64,000 nt of DNA from NCBI GenBank assembly GCA_937926445.1, contig CALBAK010000026.1, positions 186,001-250,000 on the forward strand, written 5' to 3'. A program made the position numbers and the translations under genes. The stretch comes from an uncultured Alphaproteobacteria bacterium (GTDB lineage Bacteria > Pseudomonadota > Alphaproteobacteria > Geminicoccales > Geminicoccaceae). The notes below the pieces were generated by a model. The model did not search any database, was not told the origin of the DNA, and saw only the letters and a program-made list of their open reading frames with translations. Positions 1 to 64,000 of the stretch are shown piece after piece. The first letter of the stretch is position 1, and each line of letters starts with the position of its first letter.

Positions 1-1152
1 CTGCCGCTTCTCGCCGGCTTCGTGAGCTTCGCCACCTCCTGCAACGGCCTCCATGTCGGCGCCGGTACGACCTCGCTCGCCGCCGAGGCGCCGATCCTCT
101 TCGAGGATGCCGGCACCCGGCTGCGCGTCGAGCCGATCGCGGGCCCCCTCGAACATCCCTGGGGCATGGCCTTCCTGCCGGGTGGGGGGATGCTCGTCAC
201 CGAGCGGCCGGGCCGGCTGCGGCTGATCGACGAGGCCGGCCGGCTCGACCCCAAGCCGGTCGCGGGCGTGCCCGAGGTCTGGGCCCGGGGCCAGGGCGGG
301 CTCTTGGACGTCGCCCTGGCGCCCGACTTCGCCACCAGCCGGCTCGTCTACCTGTCCTACGCCGCCCCGGTCGGCACCGGTGCGGCCACCCGGGTGGCCC
401 GTGGCCGGCTGGTCGACGGTCGGCTCGAGGGCGTCGAGATCGTGCTGACCGCCGATCCGCCCGGCGATACCGGCCGGCATTTCGGCTCGCGCCTGGTCTT
501 CGGCCGCGACGGCAAGCTCTACGTATCGACCGGCGACCGCGGCCGAATGGAGCGCGCCCAGAAGCTCGACGATCTCGCCGGCACCATCATCCGGGTCGAA
601 CCGGACGGCCGGATCCCGCCCGACAACCCCTTCGTGGGCCGGCCCGGCGTGCGGCCGGAGATCTGGGCCTACGGAATCCGCAACGCCCAGGGCATGGCGT
701 TGAACCCCTGGACCGGCGAGCTCTTCGAGCACGAGCACGGGCCGAGGGGCGGCGACGAGCTCAACGTCGTCGAAAAGGGGGCCAATTACGGCTGGCCGCT
801 CGTCACCCACGGGGTCGACTATACCGGCCTGCCGATCGGCCGCGGCAAGACCATGCCCGGTGTCACCGACCCGCTCTGGGTCTGGGTCCCCTCGATCGCG
901 CCCTCGGGCATGGCCTTCTACGACGCCGACCGGATTCCGGGCTGGAAAGGCAGCCTGCTCGTGGGCGCGCTCGCCGCCCAGATGCTCGTCCGCCTCGAGC
1001 TCGACGGCCGCAGGGTCGGGAAGGAGCATCGCTTGCTCCAGGGCCAGCTCGGCCGCATCCGCGACGTCCGGGTCGGCCCCGACGGGCTCGTCTACCTCTT
1101 GACCGACGAGGCGCGGGGCGCGCTCTGGCGGCTCGGCCCCGCTTCCGGCTGA
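1..1152 (+). CDS. PQQ-dependent sugar dehydrogenase, 5' end outside the window
   Basis: Soluble or periplasmic beta-propeller dehydrogenase of the glucose/sorbosone dehydrogenase family (YliI/Asd type), which oxidises aldose sugars using pyrroloquinoline quinone. Family marks seen are EHPWGMAFLPGG near the start, GSRLVFGRDGKLYVSTGDRG, PEIWAYGIRNAQGMALNP, and HEHGPRGGDELN followed by GANYGWP. The frame is open to the first base of the window, and the residues there (LPLLAGFVSFATSC) look like the hydrophobic part of a signal peptide, so the true start is probably upstream; the GTG at 22 is unlikely to be the start. The fold and C-terminus look complete. The natural substrate cannot be told from sequence. 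Confidence 0.85.
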   Translation: MPLLAGFVSFATSCNGLHVGAGTTSLAAEAPILFEDAGTRLRVEPIAGPLEHPWGMAFLPGGGMLVTERPGRLRLIDEAGRLDPKPVAGVPEVWARGQGGLLDVALAPDFATSRLVYLSYAAPVGTGAATRVARGRLVDGRLEGVEIVLTADPPGDTGRHFGSRLVFGRDGKLYVSTGDRGRMERAQKLDDLAGTIIRVEPDGRIPPDNPFVGRPGVRPEIWAYGIRNAQGMALNPWTGELFEHEHGPRGGDELNVVEKGANYGWPLVTHGVDYTGLPIGRGKTMPGVTDPLWVWVPSIAPSGMAFYDADRIPGWKGSLLVGALAAQMLVRLELDGRRVGKEHRLLQGQLGRIRDVRVGPDGLVYLLTDEARGALWRLGPASG

Positions 1153-1183
1153 GGAGGGCTGCCTCGACCGCATTTGTCGGATC

Positions 1184-2204
1184 GTGCCGGCCGGTCTCGG
1201 TGGCGCGGCATGCACCCGAGGGCGAGGCTCGCATGCGCCTCGCATCCCGCTTACCGTCGCCACGGCCGCGGTCGCGCTCGCCGCGCTGCCGACCGAGGCC
1301 GCCAATCCGGAGCGGCCGATCCGGATCGTCGCGCCCTGGCACGCCGGCGGCCGCACCGACATCTCGGCGCGGATCTTCGCCGCCGCCCTCGAGAAGGTGC
1401 TCGAGGTTCCGGTCAACGTCGTCGACCGCTCGGGCGGCAGCGGCGTCGTCGGCCACGCGGCGATCGCCCATGCCGAGCCGGACGGCCACACGCTCGGGGT
1501 GGGCTCGCCCCAGCTCGCCTTCTTGCGGACCATCGGCCTCGGCGACATCGGGCCCTAGAGCTTCACCCTTATCTCGTGGATCACCGCGATCCCGGCGGGC
1601 GTTACCGCGAAGGGCGACGCGCCCTGGAAGACCCTGGCCGAGCTCCTCGATACGGTCCGCAAACAACCGCCCGGCACCTAACCGCCTCGGGCTCGGGTCG
1701 GGGCGGCTACTGGCACACGGCGATTGCCGGGCTGCTCGCGAGCCGGGGCATGGAGACCGACCGGGTCGAGTGGGTGCCCTCGCGCGGCGGCGCACCCGCG
1801 CTCGAGGACCTCGCCGCCGGTGGCATCACCATGTTCACCGGCTCGCCGATCGAGGGCGAGGCCCTGATCGAAGCGGGCCGAGTGCGGCCGCTCGCGGTCG
1901 TGGGGTCGGCCCGCACGCCGATCTTCCCGGACGTGCCGACGCTGAAAGAGGCGGTGGGCTCGGATTGGACCTACGAGAACCGCGGTTCGCCTTCATCTGT
2001 CCCGAGGGCCTGCCGCCCGCGATCGTCCAGAAGCTCGCCGGGGCGGGGGCCAGAGCCCATGCCACGGCCGAGGTGTAGGATGCCATGAAGGCCCGCGGCG
2101 TCCAGCCGCTCTGGGACGGTCCGGAGGCCTTCCCGGCCTTCGCCGAGGCGTTCGCGGCCGAGGCCGCCGACATCCCGAAACGGCTCGGCCTCGCCGAGAG
2201 CTGA
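1184..2204 (+). pseudogene. TctC/Bug-family tricarboxylate-type solute-binding protein, decayed
   Basis: Remnant of a periplasmic binding protein of a tripartite tricarboxylate transporter. The first part (signal-like, then RPIRIVAPWHAGGRTD, NVVDRSGGSGVVGHAAIA, PDGHTLGVGSPQ) ends at TAG 1556-1558. The same frame continues (APWKTLAELLDTV) to TAA 1679-1681. Homology then moves to a second frame (WHTAIAGLLASRGMETDRVEW, SPIEGEALIEAGRVRPLAV, PIFPDVPTLKEA). Near 1985 it moves to a third frame (FICPEGLPPAIVQKLAGA), passes TAG 2076-2078 and ends at TGA 2202-2204. Two frameshifts and three internal stops make it dead. No TctA or TctB partner lies nearby. The family call is firm; the ligand is unknown. 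Confidence 0.85.
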
Positions 2205-2231
2205 GCGGACAAGGCGCCGCGGCGTAGCGGA

Positions 2232-3182
2232 TCAGCCCGCCGCGGCCCGGCGCTCGGCCCAGCGCTCGATCAAATCGAGCAGCTCGCGCTCCTCCGGCAG
2301 CTCGATCAGGACCCGGACCAGGAGATCGCCCTGCCGGCCGCTGCGCGGGTCCTTGATCCCCTTGCCCTTGAGGCGGAGCAATTTGCCCGAGTTCGTCCGC
2401 GGCGGCACGCTCAGTGCCACCTCGCCGTCGAGGGTCGGCACCCGCACCTTGCCGCCCTTGACCGCGGTGACCAGCGGCACCGGCTGATCGACCAGCACGT
2501 CGAGCCCTTCGCGGCGGAAGACGGGGTGCGGTGCCACCTTGATCTCGACCAGCGCATCGCCCGGCCCGGCCGGCCCCGGCTGCCCCTTGCCCTTGAGCCG
2601 CAACACCGTGCCGTCGCCGCTGCCGGCGGGGACTGTGACGTCGACCGCACTGCCGTCCGGCAGCAGGATGCGCCGGGTCCCGCCCTTGGCCGCGGTCAGG
2701 AAGTCGACCTCGGCCGTGACCTTGACGTCCTCGCCCACCCCGCCGCCGAAGCTCGCGCCGAAGCCACCGGCCCCGAACCCGCCGGCGAAGGGACCGCCGC
2801 CGAACGGACCGCCGGCGCGCCCGGCGCGGCGGCGTGCGCCGCCGAAGAGGTCGCCCAGGATCTCCTCGAAATTGATCCCACCGGCTCCGCCGAACTCGAA
2901 CCGAGTGCCGCCCCCGCCGGTGCTACCGTGGAAGCCGCCCTGGGCGAAGACCCGTTCACGGCCCTGCTCGTCGATCTCGCCGCGGTCGTAGCGGGCCCGC
3001 TTGGTCTTGTCGGAGAGGATCTCGTAGGCCGCCGAGATCCGCTTGAACTTCTCTTCCGCCTTCATGTCGCCCGGGTGCAGGTCCGGATGGCAGGTCTTGG
3101 CGAGCTTGCGGAAGGCACGGGTGATCTCTTCCTCGCTCGCGTTCTTGGCGACACCGAGCTCGTCGTAGAGCGAGCGGCTCAT
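2232..3182 (-). CDS. DnaJ-class co-chaperone, CbpA-like (no zinc finger)
   Basis: J-domain co-chaperone that stimulates a DnaK-type Hsp70. The J domain occupies about residues 3-70 with the HPD motif in KTCHPDLHPGD. A Gly/Phe-rich linker follows (about residues 85-150). The C-terminal substrate-binding domains carry the two LRLKGKG repeats (GTVLRLKGKGQ and KLLRLKGKGI). The CxxCxGxG zinc-finger repeats of classical DnaJ are absent, so this is the CbpA/type II class. Length (about 316 aa) is normal. GTG 3185 directly precedes ATG 3182; the ATG is preferred. It lies 76 bases downstream of the hsp20 gene on the same strand and is probably co-transcribed with it under heat-shock control. Confidence 0.9.
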   Translation of the reverse strand: MSRSLYDELGVAKNASEEEITRAFRKLAKTCHPDLHPGDMKAEEKFKRISAAYEILSDKTKRARYDRGEIDEQGRERVFAQGGFHGSTGGGGTRFEFGGAGGINFEEILGDLFGGARRRAGRAGGPFGGGPFAGGFGAGGFGASFGGGVGEDVKVTAEVDFLTAAKGGTRRILLPDGSAVDVTVPAGSGDGTVLRLKGKGQPGPAGPGDALVEIKVAPHPVFRREGLDVLVDQPVPLVTAVKGGKVRVPTLDGEVALSVPPRTNSGKLLRLKGKGIKDPRSGRQGDLLVRVLIELPEERELLDLIERWAERRAAAG

Positions 3183-3258
3183 CACGGGGACTCCGAACGA
3201 ACGAAGGGGCGGCGACCGAGGCCGCCGCCCCCCTGCCTCTCACGAGCTCCGACCGGGA

Positions 3259-3708
3259 TCAAGCGGCCTTGGCGAACTCGCCCGCCTCGCCGCCCGTGGT
3301 CCGGATGGCGATGGTGCGGGGCTTCAGGGCCTCGGGCACCTCGCGCACGAGCTCGATTTCGAGCAGCCCGTTCTCGAGCCGGGCGCCTTTGACCTCGACA
3401 TGCTCGGCGAGCGCGAAGCGCCGCTCGAAGGCCTGCCGCACGATGCCGCGCTGGATCACCTTGACGTCGGCTTTGGGCTCGGCCGGCTGACCCTTGACGG
3501 CGAGAACACCGTTCTCGACCGAGATGGACAGCTCCTCGGCCTTCCAGCCGGGCAGGGCGAGCACGATCGCGAAGCGATCCTCGCCGGTCGCCAGAATGTC
3601 GTAGCTGGGCCCGGTGTCGACCGCCGCCACGCTCGAGACGAGCCGGCTCGCGAGGCGGTCGAAATCACGCACCGTACGGTAGAAGGGGCGCAGATCGATC
3701 GTCGTCAT
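3259..3708 (-). CDS. Hsp20/alpha-crystallin small heat-shock protein
   Basis: Small heat-shock protein of the IbpA-like class, an ATP-independent holdase that traps unfolding proteins. The alpha-crystallin domain runs from about YDILATGEDRFAIVLALPG through LENGLLEIELVREVPE. The IbpA-type start TIDLRPFYRTVRDFDRL is visible, and the C-terminal I-x-I-like anchor is PRTIAIRT. Start choice: ATG 3720 is in frame, but ATG 3708 has GGAGGAT immediately upstream while ATG 3720 lies in the loop of the hairpin that covers that ribosome-binding site, so 3708 is preferred. The gene is followed by the CbpA-like dnaJ and preceded by a thermosensor and a sigma-32-like promoter. Confidence 0.93.
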   Translation of the reverse strand: MTTIDLRPFYRTVRDFDRLASRLVSSVAAVDTGPSYDILATGEDRFAIVLALPGWKAEELSISVENGVLAVKGQPAEPKADVKVIQRGIVRQAFERRFALAEHVEVKGARLENGLLEIELVREVPEALKPRTIAIRTTGGEAGEFAKAA

Positions 3709-3797
3709 CTGATCCTCCATTGAGCGATCGCGACGGGTGGCGCTCCCGGACGGACACGCCGATTACCCCAACCGGACCCACGGACAGCATCCGGTCA
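3709..3797 (-). promoter_or_regulatory. ROSE-like RNA thermometer in the hsp20 5' leader
   Basis: Leader of the hsp20 mRNA. On the minus strand, GAUCGCUC (3729-3722), loop AAUG (3721-3718) and GAGGAUC (3717-3711) can fold into a 7-bp stem with one bulged G, burying the GGAGG ribosome-binding site of ATG 3708. A short SD-occluding stem of this kind, with a bulged G opposite the SD and a GCUC-loop-GGAGGAU core, is the hallmark of ROSE thermometers before small heat-shock genes in Alphaproteobacteria, which melt on heating. The core is what I see directly; I have not folded the upstream part of the leader. Confidence 0.7.
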
Positions 3798-3803
3798 CCC
3801 TTC

Positions 3804-3832
3804 GAGATGGGAAGAGCCGGCCTCTGTTCAAG
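3804..3832 (-). promoter_or_regulatory. sigma-32 (RpoH)-like promoter for hsp20-dnaJ
   Basis: On the minus strand, CTTGAAC (3832-3826) is separated by 14 bases from CCCATCTC (3811-3804). This fits the RpoH consensus (CTTGAA, 13-17 bases, CCCCATnT). It sits about 95 bases before the hsp20 start, giving a leader long enough for the thermometer. It is divergent from otnK. Confidence 0.65.
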
Positions 3833-3901
3833 AGGGGGCCTTCGGGCTGGCCCCGCCGCCCGGGCTGGTCTAGAGCCTCGGCGCGAGCCGGGGAGGGGCC
3901 G

Positions 3902-5173
3902 ATGCCGCTGCTTCTGGGTGCGATCGCCGACGATTTCACGGGTGCCACCGACCTCTGCAACACGCTCGTGCGGAACGGCATGCGCACGGTCCAGCTGATC
4001 GGCGTACCGCGCCCCGACCTCGAGCTCGACGAGGTCGATGCGGTGACCATCGCCCTCAAATCGCGCACCGCACCCGTCAAGGAAGCGGTCGCCGACAGCC
4101 TCGGGGCGCTCGACTGGCTGAAACGCCGGCACATCCGCCAGGTCTTCTTCAAATACTGCTCCACCTTCGACAGCACGCCCGAGGGCAACATCGGCCCGGT
4201 GGGCGACGCGCTCGCCGATCGTCTCGACGCTTCGATCGCGATCGCCTGCCCAGCCTTTCCCGAGACCGGCCGGACCGTGTATCAGGGCCACCTCTTCGTG
4301 GGCGATCGTCTCCTGTCCGAGACGCACATGGCCCATCACCCGCTCACCCCCATGACGGACAGCGACCTCGTCCGGGTGCTCGGCCGGCAGACCCCACGCA
4401 AGGTGGGGCTCGTGCCCTGGAGCAGCGTGCGCCGCGGGCCCGCGGCGATCCGCGACCGGCTCACCGAGCTCCGCCACGAGGGCTGCCGCTGGGCGATCGT
4501 CGATTGCCTCGAGGATTCGGATCTGCTCGCGATCGGCGAGGCGGTGGCCGACCATCCGCTCGTCACCGGCGGCTCCGGCGTGGCGACGGGCCTGCCGGCC
4601 AATTTCCGGCGGACCGGGCTCTTGCCCGAGCGCGGTGCCGAGGCCGCGGCCCTGCCGCCCGTACCCGGTCCGGCGCTCGTGCTCGCCGGCTCCTGTTCGG
4701 CCGCCACCCTCGGCCAGATCGAGGCGTTCCGCGCCGAGCGGCCCTCCCACCGGCTCGATCCGCTCGCGCTCGCGAAAGGCCAGGGGATCGCCGAGGCGAT
4801 TGGCTGGGCGCGCGAGCACCTGCCCTCGGGACCCGTTCTGATCTACGCGAGTGCTTCGCCCGAAGAGGTCCGCGCGGCGCAGGAGCGACTCGGGCGCGAG
4901 CGGGCCGGCGCACTCGTCGAGGAGGCCATGGCGACCATCGCCCGCGAGCTCGTGGCGGCGGGCGTGCGGCGGCTCGTGGTCGCGGGTGGCGAAACCAGCG
5001 GGGCCGTGGTCAAAGCACTCGGCATCGAGGGGCTCGCCATCGGCCCGCAGATCGACCCGGGCGTGCCCGCCACGGTCACGATCGGCAAGGGCCCACGCCT
5101 GGCGCTCGCCCTCAAGAGCGGCAATTTCGGTCGCCGCACCTTTTTCCTCCACGCCCTCGAGGTCATGCCGTGA
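3902..5173 (+). CDS. otnK: Four-carbon acid sugar kinase (3-oxo-tetronate 4-kinase), DUF1537 family
   Basis: Kinase phosphorylating 3-oxo-tetronate (from threonate or erythronate) to the 4-phosphate. Family marks: LLGAIADDFTGATDL at the N-terminus (substrate-binding domain), FKYCSTFDSTPEGNIGPVGDAL, CPAFPETGRTVYQGHLFV, and the C-terminal nucleotide-binding part VVAGGETSGAVVKALG. The 423-residue length is normal. Start: the frame is open further upstream, but ATG 3902 is preceded by GGGGAGGGGC and begins exactly where the family begins. The stop overlaps the GTG start of the adjacent aldolase gene (GTGA), so the two are translationally coupled. Known for the family: OtnK works with OtnC and OtnI in acid-sugar catabolism, and all three are present here. 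Confidence 0.92.
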   Translation: MPLLLGAIADDFTGATDLCNTLVRNGMRTVQLIGVPRPDLELDEVDAVTIALKSRTAPVKEAVADSLGALDWLKRRHIRQVFFKYCSTFDSTPEGNIGPVGDALADRLDASIAIACPAFPETGRTVYQGHLFVGDRLLSETHMAHHPLTPMTDSDLVRVLGRQTPRKVGLVPWSSVRRGPAAIRDRLTELRHEGCRWAIVDCLEDSDLLAIGEAVADHPLVTGGSGVATGLPANFRRTGLLPERGAEAAALPPVPGPALVLAGSCSAATLGQIEAFRAERPSHRLDPLALAKGQGIAEAIGWAREHLPSGPVLIYASASPEEVRAAQERLGRERAGALVEEAMATIARELVAAGVRRLVVAGGETSGAVVKALGIEGLAIGPQIDPGVPATVTIGKGPRLALALKSGNFGRRTFFLHALEVMP

Positions 5174-5808
5174 GCGAGGCCGCCCGTCTGGCCGAGCGGC
5201 TCTGCACGCTCGGCCGCTCGCTCTTCGCCCGCGGCCTCACCTTCGGCAGCTCGGGGAATCTCTCGGTGCGCCTGCCCGAGGGCGGTTTCCTCGCCACCCC
5301 CACCAACGTCGCCCTCGGCGATCTCGATCCGGCGAGGCTCGCCCGGCTCGACGATGCCGGCCGGCCGGTCGGCGGCGACCCGCCCACCAAGGAAGTGCCG
5401 ATGCACCTCGGCATGTACCGGGCGCGACCCTCGGCCGGCGCGGTCGTCCATCTGCACGCGACTTGGTCCGTGGCGGTGAGCCTGCTCGACGGGCTCGACC
5501 CGGAAGAGCCGATCCCGCCCTTGACCGCCTACTACGTCATGCGGGTCGGGCGGCTGAAGCTCCTCCCCTACATTCCACCCGGCGATCCGGCTCTCGGCAG
5601 CGCGGTCGAGGCGGTCGCCGAGCGGCATCACGCGGTGCTCCTCGCCAATCACGGGCCCGTGGTGGCCGGTTCCTCGCTCGAGGCCGCGGTGCACGCGATC
5701 GAGGAGCTCGAGGAGACGGCGAAGCTCTTCGTCCATCTCCAGGGCCGGCCGATCCGGCCTTTGAGCCCCGAGCAGGTCGCGGAGCTGCGCCGTCGGTTCC
5801 CCGGCTGA
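5170..5808 (+). CDS. otnC: Class II aldolase-family 3-oxo-tetronate 4-phosphate decarboxylase
   Basis: Converts the OtnK product to dihydroxyacetone phosphate plus CO2. The class II aldolase/adducin fold is recognisable: GLTFGSSGNLSVRLP, ATPTNVALGDLDPARLARL, the metal-binding VVHLHATWSVAVS with its His-x-His, LPYIPPGDPALGSAV, and the second metal site LLANHGPVVAG. Length 212 aa is normal. GTG 5170 overlaps the otnK stop by four bases, fixing the start and indicating one operon. The Uma2 gene follows after 24 bases. Confidence 0.92.
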   Translation: MSEAARLAERLCTLGRSLFARGLTFGSSGNLSVRLPEGGFLATPTNVALGDLDPARLARLDDAGRPVGGDPPTKEVPMHLGMYRARPSAGAVVHLHATWSVAVSLLDGLDPEEPIPPLTAYYVMRVGRLKLLPYIPPGDPALGSAVEAVAERHHAVLLANHGPVVAGSSLEAAVHAIEELEETAKLFVHLQGRPIRPLSPEQVAELRRRFPG

Positions 5809-5832
5809 GCCGCGCATGCTACCATCGCACCG

Positions 5833-6384
5833 ATGGCGACGAACCTCGAAGACCTGCCGATGACCGTGCCCGAGTTCCTCCGCTTCGAGGGGGAGCCCGA
5901 CCGCCGTTACGAGCTCGTCGACGGCCGCATCCGCATGATGGCCTCGCCCACGGGCGAGCACGGCACGGTCACCGTCAACGTCGTGGTCGAGATCGACCGG
6001 CGCATCGAGCGGCGCCCACCATGCCGCGCCCAGGTCGAGGCCGGTGTCCAGATCTCCGACGACACGTTCTACGTCGCGGACGTGGTGCTCACCTGCAATC
6101 CGGAACGCCGCAGCCCGATCACCCGTGATCCACTTCTGATCGTAGAAGTCCTCTCGCCCGGCACCCGCGCCCAGGACAAGGGCCGCAAGCTCGACGACTA
6201 CAAGAGCCTCTCGAGCGTGACGGAGATCTGGCTCGTCGATTCCGAGCGCCGCACCGTCCAGGTCTGGTGGCGCGAGGCGGACGGCTGGTCGGCCCGCGAC
6301 TTCCTCGGCAGCGCCGCCTTCGAGAGCCGAGTCCTCGAAGACCGCATCGCCCTCGACCGCCTCTATCGCAACACCGAGCTCTGA
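5833..6384 (+). CDS. Uma2-family protein (DUF820, PD-(D/E)XK nuclease fold)
   Basis: Small protein of the Uma2 family, a restriction-endonuclease-like fold of unclear cellular role. Marks: MTVPEFLRFEGEPDRRYELVDG near the start, the catalytic-type YVADVVLTCN (Asp) and PLLIVEVLSPGT (E-V motif), and KLDDYKSLSSVTEIWLVDSERRTVQVW. Length 183 aa is normal. It lies 24 bases after otnC on the same strand and converges on otnI with a 17-base gap. No reason for it to belong to sugar-acid catabolism is visible; it may be a passenger. Confidence 0.88.
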   Translation: MATNLEDLPMTVPEFLRFEGEPDRRYELVDGRIRMMASPTGEHGTVTVNVVVEIDRRIERRPPCRAQVEAGVQISDDTFYVADVVLTCNPERRSPITRDPLLIVEVLSPGTRAQDKGRKLDDYKSLSSVTEIWLVDSERRTVQVWWREADGWSARDFLGSAAFESRVLEDRIALDRLYRNTEL

Positions 6385-6401
6385 GCCGAGGCCCGGCTCC
6401 G

Positions 6402-7184
6402 CTAGCGCCGCCGCCAGGGCACGAACCAGCCGAGCCCTTCTTCGGTCCGACCTCTCGGCCGGTATTCGCACCCCACCCACCCGGCATAACCGACGCGGTC
6501 GAGGACCTCGAACAGATAGGGATAGTTGACCTCACCGACGTCCGGCTCGTGCCGCTCGGGCACGCCCGCGATCTGCACGTGCGCGGTGATGTCGGCGAAC
6601 GATTCGATGTGCCGGGCGAGATCGCCCTCCATGATCTGGCAATGGTAGAGGTCGAGCTGCAGCTTGAGGTTGGGCTCGCCCACCGCCTCGATGATCCGCC
6701 GCGCCTGGGCCTGGTAGTTGAGCAAGTAGCCCGGGATGTCGCGCGTGTTGATCGGCTCGATCACGAGCGTGATCCCGGCTTCCGCGCAGCGGCGGGCGGC
6801 GAAGCGCAGATTCTCGACATAGAGCGCCTCGCGCGCCGCCCGCTCGCTCTCCGAAGGCAGGAGCCCCGCCATGCAATGGAGGGTCCGACAGCCCGTCGCC
6901 CGGGCGTAGCGGAGCGCCGTCTCGACGCCCTCGCGGAACTCCGCCTCCCGGCCGGGCAGCGAGGCGAGGCCACGCTCGCCCTTCGCGAAATCCCCGGGTG
7001 GCAGGTTGAAGAGGGCTTGGACGAGGCCGTGGCGGGCGAGTTCGGCCGCGATCGCCTCGGGGGGATGCTCGTAGGGGAACAGGAACTCGACCGCCTCGAA
7101 GCCCGCGGCCGCGGCCCGGCCGAAGCGCTCGAGGAACGGCACCTCGGTGAACATCATCGAGAGATTGGCGGCGAATCGCGGCAT
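6402..7184 (-). CDS. otnI: 2-oxo-tetronate isomerase / hydroxypyruvate isomerase-like TIM barrel
   Basis: Isomerase interconverting 2-oxo- and 3-oxo-tetronate, feeding OtnK. Family marks: [44 protein letters not shown], the barrel glutamate in [28 protein letters not shown], and [20 protein letters not shown] ending at GCEYRP. The 260-residue length is right. The frame extends upstream, but ATG 7184 is where all family members begin. It is on the opposite strand to otnK-otnC, 63 bases downstream of ureG, and may be read from the urease operon. Hydroxypyruvate isomerase (Hyi) is the alternative; the otnKC context favours OtnI. Confidence 0.85.
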
Positions 7185-7247
7185 CGGCGTCGTCCTCCCC
7201 GACCGGGCGGCCTCGGCCATACGCGCTCCACCTTGAGCCGGCAACCG

Positions 7248-7883
7248 CTAGGCGGGCGCCGCAGGAGCGCGCTCCCTCAGGCCCCCCGCCCGGATCAGAA
7301 ACGCCACGACCTCCTCGAGGCCCCGGCCGGTCTTGAGGTCGGTCATGACGAACGGCCGCTCGCCCCGCATCCGCCGGGTATCCGCCGCCATCACCTCGAG
7401 CCGGGCGCCGACATAGGGGGCGAGGTCGATCTTGTTGATCACGAGCAGGTCCGAGCGTGTGATCCCGGGCCCGCCCTTTCTGGGGATCTTCTCGCCCTCG
7501 GCCACGTCGATCACGTAGATCGTGAGGTCGGCGAGTTCGGGACTGAACGTGGCCGCCAGGTTGTCGCCACCCGATTCGATCAAGAGCAGCTCGAGATCCG
7601 GGAAGCGGCGGCGCATCTCGGCCACCGCGGCGAGGTTGATCGAGGCGTCCTCGCGGATCGCGGTGTGCGGGCAGCCTCCGGTCTCCACACCCAGGATCCG
7701 CTCGGGCGCCGGCGCCCCGGCCTCGGTCAGGATCCGCTGATCCTCCTTCAAGTAGATGTCGCTGGCGACGACCGCCATGTCGTAACGGTCGCGCAAGGCC
7801 TTGCAGAGCGCTTCGCAGAGCGCTGTCTTGCCCGACCCGACCGGGCCACCGATGCCGACGCGCTGATGACCGTTGGGGCTCAC
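7248..7883 (-). CDS. ureG: Urease accessory GTPase UreG
   Basis: SIMIBI-class GTPase that powers nickel delivery to apo-urease. Complete motifs are visible: P-loop [13 protein letters not shown], the metal-binding CPH in [34 protein letters not shown], and NKIDL. Length 211 aa is normal. GTG 7883 overlaps the ureF stop (GTGA), which fixes the start. It is the last gene of ureDABCEFG. The gene itself is intact although four of its partners are broken, so it may be left without a function. Confidence 0.95.
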
Positions 7884-8569
7884 GAGCGGAACAACCTCGT
7901 GTACTGGGTTGCGGGGGAAAGCGAGCACCAGTCGAGCACGAGGCTCGCCGTGCCGAGCTCCTCGAGGCCGGCCCGCTCGGCCCGCCGAGCGGCGGCGGCC
8001 GCCGGCTCGAGCGCCGCGAGCGCCCGCTGCCCCGCGGTCTGCCCCAGCGGGATCAGCCGCACCGCGGCCGAGACCAGGTTCGCCATGACCGACTGCAGGA
8101 ACGCTCCGAGCGTGGCGGCGAGCGGCACCCCGTGTGCGGCCGCTACCGCCCCGACCGCGAGCGGGTAGGCGAGGGCGGGCGCCCGCTCGGGCTCGTCCAA
8201 GAGCCCGGCGAGGCTACCGTCGGGAGCCGGCCGGGCCGCGAGGCAAGTCCGGGCGAAGGCCGCGCCTTGCGCGCTCGTCCCGAGCAGGAGTTCGCCCGTG
8301 ATGGGCAGGGCCGCTCCGAGCGCCTGCGGTTCGGCGAAGGCCGCGCGATCTCCGGCCGTCACCGCCTCGTGGGCCCGGGCCGAGAGGATCGCATCCTGGC
8401 CGAGCGTGCCGTGGCCGAGCAGGTCCTCGAGCCAGACGACGAGCCCCGCCTCGTCGCGCACGAGCCCGGCCTCGACTGCCCATTCGAGCCCGTGGCTTTA
8501 GGAGAAGGCCCCCACCGGGAAGCCCGGCGAGAGCCAGATCAGGAGCCGATAGAGAGCACGCTCATCCAT
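7880..8569 (-). pseudogene. ureF: Urease accessory protein UreF, interrupted by a stop codon
   Basis: Nickel-insertion chaperone that docks UreG onto UreD/urease. Translation starts at ATG 8569 (MDERALYRLLIWLSPGFP) and reaches the family motif FPVGAFSYSHGLE, where the expected Tyr codon is TAA (8500-8498). Downstream the same frame carries the whole remaining protein (AGLVRDEAGLVVWLEDLL to QYTRLFRS). One nonsense change therefore separates it from an intact 229-residue protein. A restart at ATG 8461 would drop the N-terminal helix. The gene overlaps ureE upstream and ureG downstream. Confidence 0.88.
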
Positions 8570-9046
8570 GCGCTTGACGATCCTGATCGTGCTCGTTCCC
8601 GTGAGCGTGCTCGTGGCCGTGCCCGTAGGCGCCGTGCTCGGGGTCGAAGGCCGCCTCCTTGCGCTCGAGCCGGGCGCCGAGCCGCACGAGCCTGTCTTCG
8701 AGCACGTGGTCGGGGCGGATCCGCAGCCGAGCGAGGAGGATCTGCGCCGGGGTGTGGCGGTTGCCGAGGTTCCAGGCCAGCCGGGCGAGGCCGCGCGCGT
8801 CCGACGCCAGCACCTCGACCACGGGCTCGGGCGCGGCACTCACGAGCACGCGCCGCCCGTCCTCGAGCGGGAGCCGATCGCCCTCGTGCAGATGCCGCGC
8901 CTCGGGCAGGTCGAGGAGGATCGTCTCGCCCGCATCGGTCCGGAGCGTCAGCCGCCGTCGGTGGCGGTCGTCGTAGGCGAGCGTCACGGCGTCCAAGGCC
9001 GGCCCCCCGGCTCCGCCCCGCTCTCGACCGCGATCGCCCGCACCAT
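8562..9046 (-). pseudogene. ureE: Urease accessory metallochaperone UreE, frameshifted near the N-terminus
   Basis: Nickel-binding dimer that hands Ni to UreG. ATG 9046 gives MVRAIAVESGAEPGG and then leaves frame inside a run of six G (minus strand, 9008-9003). One extra G there would restore PALDAVTLAYDDRHRRRL and the rest of the protein (LLDLPEARHLHEGD, ALDNLGNRH-like AWNLGNRHTPAQILL). The C-terminal tail is rich in His (GHGHEHAHGNEH), as in nickel-storing UreE proteins. A homopolymer sequencing error is possible here, but ureD, ureC and ureF carry lesions of other kinds. The stop overlaps the ureF start. Confidence 0.85.
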
Positions 9047-9073
9047 GCCGAACCCGCCCCGCTTCGATCGGTG

Positions 9074-10782
9074 TCAATAGAGGAAATAGCGCTGTGCCAT
9101 CGGCAGCACACGGGCGGGTTCCCAGGTCAACAGCTCGCCATCGGCCCGCACCTCGTAAATCTCGGGGTCGACCTCGATCACGGGCGTGGCGTCGTTGAGG
9201 ACCATCGAGCGCTTGCCGATGCCGCGCGTGTTCCACACCGCCTCGGGTGGCCGGGCGAGCCCCCAGCGCCGGCCGATCTCGGCCGCCAGCCCCGCGGCAC
9301 TCGTGAAATGCACCGCCACCTGTTCGCAGGCCCGGCCGAAAGCGCCGAACATCGGCCGCATGTGGACGGGCTGCGGGGTGGGGATCGAGGCGTTCGGATC
9401 GCCCATGGGGGCCGCGACGATGACCCCGGCCTCGATCACCATCTCGGGCTTCACGCCGAAGAAGGCCGGTTCCCAGAGCACGAAATCGGCGAGCTTGCCG
9501 ACCTCGACCGAGCCCACGAGATGGGCCACGCCCTGGGCGATCGCCGGGTTGATCGTGTATTTGGCGACGTAGCGGCGGCAGCGGAAATTGTCGTTGTCGC
9601 CCCTCTCTTCCGGTAGCCGCCCGCGCTGCACCTTCATCTTGTGCGCCGTCTGCCAGGTCCGACAGGTCACTTCGCCCACCCGGCCCATCGCCTGGCTGTC
9701 CGAGGCCATGATCGAGGAGGCGCCGAGATCGTGCAGGACGTCCTGCGCGGCGATCGTCTCCTTGCGGATCCGGCTCTCGGCGAAGGCCACGTCCTCCGGG
9801 ATCTCGGGATCGAGATGGTGGCAGACCACGAGCATGTCCAAATGCTCGTCCACCGTGTTGACCGTGTAGGCCGGGTCGGGTTGGTCGAGGACGGCAGGAC
9901 GTTGGCGAGTGCGCAGACCTTGATGATGTCCCGGGCGTGGCCGCCGCCCGCACCCTCGGTGTGGAAGGCGTGGATCGTGCGCCCCTCGAAGGCCGCGATC
10001 GTGCTCTCGACGAAGCCCGACTCGTTCAAGGTGTCGGTGTGGATCATCACCTGCACGTCGAAGCGGTCGGCGACGTCCAGGCACCAATCGATCGCCGCCG
10101 GGGTGGTGCCCCAGTCCTCGTGCAGCTTGAGGCCACAGGCCCCGCCCTCGAGCTGCTCGACGAGCGCCCGTTCGAGGCTCGCATTGCCCTTGCCGAACAG
10201 GCCGATGTTCAACGGATAGGCGTCGAAGGCCTGGAGCATCCGGCCGATGTGCCAGGGGCCGGGCGTACAGGTCGTAGCGGTGGTGCCGGCCGCCGGGCCG
10301 GTGCCGCCACCGAACAGCGTGGTCAGCCCCGAATGCAGCGCCTCCTCGCAGATCTGCGCGCAGATGAAGTGGATGTGCGCGTCGATCCCGCCTACGGTAA
10401 GGATCCGGCCCGCGCCGGCGATCGCCTCGGTGCCGGGCCCGATCACGATGTCGACCCCGGGCTGCGTGTCCGGATTGCCGGCCTTGCCGATACCGACGAT
10501 CCGCCCGTTGCAGGTGCCGACATCGGCTTTCACGATCCCCCGATGGTCGAGGATCACGGCGTTGGTGATCACCGTGTCGATCGCACCTTCGGCACGCGCC
10601 CGCTGGCTCTGCCACATGCGGTCGCGGATCACCTTGCCGCCGCCGAATTCGACCTCCTCGCCCGGGACCGTGTGGTCGCGCTCGACCTCGATCCAGAGCT
10701 CGGTGTCGGCGAGCCGGATCCGGTCGCCGACCGTCGGCCCGTACATGTCGGCATGGGCCGAACGGGAGATCCGGTAGGGCAT
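9074..10782 (-). pseudogene. ureC: Urease alpha subunit UreC, one frameshift
   Basis: Catalytic subunit of urease (urea to ammonia and carbamate). Active-site residues can all be read: nickel ligands in [13 protein letters not shown], the carbamylated Lys in [10 protein letters not shown], His in [12 protein letters not shown] and [11 protein letters not shown], and after the break [13 protein letters not shown] and the Asp in [13 protein letters not shown]. The first frame runs from ATG 10782 to about 9870 ([14 protein letters not shown]). Homology continues one base out of register ([13 protein letters not shown]) to the stop at 9074, so a single missing base at roughly 9866-9875 breaks it. 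The rest is full length, which suggests a recent lesion or an assembly error. Confidence 0.9.
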
Positions 10783-10786
10783 CGGC

Positions 10787-11110
10787 TCAGGCCTCCCGGT
10801 CCAACGGGCCCATCACGGCGGCGCGAAAGCCGAACACCCGCCGCAGGCCGGCATAGGGCACGAGCGTCACCTCGCGGCTCTGTCCGGGCTCGGAGCGCAC
10901 GGCCGTCCCGGCCGGGATGTCGAGCCGCATGCCGCGCGCCCGCTCGCGATCGAACCGGAGGGCCGGGTTGGTCTCGAAGAAGTGATAGTGCGAGCCCACT
11001 TGGATCGGCCGGTCGCCGGTGTTGGCGACGAGCAGCGTCATGGTCGGTCGGCCGGCGTTGAGCTCGAGCTCGCCCTCGGGGGTCACCACCTCGCCCGGGA
11101 TCACGGGCAC
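10787..11110 (-). CDS. ureB: Urease beta subunit
   Basis: Structural subunit of urease, 107 aa, intact. Family marks: [18 protein letters not shown] at the start (GTG 11110), [38 protein letters not shown], and [12 protein letters not shown]. It lies directly between ureA (one-base gap) and ureC (four-base gap). Separate ureA and ureB genes are the usual bacterial arrangement, unlike the fused form of Helicobacter. Confidence 0.97.
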
Positions 11111-11111
11111 C

Positions 11112-11414
11112 TCAGCGGATCGGCTGGTGGACGGTCACGAGCTTGGCGCCGTCCGGGAAGGTCGCCTCGACCTGGACCTCGGGAATCATCTCCGCCACCC
11201 CCTCCATGACCTGCTCGCGGCTCAGGACCTCGGCGCCGGCCTGCATGAGCTCGGCCACCCAGCGGCCGTCGCGGGCGCCTTCGAGGACGGCCTCGGTGAT
11301 CAGCGCCACGGCTTCCGGATAGTCGAGCTCGACGCCCCGTTCGAGGCGCCGGCGGGCGACCATGGCGGCGAGCGAGATCAGGAGCTTGTCCTTCTCGCGC
11401 GGACCGAGCTGCAT
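11112..11414 (-). CDS. ureA: Urease gamma subunit
   Basis: Smallest structural subunit of urease, exactly 100 aa as usual, intact. Family marks: [80 protein letters not shown]. The frame is open upstream, but ATG 11414 has an excellent GGAGGAGAC ribosome-binding site and is the conserved family start. It is followed by ureB after one base. The 189 bases between ureD and ureA hold nothing recognisable. Confidence 0.97.
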
Positions 11415-11603
11415 GTCTCCTCCGGATCCTCGGCCGGCCCGGGACCCGCCGGTACGCACGGATTGCTGGCCTCGTGGACCACTCGGGAGCAAGACGGATG
11501 CCGGTCGGGAGGGTCGGCCTGTGGCGCGGCGACGGCTCGGCTCCTCTGCCCACCGATCGGGCGGGGTCTGCCCGCGAACGGGGCAGCGGCGCGCCCACGG
11601 GCG

Positions 11604-12366
11604 TCAACAGCGCCAGACCCGCGGCAGTTCGGCCGAGCCGCCGAGCGCCCCGGCGAGCGAAGCCACGGCCGGGGCGAGGGCTCGCCGCAAGTCGAAGCCG
11701 TCCCGAGCGAGCAGCCGGGCGAGGAGGCAGGGCGCTCGGTACCCCGCGGCGGTGCGGACGGGGGCGCCCTCGAGCCGCGCGCGCAGGGGCTCGAGCAGCG
11801 CTTCGACCCCGGGGCCGAGCGCCAGCAGGCTCGCGAAGGCGCGGGCGCCACCCAGCAGCGCCGGCCGATCCGCGAGCGCGGCGATCGGCCCCTCGAGCCG
11901 GAAGGGCTCGTGCCGGACGAGCCGGCCGTCGATGCGGATCTACCGCCGCTCGCGCAGCCGGCCGCCGTCGAACAGGATCGTCTCCTGCGGCAGCCTGAGG
12001 AGCGTGCCGCCCGTCTCCACCTCGAGTCGCGTGCGGACCACCGCATCGGGTCCGAGCGAGCGGTAGACCTTCTCGGCCGGCTGGCCGACCGCGAGGAGGG
12101 CCGCACCGGGCCCGATCGCGAGTCGCTGGTCGAGCCGGTCGCCCGCCCGCCGTGTTCAAGAGCACCGCCTCGAACGGCCCGACCGGGGCCTGCCTCGGGA
12201 AGCGCGCCTTGGCCGAGCCCGCTTCGCGATGGAGGAGGAGCCGGCTCGCGCCGTCGCGCAGGCCCACGGCGAGATCGAGCCGACCCGAGGCGCGCTCGAG
12301 CCGCGCCGCAGCGGCCGGGGCGGCCGGCTCCCCGCTCAGCGCGTCGCGCAGATCGGCCCGTAGCAT
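11604..12366 (-). pseudogene. ureD: Urease accessory protein UreD, frameshift plus internal stop
   Basis: Scaffold protein for nickel insertion. ATG 12366 (MLRADLRDALSGE) leads to LDLAVGLRDGASRLLLHREAG and the family signature AVLLNTAGG, then frame is lost near 12150. Homology resumes in another frame (DRLDQRLAIGPGAALLAVGQ, AEKVYRSLGPDAVV, LRLPQETILFDGGRLRERR), hits TAG 11942-11940, and continues past it (IRIDGRLVRHEPFRLEGP) to TGA 11606-11604. Two independent lesions make read-through improbable. The start overlaps the 3' end of the carbamoylase gene by 31 bases. Confidence 0.85.
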
Positions 12367-13244
12367 TCCGGCCGGCGATGGAGCGCAAAGTCGAAGATGT
12401 GGTCCTTGATCTCGCGGCAGCGGTCGAGATCGGCCCGGGCCACCGCGACCTCGTCCTCGAGCGTGCTGCACATCGCCACGATCTCGCCTGTGGGCGCCAC
12501 GATGCAGCTCTGACCGATGAGAAGGCAGCCCTCCTCGACGCCGCACTTGGCACTGGCCACGACCCAGGTGCCGTTCTGGTAGGCTCCGGCCTGCAGCACG
12601 AGATGGTTGTGGAAGTTCTGCAGATGGTCCTGCTGCGGCACGGGCGGATAGTGCTGCGGGGTGTTGTAGCCCACCATGACGAGCTCGACGCCGGCGAGCC
12701 CGAGAACCCGCCAGGCCTCGGGCCAGCGGCGATCGTTGCAGATCAGGATGCCCATCCGTCCGCCCATCGCGAGCGCGGTCGGAAAGCCCAGATCCCCGGG
12801 CTCGAAATAGCGCTTTTCGAGATGCTGGAAGGGGCGCCAGGGCTCGAACTCGCGATGGCCCGGCAGGTGGACCTTGCGGTACTTCAAGACGATCCGGCCC
12901 GAAGGGTCGACCAGGATCGCCGTGTTGAAGCGCCGCCCCTCCGCTGTCCGCTCGGCGTAGCCCAGATGGAAGGCGCAACCCAGCCCGGCCGCCGCTTCGA
13001 AGAGCGGCCGGGTCGCGGCGTTCGGCATCTCGGTCTCGAAGAAGTTGTCGAGCTCGGCCTCGTCTTCGAAGGCCCAGCGCGGAAAGAAGGTCGTGAGCGC
13101 GAGTTCGGGGAACACCACGAGCCCGGCGCCCCGCCCGTGCGCCTCGCGCAGGAGGGCGATAAGCCTGCGCACGACCCGCTCGCGCGTCTCGCTCCGGGCG
13201 ATCGGGCCGAGCTGGGCCGTGGCGACGAGGATCGAGCGGGTCAC
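12336..13244 (-). CDS. N-carbamoyl-D-amino-acid hydrolase (nitrilase superfamily)
   Basis: Cytosolic amidohydrolase that cleaves N-carbamoyl-D-amino acids to D-amino acid, CO2 and ammonia. The Glu-Lys-Cys triad is visible: Glu in FPELALTTFFPRW, Lys in KYRKVHLPGHREFEP, Cys in ICNDRRWPEAWRVLGL. The flanking text (QHLEKRYFEPGDLGFP, CIVAPTGEIVAMCSTLEDE, RCREIKDHIF) is that of D-carbamoylases rather than generic nitrilases. Length 302 aa is normal. It follows dpaL by 12 bases and overlaps ureD, so its ammonia and that of urease would come from one transcript. No hydantoinase is in the window. Confidence 0.87.
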   Translation of the reverse strand: MTRSILVATAQLGPIARSETRERVVRRLIALLREAHGRGAGLVVFPELALTTFFPRWAFEDEAELDNFFETEMPNAATRPLFEAAAGLGCAFHLGYAERTAEGRRFNTAILVDPSGRIVLKYRKVHLPGHREFEPWRPFQHLEKRYFEPGDLGFPTALAMGGRMGILICNDRRWPEAWRVLGLAGVELVMVGYNTPQHYPPVPQQDHLQNFHNHLVLQAGAYQNGTWVVASAKCGVEEGCLLIGQSCIVAPTGEIVAMCSTLEDEVAVARADLDRCREIKDHIFDFALHRRPECYGPICATR

Positions 13245-13256
13245 GGGCGACCTCCT

Positions 13257-14417
13257 TCAGCGGGCGAGGACCTCCTCGGGGGCTCGACCGACGAGCGCGC
13301 GGTAGACATCGGGGTCCGTTGCACCTTCCGTGCCGAAGACGAGCAGCCGGCTTTCGCGCCCGAGCCCGAGCGTCGAGCGGAAGGCCGGCACCGCCGCGAC
13401 CGCGAGCGCGCCCGCGAGCCCTGCGACCCCCGATTCGCCGATCGCGAGCGGCGGATCGCCCGCCACGCTCTCGGCCAGAAGACGCATGGTCGCGACCGCC
13501 GCGTGGTCGGGGATCGCGAGGAACGCGTCGCCGACCTCGTCGAGGATCCTCCAGGCGAGAAACGAGGGCTCCCCACAGGCGAGCCCCGCCATCACCGTAT
13601 CGAGGGTACCATCGAAAGAGACCGGCCGCCCGGCCCGGCAGGAAGCGAGGAGGCAGGCCGCCCGCTCGGGCTCGACGACGACGATCCGCGGCCGCTCGGG
13701 GCCGAAGCGGCGCTCGAGGACGCTCGCGACCGCGGCGGCGAAACCGCCCACTCCGCCCTGCAGGAACACGTGGCTCGGCCGCTCCGCGCCGAGTTCGTCG
13801 ATCGCCTCCTCGGCCACCACCGCATAGCCCAGCATGACGTCGCGCGGGACCGTCTCGTAGCCTTCCCAGGAGGTGTCGGAGACCAGGATCCAGCCCTCCG
13901 CTGCCGCCACCTCCGCCGAGTGCCGGACCGCGTCGTCGTAGGTACCGGGCACCACCCGCACCTCGGCGCCGAGTGCCTCGATCGCCCGCCTGCGGCCCGC
14001 GCTCACGCCCTCGTGGACGAAGATCACACAGCCGCAGCCCGCCCGCGCCGCACCCCAAGCGACCGCCCGGCCGTGATTACCGTCGGTGGCGCAGGTGACG
14101 GTGATCGCGCGGCCGTGGGCCGCCACGGCACGGGCCACCGCGAAGCCGCCGCCGAGTGCTTTGAAACTGCCGAGCCCGAAACGACCCGATTCGTCCTTGA
14201 ACAGCAAGGTGCCGAGCCCCGCTTCCCGGGCGAGCCCGTCGAGCCGGTGCAGGGGCGTGGCGGCGTAGCCCGGCCAGCTGCGGATGGTCGCCCGGGCCCG
14301 CTCGAGGCCCGCCTCGTCGAGCACTGCCCGGGCGACCGGGCTCGCCGTGGGCCGGGCGCGGGGGTTGCGCTCGAGCATCGCGGTCTCGGGGCGGCAGGCG
14401 GCGGGCAGGATCGGCAT
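13257..14417 (-). CDS. dpaL: Diaminopropionate ammonia-lyase (PLP fold type II)
   Basis: PLP enzyme that splits 2,3-diaminopropionate to pyruvate and two ammonia. The PLP lysine is in the family text LLFKDESGRFGLGSFKALGGG. Others are TVTCATDGNHGRAVAWGA, SDTSWEGYETVPRDVMLGY, LQGGVGGFAAAV (phosphate-binding glycine loop) and AIGESGVAGLAGAL. Starts at 14480, 14417 and 14375 are in frame; ATG 14417 gives the family-like length of about 386 aa. It heads the minus-strand nitrogen run and is divergent from glgP. Confidence 0.85.
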   Translation of the reverse strand: MPILPAACRPETAMLERNPRARPTASPVARAVLDEAGLERARATIRSWPGYAATPLHRLDGLAREAGLGTLLFKDESGRFGLGSFKALGGGFAVARAVAAHGRAITVTCATDGNHGRAVAWGAARAGCGCVIFVHEGVSAGRRRAIEALGAEVRVVPGTYDDAVRHSAEVAAAEGWILVSDTSWEGYETVPRDVMLGYAVVAEEAIDELGAERPSHVFLQGGVGGFAAAVASVLERRFGPERPRIVVVEPERAACLLASCRAGRPVSFDGTLDTVMAGLACGEPSFLAWRILDEVGDAFLAIPDHAAVATMRLLAESVAGDPPLAIGESGVAGLAGALAVAAVPAFRSTLGLGRESRLLVFGTEGATDPDVYRALVGRAPEEVLAR

Positions 14418-14624
14418 CGGCGGGGCTCGGGTGGGGCTCGCGACGGACCGGGCGGGTTTTCTCGCCGCCCGCCGGTACACGCAAGGCCGGTTGCGTCAAC
14501 CGCCCGTTAGCCCCAGGCTGCGAGAATCCGCGCGGGTCGGGCGGATTGACCGGTGCTCGGCCCGGCGGCAGCTTGCACGGCCGGGCGGGCCGGCCCCTTC
14601 GTCCGGCCCGCGAAAGGAGGTCCG

Positions 14625-17111
14625 GTGGCGTTGGAACCCTCGGCCGGGACGGTGGCGGCGCTGCGCGAAGCGATCCTGCAGAAGCTGACTTATGCGGTCG
14701 GCAAGGACGCCCGCAACGCCCGCATCCACGACTGGTACATGGCGACCGCGCTCGCCGTGCGCGACCGGATCGTCGATCGCTGGATGACCACGACCCGGCG
14801 CGTCTACGCCTCGGGCGAACGGCGGGTCTATTACCTCTCGCTCGAGTTTCTGATCGGCCGGCTGCTCGGCGACAATCTCTCCAATCTCGGCCTCCTCGAG
14901 GAGGCGAGTACCGCCCTCGCTCAGCTCGGCGTCGCTCTCGAGGAGGTCCGGGCGTGCGAGCCGGACGCGGCCCTCGGCAACGGCGGCCTCGGCCGGCTCG
15001 CCGCCTGTTTCGTCGAGAGCATGGCGACCCTCGGTATCGCCGGCTTCGGCTACGGCATCCGCTACGATCACGGCCTCTTCCGCCAACAGATCCGCGACGG
15101 CCGCCAAATCGAGTTGCCGGAGGACTGGCTCACCTTCGGCAATCCCTGGGAGTTCGAGCGGCCCGAGGTGGCCTATCGGATCGGCTTCGGCGGCACGGTC
15201 GAGGCACCCGAGGGGCCCTCCGGCCCCGCCCGCTGGACGCCCGCGCGGACCGTCGTGGCGATCGCCTACGATACGCCCATCGTCGGCTGGCAGGGCCGCA
15301 GCGTGAACACGCTCCGGCTCTGGTCGGCGCGCGCCGCCGAATCGATGCGGCTCGACGTGTTCAACCGCGGCGAGCATCTGGACGCCTTCGCCGAGCAGCT
15401 CGCGGCCCAGGCCATCTCGCGCGTCCTCTACCCCGACGACAGCACCCCGCGCGGCCTCGAGCTTCGCCTGCAGCAGGAATATTTCTTCACCTCGGCTTCG
15501 CTGCAGGACCTGCTCCGGCGCCATCGCAGCCAGTTCGGCGACCTCCGCTCGCTTCCCGACAAGGTCGTGATCCAGCTCAACGACACCCATCCTGCGCTCG
15601 CCGTCCCGGAGCTGGTTCGCCTCCTGGTCGACGAGCACGGCCTCGCCTTCGACGAGGCCTTCGCCCTCACGCGCGCGAGCGTGCGCTACACCAACCACAC
15701 GCTACTGCCCGAGGCGCTCGAGAGCTGGCCGCTGCCGCTCTTCGGCCGGCTCCTGCCGCGCCATCTGCAGATCGTCTTCGAGATCAACGCCCGCCATTTG
15801 GCGGCGGTCCGCGCGCGCCCCGATTGCGACGATCATCTCTTGCGTGCCGTCTCGCTGATCGACGAGCGCGACGGCAGGCGGGTGCGCATGGGCCATCTCG
15901 CCTATGTCGGTTCGACCGTGGTCAACGGCGTCTCGCGGCTGCACGGCAGACTCGTGCGCGACAGCCTCTTCGTCGAGCTCGACCGCGTCCTTCCCGGGCG
16001 CATCACCCATGTCACCAACGGTGTCACGCTGCGTCGTTGGGTCGAGCAATGCAACCCGCCACTCGCCGCGCTTCTCGGCGAGGCGCTCGGGCCCGGCTGG
16101 CAGGCCGACGGCGGGCGCTTCGAGCGGCTGCGGCCGCTCGCCGAAGATGCCGCCTTCCGCGACCGTCTGGCCCGTGCCCGACGCGCGGCCAAGCTGCGCC
16201 TCGTGCGCTGGGTCGAGCGCGAGCTCGGCGTGGCGCTGGACCCCGACGCGCTCTTCGACGTCCACGTCAAGCGCATCCACGAATACAAGCGCCAGCTCTT
16301 GAACCTTCTCGAGACGGTGGCGCTCTGGCAGGCGATCCGAGCCGATCCGACCGCCGACTGGCCGCACCGGGTCAAGATCTTCGCGGGCAAGGCCGCGGCC
16401 GGCTACCACCGCGCCAAGCTGATCATCCAGCTGGCGTGCGACGTGGCGCGGGCGATCCGCGCCGATCCCCTGGTCGGAGGCCGGCTCGAACTCGTCTTCC
16501 TGCCGAACTACAACGTGAGCCTGGCCGAGCTCGTGATGCCGGCGGCCGATCTCTCCGAGCAGATCTCGACCGCCGGCATGGAAGCTTCCGGCACCGGCAA
16601 CATGAAGCTCGCGCTCAACGGCGCAATCACGATCGGCACGCTCGACGGGGCCACGGTCGAAATGGCGGAGCGGATCGGCCCCGAACATCTGTTTCTTTTC
16701 GGGCTGTCTGCCGAAGAGGTCGCGGCACGTCGGGCCCGCGGCCTCGACATGGCGCAGGAGCTGGCCGAGACGCCGAGGCTCGCGGCCGCGCTCGAGGCGA
16801 TCGGAAGCGGTCTCCTCTCGCCCGAGGAGCCCGAGCGCTACCGGCCGATCGTCGAATCGCTGCGCCACCACGACTGGTTCGTGGTCTGCCCCGATTTCGC
16901 GCCCTACTGGTCGGCCCAGCGGGCGGTCGACGCGCTCTGGCGCGAGCCTGCGGCCTGGTGGCGCAAGGCCGTGCTCTCGATCGCCGGCTGCGGCTGGTTC
17001 AGCGTCGACCGGGCGGTCGAGGAGTATCGGGAGCGGGTCTGGGGACCGCCGACCGGGGCACGGCGGGCCGCCGAGTTGCGGGCGCGCTCGGCGCCGGCCG
17101 GGGCCGGATGA
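14625..17111 (+). CDS. glgP: Glycogen/starch/alpha-glucan phosphorylase
   Basis: Releases glucose 1-phosphate from the non-reducing ends of glycogen. Family marks: YYLSLEFLIGRLLGDNL, GNGGLGRLAACFVESMATL, YGIRYDHGLFRQ, HVKRIHEYKRQLLN, KIFAGKAAAGYHRAK, FLPNYNVSLAELVMPAADLSEQIS, and the PLP lysine in ASGTGNMKLALNGA. Length about 828 aa is normal. GTG 14625 has AAAGGAGGT just upstream, a near-perfect ribosome-binding site, and is preferred to the upstream in-frame ATG 14553. It heads the operon glgP-glgC-glgX. Confidence 0.97.
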   Translation: MALEPSAGTVAALREAILQKLTYAVGKDARNARIHDWYMATALAVRDRIVDRWMTTTRRVYASGERRVYYLSLEFLIGRLLGDNLSNLGLLEEASTALAQLGVALEEVRACEPDAALGNGGLGRLAACFVESMATLGIAGFGYGIRYDHGLFRQQIRDGRQIELPEDWLTFGNPWEFERPEVAYRIGFGGTVEAPEGPSGPARWTPARTVVAIAYDTPIVGWQGRSVNTLRLWSARAAESMRLDVFNRGEHLDAFAEQLAAQAISRVLYPDDSTPRGLELRLQQEYFFTSASLQDLLRRHRSQFGDLRSLPDKVVIQLNDTHPALAVPELVRLLVDEHGLAFDEAFALTRASVRYTNHTLLPEALESWPLPLFGRLLPRHLQIVFEINARHLAAVRARPDCDDHLLRAVSLIDERDGRRVRMGHLAYVGSTVVNGVSRLHGRLVRDSLFVELDRVLPGRITHVTNGVTLRRWVEQCNPPLAALLGEALGPGWQADGGRFERLRPLAEDAAFRDRLARARRAAKLRLVRWVERELGVALDPDALFDVHVKRIHEYKRQLLNLLETVALWQAIRADPTADWPHRVKIFAGKAAAGYHRAKLIIQLACDVARAIRADPLVGGRLELVFLPNYNVSLAELVMPAADLSEQISTAGMEASGTGNMKLALNGAITIGTLDGATVEMAERIGPEHLFLFGLSAEEVAARRARGLDMAQELAETPRLAAALEAIGSGLLSPEEPERYRPIVESLRHHDWFVVCPDFAPYWSAQRAVDALWREPAAWWRKAVLSIAGCGWFSVDRAVEEYRERVWGPPTGARRAAELRARSAPAGAG

Positions 17112-17225
17112 GCCCGGTGGACGGCGGTCGCGCGACCGTGTCATCCTCGCGGCCGTGTCGTCCTCGAAGCAGGCGGGGGAGGAGCGGCCGGCCGCCCGCC
17201 GGCCGCGGCGGATCGGGAGGGTGGC

Positions 17226-18479
17226 ATGCCGAGCACGGCGCTCGTCCGCCAGGCGATGGCCTACGTGCTCGCCGGCGGGCGCGGCTCGCGGCTCTTCGAG
17301 CTGACCGACAAGCGGGCCAAGCCCGCGGTCTATTTCGGCGGCAAGACCCGCATCATCGACTTCGCCCTCTCGAACGCGCTGAACTCCGGCATCCGCCGCT
17401 TCGCCGTCGCCACCCAGTACAAGGCCCACAGCCTGATCCGCCATCTCCAGAACGGCTGGACCTTCTTCCGTCAGGAGCGCAACGAGAGCTTCGACATCTT
17501 GCCGGCGAGCCAGCGCGTTACCGAGTATCAATGGTATCTCGGTACGGCCGATGCCGTGTACCAGAACATCGACATCATCGAGAGCTACGGCCCCGACTAC
17601 ATCATCGTGCTGGCGGGCGATCACATCTACAAGATGGACTACGGCGTCATGCTCCGCCAGCACGTCGAGAGCGGGGCCGACGTCACGGTCGGCTGCATCG
17701 AGGTGCCGCGCATCGAAGCCCAGGGCTTCGGCGTCATGCGGGTCGACGCTTCCGACCGTATCCTCGACTTCGTCGAGAAGCCGACCGACCCGCCGGGCCT
17801 GCCCGAGCGGCCGGACCTGGCGCTCGCGAGCATGGGCATCTACGTCTTCGCCACCCGCCTCCTGTTCGACCGGTTGCGTGCCGATGCCGCCGATCCCGCC
17901 TCGAGCCGGGATTTCGGCAAGGACGTGATCCCGAGGCTGGTTGGCGAAGGCAACGCTTTCGCCCACCGCTTCGCCCGTTCCTGCATCCGCTCGCGCGAGG
18001 AGGCCGAGCCCTATTGGCGCGACGTCGGCACCCTCGATGCCTATTTCGACGCCAACATCGACCTCACCGCCACCGTCCCGGCGCTCGACATCTACGACCG
18101 CGGCTGGCCGATCTGGACCTATGCCGAGATCACCCCGCCGGCCAAGTTCGTCCACGATATCGAGGGCCGGCGCGGCAGTGCCGTGAGCTCGCTCGTCTCG
18201 GGCGGCTGCATCGTCTCGGGTGCCACGCTGCGCAACTCGCTCCTCTTCACGGGCGTGCACGTCCATTCCTGGGCCCGCCTCGAGCGGGCGGTCGTGCTGC
18301 CCTATGTCGACATCGGCCGCCACGCCCGGCTCAAGGACGTGATCGTCGATCGCGGCGTGCGCATCCCTGAAGGCCTCGTGGTCGGCGAGGACCCGGAAGA
18401 AGACGCTCGCCGCTTCCGCCGAACCGAGCGCGGCGTCTGCCTGATCACCCAGCCCATGATCGACCGCCTTTCGAGCTGA
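17226..18479 (+). CDS. glgC: Glucose-1-phosphate adenylyltransferase
   Basis: Makes ADP-glucose, the committed step of bacterial glycogen synthesis. Motifs: [29 protein letters not shown] (nucleotide site with allosteric residues), [23 protein letters not shown], the GTADAVYQN substrate loop, [11 protein letters not shown] (catalytic Asp), FVEKP, and [16 protein letters not shown], with a C-terminal left-handed beta-helix. Length 417 aa is normal. The 114 bases after glgP hold the palindrome CGGTCGCGCGACCG and a short imperfect direct repeat, but no gene. Confidence 0.97.
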
Positions 18480-18483
18480 GCGC

Positions 18484-20565
<2,082 letters not shown>

Positions 20566-20629
20566 CGGCCGCGGTCGAGCGCCCAGCGCCGGCCCGCCGC
20601 GGCATCGACCGCTTCGACCCGAGCGCTCC

Positions 20630-20905
20630 TCGTTCGGCGTCGCACAGCCCGCGGTCGCTCCGCACACCAGCATCCGCCCCCCCGGAGGGAGGCATTCGAA
20701 GCTCTCGAGCCGGGTCTCGCCGCCGATGCGGTCGACGATGACCTCGATACCGCCGCGCCCTTCGTGCCCGGCTTGCCGTAGTCCCGCCGGATCACCGCGC
20801 GGAAATCCTCGCGGCTCGTTTCGATCACCTTGCCGGCGCCGAGATCCCTCGCTCGCTCGCGCTTCCGGGGCGTGCCACCGCAGGCGATCACCTCGGCGCT
20901 CGCCC
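20630..20905 (-). pseudogene. Zinc-type alcohol dehydrogenase/quinone oxidoreductase (MDR), C-terminal remnant
   Basis: Fragments of the nucleotide-binding half of an MDR oxidoreductase read on the minus strand. One frame gives EVIACGGTPRKRERARDLGAGKVI, then TSREDFRAVIRRDYGKPGTKG. The match then jumps frame to IEVIVDRIGGETRLESFECL and PPGGRMLVCGATAG. These are the second half of a Rossmann domain in order. The N-terminal half and the rest of the C-terminus are gone. It lies tail to tail with glgX. Confidence 0.65.
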
Positions 20906-20959
20906 GCCACCGCTGCACGGGTGTCGCGGGGTTTCGACCCTCTTCCCCCGCATCCTCGA

Positions 20960-21300
20960 ACAACGCCATCTTCTCGACCGCCTCGCCCTCTCCGGCGTGA
21001 ACGCCGTCCCGGTCGATTCCGCGCCGGTGTCGCATGCGCTCTTCGAGGCGATGCCTCGGCGGTGTCCGTACCGCGACAAGGGCGAGGCCCAGGTAGCCGC
21101 GGTCTCGTTGAGAAAGAGTCGCAGCATGGACGGCGAAGCGCTCCGCCGCCATTGCTTCGAGCACGGACCGGCCTACCCTCTTGCGAAGCGGGTGGCGATC
21201 GTCGACGAGCTGCCGCGCACGGGCGCTGGCGAGATCGACCGGCTGGCGATCGCCGGGCGGTTTCGAGCACTCTGTGCCGAGCCGACGGAGATCCTGGATG
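20960..21300 (+). pseudogene. Acyl-CoA synthetase (AMP-binding), C-terminal domain remnant
   Basis: A plus-strand stretch reads CPYRDKGEAQVAAVSLRKS, then DGEALRRHCFEHGPAYPLAK, then RVAIVDELPRTGAGEIDRLA. This matches the small C-terminal domain of AMP-binding ligases, with the A10-type motif (LPRTATGKID in the family) altered so that the catalytic Lys is Glu (GAGEID). The large N-terminal domain is absent. It ends a few bases before the VOC gene. Confidence 0.65.
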
Positions 21301-21313
21301 GCAGAGAACCGGG

Positions 21314-22219
21314 ATGCGTGAGAGGAAGCAAGGGATCCGCGGCGTGGGCGATCTCGACCACGCGGTGATCCTGGTGGCGGACCTCGAAGAAGCCGAGCGC
21401 CGCTTTGCCGCCCTGGGCTTCCGTACCACGCCCCACGGCTATCACTCGGCGCACATGGGTACCGCCAACAGCACCGTGGTGCTGCCCGACCGCCGCACCT
21501 ATTTCGAGCTCCTTTCGGTCTCCGTGCCCACACCCGCCAACGCCGTCCAGCGCGCCCGTCTCGGGCACCGGCCCGGGCTCTACGGGCTCGCCTTCAAAAC
21601 CGAGGACGCCCGCGCTGTCGCGGCCGAGCTCGCCGCGGCGGGTCTGGGCGAAGGCGGAGCGATCGACTTCGCCCGCACGGTTGAACTCGCCGACGGCCCG
21701 CGCGATGCCCGTTTCACAGTCGCCCGCACTCGCAACGACGCCGCCCCGGGGGCCTGGTGGTTCGTGTGCCAGCACCATACTCCCGATCTCGTCTGGCGGC
21801 CCGACTATCTCGAGCAGCCGAACGGGGCGATGGCACTGGTCGAGGTTCTGGGCTCGGCCGCCGATCTCGACGCTCTCGAAGCGCCCTGGCGGCTCCTGCT
21901 CGGCGAGCGCGTGCGGCGGACCGCGGACCGTCTCGAGGCGCGCACCGCCACCGCCACGATCGCCTTCCACGAGCCCGAGGGCCTGCGCCGCCGGCTCGGC
22001 GGCGCGGTCGACGGGCTCGATCTCGCCGAGCCCGGGCTCGTGGCGCTCGTCTTCGCGGTCGCCGATCCGGCCCGCGCCCGTTCCTGCCTCGAGGCCGCGG
22101 GGATCGCGCTGCTGACCGGGGAGGGAGGTACGGTGCTGGTGCCGGCGGCGGCGGCCTGCGGGGTCGTGATCGCGTTCCGTCCGGCCGCGGCCGGCCGAGG
22201 CGAGGAGGGCGACGGGTAA
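21314..22219 (+). CDS. VOC-superfamily (glyoxalase-like domain) protein, function unknown
   Basis: A 301-residue protein with a VOC/glyoxalase-like N-terminal module: DLDHAVILVADLEEAERRFAALGF (first beta-alpha-beta with metal-type His), YHSAHMGTANSTVVL, TYFELLSV. A second module includes WWFVCQHHTPDLVWRPDYLE and ALVEVLGSAADL. This is the layout of the single-chain glyoxalase-like domain family seen beside degradative genes. ATG 21314 is chosen; the GTG at 21341 is an alternative. It is intact between two groups of remnants. The substrate cannot be inferred. Confidence 0.75.
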   Translation: MRERKQGIRGVGDLDHAVILVADLEEAERRFAALGFRTTPHGYHSAHMGTANSTVVLPDRRTYFELLSVSVPTPANAVQRARLGHRPGLYGLAFKTEDARAVAAELAAAGLGEGGAIDFARTVELADGPRDARFTVARTRNDAAPGAWWFVCQHHTPDLVWRPDYLEQPNGAMALVEVLGSAADLDALEAPWRLLLGERVRRTADRLEARTATATIAFHEPEGLRRRLGGAVDGLDLAEPGLVALVFAVADPARARSCLEAAGIALLTGEGGTVLVPAAAACGVVIAFRPAAAGRGEEGDG

Positions 22220-22254
22220 CGGACCGTTCGTCGGACTCGCGGTGTCGGCCACGA

Positions 22255-22560
22255 CCGTGCTCACACCGGAAAAGACCGCGGCCCGGCAGATCGAGTGGCG
22301 GATGGCCACGATCGACACCGAGACCGGCGTCCGGTTCACGAACATCGCCGAGCCCTTCGCCGAATGGGTGCGCCGGCCGACCAGCGGGCGGACGAAGATC
22401 GACCCGCTGCCGGCCGGCACGTCGGCGACATCTTCGAGTTGCACGAGGCGGTCGAGGACGGGCTCGTCGAGACGACCGATCGGCCGCCGGTCTTTCTCGG
22501 CTCGGCCGATCCCACCGACGCCACGATCGCGAGCTCCCCGACTGTCCCCGGTATCCGCTT
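22255..22560 (+). pseudogene. TRAP transporter binding protein (DctP), N-terminal remnant
   Basis: The plus strand reads RQIEWRMATIDTETGVRFTN, then FAEWVRRPTSGRTKIDPLPAG, then in another frame GDIFELHEAVEDGLVETTDR and PPVFLGSADPTDATIASSP. This is the order of the first lobe of a mannitol/chloroaromatic-type TRAP binding protein, comparable with the intact one at 49573-50670 (IKWRMASSF, GKFQIQLFAAGEIVPG, VLDAVQNNTVEAG). The export signal and about two thirds of the protein are missing, and the sequence runs straight into DctM-like text. Confidence 0.6.
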
Positions 22561-23756
22561 TTCGGGCCGCAGCTGCTCTTCGGCCTGCCCGCCTACGGGA
22601 ACGAAATCGGCCTTCGGCTGCACGCCGGCATCACTGGGACCGCCTCCGACTTCCTGCTCTCGGCCCTGCCGCCCTTCGTTTCCACGGGGTGCGTGCTCGA
22701 GCGCTCGGGCATCGCCGAGCGACCCTTCCAGGCGATGCTCGTCTGGCTCGGCAGGCTGTTCGGCGGCTCGATGCTCGCGACGGTCGCCGTGGCCGCGGTG
22801 ACCGCCGCCTCGAGCGGCATCACGGCGATCCCGGTCACGCTCCGGCGGCGCTGCGGCGAGGCCTCGATCTCCGCCACGATCCGCACTGGCGGCTCGTTCG
22901 GCATCATGATCCCGCCCTCGCTCGTGGTCGTGATCCACGCCTCGCTCGCCAAACAGCCGGTCGGCCTCCTGCCGGCCGCGCTCCTGCTGCCCCGCCCGTT
23001 CGTGGTGGCACTCTTCCTGGCCTCGATCCCGGGTCTCTGACTGCTGCGCCCAGACGCGGGACCGCCGGCCCCCGTCGAGCCCCTGTCGCTCGCCTGCGAG
23101 CTCGCGCTTACCGCCACGGGCCGTGTGCCGGCGGCCGTTCCGATCGCAGCCGAGCTCGGGCCGGTCCTCGCCGGGACCGCGAGCCCGACCGAGGCTGCCT
23201 CGGTGGGGGCCCAAGGTGCGCTACCCCTCGCCGCCTTTCCTTCGCCGTCCTGCGCGCCGCCCTCGAGCGCGCGCTCCCGATCTACGCCACGATCCTCTCG
23301 ATCGTGGTCGGCGGCTCGATGTTCACGGTCGTCTTCGAGGTTCACGGCGGCCACCCGCTCGTGGCCGATCTCGCGGGAGGGGGCACGGGCCTCTCGCCGG
23401 AGGGTGTCGTGCTCCAGCTGCTCGCGATCGTCTTCCTCGCGGGCTTCCTCCTCGACCGGGTCTCGACCGTCTCGATCTGCCTGCCGATCTTGCCGCCGAT
23501 CCTGGCCGAGGCGAAGATCGACCCGTCCTGGTTCGCGGCCCTCGTGGTCGTCGTCGTCCAGATCAGCGGTTTCGCCCCACCCGTGGTGCCCTCGATCTCC
23601 TACCGCCGTTCAATCGCTCAGTCCCAGATCGGCTACGGCCACGGGGTGCAGGACCTGGTCCCCTCCGTGGCGGCCCAGCTCCTCACCCTCGCCTTCTTCT
23701 ACGCCTTGCCGGCCCTCGCCATCTGGCTGCCGAAGGCGCCGATCCGGGGCTTCTGA
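22560..23756 (+). pseudogene. TRAP transporter large permease (DctM), decayed
   Basis: Remnant of the 12-TM ion-coupled permease subunit. First frame: FLLSALPPFVSTGCVLERSG, IAERPFQAMLVWLGRLFGGS, GGSFGIMIPPSLVVVIHASL, ending at TGA near 23040. Middle frame: SPTEAASVGAQGALPLAAF. Last frame: LSFAVLRAALERALPIYATI, FLAGFLLDRVSTVSICLPIL, and APPVVPSISYRRSIAQSQIG, to the stop at 23756. Compared with DctM it has at least two frameshifts and internal deletions. With the dctP fragment before it, a whole TRAP system has been lost here. Confidence 0.8.
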
Positions 23757-23760
23757 GCCG

Positions 23761-25062
23761 ATGGCCGTACCCGCGGACGACCGTCAGCCGACCTCGTTCT
23801 GGGCCGCGACCACCCCGCCCGGCCCCGAGCTCCCGACGCTTCTGGGCCCGATCGAGGCCGATGTCGCGATCGTCGGTGCCGGCTTCACCGGCCTTTCGAC
23901 AGCGCTCCATTTGGCCGAGGCCGCTCCCGCCCTCGCCGTCGTGCTGCTCGAGGCCGAGGAGCCCGGCTTCGGCGCCTCGGGTCGCAACAACGGCCAGGTG
24001 ATCCCGACGCTGACCCGGCCCGATCCGGACGATCTCGTGGCCCGGCTCGGCGCCGAGCGGGGCGAGCGGTTCGTCGCTCTGGTTCGCGATTCGGCCGCCT
24101 TCACCTTCGACCTGATCCGCCGCCTCGCGATCGCCTGCGATGCCGCGCAGACCGGTTGGATCCAGCCCGCCCACAGCCCCGGGCGCTTCGAGCGGGTCAG
24201 CAAGAAGCGGTTCGCGCAATGGGCGCGGCGCGGGGCCGAAGTCGAGCTGTTGGAGCCGAGGCGGCTCGCCGAGCGGCTCGGCAGCGAGGCCTGGTACGGC
24301 GGCTGGGCCGCGCGCACCGGCGGTCATCTCAACCCTCTGGCCTTCGCCCGCGGCCTCGCCCGAGCGGTCGTCGCGCGCGGCGTGCGGCTCTTCGCCCGCT
24401 CGCCCCTGACCGGCCTCGAGCGGGTCGGCGCCCGCTGGCGGCTCTCGACGCCCCGCGGGCGAGTCGAGGCTCGTCGCGTGCTGCTCGCCACCGCCGCCTA
24501 TTCGGGTCCCGCGACCGGGGCGCTCGGCCGCAGCTTCGTGCCCTTCCGCCCCTGGATGCTCGCGAGCGAGCCCTTGGGCGAGAACGTCCGCCGCTCGGTC
24601 GTGCCGGGCGGCGAGGCGGTCTCCGACACCCGGGCCGATCTCCGCTTCCTGCGCTGGACGGCGGACGGCCGCCTGATCTCGGGCGGGGCGCTGGCCCTTC
24701 CCCTGGCCGAACGACGGCGCCTCGAGCGGCGAGTGGCCGCTTTCCTCGGCCGCGCCTTCCCGGCCCTGGCCGGGCTCCGCTTCGACCATGCCTGGAGCGG
24801 TGCCATCGCCGTGACACCCGACCGCCACCCGCATCTCTTGCGGCTCGGACCCGAGCTCTTCGCCTGGATCGGCTGCAACGGCCGCGGCGTGGCGCTCGCG
24901 ACCGCCCTCGGGCCACATCTCGCGGGCCTGTTGCGCGGCGAGGCGGAGCACAATCTGCCGCTGCCGCTCGAGGAGCCGGCGCCGATCCCGCTCCCGCGCC
25001 TTTCCGCCGCCCTCGGCCGGCTCGCGCTGCCCTATTATCGCTGGCTCGATTCGCGCCCCTGA
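23761..25062 (+). CDS. FAD-dependent oxidoreductase, gamma-glutamylputrescine oxidase-like (DAO family)
   Basis: Amine or amino-acid oxidase of the D-amino-acid-oxidase fold, 433 aa. The FAD dinucleotide-binding motif is ADVAIVGAGFTGLSTALHLAE. PuuB-like text follows: EPGFGASGRNNGQVIPTLTR, ARTGGHLNPLAFARGLA, MLASEPLGENV, FDHAWSGAIAVTPDRHPHL, and IGCNGRGVALATALGPHLA. ATG 23761 lies five bases after the dctM remnant and matches the family start (SFWAATTPP, as in PuuB proteins). Substrate is unproven. Its 3' end overlaps that of the convergent SDR gene by 28 bases. Confidence 0.85.
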   Translation: MAVPADDRQPTSFWAATTPPGPELPTLLGPIEADVAIVGAGFTGLSTALHLAEAAPALAVVLLEAEEPGFGASGRNNGQVIPTLTRPDPDDLVARLGAERGERFVALVRDSAAFTFDLIRRLAIACDAAQTGWIQPAHSPGRFERVSKKRFAQWARRGAEVELLEPRRLAERLGSEAWYGGWAARTGGHLNPLAFARGLARAVVARGVRLFARSPLTGLERVGARWRLSTPRGRVEARRVLLATAAYSGPATGALGRSFVPFRPWMLASEPLGENVRRSVVPGGEAVSDTRADLRFLRWTADGRLISGGALALPLAERRRLERRVAAFLGRAFPALAGLRFDHAWSGAIAVTPDRHPHLLRLGPELFAWIGCNGRGVALATALGPHLAGLLRGEAEHNLPLPLEEPAPIPLPRLSAALGRLALPYYRWLDSRP

Positions 25063-25826
25063 GCCTCGGCCTCGCCCTCGGCCAGATGCGCGAGCACGAC
25101 GCCACCGAAGGCCTGGTCGGTCGGCACGAGGTCGATCCGGGCGAGATCGACATGCGGCGGCAGTCGCAAGGCGTCGACCACCACCCGCGCCACTTCGCTC
25201 GGCCGGATGGCGCGAAAACCACGATAGAGCCGCTCCCGGACGGTGGCCCGGTCGCCGCCCATCGCATCGAGATAGATGTCGGTCTCGACCCGGCCCGGAT
25301 TTAGTTCGGTGACCCGAATGCCCGTTCCGACGAGATCGAGCCGCAGGTTCTGGGCGAGCATCGACAGCGCCGCCTTCGATGCGGTGTAGACGGCCATCGC
25401 CGGATAGGGGTGGTGGGCCGAGATCGACGAGGTGACGAACAGATGACCGCTGCGGCGTGCCACCATGCCCGGCAGCAGCACGCGGATGGTGTGCATGGCG
25501 GCTTTGACATTGAGGTCGAGCATCGCATCGAGCTCGTGCCGCCCCATTTCGTGCAGGGGTTTCACCGCGCTGATCCCGCCTGCGTTGACCACGAGCACGT
25601 CGACGGCGAGCGGGCCGAGGGCGGCCTCGAGGGCAGCCGTGTCGGTGACATCCAGCGGCAGCGGCCGACAACCGGTCTCGGCCGCGAGGCCGGCAAGCGC
25701 TTCGGCCGAGCGCGCGACCGCATAGACCTCGAGCCCCTCGGCGCGGAGTGCCGCGACGATCGCGGCACCGATCCCGCGCGAGGCGCCTGTCACGAGCGCG
25801 GTCCGATAGGCGGGGCTGGTGGTCAC
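25035..25826 (-). CDS. Short-chain dehydrogenase/reductase (SDR)
   Basis: Classical SDR of 263 aa. Cofactor motif TALVTGASRGIGAAIVAAL, NNAG-equivalent VVNAGGIS, the catalytic Ser in FVTSSISAHHPYPAM, Tyr and Lys in VYTASKAALSMLAQNL, and the NPGRVETD segment. The arginine after the glycine loop (VARSAE) suggests NADP(H). GTG 25826 overlaps the stop of the upstream chimeric dehydrogenase gene (GTGA), so it may depend on that transcript. The substrate is unknown. Confidence 0.9.
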   Translation of the reverse strand: MTTSPAYRTALVTGASRGIGAAIVAALRAEGLEVYAVARSAEALAGLAAETGCRPLPLDVTDTAALEAALGPLAVDVLVVNAGGISAVKPLHEMGRHELDAMLDLNVKAAMHTIRVLLPGMVARRSGHLFVTSSISAHHPYPAMAVYTASKAALSMLAQNLRLDLVGTGIRVTELNPGRVETDIYLDAMGGDRATVRERLYRGFRAIRPSEVARVVVDALRLPPHVDLARIDLVPTDQAFGGVVLAHLAEGEAEAQGRESSQR

Positions 25827-27183
25827 GGGCGAGTCTCCTCGAAGAGCCGGCGGAGCCGCTGGCCGAGCCGCTCGAGCGCCACCACGGCGGCATCGGGCGC
25901 CCGGATCGTGTGTAGCGTACCATGGGCGAGGCCTGGCCAGACCAGGAGCTCGTGCCGCACCATCACCTCGCCGAGCTTCTGCGCGAGCGTGCGGCTCTCG
26001 TCGAGCAGCGGGTCGATCACGGCGGCGGCCTCGGGCAGAGCCTCGCCACCTCCGGCCCCGGCCGGAGACCACTCGGCCGCGGCGAGGGCCGCCGGTACGT
26101 CCTTCTCCCTCACCCGCCCGTCGGCTCCGTTCCGCGCAACGCGAGCGAGGTCGACTCCGTGCTCGCGGGCGAGCCTTCGGGCGATCGGAGAGGCCGGCAC
26201 GAAATCCGTTTCCTGCGGGGCCGCCGCGCGGCGGTCGCTGGCCACAGCGGTGGGGGTCGGGGCCGGCTCCCTCGGGCGGGCCGGCGCGGCCGGCAGCGGC
26301 GCTGGTAGCGAGGCCGCTTCTGCCGCCGCGCCGCCCCGTGCGCCCCCGCCGCCCGCGCGCGGCACCCCCGGTCCCTCGGGCCGCAGCCGGCACAGCACGC
26401 TGCCGACCGTGACGCCCCGTCCGGACTCGACCGATGGTGCTTCGACCACGCCGGCCGTCTGGCTGATCACCTCCCTCGCCGCCTCGGCGGTCTCGACCAC
26501 GGCGAGCACCGCTCCGGCCTCGACTGCCTCCTCGGCGAGCCGCTCGGCCGCGGCGAGGGCTGCGAGCACCATCCGGCTCGAGGCCACGATCGTGAGGTCG
26601 CGGCCCGCCCGGCGGATCACGGCCGGGCCGATCCGCTCCACATGCTCGCTCGGCGGCACCGGCCCACGGGTTTCGTAGAGCGCCTCGTGCTCGACGAAGA
26701 CCACCGGGTTCGGATCGCCGATCGCGGCCTCGAGCAGGCCCTCGGCGTCGGCCGGGCTGGCCGGCACGACGACCTCGAGCCCCGGGATGTGGGCGACCCG
26801 GGCCTCGAGGCTCTCGCTGTTCTGCGCCCCCCGAGTGGGTAGCACGAGGGCAGCCGCACCGCTCCGTTCCAGATCCGAGGCAGCACCTCGGCCTGGTCGA
26901 CGAGCCGGTCGAGGCAGAGCGGCAGGAAGTCCACGTCCATGATCTCGGCGACGGGCCCGTGGCCCGTCACGCCGGCCCCGATCCGGAGCGCTCCGATCGC
27001 CGGCTCGGCGATCGGCGTATCGCGGACCCGCGAGGGTCCGCACTCGGCCGAGAGGTCCTTCGTCACTTCGAAGACGCCGCCATGAACGCCGACGTCCTCG
27101 CCGAACACCACGACCGAGGGGTCGCGCCGCGTCTGTTCGAGGATGGCTTCGCGCAAGTCTTCGGCGTAGCGCAGCTCGCGCAC
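25823..27183 (-). pseudogene. Chimeric remnant: dehydrogenase E1-beta joined to E2 lipoyl and E3-binding domains and a hydrolase tail
   Basis: GTG 27183 starts an E1-beta-like protein (RELRYAEDLREAILEQTRRD, VVFGEDVGVHGGVFEVTKDL, LPRIWNGAVRLP). Frame is lost near 26848 and resumes as NSESLEARVAHIPGLEVVVP, NPVVFVEHEALYETRG, GRDLTIVASSRMVLAALAAA. After RLAEE the text changes without a stop to an E2 lipoyl domain (VEAGAVLAVVETAEAAREVI, TAGVVEAP) in which the lipoyl Lys of ETDKA is Glu. An E3-binding domain follows (ASPIARRLAREHGVDLARVA), then an alpha/beta-hydrolase C-terminus (DPLLDESRTLAQKLGE, LLVWPGLAHG). The E1-beta C-terminal domain and the E2 catalytic core are missing. Confidence 0.8.
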
Positions 27184-27198
27184 GGGCAGGCTCCCGCA

Positions 27199-28125
27199 CT
27201 AGGCCAGGCTCGTCGACGTGTTCGGCGCCCGCGAGCGCCTCGGCCGGCGCCAACGGTGCGGCGAGCGCGGCTCGGAGTTCCCGCTCGACCTCGCCCTCGA
27301 GCGCGAGGAGCGCGCTCTCGCCGAGCTCGGGCAAAAGTTCGCCGCGCAGCCGCAGGATCGGGTCTCGGGACCGCCAGGCGGCGATCTCGGCCGGATCCCG
27401 ATAGCCACCGAGATCGCTCGTCGAGAAGCCCTCGAGCCGTTGGGTGCGGGCCTCGATCAGGCTGGGTCCCTCGCCCCGGGGGGCGGGTCGCGGCCTCGGC
27501 CACCGCCCCGAACACCGCCCGCACGTCGTTGCCGTCGACCCTCACCCCGGGCATGCCGTAGCCCGCGGAACCCATCGCGAGCTCGGGCACCGCGGCCTGC
27601 GCCGCGTTCGGCACGGTCGGGGGAAAGCCGTCGTGTTCGATGAGGAAGATCACCGGCAGCCGCCACGGGCTCGCGAGGTTCACGGCCTCGTGGGCGGCGC
27701 CGATTTGGGCGGCACCGTCGCCCAGGAAGGCGCAGGCCACGCGCGGCTCGCCGCGCACCCGGAAGGCGAGCGCCCGGCCGACCGCCACCGGCAGCATCCC
27801 GCGCATGATCCCGCAGCCCCCGAGGAGCCCCACCGCCGGATCGGCCACCGGCATGTGCCCGCCGCGGTCGCCGCAGCTCCCGGTGGCCCGGCCCGTGATA
27901 TCGGCCACGAGCGGGCCGAGCGCCGTGCCCCTCGCCGAGACAATGGGCGTCACCACGATGGGTCGCGGTCACCGGGTCCTCGGGCTCGAGCGCGGCCGTG
28001 GCGCCGATACCCCCCTCCTGACCGTCGCAGCGATGGATCGGCCCGCGGTTGCGGCCCTCCTCGTGCAGCCGGCCGAGCTCCTTCTCGAGCCGACGCGCGG
28101 GCACCATGTGGCGGTAGTCTCACGC
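27199..28125 (-). pseudogene. Pyruvate/2-oxoacid dehydrogenase E1-alpha subunit, frameshifted
   Basis: Thiamine-diphosphate subunit of a pyruvate, acetoin or branched-chain dehydrogenase complex. First frame: YRHMVPARRLEKELGRLHEE, DGQEGGIGATAALEPEDPVT, THRGDAHCLGEG. A shift near 27925 leads to GPLVADITGRATGSCGDRGG, HMPVADPAVGLLGGCGIMRG, the ThDP motif region AFLGDGAAQIGAAHEAVNLA, and VDGNDVRAVFGAVAEA. A second shift near 27485 gives EGPSLIEARTQRLEGFSTSD and the C-terminal helices. No stop in this last frame separates it from the E1-beta region. It is directly upstream of the E1-beta chimera. Confidence 0.8.
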
Positions 28126-28570
28126 AGCGCACGGAACCCGGGTCGGTTCGGCGAGGCGCGCTCCCGGCGCCAACGGCCCGGGTCTCGGCCGCCTCCACGA
28201 CCGCGTCGTCTATCGCCTCCCGAGGGATCCGCTCGTCGAGCCGGCTTGCGAGCCTGCTCGCCACCGGGACGAGCTCTTCGAGGGTCGTTGCGGCCCGGGC
28301 GGGTGCGAGGGCGAGCGCTCGCCGGCCGGGGGCGAAGGGCTCGCTGCAGCCCGAAAGGCCACAGAGATCCGAGAAGCGCCGCTCGGCCCGGTCGAGCAGG
28401 AGCCCGGCGGCCCGGGCGGCAAAGTAGGGCGCCGCCTCGCCGCCAAGCCGCCGGAGCGCTTCCTGCAGCTCGCGCGCCTCGGCCTCGGCCGGGAGCAGGG
28501 GGCGAGCGGGCGGGATCGGTCCGCGCCGGGCGACGGCACCGGCGAGCCGCGATCCCGGCCACCCTGCCGG
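28126..28570 (-). other. Open reading frame of unknown nature between the kinase and E1-alpha remnant
   Basis: After the kinase stop the minus strand stays open in the same frame for over 400 bases and reads like a helical, charged protein: LLPAEAEARELQEALRRLGG, APYFAARAAGLLLDRAERRF, LEELVPVASRLASRLDERIP, EAIDDAVVEAAETRAVGAG. No ATG start and no family are recognisable. It could be the 3' part of a gene whose start was lost, belonging to the decayed dehydrogenase locus, or a small gene with an unusual start. Confidence 0.4.
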
Positions 28571-28573
28571 TGC

Positions 28574-30745
28574 TCACTCGCCGTAATAGCCGGCGAGTGC
28601 GAGCCGGGCCGCCCGGTCGCCGGGTCGCGCCCAGAGCGCGGCCTTGCGCGTGTCGACGCGGTTGAGCACCGCACCCGTGAGCTTCCCATCGAGCTCGCGG
28701 GCATCGGCGAGCGCGCGCGCCGCGAGCGCGCGCGCCGTCGTGCCCCAGCGTAGGACCAGGACAGCCCGGTCCACCGAAGGGGCAATCAGCCGGGCATCGG
28801 CCACCGCCAGGAGCGGTGCCGTGTCGAGGATCACGAGATCGAAGCGAGTCCGGCAGGCCGCGAGCAGCCGGCCGAGCCCCTCCGGTCCGAGCAGGCGGGT
28901 CGGGCGGTCGAGCCGCGCGCTGCCCGGCAGGACGACGAGGCCGGTCGGCGGGTCGAGCCGCAGCACGCTCTCGAGCGTGCACTCGCCGCCGAGGAGCTCG
29001 ACGAGGCCGGGCCGCGGCTCCGGGCCGAGCAGCTCCCGCACTCGCGGTCGGCGCAGATCGGCGTCGATCAGGAGGGTGCGCAGCCCCTCGACGGCGGCGA
29101 GCCGGCCGAGGCACATGGCGAGCGTGGTCTTGCCCTCGCCCGGCAAGCAAGAGGTGATCAGCACCACTCGGCCGCGGGCTTCGACCGGCCCTGCGAGGAG
29201 GCTCGCGAGCACGCCCCGCACAGCCTCGGCGAAGCGCCCGTTCGGTCGCTCGAGCAGATGGGCCTCGGGGGCGGCGCCCGTACGCCGCGAAAGGCTCGGC
29301 AGCGTCGCGAGAGGTGCGAGACCCAACACCGCGCGCAGGTCCTCGGTTGTCCGGAAGCCCTTCTCGGCGAGCTCGGCGAGGTAGACCGCGACGAGCGCCA
29401 CGATCGTCGACACGGTGAGAGCCACCGAGAGGACCAGACGCGGTTGCGGGAAGGCCGGCGCGCTCGGCGGCACCGCCTCGGAAATGACCCGCGCATCCGG
29501 CCGTTGCGCCGCCTCGCCCTGGGCACTGCGCTCGATCTGGCCGAGATACGACTCGTAGAGCCGCCGGCTGATCTCGGCCCGCTGCTCGAGCGCCTCCAGC
29601 TCCTGGCTCGTGCGCTCCCGCTCGGCAGCGCGCGCCTTGACCCGCTCGAGCTCGCGCTCGAGCGTCTGCTCCTTGGTCCGGGCGATCTGCAGGAGCCCCT
29701 CCTGCTCGCGCAGAATTGTCGCCTGTTCCGCTTCGATCCGCGCCTGGAGCTCCGCGATCTCGCGCCGTGCGTCGACGATGCGGGGATGGCGTTCGCCATA
29801 CTCGGCCTTGAGCTCGGCCTCGCGGCGCAGGCTCTGCGCCTTGAGCGCGTACAGGTTCTGCAAGAGCGTCGAAGAGCCGAGATCCTCGACCGGCGCGATC
29901 GGCTCGCCGCGCCGGATCTGTTCCTTGAGCCGGGTGATGCGGGCCTCTTTGGCGGCCCGCTCGAGCGAAGCCGCCACGAGCTCGCGCTCGAGCTGGAGCA
30001 GCCGCTCGCCGTCGCGGCCGGCGCGCTCGCCGCCGGCGGCCGCCCGCTCGCGCAAGGCGGCCAGAGCCGCGAGATCGGCCTCGTGCTGCGCTTTCGCGGC
30101 GGCGAGCCGCTCGCCGAGCCAAGCCGCGGCCCGCTCGGCACGCTCGACCTTGCTCGCGAGCTGGGCCAAGAGATAGTGTTCCGCTACCGCGTTGGCGATC
30201 CGCGCCGCCTTCTCGGGGTCGGCTGCCTTGAAGTTCACCGCGATCGCGTAGGTGCGCCCCTCGCGCGTCACCGTCAGACGTTCGAGGAACCGATCGACCC
30301 GCTCGGCGATCGGGTCGTCGGCCGGTTCCTCGCGCGGATCGCTTCCCGCACCGGCCTCGGGGGTACCGGCGAGCCGCTCCCAGAGACTCGCCACGATGCG
30401 CCCGGGCGAGGGCAGGGGGGCAAGCAGCTCCGGATCGTCCATCAATCCAAGGTTGATGACTATCTCCCGCGCCAGCGAGCGCGAAGCCAGGATCTGGACC
30501 TGGCTGTCGACCAGAGCGCTGTCGACCCAGCCCTGGGCCAGCCCCGGCGCCTCGCCCGGTCGACCGCGATCCGGGTCGATCAGCACGAGGGTGCTGGCCA
30601 CGTAGGTCCGTGGCACGAGGGAGAGGACCCCGACGCTCAGGCCACAGCCGATCAGGAGGATCGTGGCAATCAGCCCGGCCCGTCGCCGCAGCACGAGCAG
30701 GAGCTCGAGCAGCGACAGCTCGTTGCGGGGCGGAGCGGCGCTCAC
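28574..30745 (-). CDS. Wzc-like polysaccharide co-polymerase / bacterial tyrosine autokinase
   Basis: Inner-membrane protein controlling exopolysaccharide chain length and export. A Wzz domain (about residues 8-100, first TM around IATILLIGCGLSVGVLSLV) is followed by a long coiled coil (about 200-400). A second TM follows (about 445-465), then a cytoplasmic BY-kinase domain with Walker A CLPGEGKTTLAMCLGRLA, Walker A' LLIDADLRRP and Walker B-type FDLVILDTAPLL. The C-terminus has only GYYGE as a tyrosine cluster, which is short for the family. GTG 30745 overlaps the stop of the small gene upstream (GTGA), fixing the start. No glycosyltransferase, Wza or Wzx gene is adjacent. Confidence 0.88.
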   Translation of the reverse strand: MSAAPPRNELSLLELLLVLRRRAGLIATILLIGCGLSVGVLSLVPRTYVASTLVLIDPDRGRPGEAPGLAQGWVDSALVDSQVQILASRSLAREIVINLGLMDDPELLAPLPSPGRIVASLWERLAGTPEAGAGSDPREEPADDPIAERVDRFLERLTVTREGRTYAIAVNFKAADPEKAARIANAVAEHYLLAQLASKVERAERAAAWLGERLAAAKAQHEADLAALAALRERAAAGGERAGRDGERLLQLERELVAASLERAAKEARITRLKEQIRRGEPIAPVEDLGSSTLLQNLYALKAQSLRREAELKAEYGERHPRIVDARREIAELQARIEAEQATILREQEGLLQIARTKEQTLERELERVKARAAERERTSQELEALEQRAEISRRLYESYLGQIERSAQGEAAQRPDARVISEAVPPSAPAFPQPRLVLSVALTVSTIVALVAVYLAELAEKGFRTTEDLRAVLGLAPLATLPSLSRRTGAAPEAHLLERPNGRFAEAVRGVLASLLAGPVEARGRVVLITSCLPGEGKTTLAMCLGRLAAVEGLRTLLIDADLRRPRVRELLGPEPRPGLVELLGGECTLESVLRLDPPTGLVVLPGSARLDRPTRLLGPEGLGRLLAACRTRFDLVILDTAPLLAVADARLIAPSVDRAVLVLRWGTTARALAARALADARELDGKLTGAVLNRVDTRKAALWARPGDRAARLALAGYYGE

Positions 30746-31098
30746 GGCACCGGCGAGCCGGGCCCGATCCGGCCGGCCTCGACATCGGCCGCGCTCGCGA
30801 GCCAATCGAGAGCGAAAATCGGATTGCCGCCGAAGAGCGGGATCCGCAGCCGCTCGTTCGTGCTCGAGGTCTTCTCCCGTGGTGCCGAGCCCGGCACCAG
30901 CAGGTCCTCGGCGAGACCCGGCGGCGCGGCCGACTCGGTCGAACGCGCCGCGCCGCTGCGGCCAGCCTCGCTCCGATCCCAGCTACCGGGCGCGCGCGCG
31001 CCCGCCGCCGCGGCGATCGCGACGAGCGCCAGGAGCAGGACGAGCACCGACCAAGGGATCACGCTCGGCCGGCGTGCCGGGACGGGAAGGACGGCCAT
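30742..31098 (-). CDS. Small single-pass membrane protein of unknown function
   Basis: A 118-residue protein with a short basic N-terminus, one hydrophobic segment (about residues 14-34, VIPWSVLVLLLALVAIAA) and a polar, probably periplasmic tail ending in LFGGNPIFALDWLASAADV. I do not recognise a family. It is first in a two-gene operon, its stop overlaps the kinase start, and a good promoter lies just upstream, so it is likely a partner of the Wzc-like kinase. Confidence 0.6.
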   Translation of the reverse strand: MAVLPVPARRPSVIPWSVLVLLLALVAIAAAAGARAPGSWDRSEAGRSGAARSTESAAPPGLAEDLLVPGSAPREKTSSTNERLRIPLFGGNPIFALDWLASAADVEAGRIGPGSPVP

Positions 31099-31129
31099 GC
31101 TCTGCCACCATCGGTAGATCCAACCCGAC

Positions 31130-31159
31130 CATATACCGCAAGAGTTGATAAAGTCTCAA
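31130..31159 (-). promoter_or_regulatory. Sigma-70-type promoter for the kinase operon
   Basis: On the minus strand TTGAGA (31159-31154), an 18-base spacer and TATATG (31135-31130) sit 31 bases before the small gene, in a locally AT-rich patch that also contains TTTATCAAC. The -35 box overlaps the last codons and stop of comEC. Confidence 0.6.
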
Positions 31160-33312
31160 CGCCCGCCGAAATCTCGACGCTCGGCGGCGTTCGGCGTTCC
31201 GACCCGTACCCATGGCCAGCGCCCTCGAGTCTCCGCTACGGCCCTCCGCCGGATCGTCCCGTCCGGCTCGAGCCAGAGGGCGAGGCCGCCGGTCGCCGCG
31301 AGCGCCCGCGGGCCCAGGAGCTCGGCGGGTCCGCCGCCCGGGCAGCGCTCCGGACCCAGCCGAGCGATCACGAGCCCCGCCTCCCGACAGGCCTCGAGCA
31401 GCGCCTCCGGGCGGCGGGCGAGCGTCACCTGCACCCCACCCTGCTCGAGCAGGCAGCCCGCCCGGTCGCATCGTAGCCCGACCGCCACGCCCTCCGGCGC
31501 CGGCCCGCCCAGAGCCCGCAGGAGCGCGTCCTCGACGAGTTCGTCCCGCTCGAAGGCCAGGACCCGAGCGCCCTCGGGTGCGCGTGCTGCGATCTGGGCG
31601 AGCCAGGGTGTGGCGACGAGATCGGGCGGCCGCTCCCGCGCGATCAGGAACGCCGCCGGCAGGAGTGCGAGGAGGCCCAAGAACCGCCAGGGCCGGCGCC
31701 AGAGCGCGAGCCAGAGGCCGCCCGCCCAGAGAACAGCGAGCGCCGCGGCCGGCCACAACGGAACTGAAATGGCCGCGCCCGGCAGGTGGGCGGCCCAACG
31801 TGCGGTCGCGAGCAGGAGCTCGACGCCGGTCCCCATCGCCCGCACCGCGGGCTCCTCGAGGCCGAACGGCACGAGCAGCACGGCCAGGAGTCCGGCCGGC
31901 ATGATCCAGAAGGTGGTAAGCGGCACGGCCAGGAGGTTCGAGACCACCCCCGAGATCGCCACGGTCTGGAAGTGGAAGGCCGTGAGCGGCGCCGTGGCGA
32001 GGCTCGCCACCAGGGTCGTGGCAGCCACACCCGCCGGATAGCGCAGGACCCGGACGAGGATCCCGCCCTCTCTCGTGACGAGCCGGCGGCCGGCGACCTC
32101 CCAGACCGCGATCAGTGCCGAGACGGCAGCGAAAGAGAGCTGGAAGGACGCCCCCTCGACCGCCTCCGGTCGCAGCAGGACGACGACCACCGCCGCCCAG
32201 GCCAGAAGGCGCATCGAGAAGGGGTCGCGGTCGACCAGGATCGCCACGAGCGCGACCGCGACCATGAGGAACGCCCGCTGGGCCGGCACGGAGGCCCCGG
32301 AAAGCACGAGATAGAAGGCGGCCGCGAGCAGGGCCAGGAGTGCGGCAGGCTTGCGCGCCGGCCAACGCTCCGCCACCGCCGGCACGAGTGCGAACAGCCA
32401 GCGGCCGGCCAAGAGCACGGTGCCCGCCACGAGCGACATGTGCAGGCCCGAGATCGAGAGCAGATGGGCCAGCCCCGAGAGCTGGAAATCGCGCCAGATC
32501 GCGGCATCGAGCCCCGCTCGGACACCGGTCACCAGCGCCGCCGCCACGGCACCCGCCGGCCCCGGCAGCGGCTCGGAGAAGCGTTCGGCGAGCCGCGCCC
32601 GCAGCCGCGCCAGCACGAGCTCCGGCCCCTGCTCCCCCGGCCCCGCGGCCGGCTCCGGCCGGCCGAGAGCCCAGCCGACCGCTCCGATCCCCGCGAACCA
32701 GGCGTGGCGGGCATGGTCGAAGCCGCCCGGCACCACCGGCCCGCGCGGCGGCTGCAGCACCGCCCGCAGCCGGACCCGCTCGCCCACCTCGAGGTTTTCC
32801 CAGCCGTGCCGGACGGTGAGCCGCACCCGCTCGGGCGTCGCCGGCGGGTCGAGTCGCTCGATCCGAAGCCTGTCGAGCACGAGCCGCACCCCGGGCGAGC
32901 GCGGCTCGAGCTCGACGATGCGGCCGTCCAGGGTCCACACACCGGCCCGCGGCAGGACCGGCGCTTCGACGAGCGCGAGCCGAGTGGCCGCCGCCAGCAC
33001 CCCGAGGGCGAGCGCGGCGAGGCCGGCGAGCGGCAGGGCGCGGAGCGGTCGGGCCCGCCACAGTGCGATCGCCGCCCGGCCGGCGATGAGACCGGCGAGC
33101 CCGACCGCCAGGAGCGCCGGCATCGGCAGCGGGGCCGGCAGCGCGAAGTAGACGAGCACGCCCGCGGCGATCGCCACCGGCAGCCAGAGCGGCCAGCGGT
33201 CCGATTCGGCGAGCAGCGCCCGGCCGAACGCCCGGAAGGGCGCGAGCAAGATGCGCCGGCCGGCGCCCGCGGGCGCGATCGAAGCGGCCGTCGGGTGCAG
33301 CGCGGCGTGCAT
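31156..33312 (-). CDS. comEC: ComEC/Rec2-family DNA uptake channel protein
   Basis: Polytopic inner-membrane protein thought to conduct single-stranded DNA in natural transformation. An N-terminal DUF4131-type part with an OB-like segment ([23 protein letters not shown]) is followed by the competence core with [19 protein letters not shown], a hallmark of the family, then [19 protein letters not shown] and many TM helices. The C-terminal soluble portion is degenerate relative to the metallo-hydrolase of Bacillus ComEC, as is common in Alphaproteobacteria. ATG 33312 is chosen; further upstream the frame runs into the gltX leader. It is divergent from gltX across 62 bases. Confidence 0.9.
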
Positions 33313-33374
33313 GGTGCCCCCGGACCGTGCTAGAGGCCCGGCCACTCTCCCCCGAACCGCCGGGTTTTTCAACC

Positions 33375-34805
33375 ATGAGTGTAACCGTCCGCTTCGCTCC
33401 CTCACCGACGGGCTATCTGCACATCGGTGGCGCGCGGACCGCGCTCTTCAACTGGCTGTTCGCCCGCCACCATGGCGGTCGCTATCTCCTGCGCATCGAG
33501 GACACCGACCGGGCCCGCTCGACCGAGGAGGCGATCCGGGCGATCCTCGACGGCCTGCACTGGCTCGGGCTCGACCCGGACGAGCCGCCCGTCTTCCAGT
33601 CGAGCCGCTTCGAGCGGCACCGCGAGGTGGCGCTGCGGCTGCTCGCCGAGGGCAAGGCCTATCGCTGCTGGGCGACGCCCGAGGAGCTCGAGGCGATGCG
33701 CGAGAAGGCCCGCGCCGAGGGTCGGCCGATGCGCTACGACGGCCGCTGGCGCGACCGCGACCCGGCCGAGGCACCGCCCGGCGTAGCGCCCGTGATCCGC
33801 CTCAAGGCGCCGACCACCGGCGAGACGGTGGTCGAGGATCTCGTACAGGGCACGATCCGGGTCGCCAACGAGCAGCTCGACGACATGGTGCTGCTGCGCT
33901 CGGACGGCACGCCCACCTACATGCTCTCGGTCGTGGTCGACGACATCGACATGGGCATCACCCACGTCATCCGCGGCCACGATCATATCACCAACACCTT
34001 CCGCCAAAAGCAGCTCTACGAGGCGATCGGCGCGCCTTGTCCGGCCTTCGCCCACATCCCGCTGATCCACGGGCCGGACGGCGCCAAGCTCTCGAAGCGC
34101 CACGGTGCGCTTTCGGTCACCGAATACCGGACGATGGGCTTCTTGCCCGAGGCGATGCGCTGCTACCTCCTCAGGCTCGGTTGGGCGCACGGCGACAAGG
34201 AGCTGTTGACCGATGCGGAGGCGATCGCGCTCTTCGACCTCTCCGGGGTGGGCCGCTCGCCCGCCCGCTTCGACATGGCGAAGCTCCTCAACGTCAACGC
34301 CCACTTCCTGCGCCAGCGGAGCGACGAGGACCTGATCGCCCTCCTGGCGCCCTTTCTCGCCGCCGAGGGCCTCGTCCTCGGGGGCGAGGGCGAGCGGCGG
34401 CTGCGCGCCGGCATGGCGGGGCTCAAGGCCCGGGCCCGCACCCTCGTCGAGCTGGCCCGCGGGGCCGCGTTCTACCTCCGGTCGCGGCCCCTGCCGCTCG
34501 CCGCCGACGCCGCTGCTCGCCTCGACGCAGAGGCGCGGGCCGCACTCGCGGCGATCGCCCCCTTACTCGCGAACGAGGAGATCCCGTTCGAAGAGGCGGC
34601 GCTCGAGCAGGCTTGCCGGGCGTTCGCCGAACGGCAGGGCCTGAAATTCGCGACCCTCGCCCAGGCGCTCCGGGTCGCGCTCACGGGCTCGACCGTTTCG
34701 CCCGGATTGTTCGAGGTAATGGTCGTGCTCGGTCGGGCGGAGGTGCTGGGCCGCCTCGAGGATGCAGCCGAGGGTCGCAACCCGGTCCGGCCGCCCTCGA
34801 ATTGA
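33375..34805 (+). CDS. gltX: Glutamyl-tRNA synthetase
   Basis: Class I aminoacyl-tRNA synthetase, 476 aa. Motifs: [23 protein letters not shown] (HIGH), [34 protein letters not shown] (KLSKR as KMSKS), and the C-terminal anticodon-binding helices. ATG 33375 begins at the conserved [10 protein letters not shown] and is preferred to in-frame starts upstream. The gltX-gltA pair on the plus strand next to a divergent comEC is a recurrent alphaproteobacterial arrangement. Confidence 0.98.
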
Positions 34806-34889
34806 AGCCGCTCCGGCCGGCTGCTACGGTCCGCGCCGGGTCTTCTGCTGCACCTGCGAAGAGGGCGGCCCAGCGAGGGAGGACAGCCG

Positions 34890-36193
<1,304 letters not shown>

Positions 36194-36197
<4 letters not shown>

Positions 36198-36703
36198 CCG
36201 ACCTCGGCCGGCCCGCCGCCGGCCCCGGCGCGGCTCGCCATCACCTTGGCCGAGAAGATGCACTCGGTAGCGAGCTCCTCGCCCACGCGGGCGCGGCCTT
36301 CGAATTTCCAGATGCCGAGCCTCTGGCGTACCAGCACCACCTCGAGGGCGAGCGTGTCGCCCGGCCGTACCGGGCGGCGAAAGCGGGCCTGCTCCACCGT
36401 CGTGAAATAGACCGTGGTGCCGAGCGCGTCGGGGCCGAGGCTCGTGACTGCGAGCACGGCGGCCGCCTGGGCGAGCGCTTCGACGATGAGCACCCCGGGC
36501 ATGATCGGATCGGCCGGGAAGTGGCCCGGGAAGAAGGGCTCGTTCAAGGTGACGTTCTTGATTCCGACCGCCCGTTTGAAGGCCTCGACCTCGGTCAGCC
36601 GGTCGACCAACAGCATGGGGTAGCGGTGCGGGATGGCCCGCATGATGCCCGCATAGTCGACGTCCGGCAGCCGCGTGCCGACGGCCGTGCTCTCGCTCGT
36701 CAT
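36194..36703 (-). CDS. fabZ: 3-hydroxyacyl-ACP dehydratase FabZ
   Basis: Hot-dog-fold dehydratase of fatty-acid synthesis. 169 aa with the active-site His in [14 protein letters not shown] and the Glu-bearing helix after [25 protein letters not shown]. It follows skp after 47 bases. In most Alphaproteobacteria fabZ is flanked by lpxD and lpxA; here skp and then the gltA end flank it, so those genes are absent at this place. Confidence 0.97.
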
Positions 36704-36750
36704 CCCGTGCTGTCCCCCCTCGGGCCCGATGGTCGGCGGGCCTCTGCGCT

Positions 36751-37338
36751 TCAGTTGGCGGCCTCGGGCACCTTGACGCTCGGCAGCTTTCGATCGAGCC
36801 GGGCCATCACTTCGTCCGTGATGTCGATCTTCGGCGAGTAGAGCAGCACCGCCGAGGCCGGCAGCACGAGGTTGAAGCCGCGGGTCTCGGCGAGCTCGTC
36901 GACGATCTCCTTGAGCGCCTGGCGGACCTGCGCATTGGCCGCGCCGAGCGCCTCGTCGAGCTGTCGCCTTCGCTCGTTGGAGGCTCGTTGCAGCGCCTGC
37001 ACCGCCTCCTCGTACTCCTTGCGCTTGGCGGCGAAGGCCTCGGCCGCCAGCACGCCGCGCTGACGGGCGAGATCCTTGCCGACTTCGTTGAGCCGCTGCT
37101 CCTCCTTGGCGAGCTGGTCGAGGTAGAGCTTGCGGCGCACCTCGATCTGCTGCTGGATGCTCTTGGCGGCCTTCGAATCCCGGAGGATCCGTTGATGGTC
37201 CACCACGGCCGCGACCGCGGGCGGCAGCGCTTGCGCATCGGCCCGCGGCGCGAGGGCCAAGCCCGCCACGACGACCGGTCCCACCAGGGCCGCCCGCCGG
37301 CCGAGCCCGCGCCGCCGCGGCGCCCCTGCCTGCGCCAC
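36751..37338 (-). CDS. skp: Periplasmic OmpH/Skp-family chaperone
   Basis: Chaperone that holds unfolded outer-membrane proteins for BamA. 195 aa. A signal peptide (RRAALVGPVVVAGLALAPRADAQA) is followed by AAVVDHQRILRDSKAAKSIQQQ (OmpH start), a long coiled-coil of charged residues (about 55-130), and the C-terminal LPASAVLLYSPKIDITDEVMARLD. GTG 37338, seventeen bases after bamA, gives the natural signal-peptide length. Confidence 0.9.
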   Translation of the reverse strand: MAQAGAPRRRGLGRRAALVGPVVVAGLALAPRADAQALPPAVAAVVDHQRILRDSKAAKSIQQQIEVRRKLYLDQLAKEEQRLNEVGKDLARQRGVLAAEAFAAKRKEYEEAVQALQRASNERRRQLDEALGAANAQVRQALKEIVDELAETRGFNLVLPASAVLLYSPKIDITDEVMARLDRKLPSVKVPEAAN

Positions 37339-37354
37339 GCCGCCCGCTCCCGGC

Positions 37355-39640
37355 TCAGAACCGGGTGCCGAAGGAAATCCGGAAGGTCTCGGTCTCGTCC
37401 TCGTCCTCCTTGCGCACCGCATAGCCGAGATCGATCGCGAGCGGGCCGAGCGGCGACAGCCAGGAGAGCCCGACGCCGACCGACGCCCGCAGATCGCCGC
37501 TGTCGGCGATCTGCGGGCTGTTCAGGTCGATGTCGGTGAGCGTGCCGACATCGGTCCAGGCCCGCCCGAAGAAGCGCAGCTCCTTGGGCAGGCCCAAGGG
37601 GAAGCGGAGTTCGGCCGTACCGACATAGTAGAGATTGCCGCCGAGCGCGTCCTCGGTCCGCCGGTCGCGCGGGCCGATCCCGGCGAAGCTGAAGCCGCGG
37701 AAGGTCGAGCCGCCCACGAAGAAGCGCTCGGAGAGCGTCACGTCCTCCCCCGCGAAGCCGAAGATGTGGCCGGCCGAAAGGCCGAGATTGAGCACCCAAT
37801 CGGGGGCGAAGGGGTAGTACCAGTCGGCTCGGCCCTCGTGCTTGAGGTAGCGACTGTCGCCTCCGAGACCCGCGACCTCCTGCTCGATCCGCAGCGCGTA
37901 GCCCTCCGACGGCAGGAACCGCTGGTCGCGCCGGTCGTAGGTGAGGCTGTGCCCCACCGCCGACGTCCAGCGCGCACCCTCCTCGTCCTTGATGAAGGGC
38001 GAGGCGTCGCGGTCGACATCGTGGATCAGCGTCCGCTTGAGCGAATAGTACACGCCATGCCGCAGATTCTCGGTGAGCGGATAACCGGCGCGCAGCCGTC
38101 CGCCCGTGAGCGTCTCGTCGAAGTTCGACTCGCTCTGATAGTTGGTCTTGGTGCGGAACACGTCGAAACCGGCGGCGAGCTCGCGCTCGAGGAACCACGG
38201 CTCTGTGAAGCTCAGCTGGATGTTCTGTCGGCGCCCCGAGACGGTGAAGTTGGCGGTCAGGTCCTGGCCGCGACCCAACAGGTTGCGCTCGCGGAAGCGG
38301 ATGTCGCCGAGCGGCCCGTCCGAGGTCGAGTAGCCGGCACCGAAGGAGAGTTCGCCCGTGGACCGTTCGCTCACCCTGACCTTGATCACCGTCCGATCGG
38401 GAGCGCTGCCCGGTTCGTTGCGCACCTCCACCGTCTCGAAGAAGCCGAGATTGATGATCCGCTGGCGCGAGCGGCGCAGGAGTGCCACGTTGAAGGCGTC
38501 GCCCTCGGCGAGCCGGATCTCCCGCCGGATCACCGAATCGAGCGTGCGCAGATTGCCCGAGATGTCGATCCGCTCGACATAGACCCGCGGGCCCTCGCGC
38601 ACGTCGAAGGTGACGTCGACCGTGAGCGTGTCGCGGTTCTTGCGCTGCACCACGTCGATCTGGGTGAAGGCGTAGCCGAGCGAGCCCAGCTGGTCGGTGA
38701 GCCGCTGCACCGTGGCCTCGAGCTGGTCCGCGTCGAAGATCGCGCCCGGCTTGGCCTGCAGACTCGCCTGCAACTGCTCGGGAGCGAGGTCGGCCACCCG
38801 GCTCCGGATGTCGACCGTGCCGAACTTGTAGACCGGCCCCTCGTCGAGGGTGAAGGTGATGTAGAACTCCTTGCCGTCGGGCGTGAGTTCGGCGACCGCC
38901 GAAACCACCTGGAAGTCGGCGTAGCCGCGCGCGTTGTAGAACCGGCGCAAAAGCTCCTGGTCGAACTGCAGCCGGTCGGGGTCGTAGGTATCGTCGCTCG
39001 TGAAGAGCCGCCACCAGGCGGCCTCCACCGTCTGGATGACGCCGCGCAGCCTGCTGTCCGAGAAGGCTTCGTTGCCGACGAAGCTGATGCCCCGCACCTT
39101 GGTGACCGGGCCCTCCTCGATCTCGAAAACGAGGTCGACCCGGTTCTGGTCGAGCTCGATGATCTTGGGTTCGACCCTGGCCGAGAAACGTCCGCTCCTG
39201 CGGTAGAGGTCGAGGATCCGGCCGACCGCGTCCTGCACCCGCGCGCGGGTGAAGACCTGGCGCGGCCGGATCGCCACCTCGGCTTCGAGCACCTGGTCGG
39301 TGATCGCTCGGTTGCCCTCGAAGGCGATCCGGTTCACGATCGGATTCTCGACCACCTCGATCACGAGACGGTCGCCCTCGCGGCGGACCCGGACGTCCTC
39401 GAACAGACCCGTGGCGAACAGCGCCTTGAGCGAACCGTCGATCCCCTGGGCGGTGAACGGGTCGCCGCGCCGCAGCGTAAGGTAGCTCTCGATCGCCGCC
39501 TGCTCGACCCGCTGGTTGCCACGCACCACGATCTCCCGGATGCGGCCGCCCTCCTGGGCCACCGATACCGGGGGCTGACCCAGCGCCACGGCCGCGGCGA
39601 GGGCCGTGCCCAGAAGGGTGCGTCGCCAGCTCTTGCGCAT
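37355..39640 (-). CDS. bamA: Outer-membrane protein assembly factor BamA
   Basis: Core of the BAM complex inserting beta-barrels in the outer membrane. 761 aa: signal peptide (RRTLLGTALAAAVALG), five POTRA repeats (beginning IREIVVRGNQRVEQAAIES), and a C-terminal barrel with VGFRF-equivalent loop text GGSTFRGFSFAGIGPRD and the terminal beta-signal FRISFGTRF ending in Phe. Its presence shows that an outer membrane with beta-barrel proteins exists, whatever the fate of LPS. Confidence 0.97.
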   Translation of the reverse strand: MRKSWRRTLLGTALAAAVALGQPPVSVAQEGGRIREIVVRGNQRVEQAAIESYLTLRRGDPFTAQGIDGSLKALFATGLFEDVRVRREGDRLVIEVVENPIVNRIAFEGNRAITDQVLEAEVAIRPRQVFTRARVQDAVGRILDLYRRSGRFSARVEPKIIELDQNRVDLVFEIEEGPVTKVRGISFVGNEAFSDSRLRGVIQTVEAAWWRLFTSDDTYDPDRLQFDQELLRRFYNARGYADFQVVSAVAELTPDGKEFYITFTLDEGPVYKFGTVDIRSRVADLAPEQLQASLQAKPGAIFDADQLEATVQRLTDQLGSLGYAFTQIDVVQRKNRDTLTVDVTFDVREGPRVYVERIDISGNLRTLDSVIRREIRLAEGDAFNVALLRRSRQRIINLGFFETVEVRNEPGSAPDRTVIKVRVSERSTGELSFGAGYSTSDGPLGDIRFRERNLLGRGQDLTANFTVSGRRQNIQLSFTEPWFLERELAAGFDVFRTKTNYQSESNFDETLTGGRLRAGYPLTENLRHGVYYSLKRTLIHDVDRDASPFIKDEEGARWTSAVGHSLTYDRRDQRFLPSEGYALRIEQEVAGLGGDSRYLKHEGRADWYYPFAPDWVLNLGLSAGHIFGFAGEDVTLSERFFVGGSTFRGFSFAGIGPRDRRTEDALGGNLYYVGTAELRFPLGLPKELRFFGRAWTDVGTLTDIDLNSPQIADSGDLRASVGVGLSWLSPLGPLAIDLGYAVRKEDEDETETFRISFGTRF

Positions 39641-39689
39641 CCTGGGGTCCTTCTCGTTGGGGCAAGGGGAACCCGAAGGTGGGCCGGCT

Positions 39690-40811
39690 TCAGGACATCA
39701 GCCCGGCCAGAAACTCGACGATCTTGAGGTGCACGAGATCGTTCCAGGTCGCGAACAGCATCAGGCTCAACACCATGGCGAGACCCATGCGGAAGGCGAT
39801 CTCCTGGCTGCGCTCGGTCAAGGGCCGCCCGCGCACCGCCTCGACCGCGTAGAGCGCCAGATGGCCGCCGTCCAGCATCGGGATCGGGAAGAGGTTGATC
39901 AACCCGAGATTGATCGACAGCACGGCCGTGAACCAGAGCGCCGGCACAACCCCGTCCTTGGCGATCTCGCCCGACATCTGGGCGATCCGCAGTGGCCCGC
40001 CGAGTTCCTGCGTGCCGCGCGCCCCCACCACCATCTCGTAGAGGCCCTTCAAGGTGCCGCCGATCATCCGACCGGTCTCGACCACCGCCTCGACCACGGC
40101 CTCGCCCGGACCCGCCCGGCGGAACTCGACCCCGGCCCGGCTCACCCCGATGAGGCCGATCCGGTGCACCCCTCCGAAGCGGTCCTTTAGCACGCTCAGA
40201 CCCGGGGTCACGGTGACGACCAGCTCCTCGCCGTCGCGGCGGAGCGTGAAGGCGAGCGGAATCTCGGGGCTCGCTCGAACGATCGTCTGCAGTTCCTCGA
40301 AGCTCGCCACCGGCCGGCCGTCGACCGCGAGGATCCGATCGCCGGGCCGCAAGCCCGCCGCCGCGGCCGGGCTGTCCGGCTGGACCGCACCGATCTCGGC
40401 CGGGGTTAAGGGGCGGCCGCTGAGCACGAACAGGACGGCGAGCAACAGGATCGCGAAGAGGAAATTGGCGCCCGGGCCGGCCGCCACCACGGCCGCCCGC
40501 CGCCCCACACTCTGCGCCTGGAAGCTCTCGGGATCGCCGGCCGCCGCGAGGTCGGGCGTGGTGCTCGTGGCATCCGCGTCGCCCAGCATCTTGACGTAGC
40601 CGCCGAGTGGGACGGCCGCGAACTTCCAGCGCGTGCCGCGCCGGTCGGTGAAGCCGAACAGCTCCGGCCCGAAGCCGATCGAGAACACCTCGACCCGGAT
40701 CCCGCAGGCCCGCGCCACCCGGTAGTGGCCCCACTCGTGCACGAACACGACGATCGAGAGAATGATCAGGAAGGGGATCAGGTACTGCCCCACGAGACCC
40801 ACGAGGTCCAT
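39690..40811 (-). CDS. rseP: Site-2 intramembrane zinc metalloprotease RseP
   Basis: Multi-pass inner-membrane protease that cleaves anti-sigma factors in envelope stress signalling. Active site HEWGH in VFVHEWGHYRVARACGI, the second motif NLFPIPMLDGGHLALYAVEA near the C-terminus, FSIGFGPELFGFTDRRGTRW, and one PDZ domain in the middle. 373 aa. GTG 40814 precedes ATG 40811; GGAGG lies four bases before the ATG, which is preferred. It sits in its usual place between dxr and bamA. Confidence 0.96.
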   Translation of the reverse strand: MDLVGLVGQYLIPFLIILSIVVFVHEWGHYRVARACGIRVEVFSIGFGPELFGFTDRRGTRWKFAAVPLGGYVKMLGDADATSTTPDLAAAGDPESFQAQSVGRRAAVVAAGPGANFLFAILLLAVLFVLSGRPLTPAEIGAVQPDSPAAAAGLRPGDRILAVDGRPVASFEELQTIVRASPEIPLAFTLRRDGEELVVTVTPGLSVLKDRFGGVHRIGLIGVSRAGVEFRRAGPGEAVVEAVVETGRMIGGTLKGLYEMVVGARGTQELGGPLRIAQMSGEIAKDGVVPALWFTAVLSINLGLINLFPIPMLDGGHLALYAVEAVRGRPLTERSQEIAFRMGLAMVLSLMLFATWNDLVHLKIVEFLAGLMS

Positions 40812-40823
40812 CACCCCTCCGTT

Positions 40824-42068
40824 TCAGCGATCACCCGTCGGGTGGCCGGATCCGATGCGCACCTCGGCCAGACGCCGCGCCTCGAGGTCGCAGGCCAGCA
40901 CGGCCTCGAGGGAGCCGGTCGGCGCGTCCTCCAGGCTCTCCAGCACGCTCTCGACCGTGCGCACGATGTCGAGGAAGCCGATGCGCCGGGCGAGGAACGC
41001 CGCGACCGCCACCTCGTTGGCGGCGTTGAGAATAGTAGGGGCCGCTCCACCCCGCCGCAAGGCGCGCCGGGCGAGCGCGAGCGCGGGGAACCGGTGCTCG
41101 CTCGGCGGCTCGAAGTCGAGCCGACCGACCGCCGCGAGATCGAGCCGCGGCGCGGCGGTGGCGAGCCGGCTCGGCCAGCCGAGCGCATGCGCGATCGGGA
41201 TCCGCATGTCGGGCGCACCGAGCTGGGCGAGCAGCGAGCCGTCCGTGAACGCCACGAGGCTGTGGACGATCGACTGCGGATGGACGATCACCTCGATGCG
41301 CGGCTCGGGCACGCCGAACAGCCGTTCTGCCTCGATGATCTCGAGGCCCTTGTTCATCATGGTGGCGCTGTCGACGCTGATCTTGGCCCCCATCGACCAG
41401 TTCGGGTGCGCGACCGCCTGTTCGGGCGTGGCCCGCCCCATGGCCTCGAGCGACCAGGTCCGAAACGGCCCGCCCGAGGCCGTGAGGATCAGCCGCTCGA
41501 CCGCGTCGGGCGCGGCGCCTCCCAGCGCCTGGAAAATCGCGTTGTGCTCCGAATCGACCGGCAGCAGCACCGCTCCGGCCCGGCGCGCGGTCTCGAGCAC
41601 GAGCGGCCCGGCCGAGACCAGCGGCTCCTTGTTGGCGATCGCGACGATCGCACCCCGGCCGAGCGCGGCGAGCGTGGGCGCGAGCCCGGCCACACCCACG
41701 ATCCCGGCCATCACCCATTCCGCCGGCCGCAGCGCCGCCTCGATCAGCCCCGCTTCACCCGCCGCCGCCTCGATGCCGGTGCCGGCGAGCGCCTCGACGA
41801 GCCCGCGATAGGCGCCGGGATCGGCCACCACGGCGAGCTTCGCCCGGTGGGCCCGAGCGAGGGCCGCGAGCGCCGCCACGTTGCGCCGTGCGGTGAGCGC
41901 CTCGACCCGGTAGAGCTTCGGCCGCTCGGCCAAGAGCGCCATGGTGCTGCGCCCGATCGAACCCGTCGCCCCGAGCACCGTGACGCTGCGCGGCCGCTCG
42001 GGGGAGGGCGGCGGCCGCCCGCGCGCGGCCGAGCCGCCGATCGGAAGACGGGGCGCCTGCCCGCTCAT
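40824..42068 (-). CDS. dxr: 1-deoxy-D-xylulose-5-phosphate reductoisomerase
   Basis: First committed step of the MEP isoprenoid pathway. 414 aa. NADPH motif [80 protein letters not shown] (metal and substrate site), and [17 protein letters not shown] are all present. ATG 42068 overlaps the cdsA stop (ATGA). A proline/arginine-rich 20-residue extension precedes the core. Confidence 0.97.
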
Positions 42069-42880
42069 CGGCCGAGCGCCAGGAGGAGGGCGAGGGTCGG
42101 AGTCGCCACCAGGAGCCCGTCGATCCGATCGAGGATGCCGCCGTGGCCGGGCAGGAGCGTGCCGCTGTCCTTCACCCCGGCCCGCCGCTTGAGCCAGGAT
42201 TCGAACAGATCCCCCGCTTGTGCGACGAGCGCCAGCACACCGGCCAGGAGGCCTCCCGCGGCGGGCGGCCAGTCGAGGGCCGGGGCAGCCAGGGCCCCCA
42301 CGAGCACAGCCCCGGCGAACCCGCCCCAAAGTCCCGCCCAGGTCTTGCCCGGGCTGATCGCGGGCGCGAGCCGGGCGCCGCCGATCGTCCGGCCGGCGGC
42401 GTAAGCGAGGGTGTCGGTCGCTGCCACCACCGCGATCAGCCAGAGGACGAGCGCGGCCCCGCGCGGCTCCTGGCGCAGCCAGAGGAGAAGGGCCGTGGGT
42501 GCGCCCAGATAGAGGACCCCGAGCCCCGTCAGGTGCGGCACACCGCCCGGCAGGAGGGCCGCTATCGCGGCCGCGAGCGGGGCACCCAGGATCAAGATCG
42601 GCCAGGCGAGCCGCTCGACACCCCAAGCGACGGCCAGCGCCGCGCTGCCACCCGCCAGCAGCGGGGCGAGGAAGAGCAGGGCGCGGCCGGCGGAGGAGAC
42701 GCCGGTCGCGAGCGCCGCCCATTCGCGGGCGGCGAGCGCCAGTCCCAGGAGCACGAGCAGCGCGAGCCAGGGACCGCCGAGGAGGACGGCACTGGCCGCC
42801 AGGGTCGCCAGCACCAGCCCCGAGGCGATCCGCCGCGAGAGCGTCGGGTCGTGCCGGCGCTCAGCCCGGTCGGGCGCCAT
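42065..42880 (-). CDS. cdsA: Phosphatidate cytidylyltransferase
   Basis: Makes CDP-diacylglycerol for phospholipid synthesis. 271 aa with about seven hydrophobic segments. The C-terminal family signature appears as [27 protein letters not shown], preceded by [14 protein letters not shown] and [12 protein letters not shown]. It overlaps the end of uppS by 20 bases and the start of dxr by four. Confidence 0.96.
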
Positions 42881-43613
42881 AGCGCCGCTCGCGGCGGCCG
42901 AACTCGCCGATCGCCGCCGCGAGGTGCTCCTCGGTGAAGTCGGGCCAGCCGATCGGCAGGAAGACGAGTTCGGTATAGGCGAGCTGCCAGAGCAGGAAGT
43001 TGGAGATCCGCTGCTCGCCCGAGGTGCGGATCAACAGATCAGGGTCGGGTACGTCGCCGGCGTAGAGCGCGCGGGCGAACAGCCGCTCGTCGATCTCGGC
43101 GGGATCGAGCCGGTGCTCCCGCACCGCGAGGGCGATCTCGCGTGCCGCCCGCACGATCTCTTGGCGGCCGCCATAGTCGAGAGCGATCACGAGGTCGAGC
43201 CGGGTGTGGTGCCGGGTACGCTCCTCGGCCCGCTCGATCAGCTCGACGATGTCGCGGTCGAGCCGCGCCCGCTCGCCGATCACCCGCAGCCGCACCCGAT
43301 TCTCGACGAGCGCGTCGATCTCCTTCTGCAAATAAAACCGCAGGAGCCGCATCAGCTCGCCGATCTCGCTCGGCGGCCGCCGCCAGTTTTCGCTCGAGAA
43401 GGCGAACAGGGTCAGATAGCGGATCCCGAAGCGGACGGAGCCCTCGACCGCGCGGCGGACCGCCCGGGCCCCCTCGCGATGGCCGGCCACGGTCGGCAGG
43501 CCGCGGGCCCGCGCCCAACGACGGTTGCCGTCCATGATGATTGCGACATGGACGGGCAGGCTTCCCGCCGCCGGCTCGGGCGGGCGCGCCTGGACGGCGG
43601 CGAGCGCGCTCAT
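42861..43613 (-). CDS. uppS: Undecaprenyl diphosphate synthase
   Basis: cis-Prenyltransferase making the C55 lipid carrier for peptidoglycan and other surface polymers. 250 aa. Motifs: HVAIIMDGNRRWARARGLP (catalytic Asp), GHREGARAVRRAVE, LTLFAFSSENWRRP, IALDYGGRQEIVRAA, and DPDLLIRTSGEQRISNFLLWQ. The start touches the frr stop (TGATG). Confidence 0.98.
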   Translation of the reverse strand: MSALAAVQARPPEPAAGSLPVHVAIIMDGNRRWARARGLPTVAGHREGARAVRRAVEGSVRFGIRYLTLFAFSSENWRRPPSEIGELMRLLRFYLQKEIDALVENRVRLRVIGERARLDRDIVELIERAEERTRHHTRLDLVIALDYGGRQEIVRAAREIALAVREHRLDPAEIDERLFARALYAGDVPDPDLLIRTSGEQRISNFLLWQLAYTELVFLPIGWPDFTEEHLAAAIGEFGRRERRYGARPG

Positions 43614-44176
43614 CAGACCTGCCGAATGTCCTTCTCTTTTTGCTCGAGCAGCTTGTTGATCGCGTCGATGTGGCGGTCGGTGAGCTTCTGGATCTCGTCG
43701 CCGATCCGCTTGTACTCCTCGTCGGAGAGGTGGCTCTCCTTGTCGGCCCGCTTGAGCTGGTTCAAGCCCTCGTGTCGCAGGTTGCGCACCGCCACCCGGG
43801 CCTGCTCGGCATATTTGTGGGCGGCCTTGACGAGCTCGTTGCGCCGTTCCTGGGTTAGCTCCGGCAAGGGCACCCTGAGCGTCTGGCCCTCGGTCACCGG
43901 GTTGAGCCCGAGCCCGGCGCCGCGGATCGCCTTCTCGACCGCCTTGACGAGGCCGCGGTCCCAGACGTTGACGAGCAGCATCCGGGGCTCCGGCACGCTG
44001 ATCGAAGCGAGCTCCTTCAAGGCCATGTGGCCGCCGTAGGCCTCGACCTGGACGGGCTCGAGGAGGTTGGCGTTGGCCCGCCCGGTCCTGAGCCCCTGCA
44101 GTTCCTTTCTGAGCGCCTCGACGGCCCCGTCCATCCGTCGGGCGAGCTCCTTGAGGTCGGGTGCCTGGGCACTCAT
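43613..44176 (-). CDS. frr: Ribosome recycling factor
   Basis: Splits post-termination ribosomes with EF-G. 187 aa with the family text [86 protein letters not shown] and a charged C-terminal helix. ATG 44176 overlaps the pyrH stop (ATGA). Confidence 0.98.
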
Positions 44177-44931
44177 GCCGCCTCCTCCATGATGATCGTG
44201 TGCGGCCCCTCTCCTCGGACGGCGCGGGCGAAGGCGCCCGGGGCGTGCACCGAGAAGACGATGATCGGGATCCGGCTCTCGCGGGCCAGCGCGATCGCCG
44301 AGGCGTCCATCACCTTGAGGTCCTGGGCCAGCACCTCGAGATAGCTCAGCCGCTCGAAGCGCCGGGCGGTGGGGTCGCGCTTGGGATCGGCCGAGTAGAC
44401 GCCGTCCACCTGGGTGCCCTTGAGGATGCAGTCGCAGCCGGTCTCGGCGGCCCGCAATGCCGCGGCGGTGTCGGTGGTGAAGAACGGGTTGCCGGTGCCG
44501 GCGGCGAAGATGACCACCCGGCCCTTCTCGAGGTGCCGCACCGCCCGCCTTCGGATGTAGGGCTCGCAGACCGCGCTCATCGGGATGGCCGACATCACCC
44601 GGGTCGGGATGCCGGTCTGCTGCTCGATCACGCTCTGTACGGCGAGCGCGTTGATGACCGTGCCGAGCATGCCCATGTAGTCGGCGGTGGCGCGCTCGAC
44701 GCCGGCGGCGGCGAGCGTGCTGCCGCGCACGATGTTGCCGCCGCCGATCACCATGCAGATCTGCACGCCCAGGGCGTGCACCGACGCCACGTCGGCCGCG
44801 AGGCGGCGCAGCACGTTGCGGTCGTGGCCGTACTCGCGCTCGCCGAGCAGCGCCTCGCCCGACATTTTGAGGAGCACGCGGCGGAAGTGCGGCGCCGTCG
44901 CAGAACCCGCCTCCCGCTCCCCCATCGCCAC
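44173..44931 (-). CDS. pyrH: UMP kinase
   Basis: Bacterial hexameric UMP kinase (UMP to UDP), an amino-acid-kinase fold. 252 aa: [97 protein letters not shown] 44931 and ATG 44925 are both possible starts. It lies 18 bases after tsf. Confidence 0.97.
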
Positions 44932-44949
44932 GCGCTCCCACCCTCGGGA

Positions 44950-45876
44950 TCAGGACCGGGTCAGCTTGGCGACCTCGGCCGCCAGATCGCTGCTCTCCTT
45001 CTCGATCCCCTCGCCGAGCTGCAAGCGCACGAAACCGGTCACGGTGATCGGCGCGCCGACCGCCTTGGCCGCAGCCGCCACCACCTCCTTGACCCGCTTG
45101 TCCGGGTCGACGACGAAGGCCTGCTCCATGAGCACCGCCTCCTCGTAGAACTTCCGCAGCCGACCCTCGACCATCTTGGCGACGATCGGCTCGGGCTTGC
45201 CCGAGGCGCGCGCCTGCTCGGCGAAGATCGCCCGCTCGCGCTCGACCACCGCCGGATCGAGTCCGGCGGGCTCGACGGCCCGCGGGTTGGCGGCCGCCAC
45301 GTGCATGGCGAGCTGCTTGCCGAGCTCGGCCAGGGCCGAAGGCGGCGCGCTCGACCGCAGGCCCACGAGCACGCCGAGCTTGCCGAGCCCGACCGCCACC
45401 TGGTTGTGGACGTAGCCCGCGACCACGCCCTCGCCGACCTCGAGGAAGGCGGTCCGGCGCAGGTTCAAATTCTCGCCGATCACCGCGATCGCCTGGGTGA
45501 TCTCGTCGGCCACCGTCCGCCCGGTCGCCGAGACGACCATGCGCTTCAAGGCCTCGACGTCGCCCTTCGCACCCGGGGCGAGCCCGGCGATGTGGCGGAC
45601 CAGCTGCTGGAAGGTCTCGTTGCGAGCGACGAAGTCGGTCTCCGAATTGACCTCGACGAGGGCGCCCACGGTGCCCTCGAGCCGGAGACCGATCAGACCT
45701 TCGGCCGCCACCCGGCCGGCCTTCTTGGCCGCCGCGGCGAGGCCTTTCTTCCTGAGCCAGTCGGTGGCCGCCTCGATGTCGCCGCCGCTCTCCTCGAGCG
45801 CGCGTTTGCAGTCCATCATGCCGGCCCCGGTGAGCTCGCGCAGCTGCTTGACCAGGGAGGGGGTGATCGCGCTCAT
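44950..45876 (-). CDS. tsf: Translation elongation factor Ts
   Basis: Nucleotide exchange factor for EF-Tu. 308 aa: N-terminal UBA-like module [21 protein letters not shown], then [46 protein letters not shown], and the C-terminal [17 protein letters not shown] with [22 protein letters not shown]. It follows rpsB after 64 bases. Confidence 0.98.
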
Positions 45877-45940
45877 GCTCGAACCGCTCTCGCTCGTAGC
45901 TGTCGGGCCCGGCGCCCCCGGGGCGCCTTCGGTCGGTGGG

Positions 45941-46741
45941 TCAGTGCGCCCGGACCTCGGCCGCCGGCTCCTCGGCCGGCACCATCGGCTCCTCCGGCAA
46001 CAGCTCCTCGACCGGCTGTTCGATCGCGCCGATGTCGACGCCGCTCGAGACCATCTCGGCCTGGATGCCGTCGAGCACCGCACCGACCGCCAGATCGCAA
46101 TAGAGGTGGATGGCCCGGCTGGCATCGTCGTTGCCCGGGATCGGGTAGCGGATGCCGCGCGGGTCGCTGTTGGTGTCGCAGACCGCGACCACCGGGATGC
46201 CGAGCTTGTTGGCCTCCTGGATCGCGATCGCCTCCTTGATCGTGTCGATCACGAAGAGGATGTCGGGCAGCCCGCCCATGTCTTTAATGCCGCCGAGGGC
46301 CCGCTCGAGCTTCTCGCGTTCGCGCTGGAGATGGAGCAGCTCCTTCTTGGTCCGTCCGGCCTGGGCCTCGGAGGTCTGCGCCTCGAGCTCGCGCAGCCGG
46401 CGGATCGACTGGCTGATGGTCTTCCAGTTCGTGAGCATGCCGCCGAGCCAGCGATGGTTGACGTAGTACTGGCCCGAGCGCCGCGCCGCCTCGGCGATCG
46501 GCTCCTGCGCCTGCCGCTTGGTCCCCACGAACAGCACGCGACCGCCGCCCGCCACCGTGTCCCTGAGCGCCATCAGCGCCCGGTGCAGCATCGGCACCGT
46601 CTGGGTCAGGTCGATGATGTGCACACCGTTGCGGACGCCGTAGATGTAGGGCGCCATACGCGGGTTCCAGCGCCGCGTCTGGTGACCGAAATGCACGCCG
46701 GCCTCGAGGAGCTGGCGCATGGTGAAGGTGGGGAAGGCCAT
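45941..46741 (-). CDS. rpsB: 30S ribosomal protein S2
   Basis: Ribosomal protein bound at the back of the small subunit. 266 aa: [114 protein letters not shown] 46741 begins at the conserved [11 protein letters not shown]. An acidic Glu/Pro tail of about 25 residues ends the protein. It is the first gene of the long minus-strand block. Confidence 0.98.
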
Positions 46742-46855
46742 GGCCCGAGAATCCGCTTCGTTCCGGTTGATCCGCCGCGGGTGAGCACCCGGCCGGGCCG
46801 GGCACCGGAAACAGGGCGCGCCAGTGCCGCCCACACCCGCGTGTGAGGTCCGCCG

Positions 46856-47263
46856 CTATCTACAGGCGGCGCCCCTCCGTGACAAGCGCCGCCGATGCCA
46901 GCGGTGGAGCAGCGGTGCGAGAATTCCCTCGTAGACGAGCAGCGCGAGGGAGCGGACACCCGGCAGGCGGACGAACCGGGCGAGCAGCCGCCAGCCCGGC
47001 AGTCGGGCCCAGAGTGCCGCAAACGCGTCGACCCCGGCGAGCAGCCGGCCTCCCTCCACCAGGTGCAGCCGACGCGCCGCCCGGTCCGGGTCGAGCTCGA
47101 GCCCGGCCAGGCGCGGCTCGGCCCGGCTGGCGTCGAGGAAGGCGAGGGCGATGCCCGATCGCCGGGCGAGCCGGCGGTAGGCCTCGATCTCGCGCGAACA
47201 GATCGGGCAGCTGCCGTTGTAGACGACGAGCGGCGCCTCCGGCGGCGCGGCCTTCGGGCTCAC
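46856..47263 (-). CDS. DCC-family thiol-disulfide oxidoreductase-like protein (DUF393)
   Basis: Small protein of 135 aa with the DCC start LVVYNGSCPICSREIEAYRRLA (CxxC) and the rest of DUF393: LAFLDASRAEP, LVEGGRLLAGVDAFAALWARLPGWRLLARF and a hydrophobic C-terminus. Members are presumed redox proteins, but few are characterised. GTG 47263 overlaps the stop of the P450 gene (GTGA), so the two are translated together. Confidence 0.85.
   Translation of the reverse strand: MSPKAAPPEAPLVVYNGSCPICSREIEAYRRLARRSGIALAFLDASRAEPRLAGLELDPDRAARRLHLVEGGRLLAGVDAFAALWARLPGWRLLARFVRLPGVRSLALLVYEGILAPLLHRWHRRRLSRRGAACR
46857..46885 (-). promoter_or_regulatory. rpsB: Sigma-70-type promoter for rpsB-tsf-pyrH-frr
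   Basis: On the minus strand TTGTCA (46885-46880), exactly 17 bases, then TAGATA (46862-46857), about 115 bases before rpsB. It overlaps the 3' end of the DCC gene. The leader between it and rpsB contains the small hairpin CACACCCGCGTGTG (46832-46845), placed where S2 leaders are often autoregulated; that role is only inferred. Confidence 0.7.
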
Positions 47264-48657
47264 GGGCGCGGCCGCAGCCGGAACGCCGGCCGCCGGTCCG
47301 GATGCGTGGTCACCACCGCCACCGGCAGGACCCGACGCGGGCCCACGAGCTCGAGCCGATGGCGGGCCAGCAGCACCGTCAGCACCGCACAGGCCTCGAC
47401 CAGCGCGAACTGGGCGCCGATGCACACCCGGGGGCCGATCCCGAAGGGCAGATAGGCGAACCGGTCGACGGCCGGCGCACCGGGCAGGAAGCGGCGCGGG
47501 TCGAACCGGTCGGGCTCGCTCCAGAGCCGCTCGTGCCGGTGCAGCACCCAGGGGGCGACGACGACGAGATCGCCCGCTGCCAGGGCATGGCCCGCGACCT
47601 CGTCCGCCTCCCTGGCCTCGCGGACGATCGTGAAGGCCGGCGGATAGAGCCGGAGCGCTTCCTGGAGCACCGCCCGCAGGAGCGGGAAGGCGCCCGCCTC
47701 GGTCGCCCCCGTGGCCGGCGCCCGGCCGCTCGCCTCCTTCGCCGCCTCCTCCTGAACCTCCGCTGCGAGCGCCAGGAGATAGGCCGACCAGAAGAGCGCG
47801 AGGGCGGTCGTCTCGTGGCCGGCGATCAGGAACGTGGCGATCTGGTCGAGGAGTTCGCGCTCCGAGAAGCCGCGCCCGGTCTCGGGATCGCGGGCGGAGA
47901 CCAGCGCATCGAACAGATCGGCCGGCGGGTCGGCCACCCCGCGCGCCCGCCGTTCGGCGACGATCTCGGCCACGAGCGCGAACCAGGAGCGGCCGAGCCT
48001 CCGGCGCAGGACCTCGGCCGGGCTCGGCCAGCCGCGCGGCAGGGCGAGATCGAGCGGCGAGGGGCGGGCGAGCCGGGTCGCGTACCGGTCGAGCCGCTCG
48101 CGCAACCGGCGCGTGTAGGGCTCGAGTGTCTGCGAGAACAGCGCCTCCCCGGCGATCTCGAGGGCGAGCTCCTGGAACAGCGCCAAGAGATCGACGATCC
48201 GCCGGCCCTCCCGCTCCAACCGGTCGAGCGCGGCGGCCGTACGACGGGTGGCGATCGCCGCCACGAGGCCGAGGCTCCGGGGCGCGAAAGCGGGGGCGGC
48301 GGTGCGCCTCTGAAAGCGCCAGGCCTCGCCCTCGGCCAGGAATAGGCCGTCGCCGATCATCGGGTGGAGGATGCGCAACGTCGCCGGCGTGCGCCCGTAG
48401 GCCCCGGCATTGTCCACCAGTACGCGACGAATCGCCGCCGGCTCGTTGAGGAGAAGGCTCTGCCGGCCGAGGAAGGGCCCGGCGAGCACCGGCTCCCGAT
48501 AGGCCGGCTCGCCCCAGGTCGAAAGCGCGTTGCGGCGCAGCTGGAGAAGCGTTCGCCATTGCGGCCGCGGCACCGGCAGCGGCCGCGGACGCGGCGGTCG
48601 CGGCAGCACCCATCCCACCCCGTGTCCGGCACCGTCCGCCAGCGTCGCCGCCGTCAT
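47260..48657 (-). CDS. Cytochrome P450
   Basis: Haem monooxygenase of about 465 aa. I-helix oxygen-binding motif FLIAGHETTALALFW, K-helix ExxR in LQEALRLYPPAF, PERF-like DRFDPRRFLPG, and the haem-binding Cys in FAYLPFGIGPRVCIGAQFALVEA. The text is closest to class II-like/CYP102-CYP110-type soluble forms rather than camphor-type ones. GTG 48681 is in frame, but ATG 48657 has GGGAGCGGAGCG upstream and is preferred. The substrate and the redox partner are unknown; no ferredoxin or reductase is nearby, only the coupled DCC protein. Confidence 0.92.
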   Translation of the reverse strand: MTAATLADGAGHGVGWVLPRPPRPRPLPVPRPQWRTLLQLRRNALSTWGEPAYREPVLAGPFLGRQSLLLNEPAAIRRVLVDNAGAYGRTPATLRILHPMIGDGLFLAEGEAWRFQRRTAAPAFAPRSLGLVAAIATRRTAAALDRLEREGRRIVDLLALFQELALEIAGEALFSQTLEPYTRRLRERLDRYATRLARPSPLDLALPRGWPSPAEVLRRRLGRSWFALVAEIVAERRARGVADPPADLFDALVSARDPETGRGFSERELLDQIATFLIAGHETTALALFWSAYLLALAAEVQEEAAKEASGRAPATGATEAGAFPLLRAVLQEALRLYPPAFTIVREAREADEVAGHALAAGDLVVVAPWVLHRHERLWSEPDRFDPRRFLPGAPAVDRFAYLPFGIGPRVCIGAQFALVEACAVLTVLLARHRLELVGPRRVLPVAVVTTHPDRRPAFRLRPRP

Positions 48658-48799
48658 CGCTCCGCTCCCGAGTCTCGCCACGCTTCCTTACGCACCGCAC
48701 CGGCCCTCGGGTCAACCCGCCGTCGGATCGCCCTCGCCCTCGACCCTCGGGGCTTCCTCCGGCTGCCCGGCCGGCCCGGGGGTCCTCGCTCACGGTCCC

Positions 48800-49510
48800 G
48801 AGCGGCCGCTCGCTCGCGCACCGCCCGAGCGCGGGCGGGCAAAGGTCGAGCACGAGGTCGACCCGGGTCGCGAGCACCTCGGGCTCGAGGGCGTCGACGT
48901 CGACGAGCTCCACGTGCATCCGGGCGCGGGCCGCCGGGGTGCGGCTCGCGCGGAACGGGGTGTCGCGCGCGTCGAGCGGCTCGCTCGCCCCCTCGAGCCG
49001 GCTCGGGAGCCGGCCGGTTCCGGGCAAGACGACCGCCACGTGGATGTGCGGCGTGCTACCGGGACGGGGCCGCGGGCGGATCGTGCGGAAGCGGAAGGCG
49101 CCCGCGGCTTTGCCAGGCGTCCGCCCGTGCCTCGCCGAGCCGGATGGTCCCGCCCCCGGCCGGGGGCCCGCGGGTGGCGACGGACCCCGTTCGCGTCGTG
49201 CTGCCGGATCTCGAGCAGGGCCTCGAGCGGGGCCGCCCGCGGCGATCGGGCACCCGGCCCTCGAGGTGCGCCACACGCCGGAGTGCGCGGGCGGCCTTCC
49301 CTTCGACCCGCCGGAGATCGTGGTCGCGGTTGGCCGCCAGGCTCACCGGGTGCAAGGGCCCTCGGTCCGGCCGGGGGTGGGGACGAGCGGACCGTCGACT
49401 GCCGCCGCGGAGCCGACGGCCGCGAAGCCCCCGAACCCCGGGGCCGCGGTTCGCCGAACGATCGCCACCTCCGAGGTCCTTCCCTGCGCCTCGGCATTCC
49501 GACGCGAGCG
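48800..49510 (-). pseudogene. Intradiol ring-cleavage dioxygenase (protocatechuate/catechol type), decayed
   Basis: The minus strand carries, in order but across three frames, a signal-like start (FGGFAAVGSAAAVDGP), LVPTPGRTEGP, HPVSLAANRDHDLRRVEGKA, VAHLEGRVPDRRGRP, LEALLEIRQHDANGV (EIWQ-D-NG in the family), GEARADAW, AGAFRFRTIRPRPRPG, STPHIHVAVVLPGTGRLPSR, and RDTPFRASRTPAARARMHVE. This is the layout of secreted intradiol dioxygenases, including the iron-ligand region TPHIH. At least three frameshifts are needed to join it, so it is dead. Nothing else recognisable lies between the P450 and the binding protein. Confidence 0.75.
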
Positions 49511-49572
49511 CAGGGAAAGGGCAGTGCGGATCCGCGCCGGCCGGGTACGTCCACACCCGGCCGGCCGGTCGA

Positions 49573-50670
49573 TCAACCCTTGGCGCGCAAGCGGATCATG
49601 TAGGTATCGAAGGTGTATTCGGCGACCTGCCACCAGAGATATTGTTCGCTGCGATAGGCGGCCACACTGTCGTACAGTTTCTTGAAGTCGGAATTCTCTT
49701 TCGAAATCTCCGCGTACAGGTCTCTGGCCGCGGCGTAACAGGCCTCGATCACCTCGGCGGGGAAGGGTCGCAGCTGGGTGCCCTGGGCGACCAGACGCTT
49801 GAGCGCCGCCGGGTTGAGATGGTCGTATTTGGCGCTCATCCACACATTGGTCTGCGCACCGGCGGTGATGCAGGCCTCCTTGTAGAGCTTCGGCAGCTCG
49901 TTCCACTTGCCGAGGTTGAAGATCAGGTGGGGGCAGGGGCCGCCTTCCCACCAGCCGGGATAGTAGTAGTACTGCGCTACCTTGTAGAAGCCGAGTTTCT
50001 CGTCGTCGTAGGGCCCGACCCATTCCGCCGCGTCGATCGTGCCCTTCTCGAGGGCGGGGTAGATGTCGCCGGCGGCGATCTGCTGCGGCACGACGCCGAG
50101 CTTCTGCAGGATGCGGCCGGCGAAGCCGCCGACACGGAACTTCAGCCCCTTGAGATCGTCGACGGTCTTGATCTCTTTGCGGAACCAGCCACCCATCTGG
50201 CAGTTGGTGTTGCCGCCCGGGATCCCGTACACGCCGAACTTGGCGAAGAACTCGTTCAACAGCTCGTTGCCGCCGCCGTGGTAGAACCAGGCGTTCATCA
50301 TCCGCGCATTGAGCCCGAACGGCAAGGCGGTGCCGAAGGTGAAGGCCGGATTCTTGCCGAAATAATAATACATCGCGGTCTGGCCGGCTTCGACCGTGTT
50401 GTTCTGCACCGCATCCAGAACCTGCAGCCCGGGCACGATCTCCCCGGCGGCGAACAGTTGGATCTGGAACTTGCCGTCCGTGAGATCGGCGACCGTCTTG
50501 CAGAACAGTTCGGCGCCACCGTAGAGCGTGTCGAGCGATTTCGGGAAGCTCGACGCCATCCGCCATTTGATGGTGGGCACAGCTTGCGCGATCGCCGGCT
50601 TCGGGAACGAGCCGGCGGCCGCGACCGCGGCGGCACCCGCGCCCGCCACGAGCTCGCGACGCTGGACCAT
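49573..50670 (-). CDS. TRAP transporter solute-binding protein DctP (mannitol/chloroaromatic type)
   Basis: Periplasmic binding protein, 365 aa. A Tat-like signal (MVQRRELVAGAGAAAVAAAG) is followed by TIKWRMASSFPKSLDTLYGG, LTDGKFQIQLFAAGEIVPGLQVLD, AMYYYFGKNPAFTFGTALPFGLNARM, LKGLKFRVGGFAGRILQKLG, QQIAAGDIYPALEKGTIDAAEWVGPYDDEKLGF and YYYPGWWEGGPCPHLIFN. The E-W-V-G-P-Y-D-D segment marks the 2-oxoacid/chloroaromatic subgroup. No intact DctQ/DctM partner is nearby, so its permease must be encoded elsewhere or is lost. Confidence 0.93.
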   Translation of the reverse strand: MVQRRELVAGAGAAAVAAAGSFPKPAIAQAVPTIKWRMASSFPKSLDTLYGGAELFCKTVADLTDGKFQIQLFAAGEIVPGLQVLDAVQNNTVEAGQTAMYYYFGKNPAFTFGTALPFGLNARMMNAWFYHGGGNELLNEFFAKFGVYGIPGGNTNCQMGGWFRKEIKTVDDLKGLKFRVGGFAGRILQKLGVVPQQIAAGDIYPALEKGTIDAAEWVGPYDDEKLGFYKVAQYYYYPGWWEGGPCPHLIFNLGKWNELPKLYKEACITAGAQTNVWMSAKYDHLNPAALKRLVAQGTQLRPFPAEVIEACYAAARDLYAEISKENSDFKKLYDSVAAYRSEQYLWWQVAEYTFDTYMIRLRAKG

Positions 50671-50767
50671 GATCTGCCTCCCCCGGCGCCCGAGGGCCTC
50701 GGACGGGACCGGGGCGCCGGGCTCGGTCCTCGCCCGCGCCGGAGGCTAGGCGCCGTCTCGTCCGGCT

Positions 50768-51325
50768 TCAAGAACGCGGCCGCCTGCCGGCCGGTGGCGG
50801 CGTCGGCTCGGCCGGCAACAGCTCGCCGCATCGCTCGACCCGATGCCGGCGGCCGACCTCGCCCGCGAGCAGGCGCGAGAGCCCGAGCGGGTCCTGCTCG
50901 AGCGCGATGCTCTCGACCACGAGGACGCAGCTCGCCCGCTCGAGGGTGCCGCGGGCCCGCATTCGGACCGTGTGGTCGAAGAGCGTGAGGCTCTCGCCCA
51001 CGAGCCCGCCGAGCCCGGCCGGCACGCTCTGGACGTGTCGGTTGCGCAGTGCCGCCTCGCCCTCGACGCGAAAGCGCCCGCCACCCACGGGCTCGGCCGT
51101 GACCCGTAAAAGGTGCGCCTCGCGTCGATTGCCCCGGCAGACCCGGGCACAGGCTTCCTCGAGTGCCGCCACGAGGTCCGGTCGGGCCTTCACCTTCGCC
51201 GTGACATCGACCGGCGCCGCCCCCGCCGTCCCCGCCGCGGCGAGCACGCCCGAAAGCATCAGGACCGGGAGCACGGCCGCGACCCGCGCTCGCTCAGTGC
51301 GCCGCGTCCCAGCTCGGACCGGCAC
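50768..51325 (-). CDS. Secreted protein of unknown function
   Basis: A 185-residue protein with a signal peptide (RRTERAR then VAAVLPVLMLSGVLAAAG, likely cut after AGA) and a compact domain containing VARVCRGNRREAHLLRVTAE-type text (CARVCRGNRREAHLL), FRVEGEAALRNRHVQ and LTLFDHTVRMRARGTLERASC. Three Cys could form disulphides. I do not recognise a family. GTG 51325 overlaps the polA end by 32 bases but gives the natural basic n-region; GTG 51274 or ATG 51259 are alternatives. Confidence 0.55.
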   Translation of the reverse strand: MPVRAGTRRTERARVAAVLPVLMLSGVLAAAGTAGAAPVDVTAKVKARPDLVAALEEACARVCRGNRREAHLLRVTAEPVGGGRFRVEGEAALRNRHVQSVPAGLGGLVGESLTLFDHTVRMRARGTLERASCVLVVESIALEQDPLGLSRLLAGEVGRRHRVERCGELLPAEPTPPPAGRRPRS

Positions 51326-54053
51326 CGGTGTCGACCACGAGCGGCACCGAGAGCCGCGCCGCTCCCGTCATCACCCGCTCGACCAGCCGTCGCGTCGCCT
51401 CCACCTCGGTTTCCGGCACCTCGAGCACGAGCTCGTCGTGCACCTGGAGGAGGAGCCGGGCCCGCGACCCCGCCCGCTCGAGCGCGCGTGAGACCCCGAT
51501 CATCGCGCGTTTGACGATGTCGGCCGCGGTCCCCTGGATCGGCGCGTTGATCGCCTGCCGCTCGGCGTAAGAGCGGCGCGAGGGAAGGCGATTGTTGATG
51601 TCCGGGATCCAGCAGCGCCTTCCGTAGAGGGTGGTGACGTAGCCCTTCTCCCGCGCCTCGGCCTTGGCCTTCTCCATGTAGTCGCGGATCCCCGGATACT
51701 GCTCGAAATAGCGGTCGATGTAGGCCTTGGCCTCGGCCTGCGGGATCCCGAGCCGCTGCGAGAGGCCGAAGGCTCCGATCCCGTAGACGATCCCGTAGTT
51801 GATCGTCTTGGCCGATCGGCGCAGCTCCGGGCCGACCTCGGAGACCGGCACCTTGAACATCTGCGAAGCCGTGATCGCGTGCACGTCCTCGCCGCGCGCG
51901 AAGGCCTCCTTCAAGGGCTTCACGTCCGCGATGTGGGCGAGGATCCGCAGTTCGATCTGCGAATAGTCGGCCGAGACCAGGAGATGCCCGGGCTCGGCCA
52001 CGAAGGCCTCGCGGATCTTGCGTCCCTCGGGGGTGCGGATCGGAATGTTCTGCAGGTTCGGCTCGGTCGAGGAGAGCCGTCCCGTGTTCGTGGCGGCCAG
52101 CATGTAGGCGGTGTGCACCCGCCCCGTCACCGGGTCGATCCGCTCGACCAGCGCGTCCGTGTAGGTCCGGGTGAGTTTCTGCAATTGCCGCCACTCGAGG
52201 ATCACCTTGGGGAGTTCGTGGCCCTGGGCCGCGAGTTCCTCCAGCACCTCGGCTCCCGTGGCGTAGGCCCCCGTCTTGGTCTTGCGACCCGTGCCGCCGA
52301 GCCCGAGCTCGTCGAACAGCACCTCGCCCAGTTGCTTGGGCGAGCCGAGGTTGAAGGGCCTGCCGGCGAGCTTCGTGGCCTTCTCCTCGAGCGCCAGCAT
52401 CTCCTGGCCGAAGACCGCCGAGAGCGCGCGCAGCCGCTCCGCGTCGACCCGGATCCCCGCCCGCTCCATCCGCGCCACGATCGGCGGCAGGGGCCGCTCG
52501 ACCGTCTCGTAGAGGCCGAGCAGGCGCTCGCCCAGGAGCTGCGGCCGCATCGCGAGCCAGAGCTCGAGCGTCACGAGGGCGTCCTCGGCGGCATACTCGG
52601 TCGCCGCGTCGATCGGCACGCGATCGAAGCCGATCTGCTCGGCACCCTTGCCGCACACCGCCTCGTAGGGGATCGTCTGCTTGCCGAGCCGGCGCTCGGC
52701 CAATTCGTCGAGCCCGTGCCCGTGCCGGCCGCCGTCGAGCACGTAGGAGACCAGCATCGTGTCGTCGAGCGGCTCGATCCGCTCGATGCCGACCCGCGCC
52801 AGCACCGAGAGGTCGTATTTGACGTTGTGGCCGATCTTCAGCACCGAGGGGTCGGCCAACACCGGCCGCAGCCGCTCGAGCACCGGCTCGAGCGGGAGCT
52901 GGCCTTCGACCGGCCGGCCGAAGGCGTCGAGGTGACCCAACGGCACGTAGAGGCCTTCGCCGGGCTCGACCGCGAGGCTCACGCCCACGAGCCGCGCCCG
53001 CATCACGTCGAGCGAGGTCGTCTCGGTGTCGAGGGCGAGCCGGCCGAGCTCGAGCGCTCGGGCGAGCACGGCGTCGAGCTCGGTAAGGGTCCGTACGGTC
53101 GTGTAGCGGGGGACAGCGGCGGAGGCGGCGGCGCCCTCGACGTCCGCCGGCTGCACCCGACGTTCGGTGCGCTCCCGCTCGGCCGCCCGGGCGAGCTCGC
53201 CGATCCGGCCGATCAGGGAGCGGAAGCCGTTCTCGCGGCAGAACGCCAGGAGCTTCTCGGCATCGAGCGGTCGCCGCCGCGCCTCCTCGAGCGGCACCGG
53301 CAGGGGCACGTCGCGCCGCAGCCCCACGAGATCGTAGGAGAGCCGTGCGGATTCGGCGTTGGCGGCGAGCGCTTCCCGCCGCTTGGGCTGCTTGATCCGA
53401 TCGAGCCCCGCGAGCAGCGCCTCGAGCGAGCCGAACTCGTCGAGCAGCTGGGCGGCGGTCTTGGGGCCGATCCCGGGGACCCCGGGCACATTGTCCGAGC
53501 TGTCCCCGGTCAAGGCCAAGAGATCGCGCACCTTCTCGGGCGGCACGCCCATCCGCTCGATCACCGCTTCGCGGTCGATCGGCTTTTGCTTCAAGGGGTC
53601 CCACATCGAGACCCCGTCGCCCACGAGCTGCATGAGGTCCTTGTCGGAGGAGACGATCAGCACCTCCTCCCCGGCTCGGCGCGCCGCCGCTGCGTAGGAC
53701 GCGATGACGTCGTCGGCCTCGAAGCCCTCGAGCTCGACCACCGGTAGCGAGAAGGCGCGGGCTGCCTCGCGCACTAGTTGGAACTGCGGCACGAGCTCGA
53801 TCGGTGCCTCTTCGCGGTTGGCCTTGTAGGCCTCGTAGAGGTCGTTCCGGAAGCTCTTCTTGCCGGCGTCGAAGACCACGACGACATGGTCCTCGGGATG
53901 TTCCTGCAGGAGCTTCCAGAGCATGTTCGTGAAGCCGAAGACGGCGTTCACCGGCGTGCCGTCCGGCCGGGTCATGGGCGGCAGGGCGAAGAAGGCCCGG
54001 AAGATGTAGCCGGAGCCGTCGACCAGGACGAGGCGGCGTTTCCTCTCGTTCAT
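51294..54053 (-). CDS. polA: DNA polymerase I
   Basis: Repair and Okazaki-fragment polymerase, 919 aa. The N-terminal 5' nuclease (LVDGSGYIFRAFFALPP, GFEADDVIASYA, LTGDSSDNVPGVPGIGPKTA) is followed by a 3'-5' exonuclease with its acidic residues in place (LALDTETTSLD, IGHNVKYDLSVL, YAAEDALVTLEL), so proofreading is probably active. The polymerase domain contains SADYSQIELRILAHI, RRSAKTINYGIVYGIGAFGLS and LLLQVHDELVLEVPE. The 240 bases between it and pyrF show no feature. Confidence 0.98.
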   Translation of the reverse strand: MNERKRRLVLVDGSGYIFRAFFALPPMTRPDGTPVNAVFGFTNMLWKLLQEHPEDHVVVVFDAGKKSFRNDLYEAYKANREEAPIELVPQFQLVREAARAFSLPVVELEGFEADDVIASYAAAARRAGEEVLIVSSDKDLMQLVGDGVSMWDPLKQKPIDREAVIERMGVPPEKVRDLLALTGDSSDNVPGVPGIGPKTAAQLLDEFGSLEALLAGLDRIKQPKRREALAANAESARLSYDLVGLRRDVPLPVPLEEARRRPLDAEKLLAFCRENGFRSLIGRIGELARAAERERTERRVQPADVEGAAASAAVPRYTTVRTLTELDAVLARALELGRLALDTETTSLDVMRARLVGVSLAVEPGEGLYVPLGHLDAFGRPVEGQLPLEPVLERLRPVLADPSVLKIGHNVKYDLSVLARVGIERIEPLDDTMLVSYVLDGGRHGHGLDELAERRLGKQTIPYEAVCGKGAEQIGFDRVPIDAATEYAAEDALVTLELWLAMRPQLLGERLLGLYETVERPLPPIVARMERAGIRVDAERLRALSAVFGQEMLALEEKATKLAGRPFNLGSPKQLGEVLFDELGLGGTGRKTKTGAYATGAEVLEELAAQGHELPKVILEWRQLQKLTRTYTDALVERIDPVTGRVHTAYMLAATNTGRLSSTEPNLQNIPIRTPEGRKIREAFVAEPGHLLVSADYSQIELRILAHIADVKPLKEAFARGEDVHAITASQMFKVPVSEVGPELRRSAKTINYGIVYGIGAFGLSQRLGIPQAEAKAYIDRYFEQYPGIRDYMEKAKAEAREKGYVTTLYGRRCWIPDINNRLPSRRSYAERQAINAPIQGTAADIVKRAMIGVSRALERAGSRARLLLQVHDELVLEVPETEVEATRRLVERVMTGAARLSVPLVVDTGAGPSWDAAH

Positions 54054-54293
54054 GGCCGAAGGCTAGCGCGCCCCTCCCGCCCCGGCCAGCCTCGCCCGTG
54101 CCGGGCCGGCGCGGTCGGCGCGCTCCCGCGATCCGCGGGTCGCTTCGGGTGCGCCTGGCCGCTCCGTGCTCTCCTCGTCTCGGGCCGCGGGCGGCCCGTG
54201 GACGCGGACCCCGATGCCACGTCGGGTACCGCGATTCCCGCGCCGGGGAGCCGCCCCGACCCCGCCCCGATGTCCTCGACCCCGAGCGGGGTC

Positions 54294-55031
54294 CTAAGGC
54301 GTCGGCGCCCCGGACCCGCGCGATTCCGCGATCTCCGCCACGATCGCCCGGGCCGCCGCGCGCGGGTCGGGGGCGGTGGTGATCGGCCGGCCGATCACCA
54401 GAAGATCGGCGCCGGCGGCGAGCGCCTCGGCGGGTGTCGCGATCCGCTTCTGGTCGCCCGCCGCGCCGCCCGCCGGCCGGATGCCCGGCACCACGACGAG
54501 CGGCCCGGGGCCGAGAGCGGCGCGCACCGCCGCGATCTCCTGTGGCGAGCAGACCACCCCGTCGAGGCCCGCTTCGCGCGCGAGCCGGGCGAGCCGGACC
54601 GCCTGCTCGAGCGGCGCGCCCGCGACCCCGGTGGCCGCGAGATCGGCGTCGTCGAGGCTCGTGAGGACGGTCACCGCGAGCAGCCGGGGCGGGGAGGGGG
54701 AGGCGCGCGCCGCCTGGACCGCCGCCTCGAGCATCGCCCGCCCGCCGGCGGCGTGGACGGTCAAGAGCGCCGCACCGAGCCCGGCCGCGGCGCGCACCGC
54801 GCCCGCCACCGTGTTGGGGATGTCGTGCAGCTTGAGGTCGAGGAAGATCGGCAGGCCGGTGGTGGCGAGCGCCCGCACCGCGGCCGGCCCCTCGGCCACG
54901 AACAGTTCGAGACCGAGCTTGAGCCCGCCGACCGCGCCCACGAGGCCGCGGGCGAGTGCCAGGGCGCCCCCGAGGTCGGGTCGGTCGATCGCCACGAGGA
55001 CCGGCCCCACGAAGCCGGCGCGGTTCGCCAC
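54294..55031 (-). CDS. pyrF: Orotidine 5'-phosphate decarboxylase
   Basis: Last step of UMP synthesis. 245 aa TIM barrel: [34 protein letters not shown], the catalytic charged cluster in [60 protein letters not shown], and [11 protein letters not shown] 55031 lies eight bases after the stop of the GGDEF gene, suggesting co-transcription. Confidence 0.96.
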
Positions 55032-55039
55032 GGCTCGGC

Positions 55040-55801
55040 TCAGGCGGTGCGCCGGACCGGGCCGGCGGCGGGATCCCGCTCGGCCGTCCGCGTGCGGCCG
55101 CGGCCGGCCCGCTTGGCGGCGTAGAGGGCGGCATCCGCCCGAGCGAAGAGCCCGTCGAGGTCGAGCCCCGGTTCGAGCACGGCGATGCCGCAGCTCACGC
55201 TCAAGGGCACCGGCCGTCCGCCGCGGCGGAAGTCGGCGAGGTGCACGGCCGAGACGATCCGGTCGGCCACCAGCCCCGCCTCGTCCGGTGCCGCACCTCG
55301 CAGCAGCACGGCGAACTCCTCGCCGCCGATCCGCCCGACGAGATCGTACTGCCGGGTGGCGGCGAGCAGCGTGCGGGCGATCAGCTTCAAGGCCTCGTCG
55401 CCGGCGGCATGGCCGTGGCCGTCGTTGATGGATTTGAAATGGTCGGCGTCGAGCACGAGAAGCGTGAGGGGCACACGATGCTCGCGCGCCCGCCGCAGCG
55501 CCTCCTCGGCGGCCTCGAAGAAGGCCCGGCGATTGAGCAGCCCGGTGAGCCCGTCGCGCCGGGCGAGCTCCTCCATCTCGCCCTTGGCCCGTGTCAGCCG
55601 GCGCAAGCGCTCGAGGAGATAGGCGACCATCGGGGTGGCGAGGAGCAGGGGCACCGCGGCGGCGAAGCTCATCCAGAACGGGTCGAGGGTGCCGTCCCGC
55701 AGAAGCGCGATCGCGACGTAGAGACCGATCGACGCCGCCACCGACAGTCCGCTCGTGAGGACCGTGCCGATCACGACGTCGCGTCCCGAGCGGACCTGCA
55801 T
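55040..55801 (-). CDS. Membrane diguanylate cyclase (GGDEF)
   Basis: 253-residue protein making cyclic di-GMP. Two TM segments at the N-terminus (about residues 10-32 and 42-62) are followed by a GGDEF domain: [42 protein letters not shown], and the active loop [12 protein letters not shown]. The inhibitory I-site RxxD is present (RQYD, five residues before GGEEF), so product inhibition is expected. No sensor domain is visible. The gene lies just upstream of pyrF and is divergent from the kamA side. Confidence 0.93.
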
Positions 55802-55994
55802 GCGAAGCCCTCACCCCGCACCGCGGCAGAGAAGATACCATCCGCAGACGCGCGGATCCAGCGTTGTGGACAACCCCACGGAGAATTGATCAACGCGCGG
55901 TCGCACGGCTAGCGATCCCGGCCCCGGCACCGGCGGCCGCGCGCGATGCGGGGCTCCGATCGGGTCGGCGCCGAGGGACACGACGCTTGCGGAG

Positions 55995-56015
55995 CGGCCG
56001 GATCCGGTCCGGCCG
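55995..56015. repeat. Perfect inverted repeat (8-bp stem, 5-base loop)
   Basis: CGGCCGGA and TCCGGCCG flank the loop TCCGG. It lies in the noncoding gap and could be an RNA hairpin or an operator. No T-run follows on either strand. Confidence 0.5.
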
Positions 56016-56362
56016 TCGCCCGAGCGGGAAGAGTCCACAGCCGAGAGGGAGGCCGCGGGCCGCGGTGCGCTGCGTCGAACAGCTTGCGACCCGGTCGCCG
56101 GGGGGGGCAGCTTTCGATAGAAATCTCATCAGGCGAAATAACCTTGGAGTTGATGGCTCGCGCGCTGCGCGAGGTGGCCGCCGCGCCATGCAAGACCTGC
56201 CGAAATGCCGTCTCCCCGATGCTTCGCCAATCGCCGCCTACCTCCTCTATTGGTCGTCGGCGGGTCCGACTCGCGAGAGTATTTTGCGAATGTCTCGGGC
56301 GGCAGAGGATTTACGGGAACGTCGAGGCGCGGCTCGGGTCCCGGCTCGGGATTTTCTGTACA

Positions 56363-56396
56363 GCGCCGGCCAGGTGGGCCGGCGCCTCGCGATTTT
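56363..56396 (+). terminator. Possible intrinsic terminator or attenuator before kamA
   Basis: GCGCCGGCC (56363-56371), loop AGGTG and GGCCGGCGC (56377-56385) form a perfect 9-bp GC stem, followed after seven bases by TTTT. The T-run is short and displaced, so it is a weak terminator at best. It would end a transcript entering from the noncoding gap about 75 bases before the kamA promoter. Confidence 0.45.
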
Positions 56397-56461
56397 CTCA
56401 ATATTCGCATCGACTTTTACTGCAAGCCTCATGAAGTCTGTCGCCGAGCCCCAGTAAACGC

Positions 56462-56489
56462 TTGCATGTTCGATTGACCGCCATATAAG
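56462..56489 (+). promoter_or_regulatory. kamA: Sigma-70-type promoter for the kamA cluster
   Basis: TTGCAT (56462-56467), a 16-base spacer and TATAAG (56484-56489), with the kamA ATG 55 bases further on. The box stands in an AT-richer patch. It is the only good promoter seen before the seven-gene run. Confidence 0.6.
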
Positions 56490-56544
56490 GCGCGCGAGTC
56501 GGCGAGGCGCCCCCGGGCGATCCGCCGACCGCCGGGAGACGGGA

Positions 56545-57876
56545 ATGCTCGAGCTCGACGCGGCGGACACCCTCCGCCCTCCAAGTACCGACGAAAGCGA
56601 GCGGTCCGGACCGCACGGCCCCTCCGCCGCGAGCCGCGCCGCCAGGCCCCTGCCGTCCGGCGTCGCCGGCACGGCCCGGCCCGGGCGGCGCGAAACGTTT
56701 CCGATGGGCCCGCAGGCCCGTGCGTTCAAGCGCCGGTTCTTCCCCGACACCGCGCGCGCCGAGTGGGACGATTGGCGGTGGCAGGCCCGCAACCGCCTGC
56801 GCACGCTCGCTCAGCTCGAGCGCGTTTTCCGCCTGAGCGAGGACGAACGCGAGGCGGTCCGTCGCCACCAGGGCGCGCTGCCGGTCGGAATCACGCCCTA
56901 CTACGCGGCGCTGATGGGCCTCGAGGATCCGAACGAACCGCTGCGCCGCACCCACGTCCCGGTCGGCGCCGAATATGTCCGCTCCCCCGGCGAGGCCGAC
57001 GATCCGCTCGGCGAGGACCACGATGCCGCGGTCCCGGGCCTCGTCCACCGCTACCCCGACCGTGTCCTCTTCCTCGCCACCGCCTTCTGCTCGACCTATT
57101 GCCGCTACTGCACCCGCTCGCGTCTCGTGGGCGAGGTCGGCGGCGAGTACCATTTCGCCTACGCCCAGTGGGAGAAGGCGCTCGCCTACATCGAGGCCAC
57201 GCCCACGATCCGCGACGTGCTGATCTCGGGCGGCGATCCCTTGACCCTCGGCGACGACAAGCTCGATTGGCTCCTGGGCCGTCTCGAGGCCATCCGCCAC
57301 GTCGAGTTCGTGCGGATCGGCTCCAAGGTCCCGGTCGTCCTGCCGCAGCGGATCACCCGCGGCCTGATCGCCGTCCTGCGCCGCCACCGCCCGGTCTGGA
57401 TGAGCCTGCATTTCACCCACCCGGCCGAGCTCACCCGCGAGACCGAAGAGGCCTGCGCCCGGCTCGCCGATGCCGGCGTGCCGCTCGGCTCGCAGACCGT
57501 CTTGTTGAAGGGCGTCAACGACGACGCCGAGGTCCTGAAGGCCCTCTTCCATGGTCTCCTGCGCAACCGGGTGCGGCCCTACTACCTCTTCCAGTGCGAT
57601 CCCATCACCGGCTCCGCCCATTTCCGCACCCCGGTCGAGACCGGCGTCGAGATCATCCGCCGGCTGCGCGGCTTCACGAGCGGCTATGCGGTCCCGACCT
57701 ACGTCATCGATGCCCCGGGCGGTGGCGGCAAGGTCCCGCTCCTGCCCGACTACCTGGTCGGCCGCGACGGCGACGATCTGCTCCTGCGCAACTTCGAGGG
57801 CGAGCTCTACCGCTACCGCGATCCGGGCGGCCGGATCGGCCGCGCCCTCGGCCGGGGGAGTGCCGAGCCGTGCTGA
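56545..57876 (+). CDS. kamA: Lysine 2,3-aminomutase (KamA-family radical SAM)
   Basis: PLP- and 4Fe4S-dependent enzyme that turns L-lysine into beta-lysine. The radical SAM cysteines are in FCSTYCRYCTRS. The glycine motif is LISGGDPLTLGDDKLDWLL. The PLP lysine is in IDAPGGGGKVPLLP. Both acidic residues that bind the lysine side-chain amino group in the Clostridium enzyme have counterparts (Asp in YYLFQCDPITG and Asp in YVIDAPGGGG), which argues for lysine over glutamate. 443 aa, with a low-complexity N-terminus of about 50 residues. The stop overlaps the first ligase start by seven bases. It is not next to efp or a clear epmA, so the EF-P modification role (EpmB) is less likely. Confidence 0.9.
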   Translation: MLELDAADTLRPPSTDESERSGPHGPSAASRAARPLPSGVAGTARPGRRETFPMGPQARAFKRRFFPDTARAEWDDWRWQARNRLRTLAQLERVFRLSEDEREAVRRHQGALPVGITPYYAALMGLEDPNEPLRRTHVPVGAEYVRSPGEADDPLGEDHDAAVPGLVHRYPDRVLFLATAFCSTYCRYCTRSRLVGEVGGEYHFAYAQWEKALAYIEATPTIRDVLISGGDPLTLGDDKLDWLLGRLEAIRHVEFVRIGSKVPVVLPQRITRGLIAVLRRHRPVWMSLHFTHPAELTRETEEACARLADAGVPLGSQTVLLKGVNDDAEVLKALFHGLLRNRVRPYYLFQCDPITGSAHFRTPVETGVEIIRRLRGFTSGYAVPTYVIDAPGGGGKVPLLPDYLVGRDGDDLLLRNFEGELYRYRDPGGRIGRALGRGSAEPC

Positions 57877-58880
57877 TCGGCCTCGCTTACGATCTGCGCG
57901 ATGATTATCGCGGCCTCGGGCTCGCCGAAGAGCAGCTCGCCGAGTTCGACAGCCCAGAGACCATCGCCGAGCTCGAGGCCGCCCTCCTCCGCCTCGGCCA
58001 CGCGGTGGACCGGATCGGCCATGTCCGTCGCCTGGCCGAGCGGCTGGTCGCCGGCCATCGCTGGGACCTCGTCTTCAACATCTGCGAGGGCCTCGCTGGC
58101 CGCTCGCGCGAGGCCCAGGTGCCGGCGCTCCTCGAGGCCTTCGGCCAGCCCTACACCTTCGCCGACCCGCTCGTCATGGCCGCCACCCTCGACAAGGCGG
58201 TGGCCAAGCGGTTGGTCCGCGACCACGGGCTCGCGACCGCCTCTTTCGCGCTGGTCGAGCGGGCGGCCGACATTGCCGCCGTCGACCTTCCCTTCCCGCT
58301 CTTCGCCAAGCCCGTGGCCGAGGGTACCGGGAAGGGCGTCTCGCCCGCCTCGCTCGTCCGCTCGCCAAAGGAGCTCGAGCGCGTCTGCCGGCGGCTGCTC
58401 GCCCGCTACGCCCAGCCGGTGCTGGTCGAGACCTACCTGCCCGGCCGCGAATTCACCGTCGGCATCGTCGGCAGCGGAGCCGCGGCGCGGATCGTCGGCA
58501 CTCTCGAGGTCGCGCTGCTGCCGGGTGCGGAGCCTGGCGTCTATTCCTACACCAACAAGGAGCGCTGCGAGGAGCTCGTCCGCTACACGCTCGTCGACGA
58601 TCCCGAGGCGCGGGCCGCCGCTACACTCGCGCTCGCCTGCTACCGCGCCCTCGACTGTCGCGACGCCGGCCGGGTCGACCTCCGGAGCGACGCCGCCGGC
58701 AGGCCGCATTTCCTCGAGGTCAACCCTCTGGCCGGCCTGCATCCGACCCATTCGGATCTGCCGATCCTCGCGAGCCTCGCCGGCCTCGGTTACGACGGGC
58801 TGATCGGCGCCATCGTGGCCTCGGCGGCCGAGCGGGCGGGCCTCGCCCGGGAGCGGGCGGCCCGCCGCCGGACGGGCTGA
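57870..58880 (+). CDS. ATP-grasp ligase, D-alanine-D-alanine ligase-like (ligase A)
   Basis: 336-residue ATP-grasp enzyme that should join a carboxylate to an amine through an acyl phosphate. N-terminal domain LIGLAYDLRDDYRGLGLAEEQ, VFNICEGLAGRSREAQVPALLE (Ddl-like), the ATP lid region LPFPLFAKPVAEGTGKGVSP, VETYLPGREFTVGIVG, and the metal-binding C-terminus AGRVDLRSDAAGRPHFLEVNPLAGLHPTHSDLP. These are Ddl motifs, but the lead sequence and context differ from cell-wall Ddl. GTG 57870 overlaps the kamA end. The substrate is unknown; beta-lysine is the obvious candidate. Confidence 0.85.
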   Translation: MLIGLAYDLRDDYRGLGLAEEQLAEFDSPETIAELEAALLRLGHAVDRIGHVRRLAERLVAGHRWDLVFNICEGLAGRSREAQVPALLEAFGQPYTFADPLVMAATLDKAVAKRLVRDHGLATASFALVERAADIAAVDLPFPLFAKPVAEGTGKGVSPASLVRSPKELERVCRRLLARYAQPVLVETYLPGREFTVGIVGSGAAARIVGTLEVALLPGAEPGVYSYTNKERCEELVRYTLVDDPEARAAATLALACYRALDCRDAGRVDLRSDAAGRPHFLEVNPLAGLHPTHSDLPILASLAGLGYDGLIGAIVASAAERAGLARERAARRRTG

Positions 58881-58885
58881 GCCCC

Positions 58886-59884
58886 GTGGCGCCCCGTGTC
58901 CTCCTCCTGCACGGCGTGCTCGATCCGGCCGACCGGCCGGACGAGGCCGACACCCTCGTCCAGGTCCGCGAGGTCGAGGCGATCCTGCGCACGCTCGGCT
59001 GGCGCACCGAGGTCCTGGGTCTCGGCCTCGACCTGCGGCCGCTCGCCGCGCGCGCCGCCGACCCGCCGGATCTCGTCTTCTACCTGGTCGAGGCGCTCGA
59101 GGGGCGGGCCGGGCTCCAGCACCTGCCGGCGGCCCTTCTCGACGTCCTGGGCATTCCCTACACCGGTGCGCCCGCCACGGCCCTCCAGCTCACGACCGAC
59201 AAGCTCGCCGCCAAGCGCCTCCTGCGCCGCCTCGAACTGCCGACCCCCGACTGGGTCGAGCCCGGCGAACCGGCCGATCCCGAACGGCTCTGGATCGTCA
59301 AAGCGGTCGACGAGGACGCCTCCCTGGGTCTGGATGCCGGGGCGGTGGTGGCCGGCACCGAGGTGCCCCGGCGGATCGCCGCGATGCGCGCCCGCTTCGG
59401 CGGCCGCTGGTTCGCCGAGGCCTTTGTCGAGGGCCGCGAGTTCAACATCCCGCTCCTCGAGGGAGCGAACGGGCCCGAGATCCTGCCGATCGGCGAGATC
59501 GACTTCGCCGACTATCCGAAGGATCGGCCGGCGATCGTCGACTACGACGCCAAATGGTCCCCGGGCTCGCTCACCTGGGAGACGACACCCCGTCGTTTCG
59601 ACGCCCGGCCGGGCGACGGGCCGCTGCGCGCCGAACTCGCCCGCCTCGCCCGCACGGTCTGGGACCTGTTCGGCCTCGCGGGCTACGCCCGGGTCGATCT
59701 GCGGGTCGACGCGTGCGGCCGGCCCTGGATCCTCGAGGTCAACGCCAATCCCTGCCTTTCGGCCGATGCCGGCTTCGTGGCCGCGCTCGAGGAGGCGGGG
59801 CTCGACCAGCGTGCCGCGGTCGAGCGGATCCTGGGCGCGGCCCGCGGCCGTGGCGCGGCTCCGCCCTTCGCCGTCGCGGCTTAG
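58886..59884 (+). CDS. ATP-grasp ligase, D-alanine-D-alanine ligase-like (ligase B)
   Basis: 332-residue second ATP-grasp enzyme, clearly different from ligase A. Start RVLLLHGVLDPADRPDEADT, VFYLVEALEGRAGLQHLPAAL, GIPYTGAPATALQLTTDKLAAKRLL, LWIVKAVDEDASLGLD, FVEGREFNIPLLEG, and the metal-binding end YARVDLRVDACGRPWILEVNANPCLSADAGF. GTG 58886 is five bases after ligase A. The pair suggests two successive amide bonds, or one bond made by a heteromeric enzyme; that is inference. Confidence 0.85.
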   Translation: MAPRVLLLHGVLDPADRPDEADTLVQVREVEAILRTLGWRTEVLGLGLDLRPLAARAADPPDLVFYLVEALEGRAGLQHLPAALLDVLGIPYTGAPATALQLTTDKLAAKRLLRRLELPTPDWVEPGEPADPERLWIVKAVDEDASLGLDAGAVVAGTEVPRRIAAMRARFGGRWFAEAFVEGREFNIPLLEGANGPEILPIGEIDFADYPKDRPAIVDYDAKWSPGSLTWETTPRRFDARPGDGPLRAELARLARTVWDLFGLAGYARVDLRVDACGRPWILEVNANPCLSADAGFVAALEEAGLDQRAAVERILGAARGRGAAPPFAVAA

Positions 59885-59893
59885 GAGCGCACC

Positions 59894-60100
59894 GTGCTCG
59901 CCGGGATCCGCGCTCGCAGCGCGCCGGGCTTCGGGCTCCGCGACGGCCCGCTCCCGGCGAACGCGGCGGCCGTCCAGCGCCACGTCCCCGGCACGAGGCC
60001 GGCCCCGCGCGGCCGCGAGAGCCGGTGCTCCGTCGATCCGGCCGGGGCCCGGGGGCGCAGCCGCGCCGAGCGTGCCCGTCCGTGCGAGCGAGCGCTGTGA
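59894..60100 (+). pseudogene. Truncated tandem copy of the GNAT gene
   Basis: A 68-codon open frame with a good ribosome-binding site (GGAG, six bases before GTG 59894) and a stop that overlaps the GNAT start (GTGA). Its text FGLRDGPLPANAAAVQRHV parallels the GNAT N-terminus FALRDTPVSSDPAAVERLV position by position, also at the DNA level, after which similarity is lost. I read it as a decayed duplicate of the next gene that still couples translation across the gap. A small functional peptide is the alternative. Confidence 0.55.
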
Positions 60101-60666
60101 GCACCCCACGCAGCGGGCTCGGCTGCGGCGCCGCCCCGACCGCGTTCGGCTTCGCCCTGCGCGACACCCCGGTTTCCTCCGACCCGGCGGCGGTCGAGCG
60201 CCTGGTCGTCGCCACCGGCTTCTTTCGCCCGAGCGAAGTGGCGATCGCCCGCGAGCTCGTCGAGGACAGTCTCGCCCGCGGTCCCGAAGCCTCGGGCTAT
60301 CATTTCGTGCTGGCCGACGATGCGCGCGGGCTCGCGGGTTATGTCTGCTTCGGCCCGATCGCCGGAACCGAGAGCAGCTTCGACCTCTACTGGATCGCCG
60401 TCCGTCCCGACCGAGGGGGCCGGGGCCTCGGCACGGCGCTCCTCGCCGCGGCCGAGGCGCGGATCGCGGCGGCCGGCGGTCGCCGGGTCTATGTCGAGAC
60501 CTCGACTACCGAACGCTACGCGCCGACTCGCGCCTTCTATGCCGCCCGTGGCTACCGCCTCGAGGCGACGCTCCCCGACTTCTACGCCCCGGGCGACGGC
60601 AAGGCCTTCTTCGTCAAGGTCCTAGGCGGGTGCGAGGTGCCGCCGTGCGGATCGGTCCGGTCCTGA
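60097..60666 (+). CDS. GNAT-family N-acetyltransferase
   Basis: 189-residue acetyl-CoA-dependent acetyltransferase. Core: AVERLVVATGFFRPSEVAIA, LAGYVCFGPIAGTESSFDLYWIAV (beta-4), acetyl-CoA loop RPDRGGRGLGTALLAAAEARI, and YVETSTTERYAPTRAFYAARGYRLEA. In methanogens and some bacilli a GNAT (AblB) beside lysine 2,3-aminomutase acetylates beta-lysine. This protein is placed similarly, but whether it is an AblB counterpart cannot be decided here. Its start and end overlap its neighbours. Confidence 0.85.
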   Translation: MSTPRSGLGCGAAPTAFGFALRDTPVSSDPAAVERLVVATGFFRPSEVAIARELVEDSLARGPEASGYHFVLADDARGLAGYVCFGPIAGTESSFDLYWIAVRPDRGGRGLGTALLAAAEARIAAAGGRRVYVETSTTERYAPTRAFYAARGYRLEATLPDFYAPGDGKAFFVKVLGGCEVPPCGSVRS

Positions 60667-61022
60667 TCGCTCCGGCCGGCGCCAAGGGCCTCGGCGTGTT
60701 CGCGGCCGAGCCCTTGCCGGCCGGAGCGGCGTTCGACCCGCAGCCCGTGTTCGAGCTCGATCCCGCGGATGTCGATCCGATCGAGCGGACCCGTTTCCGC
60801 AACCACTACTTCGCCCATCCCGAGCGGGACGGGGTCGGGGTGATCGTGCTCGGCTGGCTCACCCTCGTGAACCACGGCCTGCCGCCCACCCTCGAGCTCG
60901 ACTGGCGGCGAGACCCGCTGACCGGCTGGGCGGTCGTGCCGCGCACCCGGCGCCCGCTGGGCCCGGGCGAGGAGCTCACGATCGACTACAATTGCCCGCT
61001 CTGGTTCGAGGCCCTGCCGTGA
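60645..61022 (+). CDS. SET-domain protein, copy 1
   Basis: 125-residue minimal SET domain, a fold of lysine N-methyltransferases using S-adenosylmethionine. KGLGVFAAEPLPAGAAFDPQP is the usual first strand-turn. LGWLTLVNHGLPPTLELDW carries the NH of the catalytic NHS motif, and PGEELTIDYNCPLWFE carries the catalytic Tyr region. No pre-SET or histone-reader module exists, so a small molecule or a single protein is the likelier target. GTG 60645 or GTG 60630 could be the start; both overlap the GNAT end. Confidence 0.8.
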   Translation: MRIGPVLIAPAGAKGLGVFAAEPLPAGAAFDPQPVFELDPADVDPIERTRFRNHYFAHPERDGVGVIVLGWLTLVNHGLPPTLELDWRRDPLTGWAVVPRTRRPLGPGEELTIDYNCPLWFEALP

Positions 61023-61438
61023 GCCCGCTCCCGCGCGGCTGGCGGCGGGCCGCGATCGTGGGCGGCGAGCGTCTGCTGGAGTTGCGCGCCGTCCCCGGCG
61101 AGGGCCTCGGCGTCTTCGCCCGCCGGCCGATCGCGGCGGGTCGGGTCCTGTGCCGCTGCCCGACCCTGGCTCTCGACCGCGCGGACTGCGACCGGCTGAA
61201 CGAGACGCGCCTCGCCAAGCACTTCTTCACGGGCGACGGGCCCGAGTTCGAGGCTCGGCTCGCCCTCGGTCTCTTGACCCTCGTCAACCCGGCCGGTCCG
61301 CCCAATGCCGACTGGCGCTACGTCGACGGCGGCGCCTCGGGCTGCCTCGTCGAACTCGTGGCCCCCCGGCCGATCGAAGCCGGCGAGGAGGTCACGATCG
61401 ACTACAACACGTCCCTCTGGTTCGAGCCCGTTCCCTAG
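61019..61438 (+). CDS. SET-domain protein, copy 2
   Basis: 139-residue paralogue of copy 1. EGLGVFARRPIAAGRVLCRCP, RLNETRLAKHFFTGDGPEFE, LGLLTLVNPAGPPNADWRY and AGEEVTIDYNTSLWFEPVP line up with it. The catalytic NH motif reads NP here (LVNPAGPPN), while the ELTIDYN part is conserved. GTG 61019 overlaps the stop of copy 1 (GTGA). It may have lost methyltransferase activity or act as a partner subunit. Confidence 0.8.
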   Translation: MSPLPRGWRRAAIVGGERLLELRAVPGEGLGVFARRPIAAGRVLCRCPTLALDRADCDRLNETRLAKHFFTGDGPEFEARLALGLLTLVNPAGPPNADWRYVDGGASGCLVELVAPRPIEAGEEVTIDYNTSLWFEPVP

Positions 61439-61448
61439 CGATCGGCCC

Positions 61449-61900
61449 GGCGAGGGACGCGCATCGTCGGCAGCGAACGGCTCTCGAGGTCGACGCCCCG
61501 GCTCCGAGAGGGCGGCTCCGGCCGGCACGCGAGCCGCCGAGCTCGGCAGGCTCCACCGAAGCTTTCCCGGGGCAGTCGAGCGCGAGCATCGCACCCGCCT
61601 CGGGCGCGCCGCGCCGAGCCCCTGTCGCGCGGCGAGGGGCCGACGAACGGGGCTCGCTCGTCCGCGCGACGCTCGCGGGCCGTACCGTCCCGCTCGATGC
61701 CGCCCGATGCCCATTCGACGATCGGCCCCGGGCCCGCCGATCGGCCCGCGGCATCCGGGCCGGTCGCGACCGGCCCGGTGTCGAGCTCGGTCTGTCGGGT
61801 CGGCGGATCCCGGGCGGCGCCTGCCCGATGCGCGATCGCGATCGGCGAGGAGGTCAACATCGCCGGCGGGACCCGGCTCGAGCCCGAGCCGCCACCCCGG
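61449..61900 (+). pseudogene. SET-domain gene remnant, copy 3
   Basis: Starts with RGTRIVGSERLSRST, matching RRAAIVGGERLLELR of copy 2, and ends with AIGEEVNIAGGTRLEPEPP, matching the AGEEVTIDYNTSLWFEPVP end. The spacing is that of one gene, but the middle is shuffled between frames and no continuous frame joins the two. It directly follows copy 2. Confidence 0.65.
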
Positions 61901-61904
61901 CAAC

Positions 61905-62335
61905 CGGCGCCGCCGGCGGACCGCGTTCGAGGCGGGGCCGGCCTCGGGTCGCTGCCCGCTCGTGGATTCCACGCTCGCCGCGCACCGGCCGGCGGGGGGC
62001 GGCCCGGCTCGGGCAGTCGACCGCGGGGATCTCGTCCGCCGCCTCGCCATAGCGGCTGTCCCGCTCCGCCGCCCCTTCGGCCGCGCACGCGATCGATCGG
62101 ACGGCGCCCGCCTGGATGCGACGTCCCTCACGGAGCCCGTCTTCACGGGTGACGAACTCCCATCGTGGCTCGCTGAGCCCTCTTCCTTTCCACCTTCGCC
62201 GATCCCGCCGTCCCGCCCGGCGCCGGGTCGACGGTCGCCCTTCGGGCTGCTCGATCGGGCCCCGGGGTCCGGCCGATCGAAGCCGGCGAGGAGGTCGGGA
62301 TCGACGGCCACACGCCCCTTCGATTCCCTCCGCAG
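61905..62335 (+). pseudogene. SET-domain gene remnant, copy 4
   Basis: Contains RLDATSLTEPVFTGDE, parallel to RLNETRLAKHFFTGDG of copy 2, and further on, in another frame, RPIEAGEEVGIDGHTPLRFP, parallel to RPIEAGEEVTIDYNTSLWFE. The NH region is not recognisable. It ends against the convergent DUF1850 gene. Confidence 0.65.
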
Positions 62336-62337
62336 GC

Positions 62338-62712
62338 TCAGGGATCGGGGCAGGGCCAGAGGCGGATCGGCCCCTCGGCACCGGGTAGGAGCGCCCCGAG
62401 CGGACGACAGCCCCGCTCGTCGCACAGCCGCCAATCTTCGAGCCCCGGGCCGCGGGCGAGGACGAGTTCGGGAAGCGGCGGCAGTGCAGGCCGGAACCGC
62501 CAGGCGCCGGCCTCTAGGCGCGCATCGGGACCCGGCTCCATCCCAGCCCCGCTCCCTGCCACCCGACTCTCGAGCAGGACGAGCCCCGTGGGTTCGACGC
62601 GCCAATCCTCTCTCCACGGGACCTTCTCGACCGTGTGTGTCCACAGGAGCGTGAAAGCTTCGAGCGCCAGCCGCGCGGCGGCGGCGCCGGCGGAAAGGCA
62701 GAGCCCGCTCAA
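62338..62712 (-). CDS. DUF1850 protein of a TRAP transporter operon
   Basis: 124-residue protein of the DUF1850 family, usually encoded with TAXI-type TRAP permeases and of unknown role. FTLLWTHTVEKVPWREDWRV, LVLLESRVAGSGAGMEPGPDA, PLPELVLARGP and CRPLGALLPG are the conserved parts. The N-terminus is hydrophobic, suggesting export. TTG 62712 overlaps the permease stop (TTGA), which fixes the start despite the rare codon. Confidence 0.85.
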   Translation of the reverse strand: MSGLCLSAGAAAARLALEAFTLLWTHTVEKVPWREDWRVEPTGLVLLESRVAGSGAGMEPGPDARLEAGAWRFRPALPPLPELVLARGPGLEDWRLCDERGCRPLGALLPGAEGPIRLWPCPDP

Positions 62713-64000
62713 GATCCGACCACCGTCGAGGGCCGTGCCCGGTGGCGCCAGAGATGGAAGCCGAGCGTGGCGACGGCGAGCGCGAAGCCGAGCTCGTCGG
62801 TCCAGGGCAGGGCGACCACGAGGACGGCCGCGGCGACCAGGCAACCGGCCCGCTCGGCGAGCGTCATCGGCCCTTTGAGAAAGCCCGTGAGCGCCGAAGC
62901 CCAGAGAAGGATTCCGAGAAGCGCTTTGCCGACCACGTAGACGACCGCGGGCCAGAAGCCGATCAGCGCGGCCATCGGGTCGCTCGGCTGGAGGAGAAGC
63001 GAGGGCGCGTAGACCGCCATGAACGGCACCACGTAGCCGGCGATCGCGATGCGCGTCGCGGTCAAACCGATCTTCAGATGGCTCTCGCCGGCGATCGGCG
63101 AGGCGGCCAGCGCGGCGAGCGCCACCGGCGGGGTCAGGTCGGCCATGATCCCGAAATAGAAGACGAACATGTGGCTCACGATGAGCGGTACGCCGAGCTC
63201 GAGGAGCGCCGGCCCGGCGATCGAGGCCGTGATGATGTAGTTGGGAATCGTCGGGATGCCGGTGCCGAGCACGAGGCAGGTGAGCATGGTGAGCAGGAGG
63301 CTCGCGAACAGCGAGCTCCGGCCGAGATCGACGATCGCTCCTGCGAGATTGGTCGCGGCGCCGGTGAGCGTGAGCGTGCCGATGATCGTCCCGACCAGGG
63401 CGCAGGCGATGCCGACCGGAAGCGCGTGGCGGGCTCCGTCGGCGAGCGCGTCGCGGACGAGCGCGAGGGTCTCGCGTCCCCCCTTCACGACGCAGGCGGC
63501 GACGACCAGGACCAGGACGACGGCCACGATCGCGTCGACCCCGAAGCGGGCGAAGGCGCCGGCCCCGAGGCCGAGCGCGATCCAGAAGGCGAGCCGCAGC
63601 GCTCCCGCCGGCAACGCGTTCGCGACCGGCCGGCCGAGGACGACGAAGGCGGTGAGCCCGAGCCCGATCGTACCGGCGAAGAGCGGCGTGTAGCCGGCGA
63701 AGAGGAGCCAGACGAGAGCGGCGAGCGGCAACAACAACGGCCAGTCGCGCCGGAGGGCGGCGAGCGCGCTCGGACATTGGGAGAGCGGTAGACCGGCGAG
63801 GCCCCGCCGGCCCGCCTCGAGATGGACGGTGAGGAAGGCGGTGGTGAAATAGAGGAGGGCCGGGATCGCCGCGGCGATGCAGATCTCGACGTAGGGCACG
63901 CCGATGGTCTCGGCCATGATGAAGGCCACCGCCCCCATCACCGGCGGCATGATCTGCCCGCCCATCGAGGAGGTGGCCTCGACCGCTCCGGCGAAACGGG
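62709..64000 (-). CDS. TRAP transporter fused permease (TAXI type), 5' end outside the window
   Basis: C-terminal 430 or so residues of a fused 4TM/12TM permease. AGAVEATSSMGGQIMPPVMGAVAFIMAE lies at the window edge and is a family signature. Further marks are ATNLAGAIVDLG, LVLGTGIPTIPNYIITASIAGPAL, SHMFVFYFGIMADLTPPVALAA, IAGESHLKIGLTATRIAIAGYVVPFMAVY. About ten TM segments follow. The frame is open past base 64000. The TAXI binding protein, normally next to it, would lie beyond the window. Confidence 0.92.
   Translation of the reverse strand, partial: RFAGAVEATSSMGGQIMPPVMGAVAFIMAETIGVPYVEICIAAAIPALLYFTTAFLTVHLEAGRRGLAGLPLSQCPSALAALRRDWPLLLPLAALVWLLFAGYTPLFAGTIGLGLTAFVVLGRPVANALPAGALRLAFWIALGLGAGAFARFGVDAIVAVVLVLVVAACVVKGGRETLALVRDALADGARHALPVGIACALVGTIIGTLTLTGAATNLAGAIVDLGRSSLFASLLLTMLTCLVLGTGIPTIPNYIITASIAGPALLELGVPLIVSHMFVFYFGIMADLTPPVALAALAASPIAGESHLKIGLTATRIAIAGYVVPFMAVYAPSLLLQPSDPMAALIGFWPAVVYVVGKALLGILLWASALTGFLKGPMTLAERAGCLVAAAVLVVALPWTDELGFALAVATLGFHLWRHRARPSTVVGS

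Follow-up and report, generated by a model that had tools for sequence, protein, structure and literature searches.

Three features in the 64,000-bp window (the whole stretch of DNA that was analysed) are, with a probability of roughly 0.8, relics of small local tandem duplications that took place in the lineage of this species and then decayed neutrally. One of them is a decayed copy of the 5' end of a GNAT acetyltransferase gene and the other two, R1 and R2, are decayed copies of SET2, a gene for a small SET-domain protein. The homology of the relics to the neighboring genes, their absence from sister genomes, and the missing codon constraint can be read directly from the sequences, whereas inference is needed for the recombination route (from a repeat shared by SET1 and SET2), for how many events took place, and for how old R1 is. 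Such small relics are easily missed in a stretch with 74% GC.

Gene cluster and its setting

The relics lie among six genes in the order kamA, lig1, lig2, GNAT, SET1, and SET2, all on the forward strand of the window, which comes from a 3.71-Mb assembly. The kamA gene (positions 56545 to 57876) encodes a lysine 2,3-aminomutase-like radical SAM enzyme with the Pfam domains LAM_C and Radical_SAM. It scores 436 bits against the solved lysine 2,3-aminomutase 2A5H and has Asp at both positions aligned to D293 and D330, the aspartates that hold the side-chain amine of lysine; against the AblA equivalog TIGR03820, it scores 474.8 bits, below the cut-off of 525.4. Next come lig1 (57870 to 58880; Pfam ID PF07478, E = 1.9e-23), encoding a D-Ala-D-Ala-ligase-like ATP-grasp enzyme, and lig2 (58886 to 59884; PF07478, 1.8e-14), encoding a second ATP-grasp ligase. 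An earlier, sequence-only reading of this DNA had amplification confined to the GNAT and SET genes, sparing the ligases and kamA. This holds for recent events, but lig1 and lig2 are themselves distant ATP-grasp paralogs with about 30% identity.

The intact GNAT gene (60097 to 60666; PF13508, 2.5e-11, with the domain at residues 68 to 154) is 76 to 81% identical to its counterparts in sister genomes, and its 3' end is overlapped by the 5' part of SET1 (60645 to 61022), which encodes an intact small SET-domain protein of 125 amino acids (PF00856, 5.7e-6). SET2 (61019 to 61438) is an open SET-domain gene of 139 codons (PF00856, 5.8e-10), followed by convergent genes that include the one for DctM of a TRAP transporter (62709 to 63965, reverse strand).

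A partial GNAT copy after lig2

The gap between lig2 and GNAT is 212 bp long, and its first ~100 bp match the 5' end of GNAT at a single offset, 221 bp. The relic (59885 to 59985, forward strand) begins at the base after the lig2 stop codon and is a decayed copy of the first ~37 GNAT codons, with 64 of 100 positions identical in this fixed register; five successive 20-bp blocks (59885 to 59984) contribute 13, 10, 15, 10, and 16 matches. Past 59984, the signal at this offset ends. Thus, the proposal that the 59894 to 60100 frame repeats the GNAT start is borne out for the first ~100 bp, while the remainder, up to 60096, is unrecognizable. The recognizable part ends near codon 37 and the acetyltransferase domain starts near residue 65, so that no copy of the domain is present in the relic.

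Coding sequences with 74% GC give sizeable background scores, up to 129 for SET2. Chance similarity was evaluated with background windows and shuffles and was rejected; as an account of all three features, it is very improbable. The best ungapped match of 59894 to 60011 in the whole 64 kb is at 60115, with 69 of 118 positions identical, the runner-up having 63. The local alignment score of the GNAT relic is 83, and none of the 6,260 background windows scores above 78; chance is nearly refuted for this relic, which is very likely a true leftover of duplication. Furthermore, the GNAT relic and R1 lie exactly where the sister genomes have no DNA.

In two of the sister genomes, G001 and G003, the lig2 stop codon overlaps the GNAT start, and thus the GNAT relic appears to occupy the former site of the gene start. 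A duplication of ~220 bp of the GNAT 5' end would have placed an inactive piece directly behind lig2 and shifted the working gene to 213 bp downstream, so that an overlap like that in these two genomes was lost.

Decayed copies of SET2, one certain and one probable

The ~900 bp located 3' of SET2 hold both of its decayed copies, R1 (61439 to 61893) and R2 (61919 to 62331), both on the forward strand and both deprived of an open frame by many indels. Scores of SET2 alignments with 3,066 other stretches of the window, on both strands, reach a maximum of 129. R2, with a score of 234 and 74% identity over 382 positions, is far above this background. It is also recovered by nhmmer with a profile built from the SET2 genes of three species (E = 1.1e-20; 62085 to 62325), and in a self-BLAST of the window, no other local repeat is as strong as the SET2-R2 pair (E = 8e-21). 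Judged from these alignments, R2 is certain to be a SET2 copy, and chance is already refuted for it. R1 exceeds the background maximum only marginally, with a score of 136 and 67% identity over 366 aligned positions. Its 3' end matches that of SET2 at offset 462, with 50 of 80 positions identical in an unbiased scan, barely more than the 48 of 80 reached by chance in a sister locus. In an unbiased ungapped scan of a 3-kb region, the offsets ranked 416 (SET1-SET2), 221 (GNAT), and 462 (SET2-R1), the last one near the chance level. R1 is therefore likely a SET2 copy, with a probability of about one in ten that its similarity is due to chance. A similarity of R1 to R2 beyond their shared tie to SET2 is not supported (score of 127 against a background maximum of 131). 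The two SET-like remnants previously suspected after SET2 are thus firmly established in the case of R2 and probable in the case of R1, the weakest of the three relics, although all of them beat every background window tested.

Relationship and state of SET1 and SET2

SET1 and SET2 are ~40% identical and form separate clades, each with a support of 100/99. An origin of SET2 from SET1 inside the clade of the window species, G004, and G005 was rejected (AU test, P = 0.022); a tree in which all SET1 and SET2 sequences of the genus group together remained acceptable (P = 0.51). SET1 and SET2 are old paralogs and not a recent duplicate pair. Both evolve under purifying selection, with dN/dS of about 0.17 to 0.34.

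SET1 carries the NH motif (VNHG in the alignment) and the C-terminal Tyr. Small SET-domain lysine methyltransferases (PF00856; solved structures 5h6z and the viral 1n3j) belong to the same family by profile. In contrast to these, SET2 of the window reads NP instead of NH (VNPA) and GEG instead of GKG, both at near-invariant columns, and is a putative enzyme encoded in a kamA/ATP-grasp cluster. The NH motif is kept by the other eleven sequences of the same alignment, and the near-invariant His has been lost from the window SET2. We considered whether this gene is already a pseudogene; despite the lost NH motif, this is not supported, since its unique changes fall mostly in third codon positions (11, 10, and 21 over the three positions). 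The description of SET1 and SET2 as two intact genes is accordingly right in that both frames are open, but SET2 has lost the His of the NH motif.

The two genes share a nearly identical coding 3' end, GEE(L/V)TIDYNxxLWFE. At the DNA level, 48 bp of the SET1 3' end (60966 to 61013, forward strand) are 83% identical to positions 61382 to 61429 of SET2, at a spacing of 416 bp; this repeat is detected by the self-BLAST of the window (E = 1e-6) and by the offset scan (55 of 80 at offset 416). We propose it as a seed of recombination.

Sister genomes

Five genomes of the same genus, G001 to G005, were compared with the window genome by tblastn and by reading of the sequences. None of the five contains any of the three relics, the orthologous locus of the GNAT relic included; all three are found in the window species alone. 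G005 has a chromosome colinear with the window that lacks 1,072 bp between 59880 and 62212, a length close to the summed relic intervals. These data uphold the idea of tandem duplication followed by decay, as limited to this species among the genomes compared. A 116-bp SET1-SET2 spacer in G004 was considered as a similar relic and dismissed, as it has no significant self-match.

The comparison of copy numbers, previously proposed as a check, revealed variation among intact genes as well. Pfam SET counts in whole genomes are 2 in the window genome, 2 each in G004 and G005, 1 each in G001 and G002, and 0 in G003, and all these genes lie in the cluster. G004 and G005 have SET1 and SET2, and G001 and G002 have SET1 only. 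Thus, SET1 is conserved in four sisters and SET2 is found in only two. In G003, SET1 is frameshifted (locus L020, 7618 to 7988) and has lost motif residues, leaving no intact SET gene. Coverage of this contig is 4.6x and a sequencing error is possible, but the amino acid losses argue for real decay. The decay seems to be recent, because the differences between the G003 and G001 SET1 sequences still lead at third positions (19, 26, and 47 over the codon positions). Another genome, G108, encodes a single 298-aa frame with two SET domains (L125, 1360 onward), the second one having lost the NH motif; this is an independent SET duplication with loss.

Mode and timing of decay

Differences between R2 and SET2 are spread evenly over codon positions (30/126, 36/128, and 33/128), as are those between R1 and SET2 (49/124, 38/120, and 33/122), and both relics therefore decayed without constraint. 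The functional pair, SET2 of the window and of G005, shows the usual third-position excess (20, 17, and 39). Confining the R2 comparison to sites that are invariant among SET2 genes gives 22/96, 32/101, and 16/70, again without a third-position excess. The relics show an excess of transversions, which is not odd because fourfold sites of the genus show the same: between the window genome and G005, these contain 253 transversions and 63 transitions, mostly C/G exchanges.

These counts bear on the suggestion of the sequence-only reading that the extra copies reflect diversifying tailoring steps or dosage changes under selection, i.e., that additional copies of the GNAT and SET genes persisted for some time before their loss. 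Such a selected amplification would fit the location in this cluster of every SET gene recognized in these genomes, the SET copy number of 0 to 2 in the genus, and the retention of one old SET duplication or gain, as SET1 and SET2 are ~40% identical and both constrained. However, the lack of a third-position excess in R1 and R2 leaves no detectable phase of selection at the protein level, the GNAT relic is an N-terminal piece alone, outside the acetyltransferase domain, and R2 may have been copied from an already altered SET2. The codon in question encodes the lost His; it is CAC in the sisters, CCG in the window SET2, and CCC at the aligned position of R2, a single site which suggests that the His-to-Pro change preceded the copying. 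In addition, unrelated genes of the window are also decaying. Selection for dosage or tailoring is thus an unlikely cause of the relics; diversification may have played a part in the separation of SET1 from SET2, which is much older.

Relative to G005, the window is clearly longer in four other stretches, two of which hold broken genes. A TRAP DctM gene is broken over two frames (22242 to 23756 and 21757 to 23040, both on the forward strand) in a stretch that is missing from the colinear G005. On the reverse strand, the region from 25823 to 27956, mostly missing in G005, contains fragments of a pyruvate-dehydrogenase-type E1 alpha, E1 beta, and E2 (with lipoyl and E3-binding domains) in different frames. 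A further ~480 bp beyond the G005 sequence is found at 20543 to 21342, where the frames look by eye like a broken quinone-reductase-type gene; those searched against Pfam gave no match. With other genes of the window decaying, the relics are not peculiar to the cluster and there is less need for a cluster-specific cause.

As for the date of the duplications, the relics could instead be the third and fourth SET genes of the genus ancestor, cleanly lost in the sisters. For the polarity counts, informative sites were masked during alignment; these counts replaced those from an alignment based on the window SET2 (18:7 and 16:6), which was biased toward it. At sites where the window SET2 differs from the state shared by G004 and G005, R2 has the window base in 16 cases and the shared sister base in 8. 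Its alignment scores follow the same order: 234 with the window SET2, 183 with that of G005, and 156 with that of G004. R2 therefore most likely arose after the split from G004 and G005, on the branch of the window species, and an ancestral gene is disfavored in its case. The same masked count for R1 (8 and 6) favors neither date, and the divergence of R1 is high, 33%, both of which an older origin would accommodate. Given also that none of the five sisters retains a trace of them, we consider the ancestral-gene explanation improbable. In the favored reading of local duplication within this lineage, R2 has diverged by 26%, a value comparable to the fourfold-site divergence between the window genome and G005 (31.7%) and higher than a neutral clock predicts if R2 arose late on the branch. 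Either the relics date from an early stage of this branch, or they have evolved more rapidly than fourfold sites.

A possible route of duplication

If the 3' ends of SET1 and SET2 recombined unequally, the product would be one extra unit the size of SET2 (416 bp), placed at the 3' border of the operon beside the convergent transporter genes. R1 and R2 could be two copies made in this way and then lost to substitutions and indels. The unit spacings, 462 and 441, exceed 416 and require insertions. A simple stepwise series would not suffice, because R2 lies farther from SET2 than R1 does and yet resembles it more; the pair requires block duplication, conversion, or copies of unequal age. The arrangement resembles birth-and-death evolution by unequal recombination in its adjacent head-to-tail copies, unit spacing near that of an existing repeat, presence in a single species, and decay by substitutions and indels. 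In principle, it does not differ from such duplication and loss, and is unusual only in that four SET units in differing states are still readable side by side. The relics are a legible case of how tandem copies arise and decay at the edge of an operon.

The cluster in other phyla and its possible product

A search of named genomes with lig1 found 495 relatives, and the loci of 80 of these were retrieved. The hosts include Geminicoccaceae, other alphaproteobacteria, Deltaproteobacteria, Planctomycetes, Spirochaetes, Calditrichota, and others, and the kamA-lig1-lig2-GNAT order recurs across many phyla. Such clusters often carry a histone-deacetylase-like domain, as at L030 (8939 to 11251), L042 (8653 to 10977), L037 (9422 to 11230), and L060 (2023 to 3867). 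Four additional open reading frames were tested, and all have a histone-deacetylase domain, either separate or fused to GNAT; frames of this type often show a weak GNAT-like match at the N terminus. The genus of the window has no cluster-linked deacetylase and encodes two deacetylase-family genes elsewhere in the genome. Among the clusters compared, the only ones with a linked SET gene are those of this genus, of G017, and of Pseudaestuariivita; SET has been added to the cluster in a few alphaproteobacteria.

With the N-epsilon-acetyl-beta-lysine pathway (ablA/ablB), the cluster shares a GNAT and a KamA encoded in one operon, the KamA having both aspartates aligned to those that bind lysine. 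It differs from this pathway by two ATP-grasp ligases and the SET genes, by the histone-deacetylase-like domain added in its relatives, and by a KamA that scores below the AblA cut-off. Since the aligned aspartates of KamA are kept, a product derived from beta-lysine is plausible. Our literature search on this gene set returned nothing relevant. It is tempting, if rather speculative, to consider the cluster an uncharacterized cross-phylum beta-lysine pathway, in which GNAT, deacetylase, and SET proteins resembling histone modifiers would act on a small product built by the ligases. Some alphaproteobacteria would have added SET, this genus would have dropped the linked deacetylase, and the SET turnover would represent a methylation step that was gained, duplicated, and lost.

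The cluster is of greater interest than the relics, being widespread, undescribed in the literature searched, and optional in its deacetylase and SET parts. If its product is identified, the differences in SET copy number among the sister genomes would tell whether methylation of this product is dispensable.
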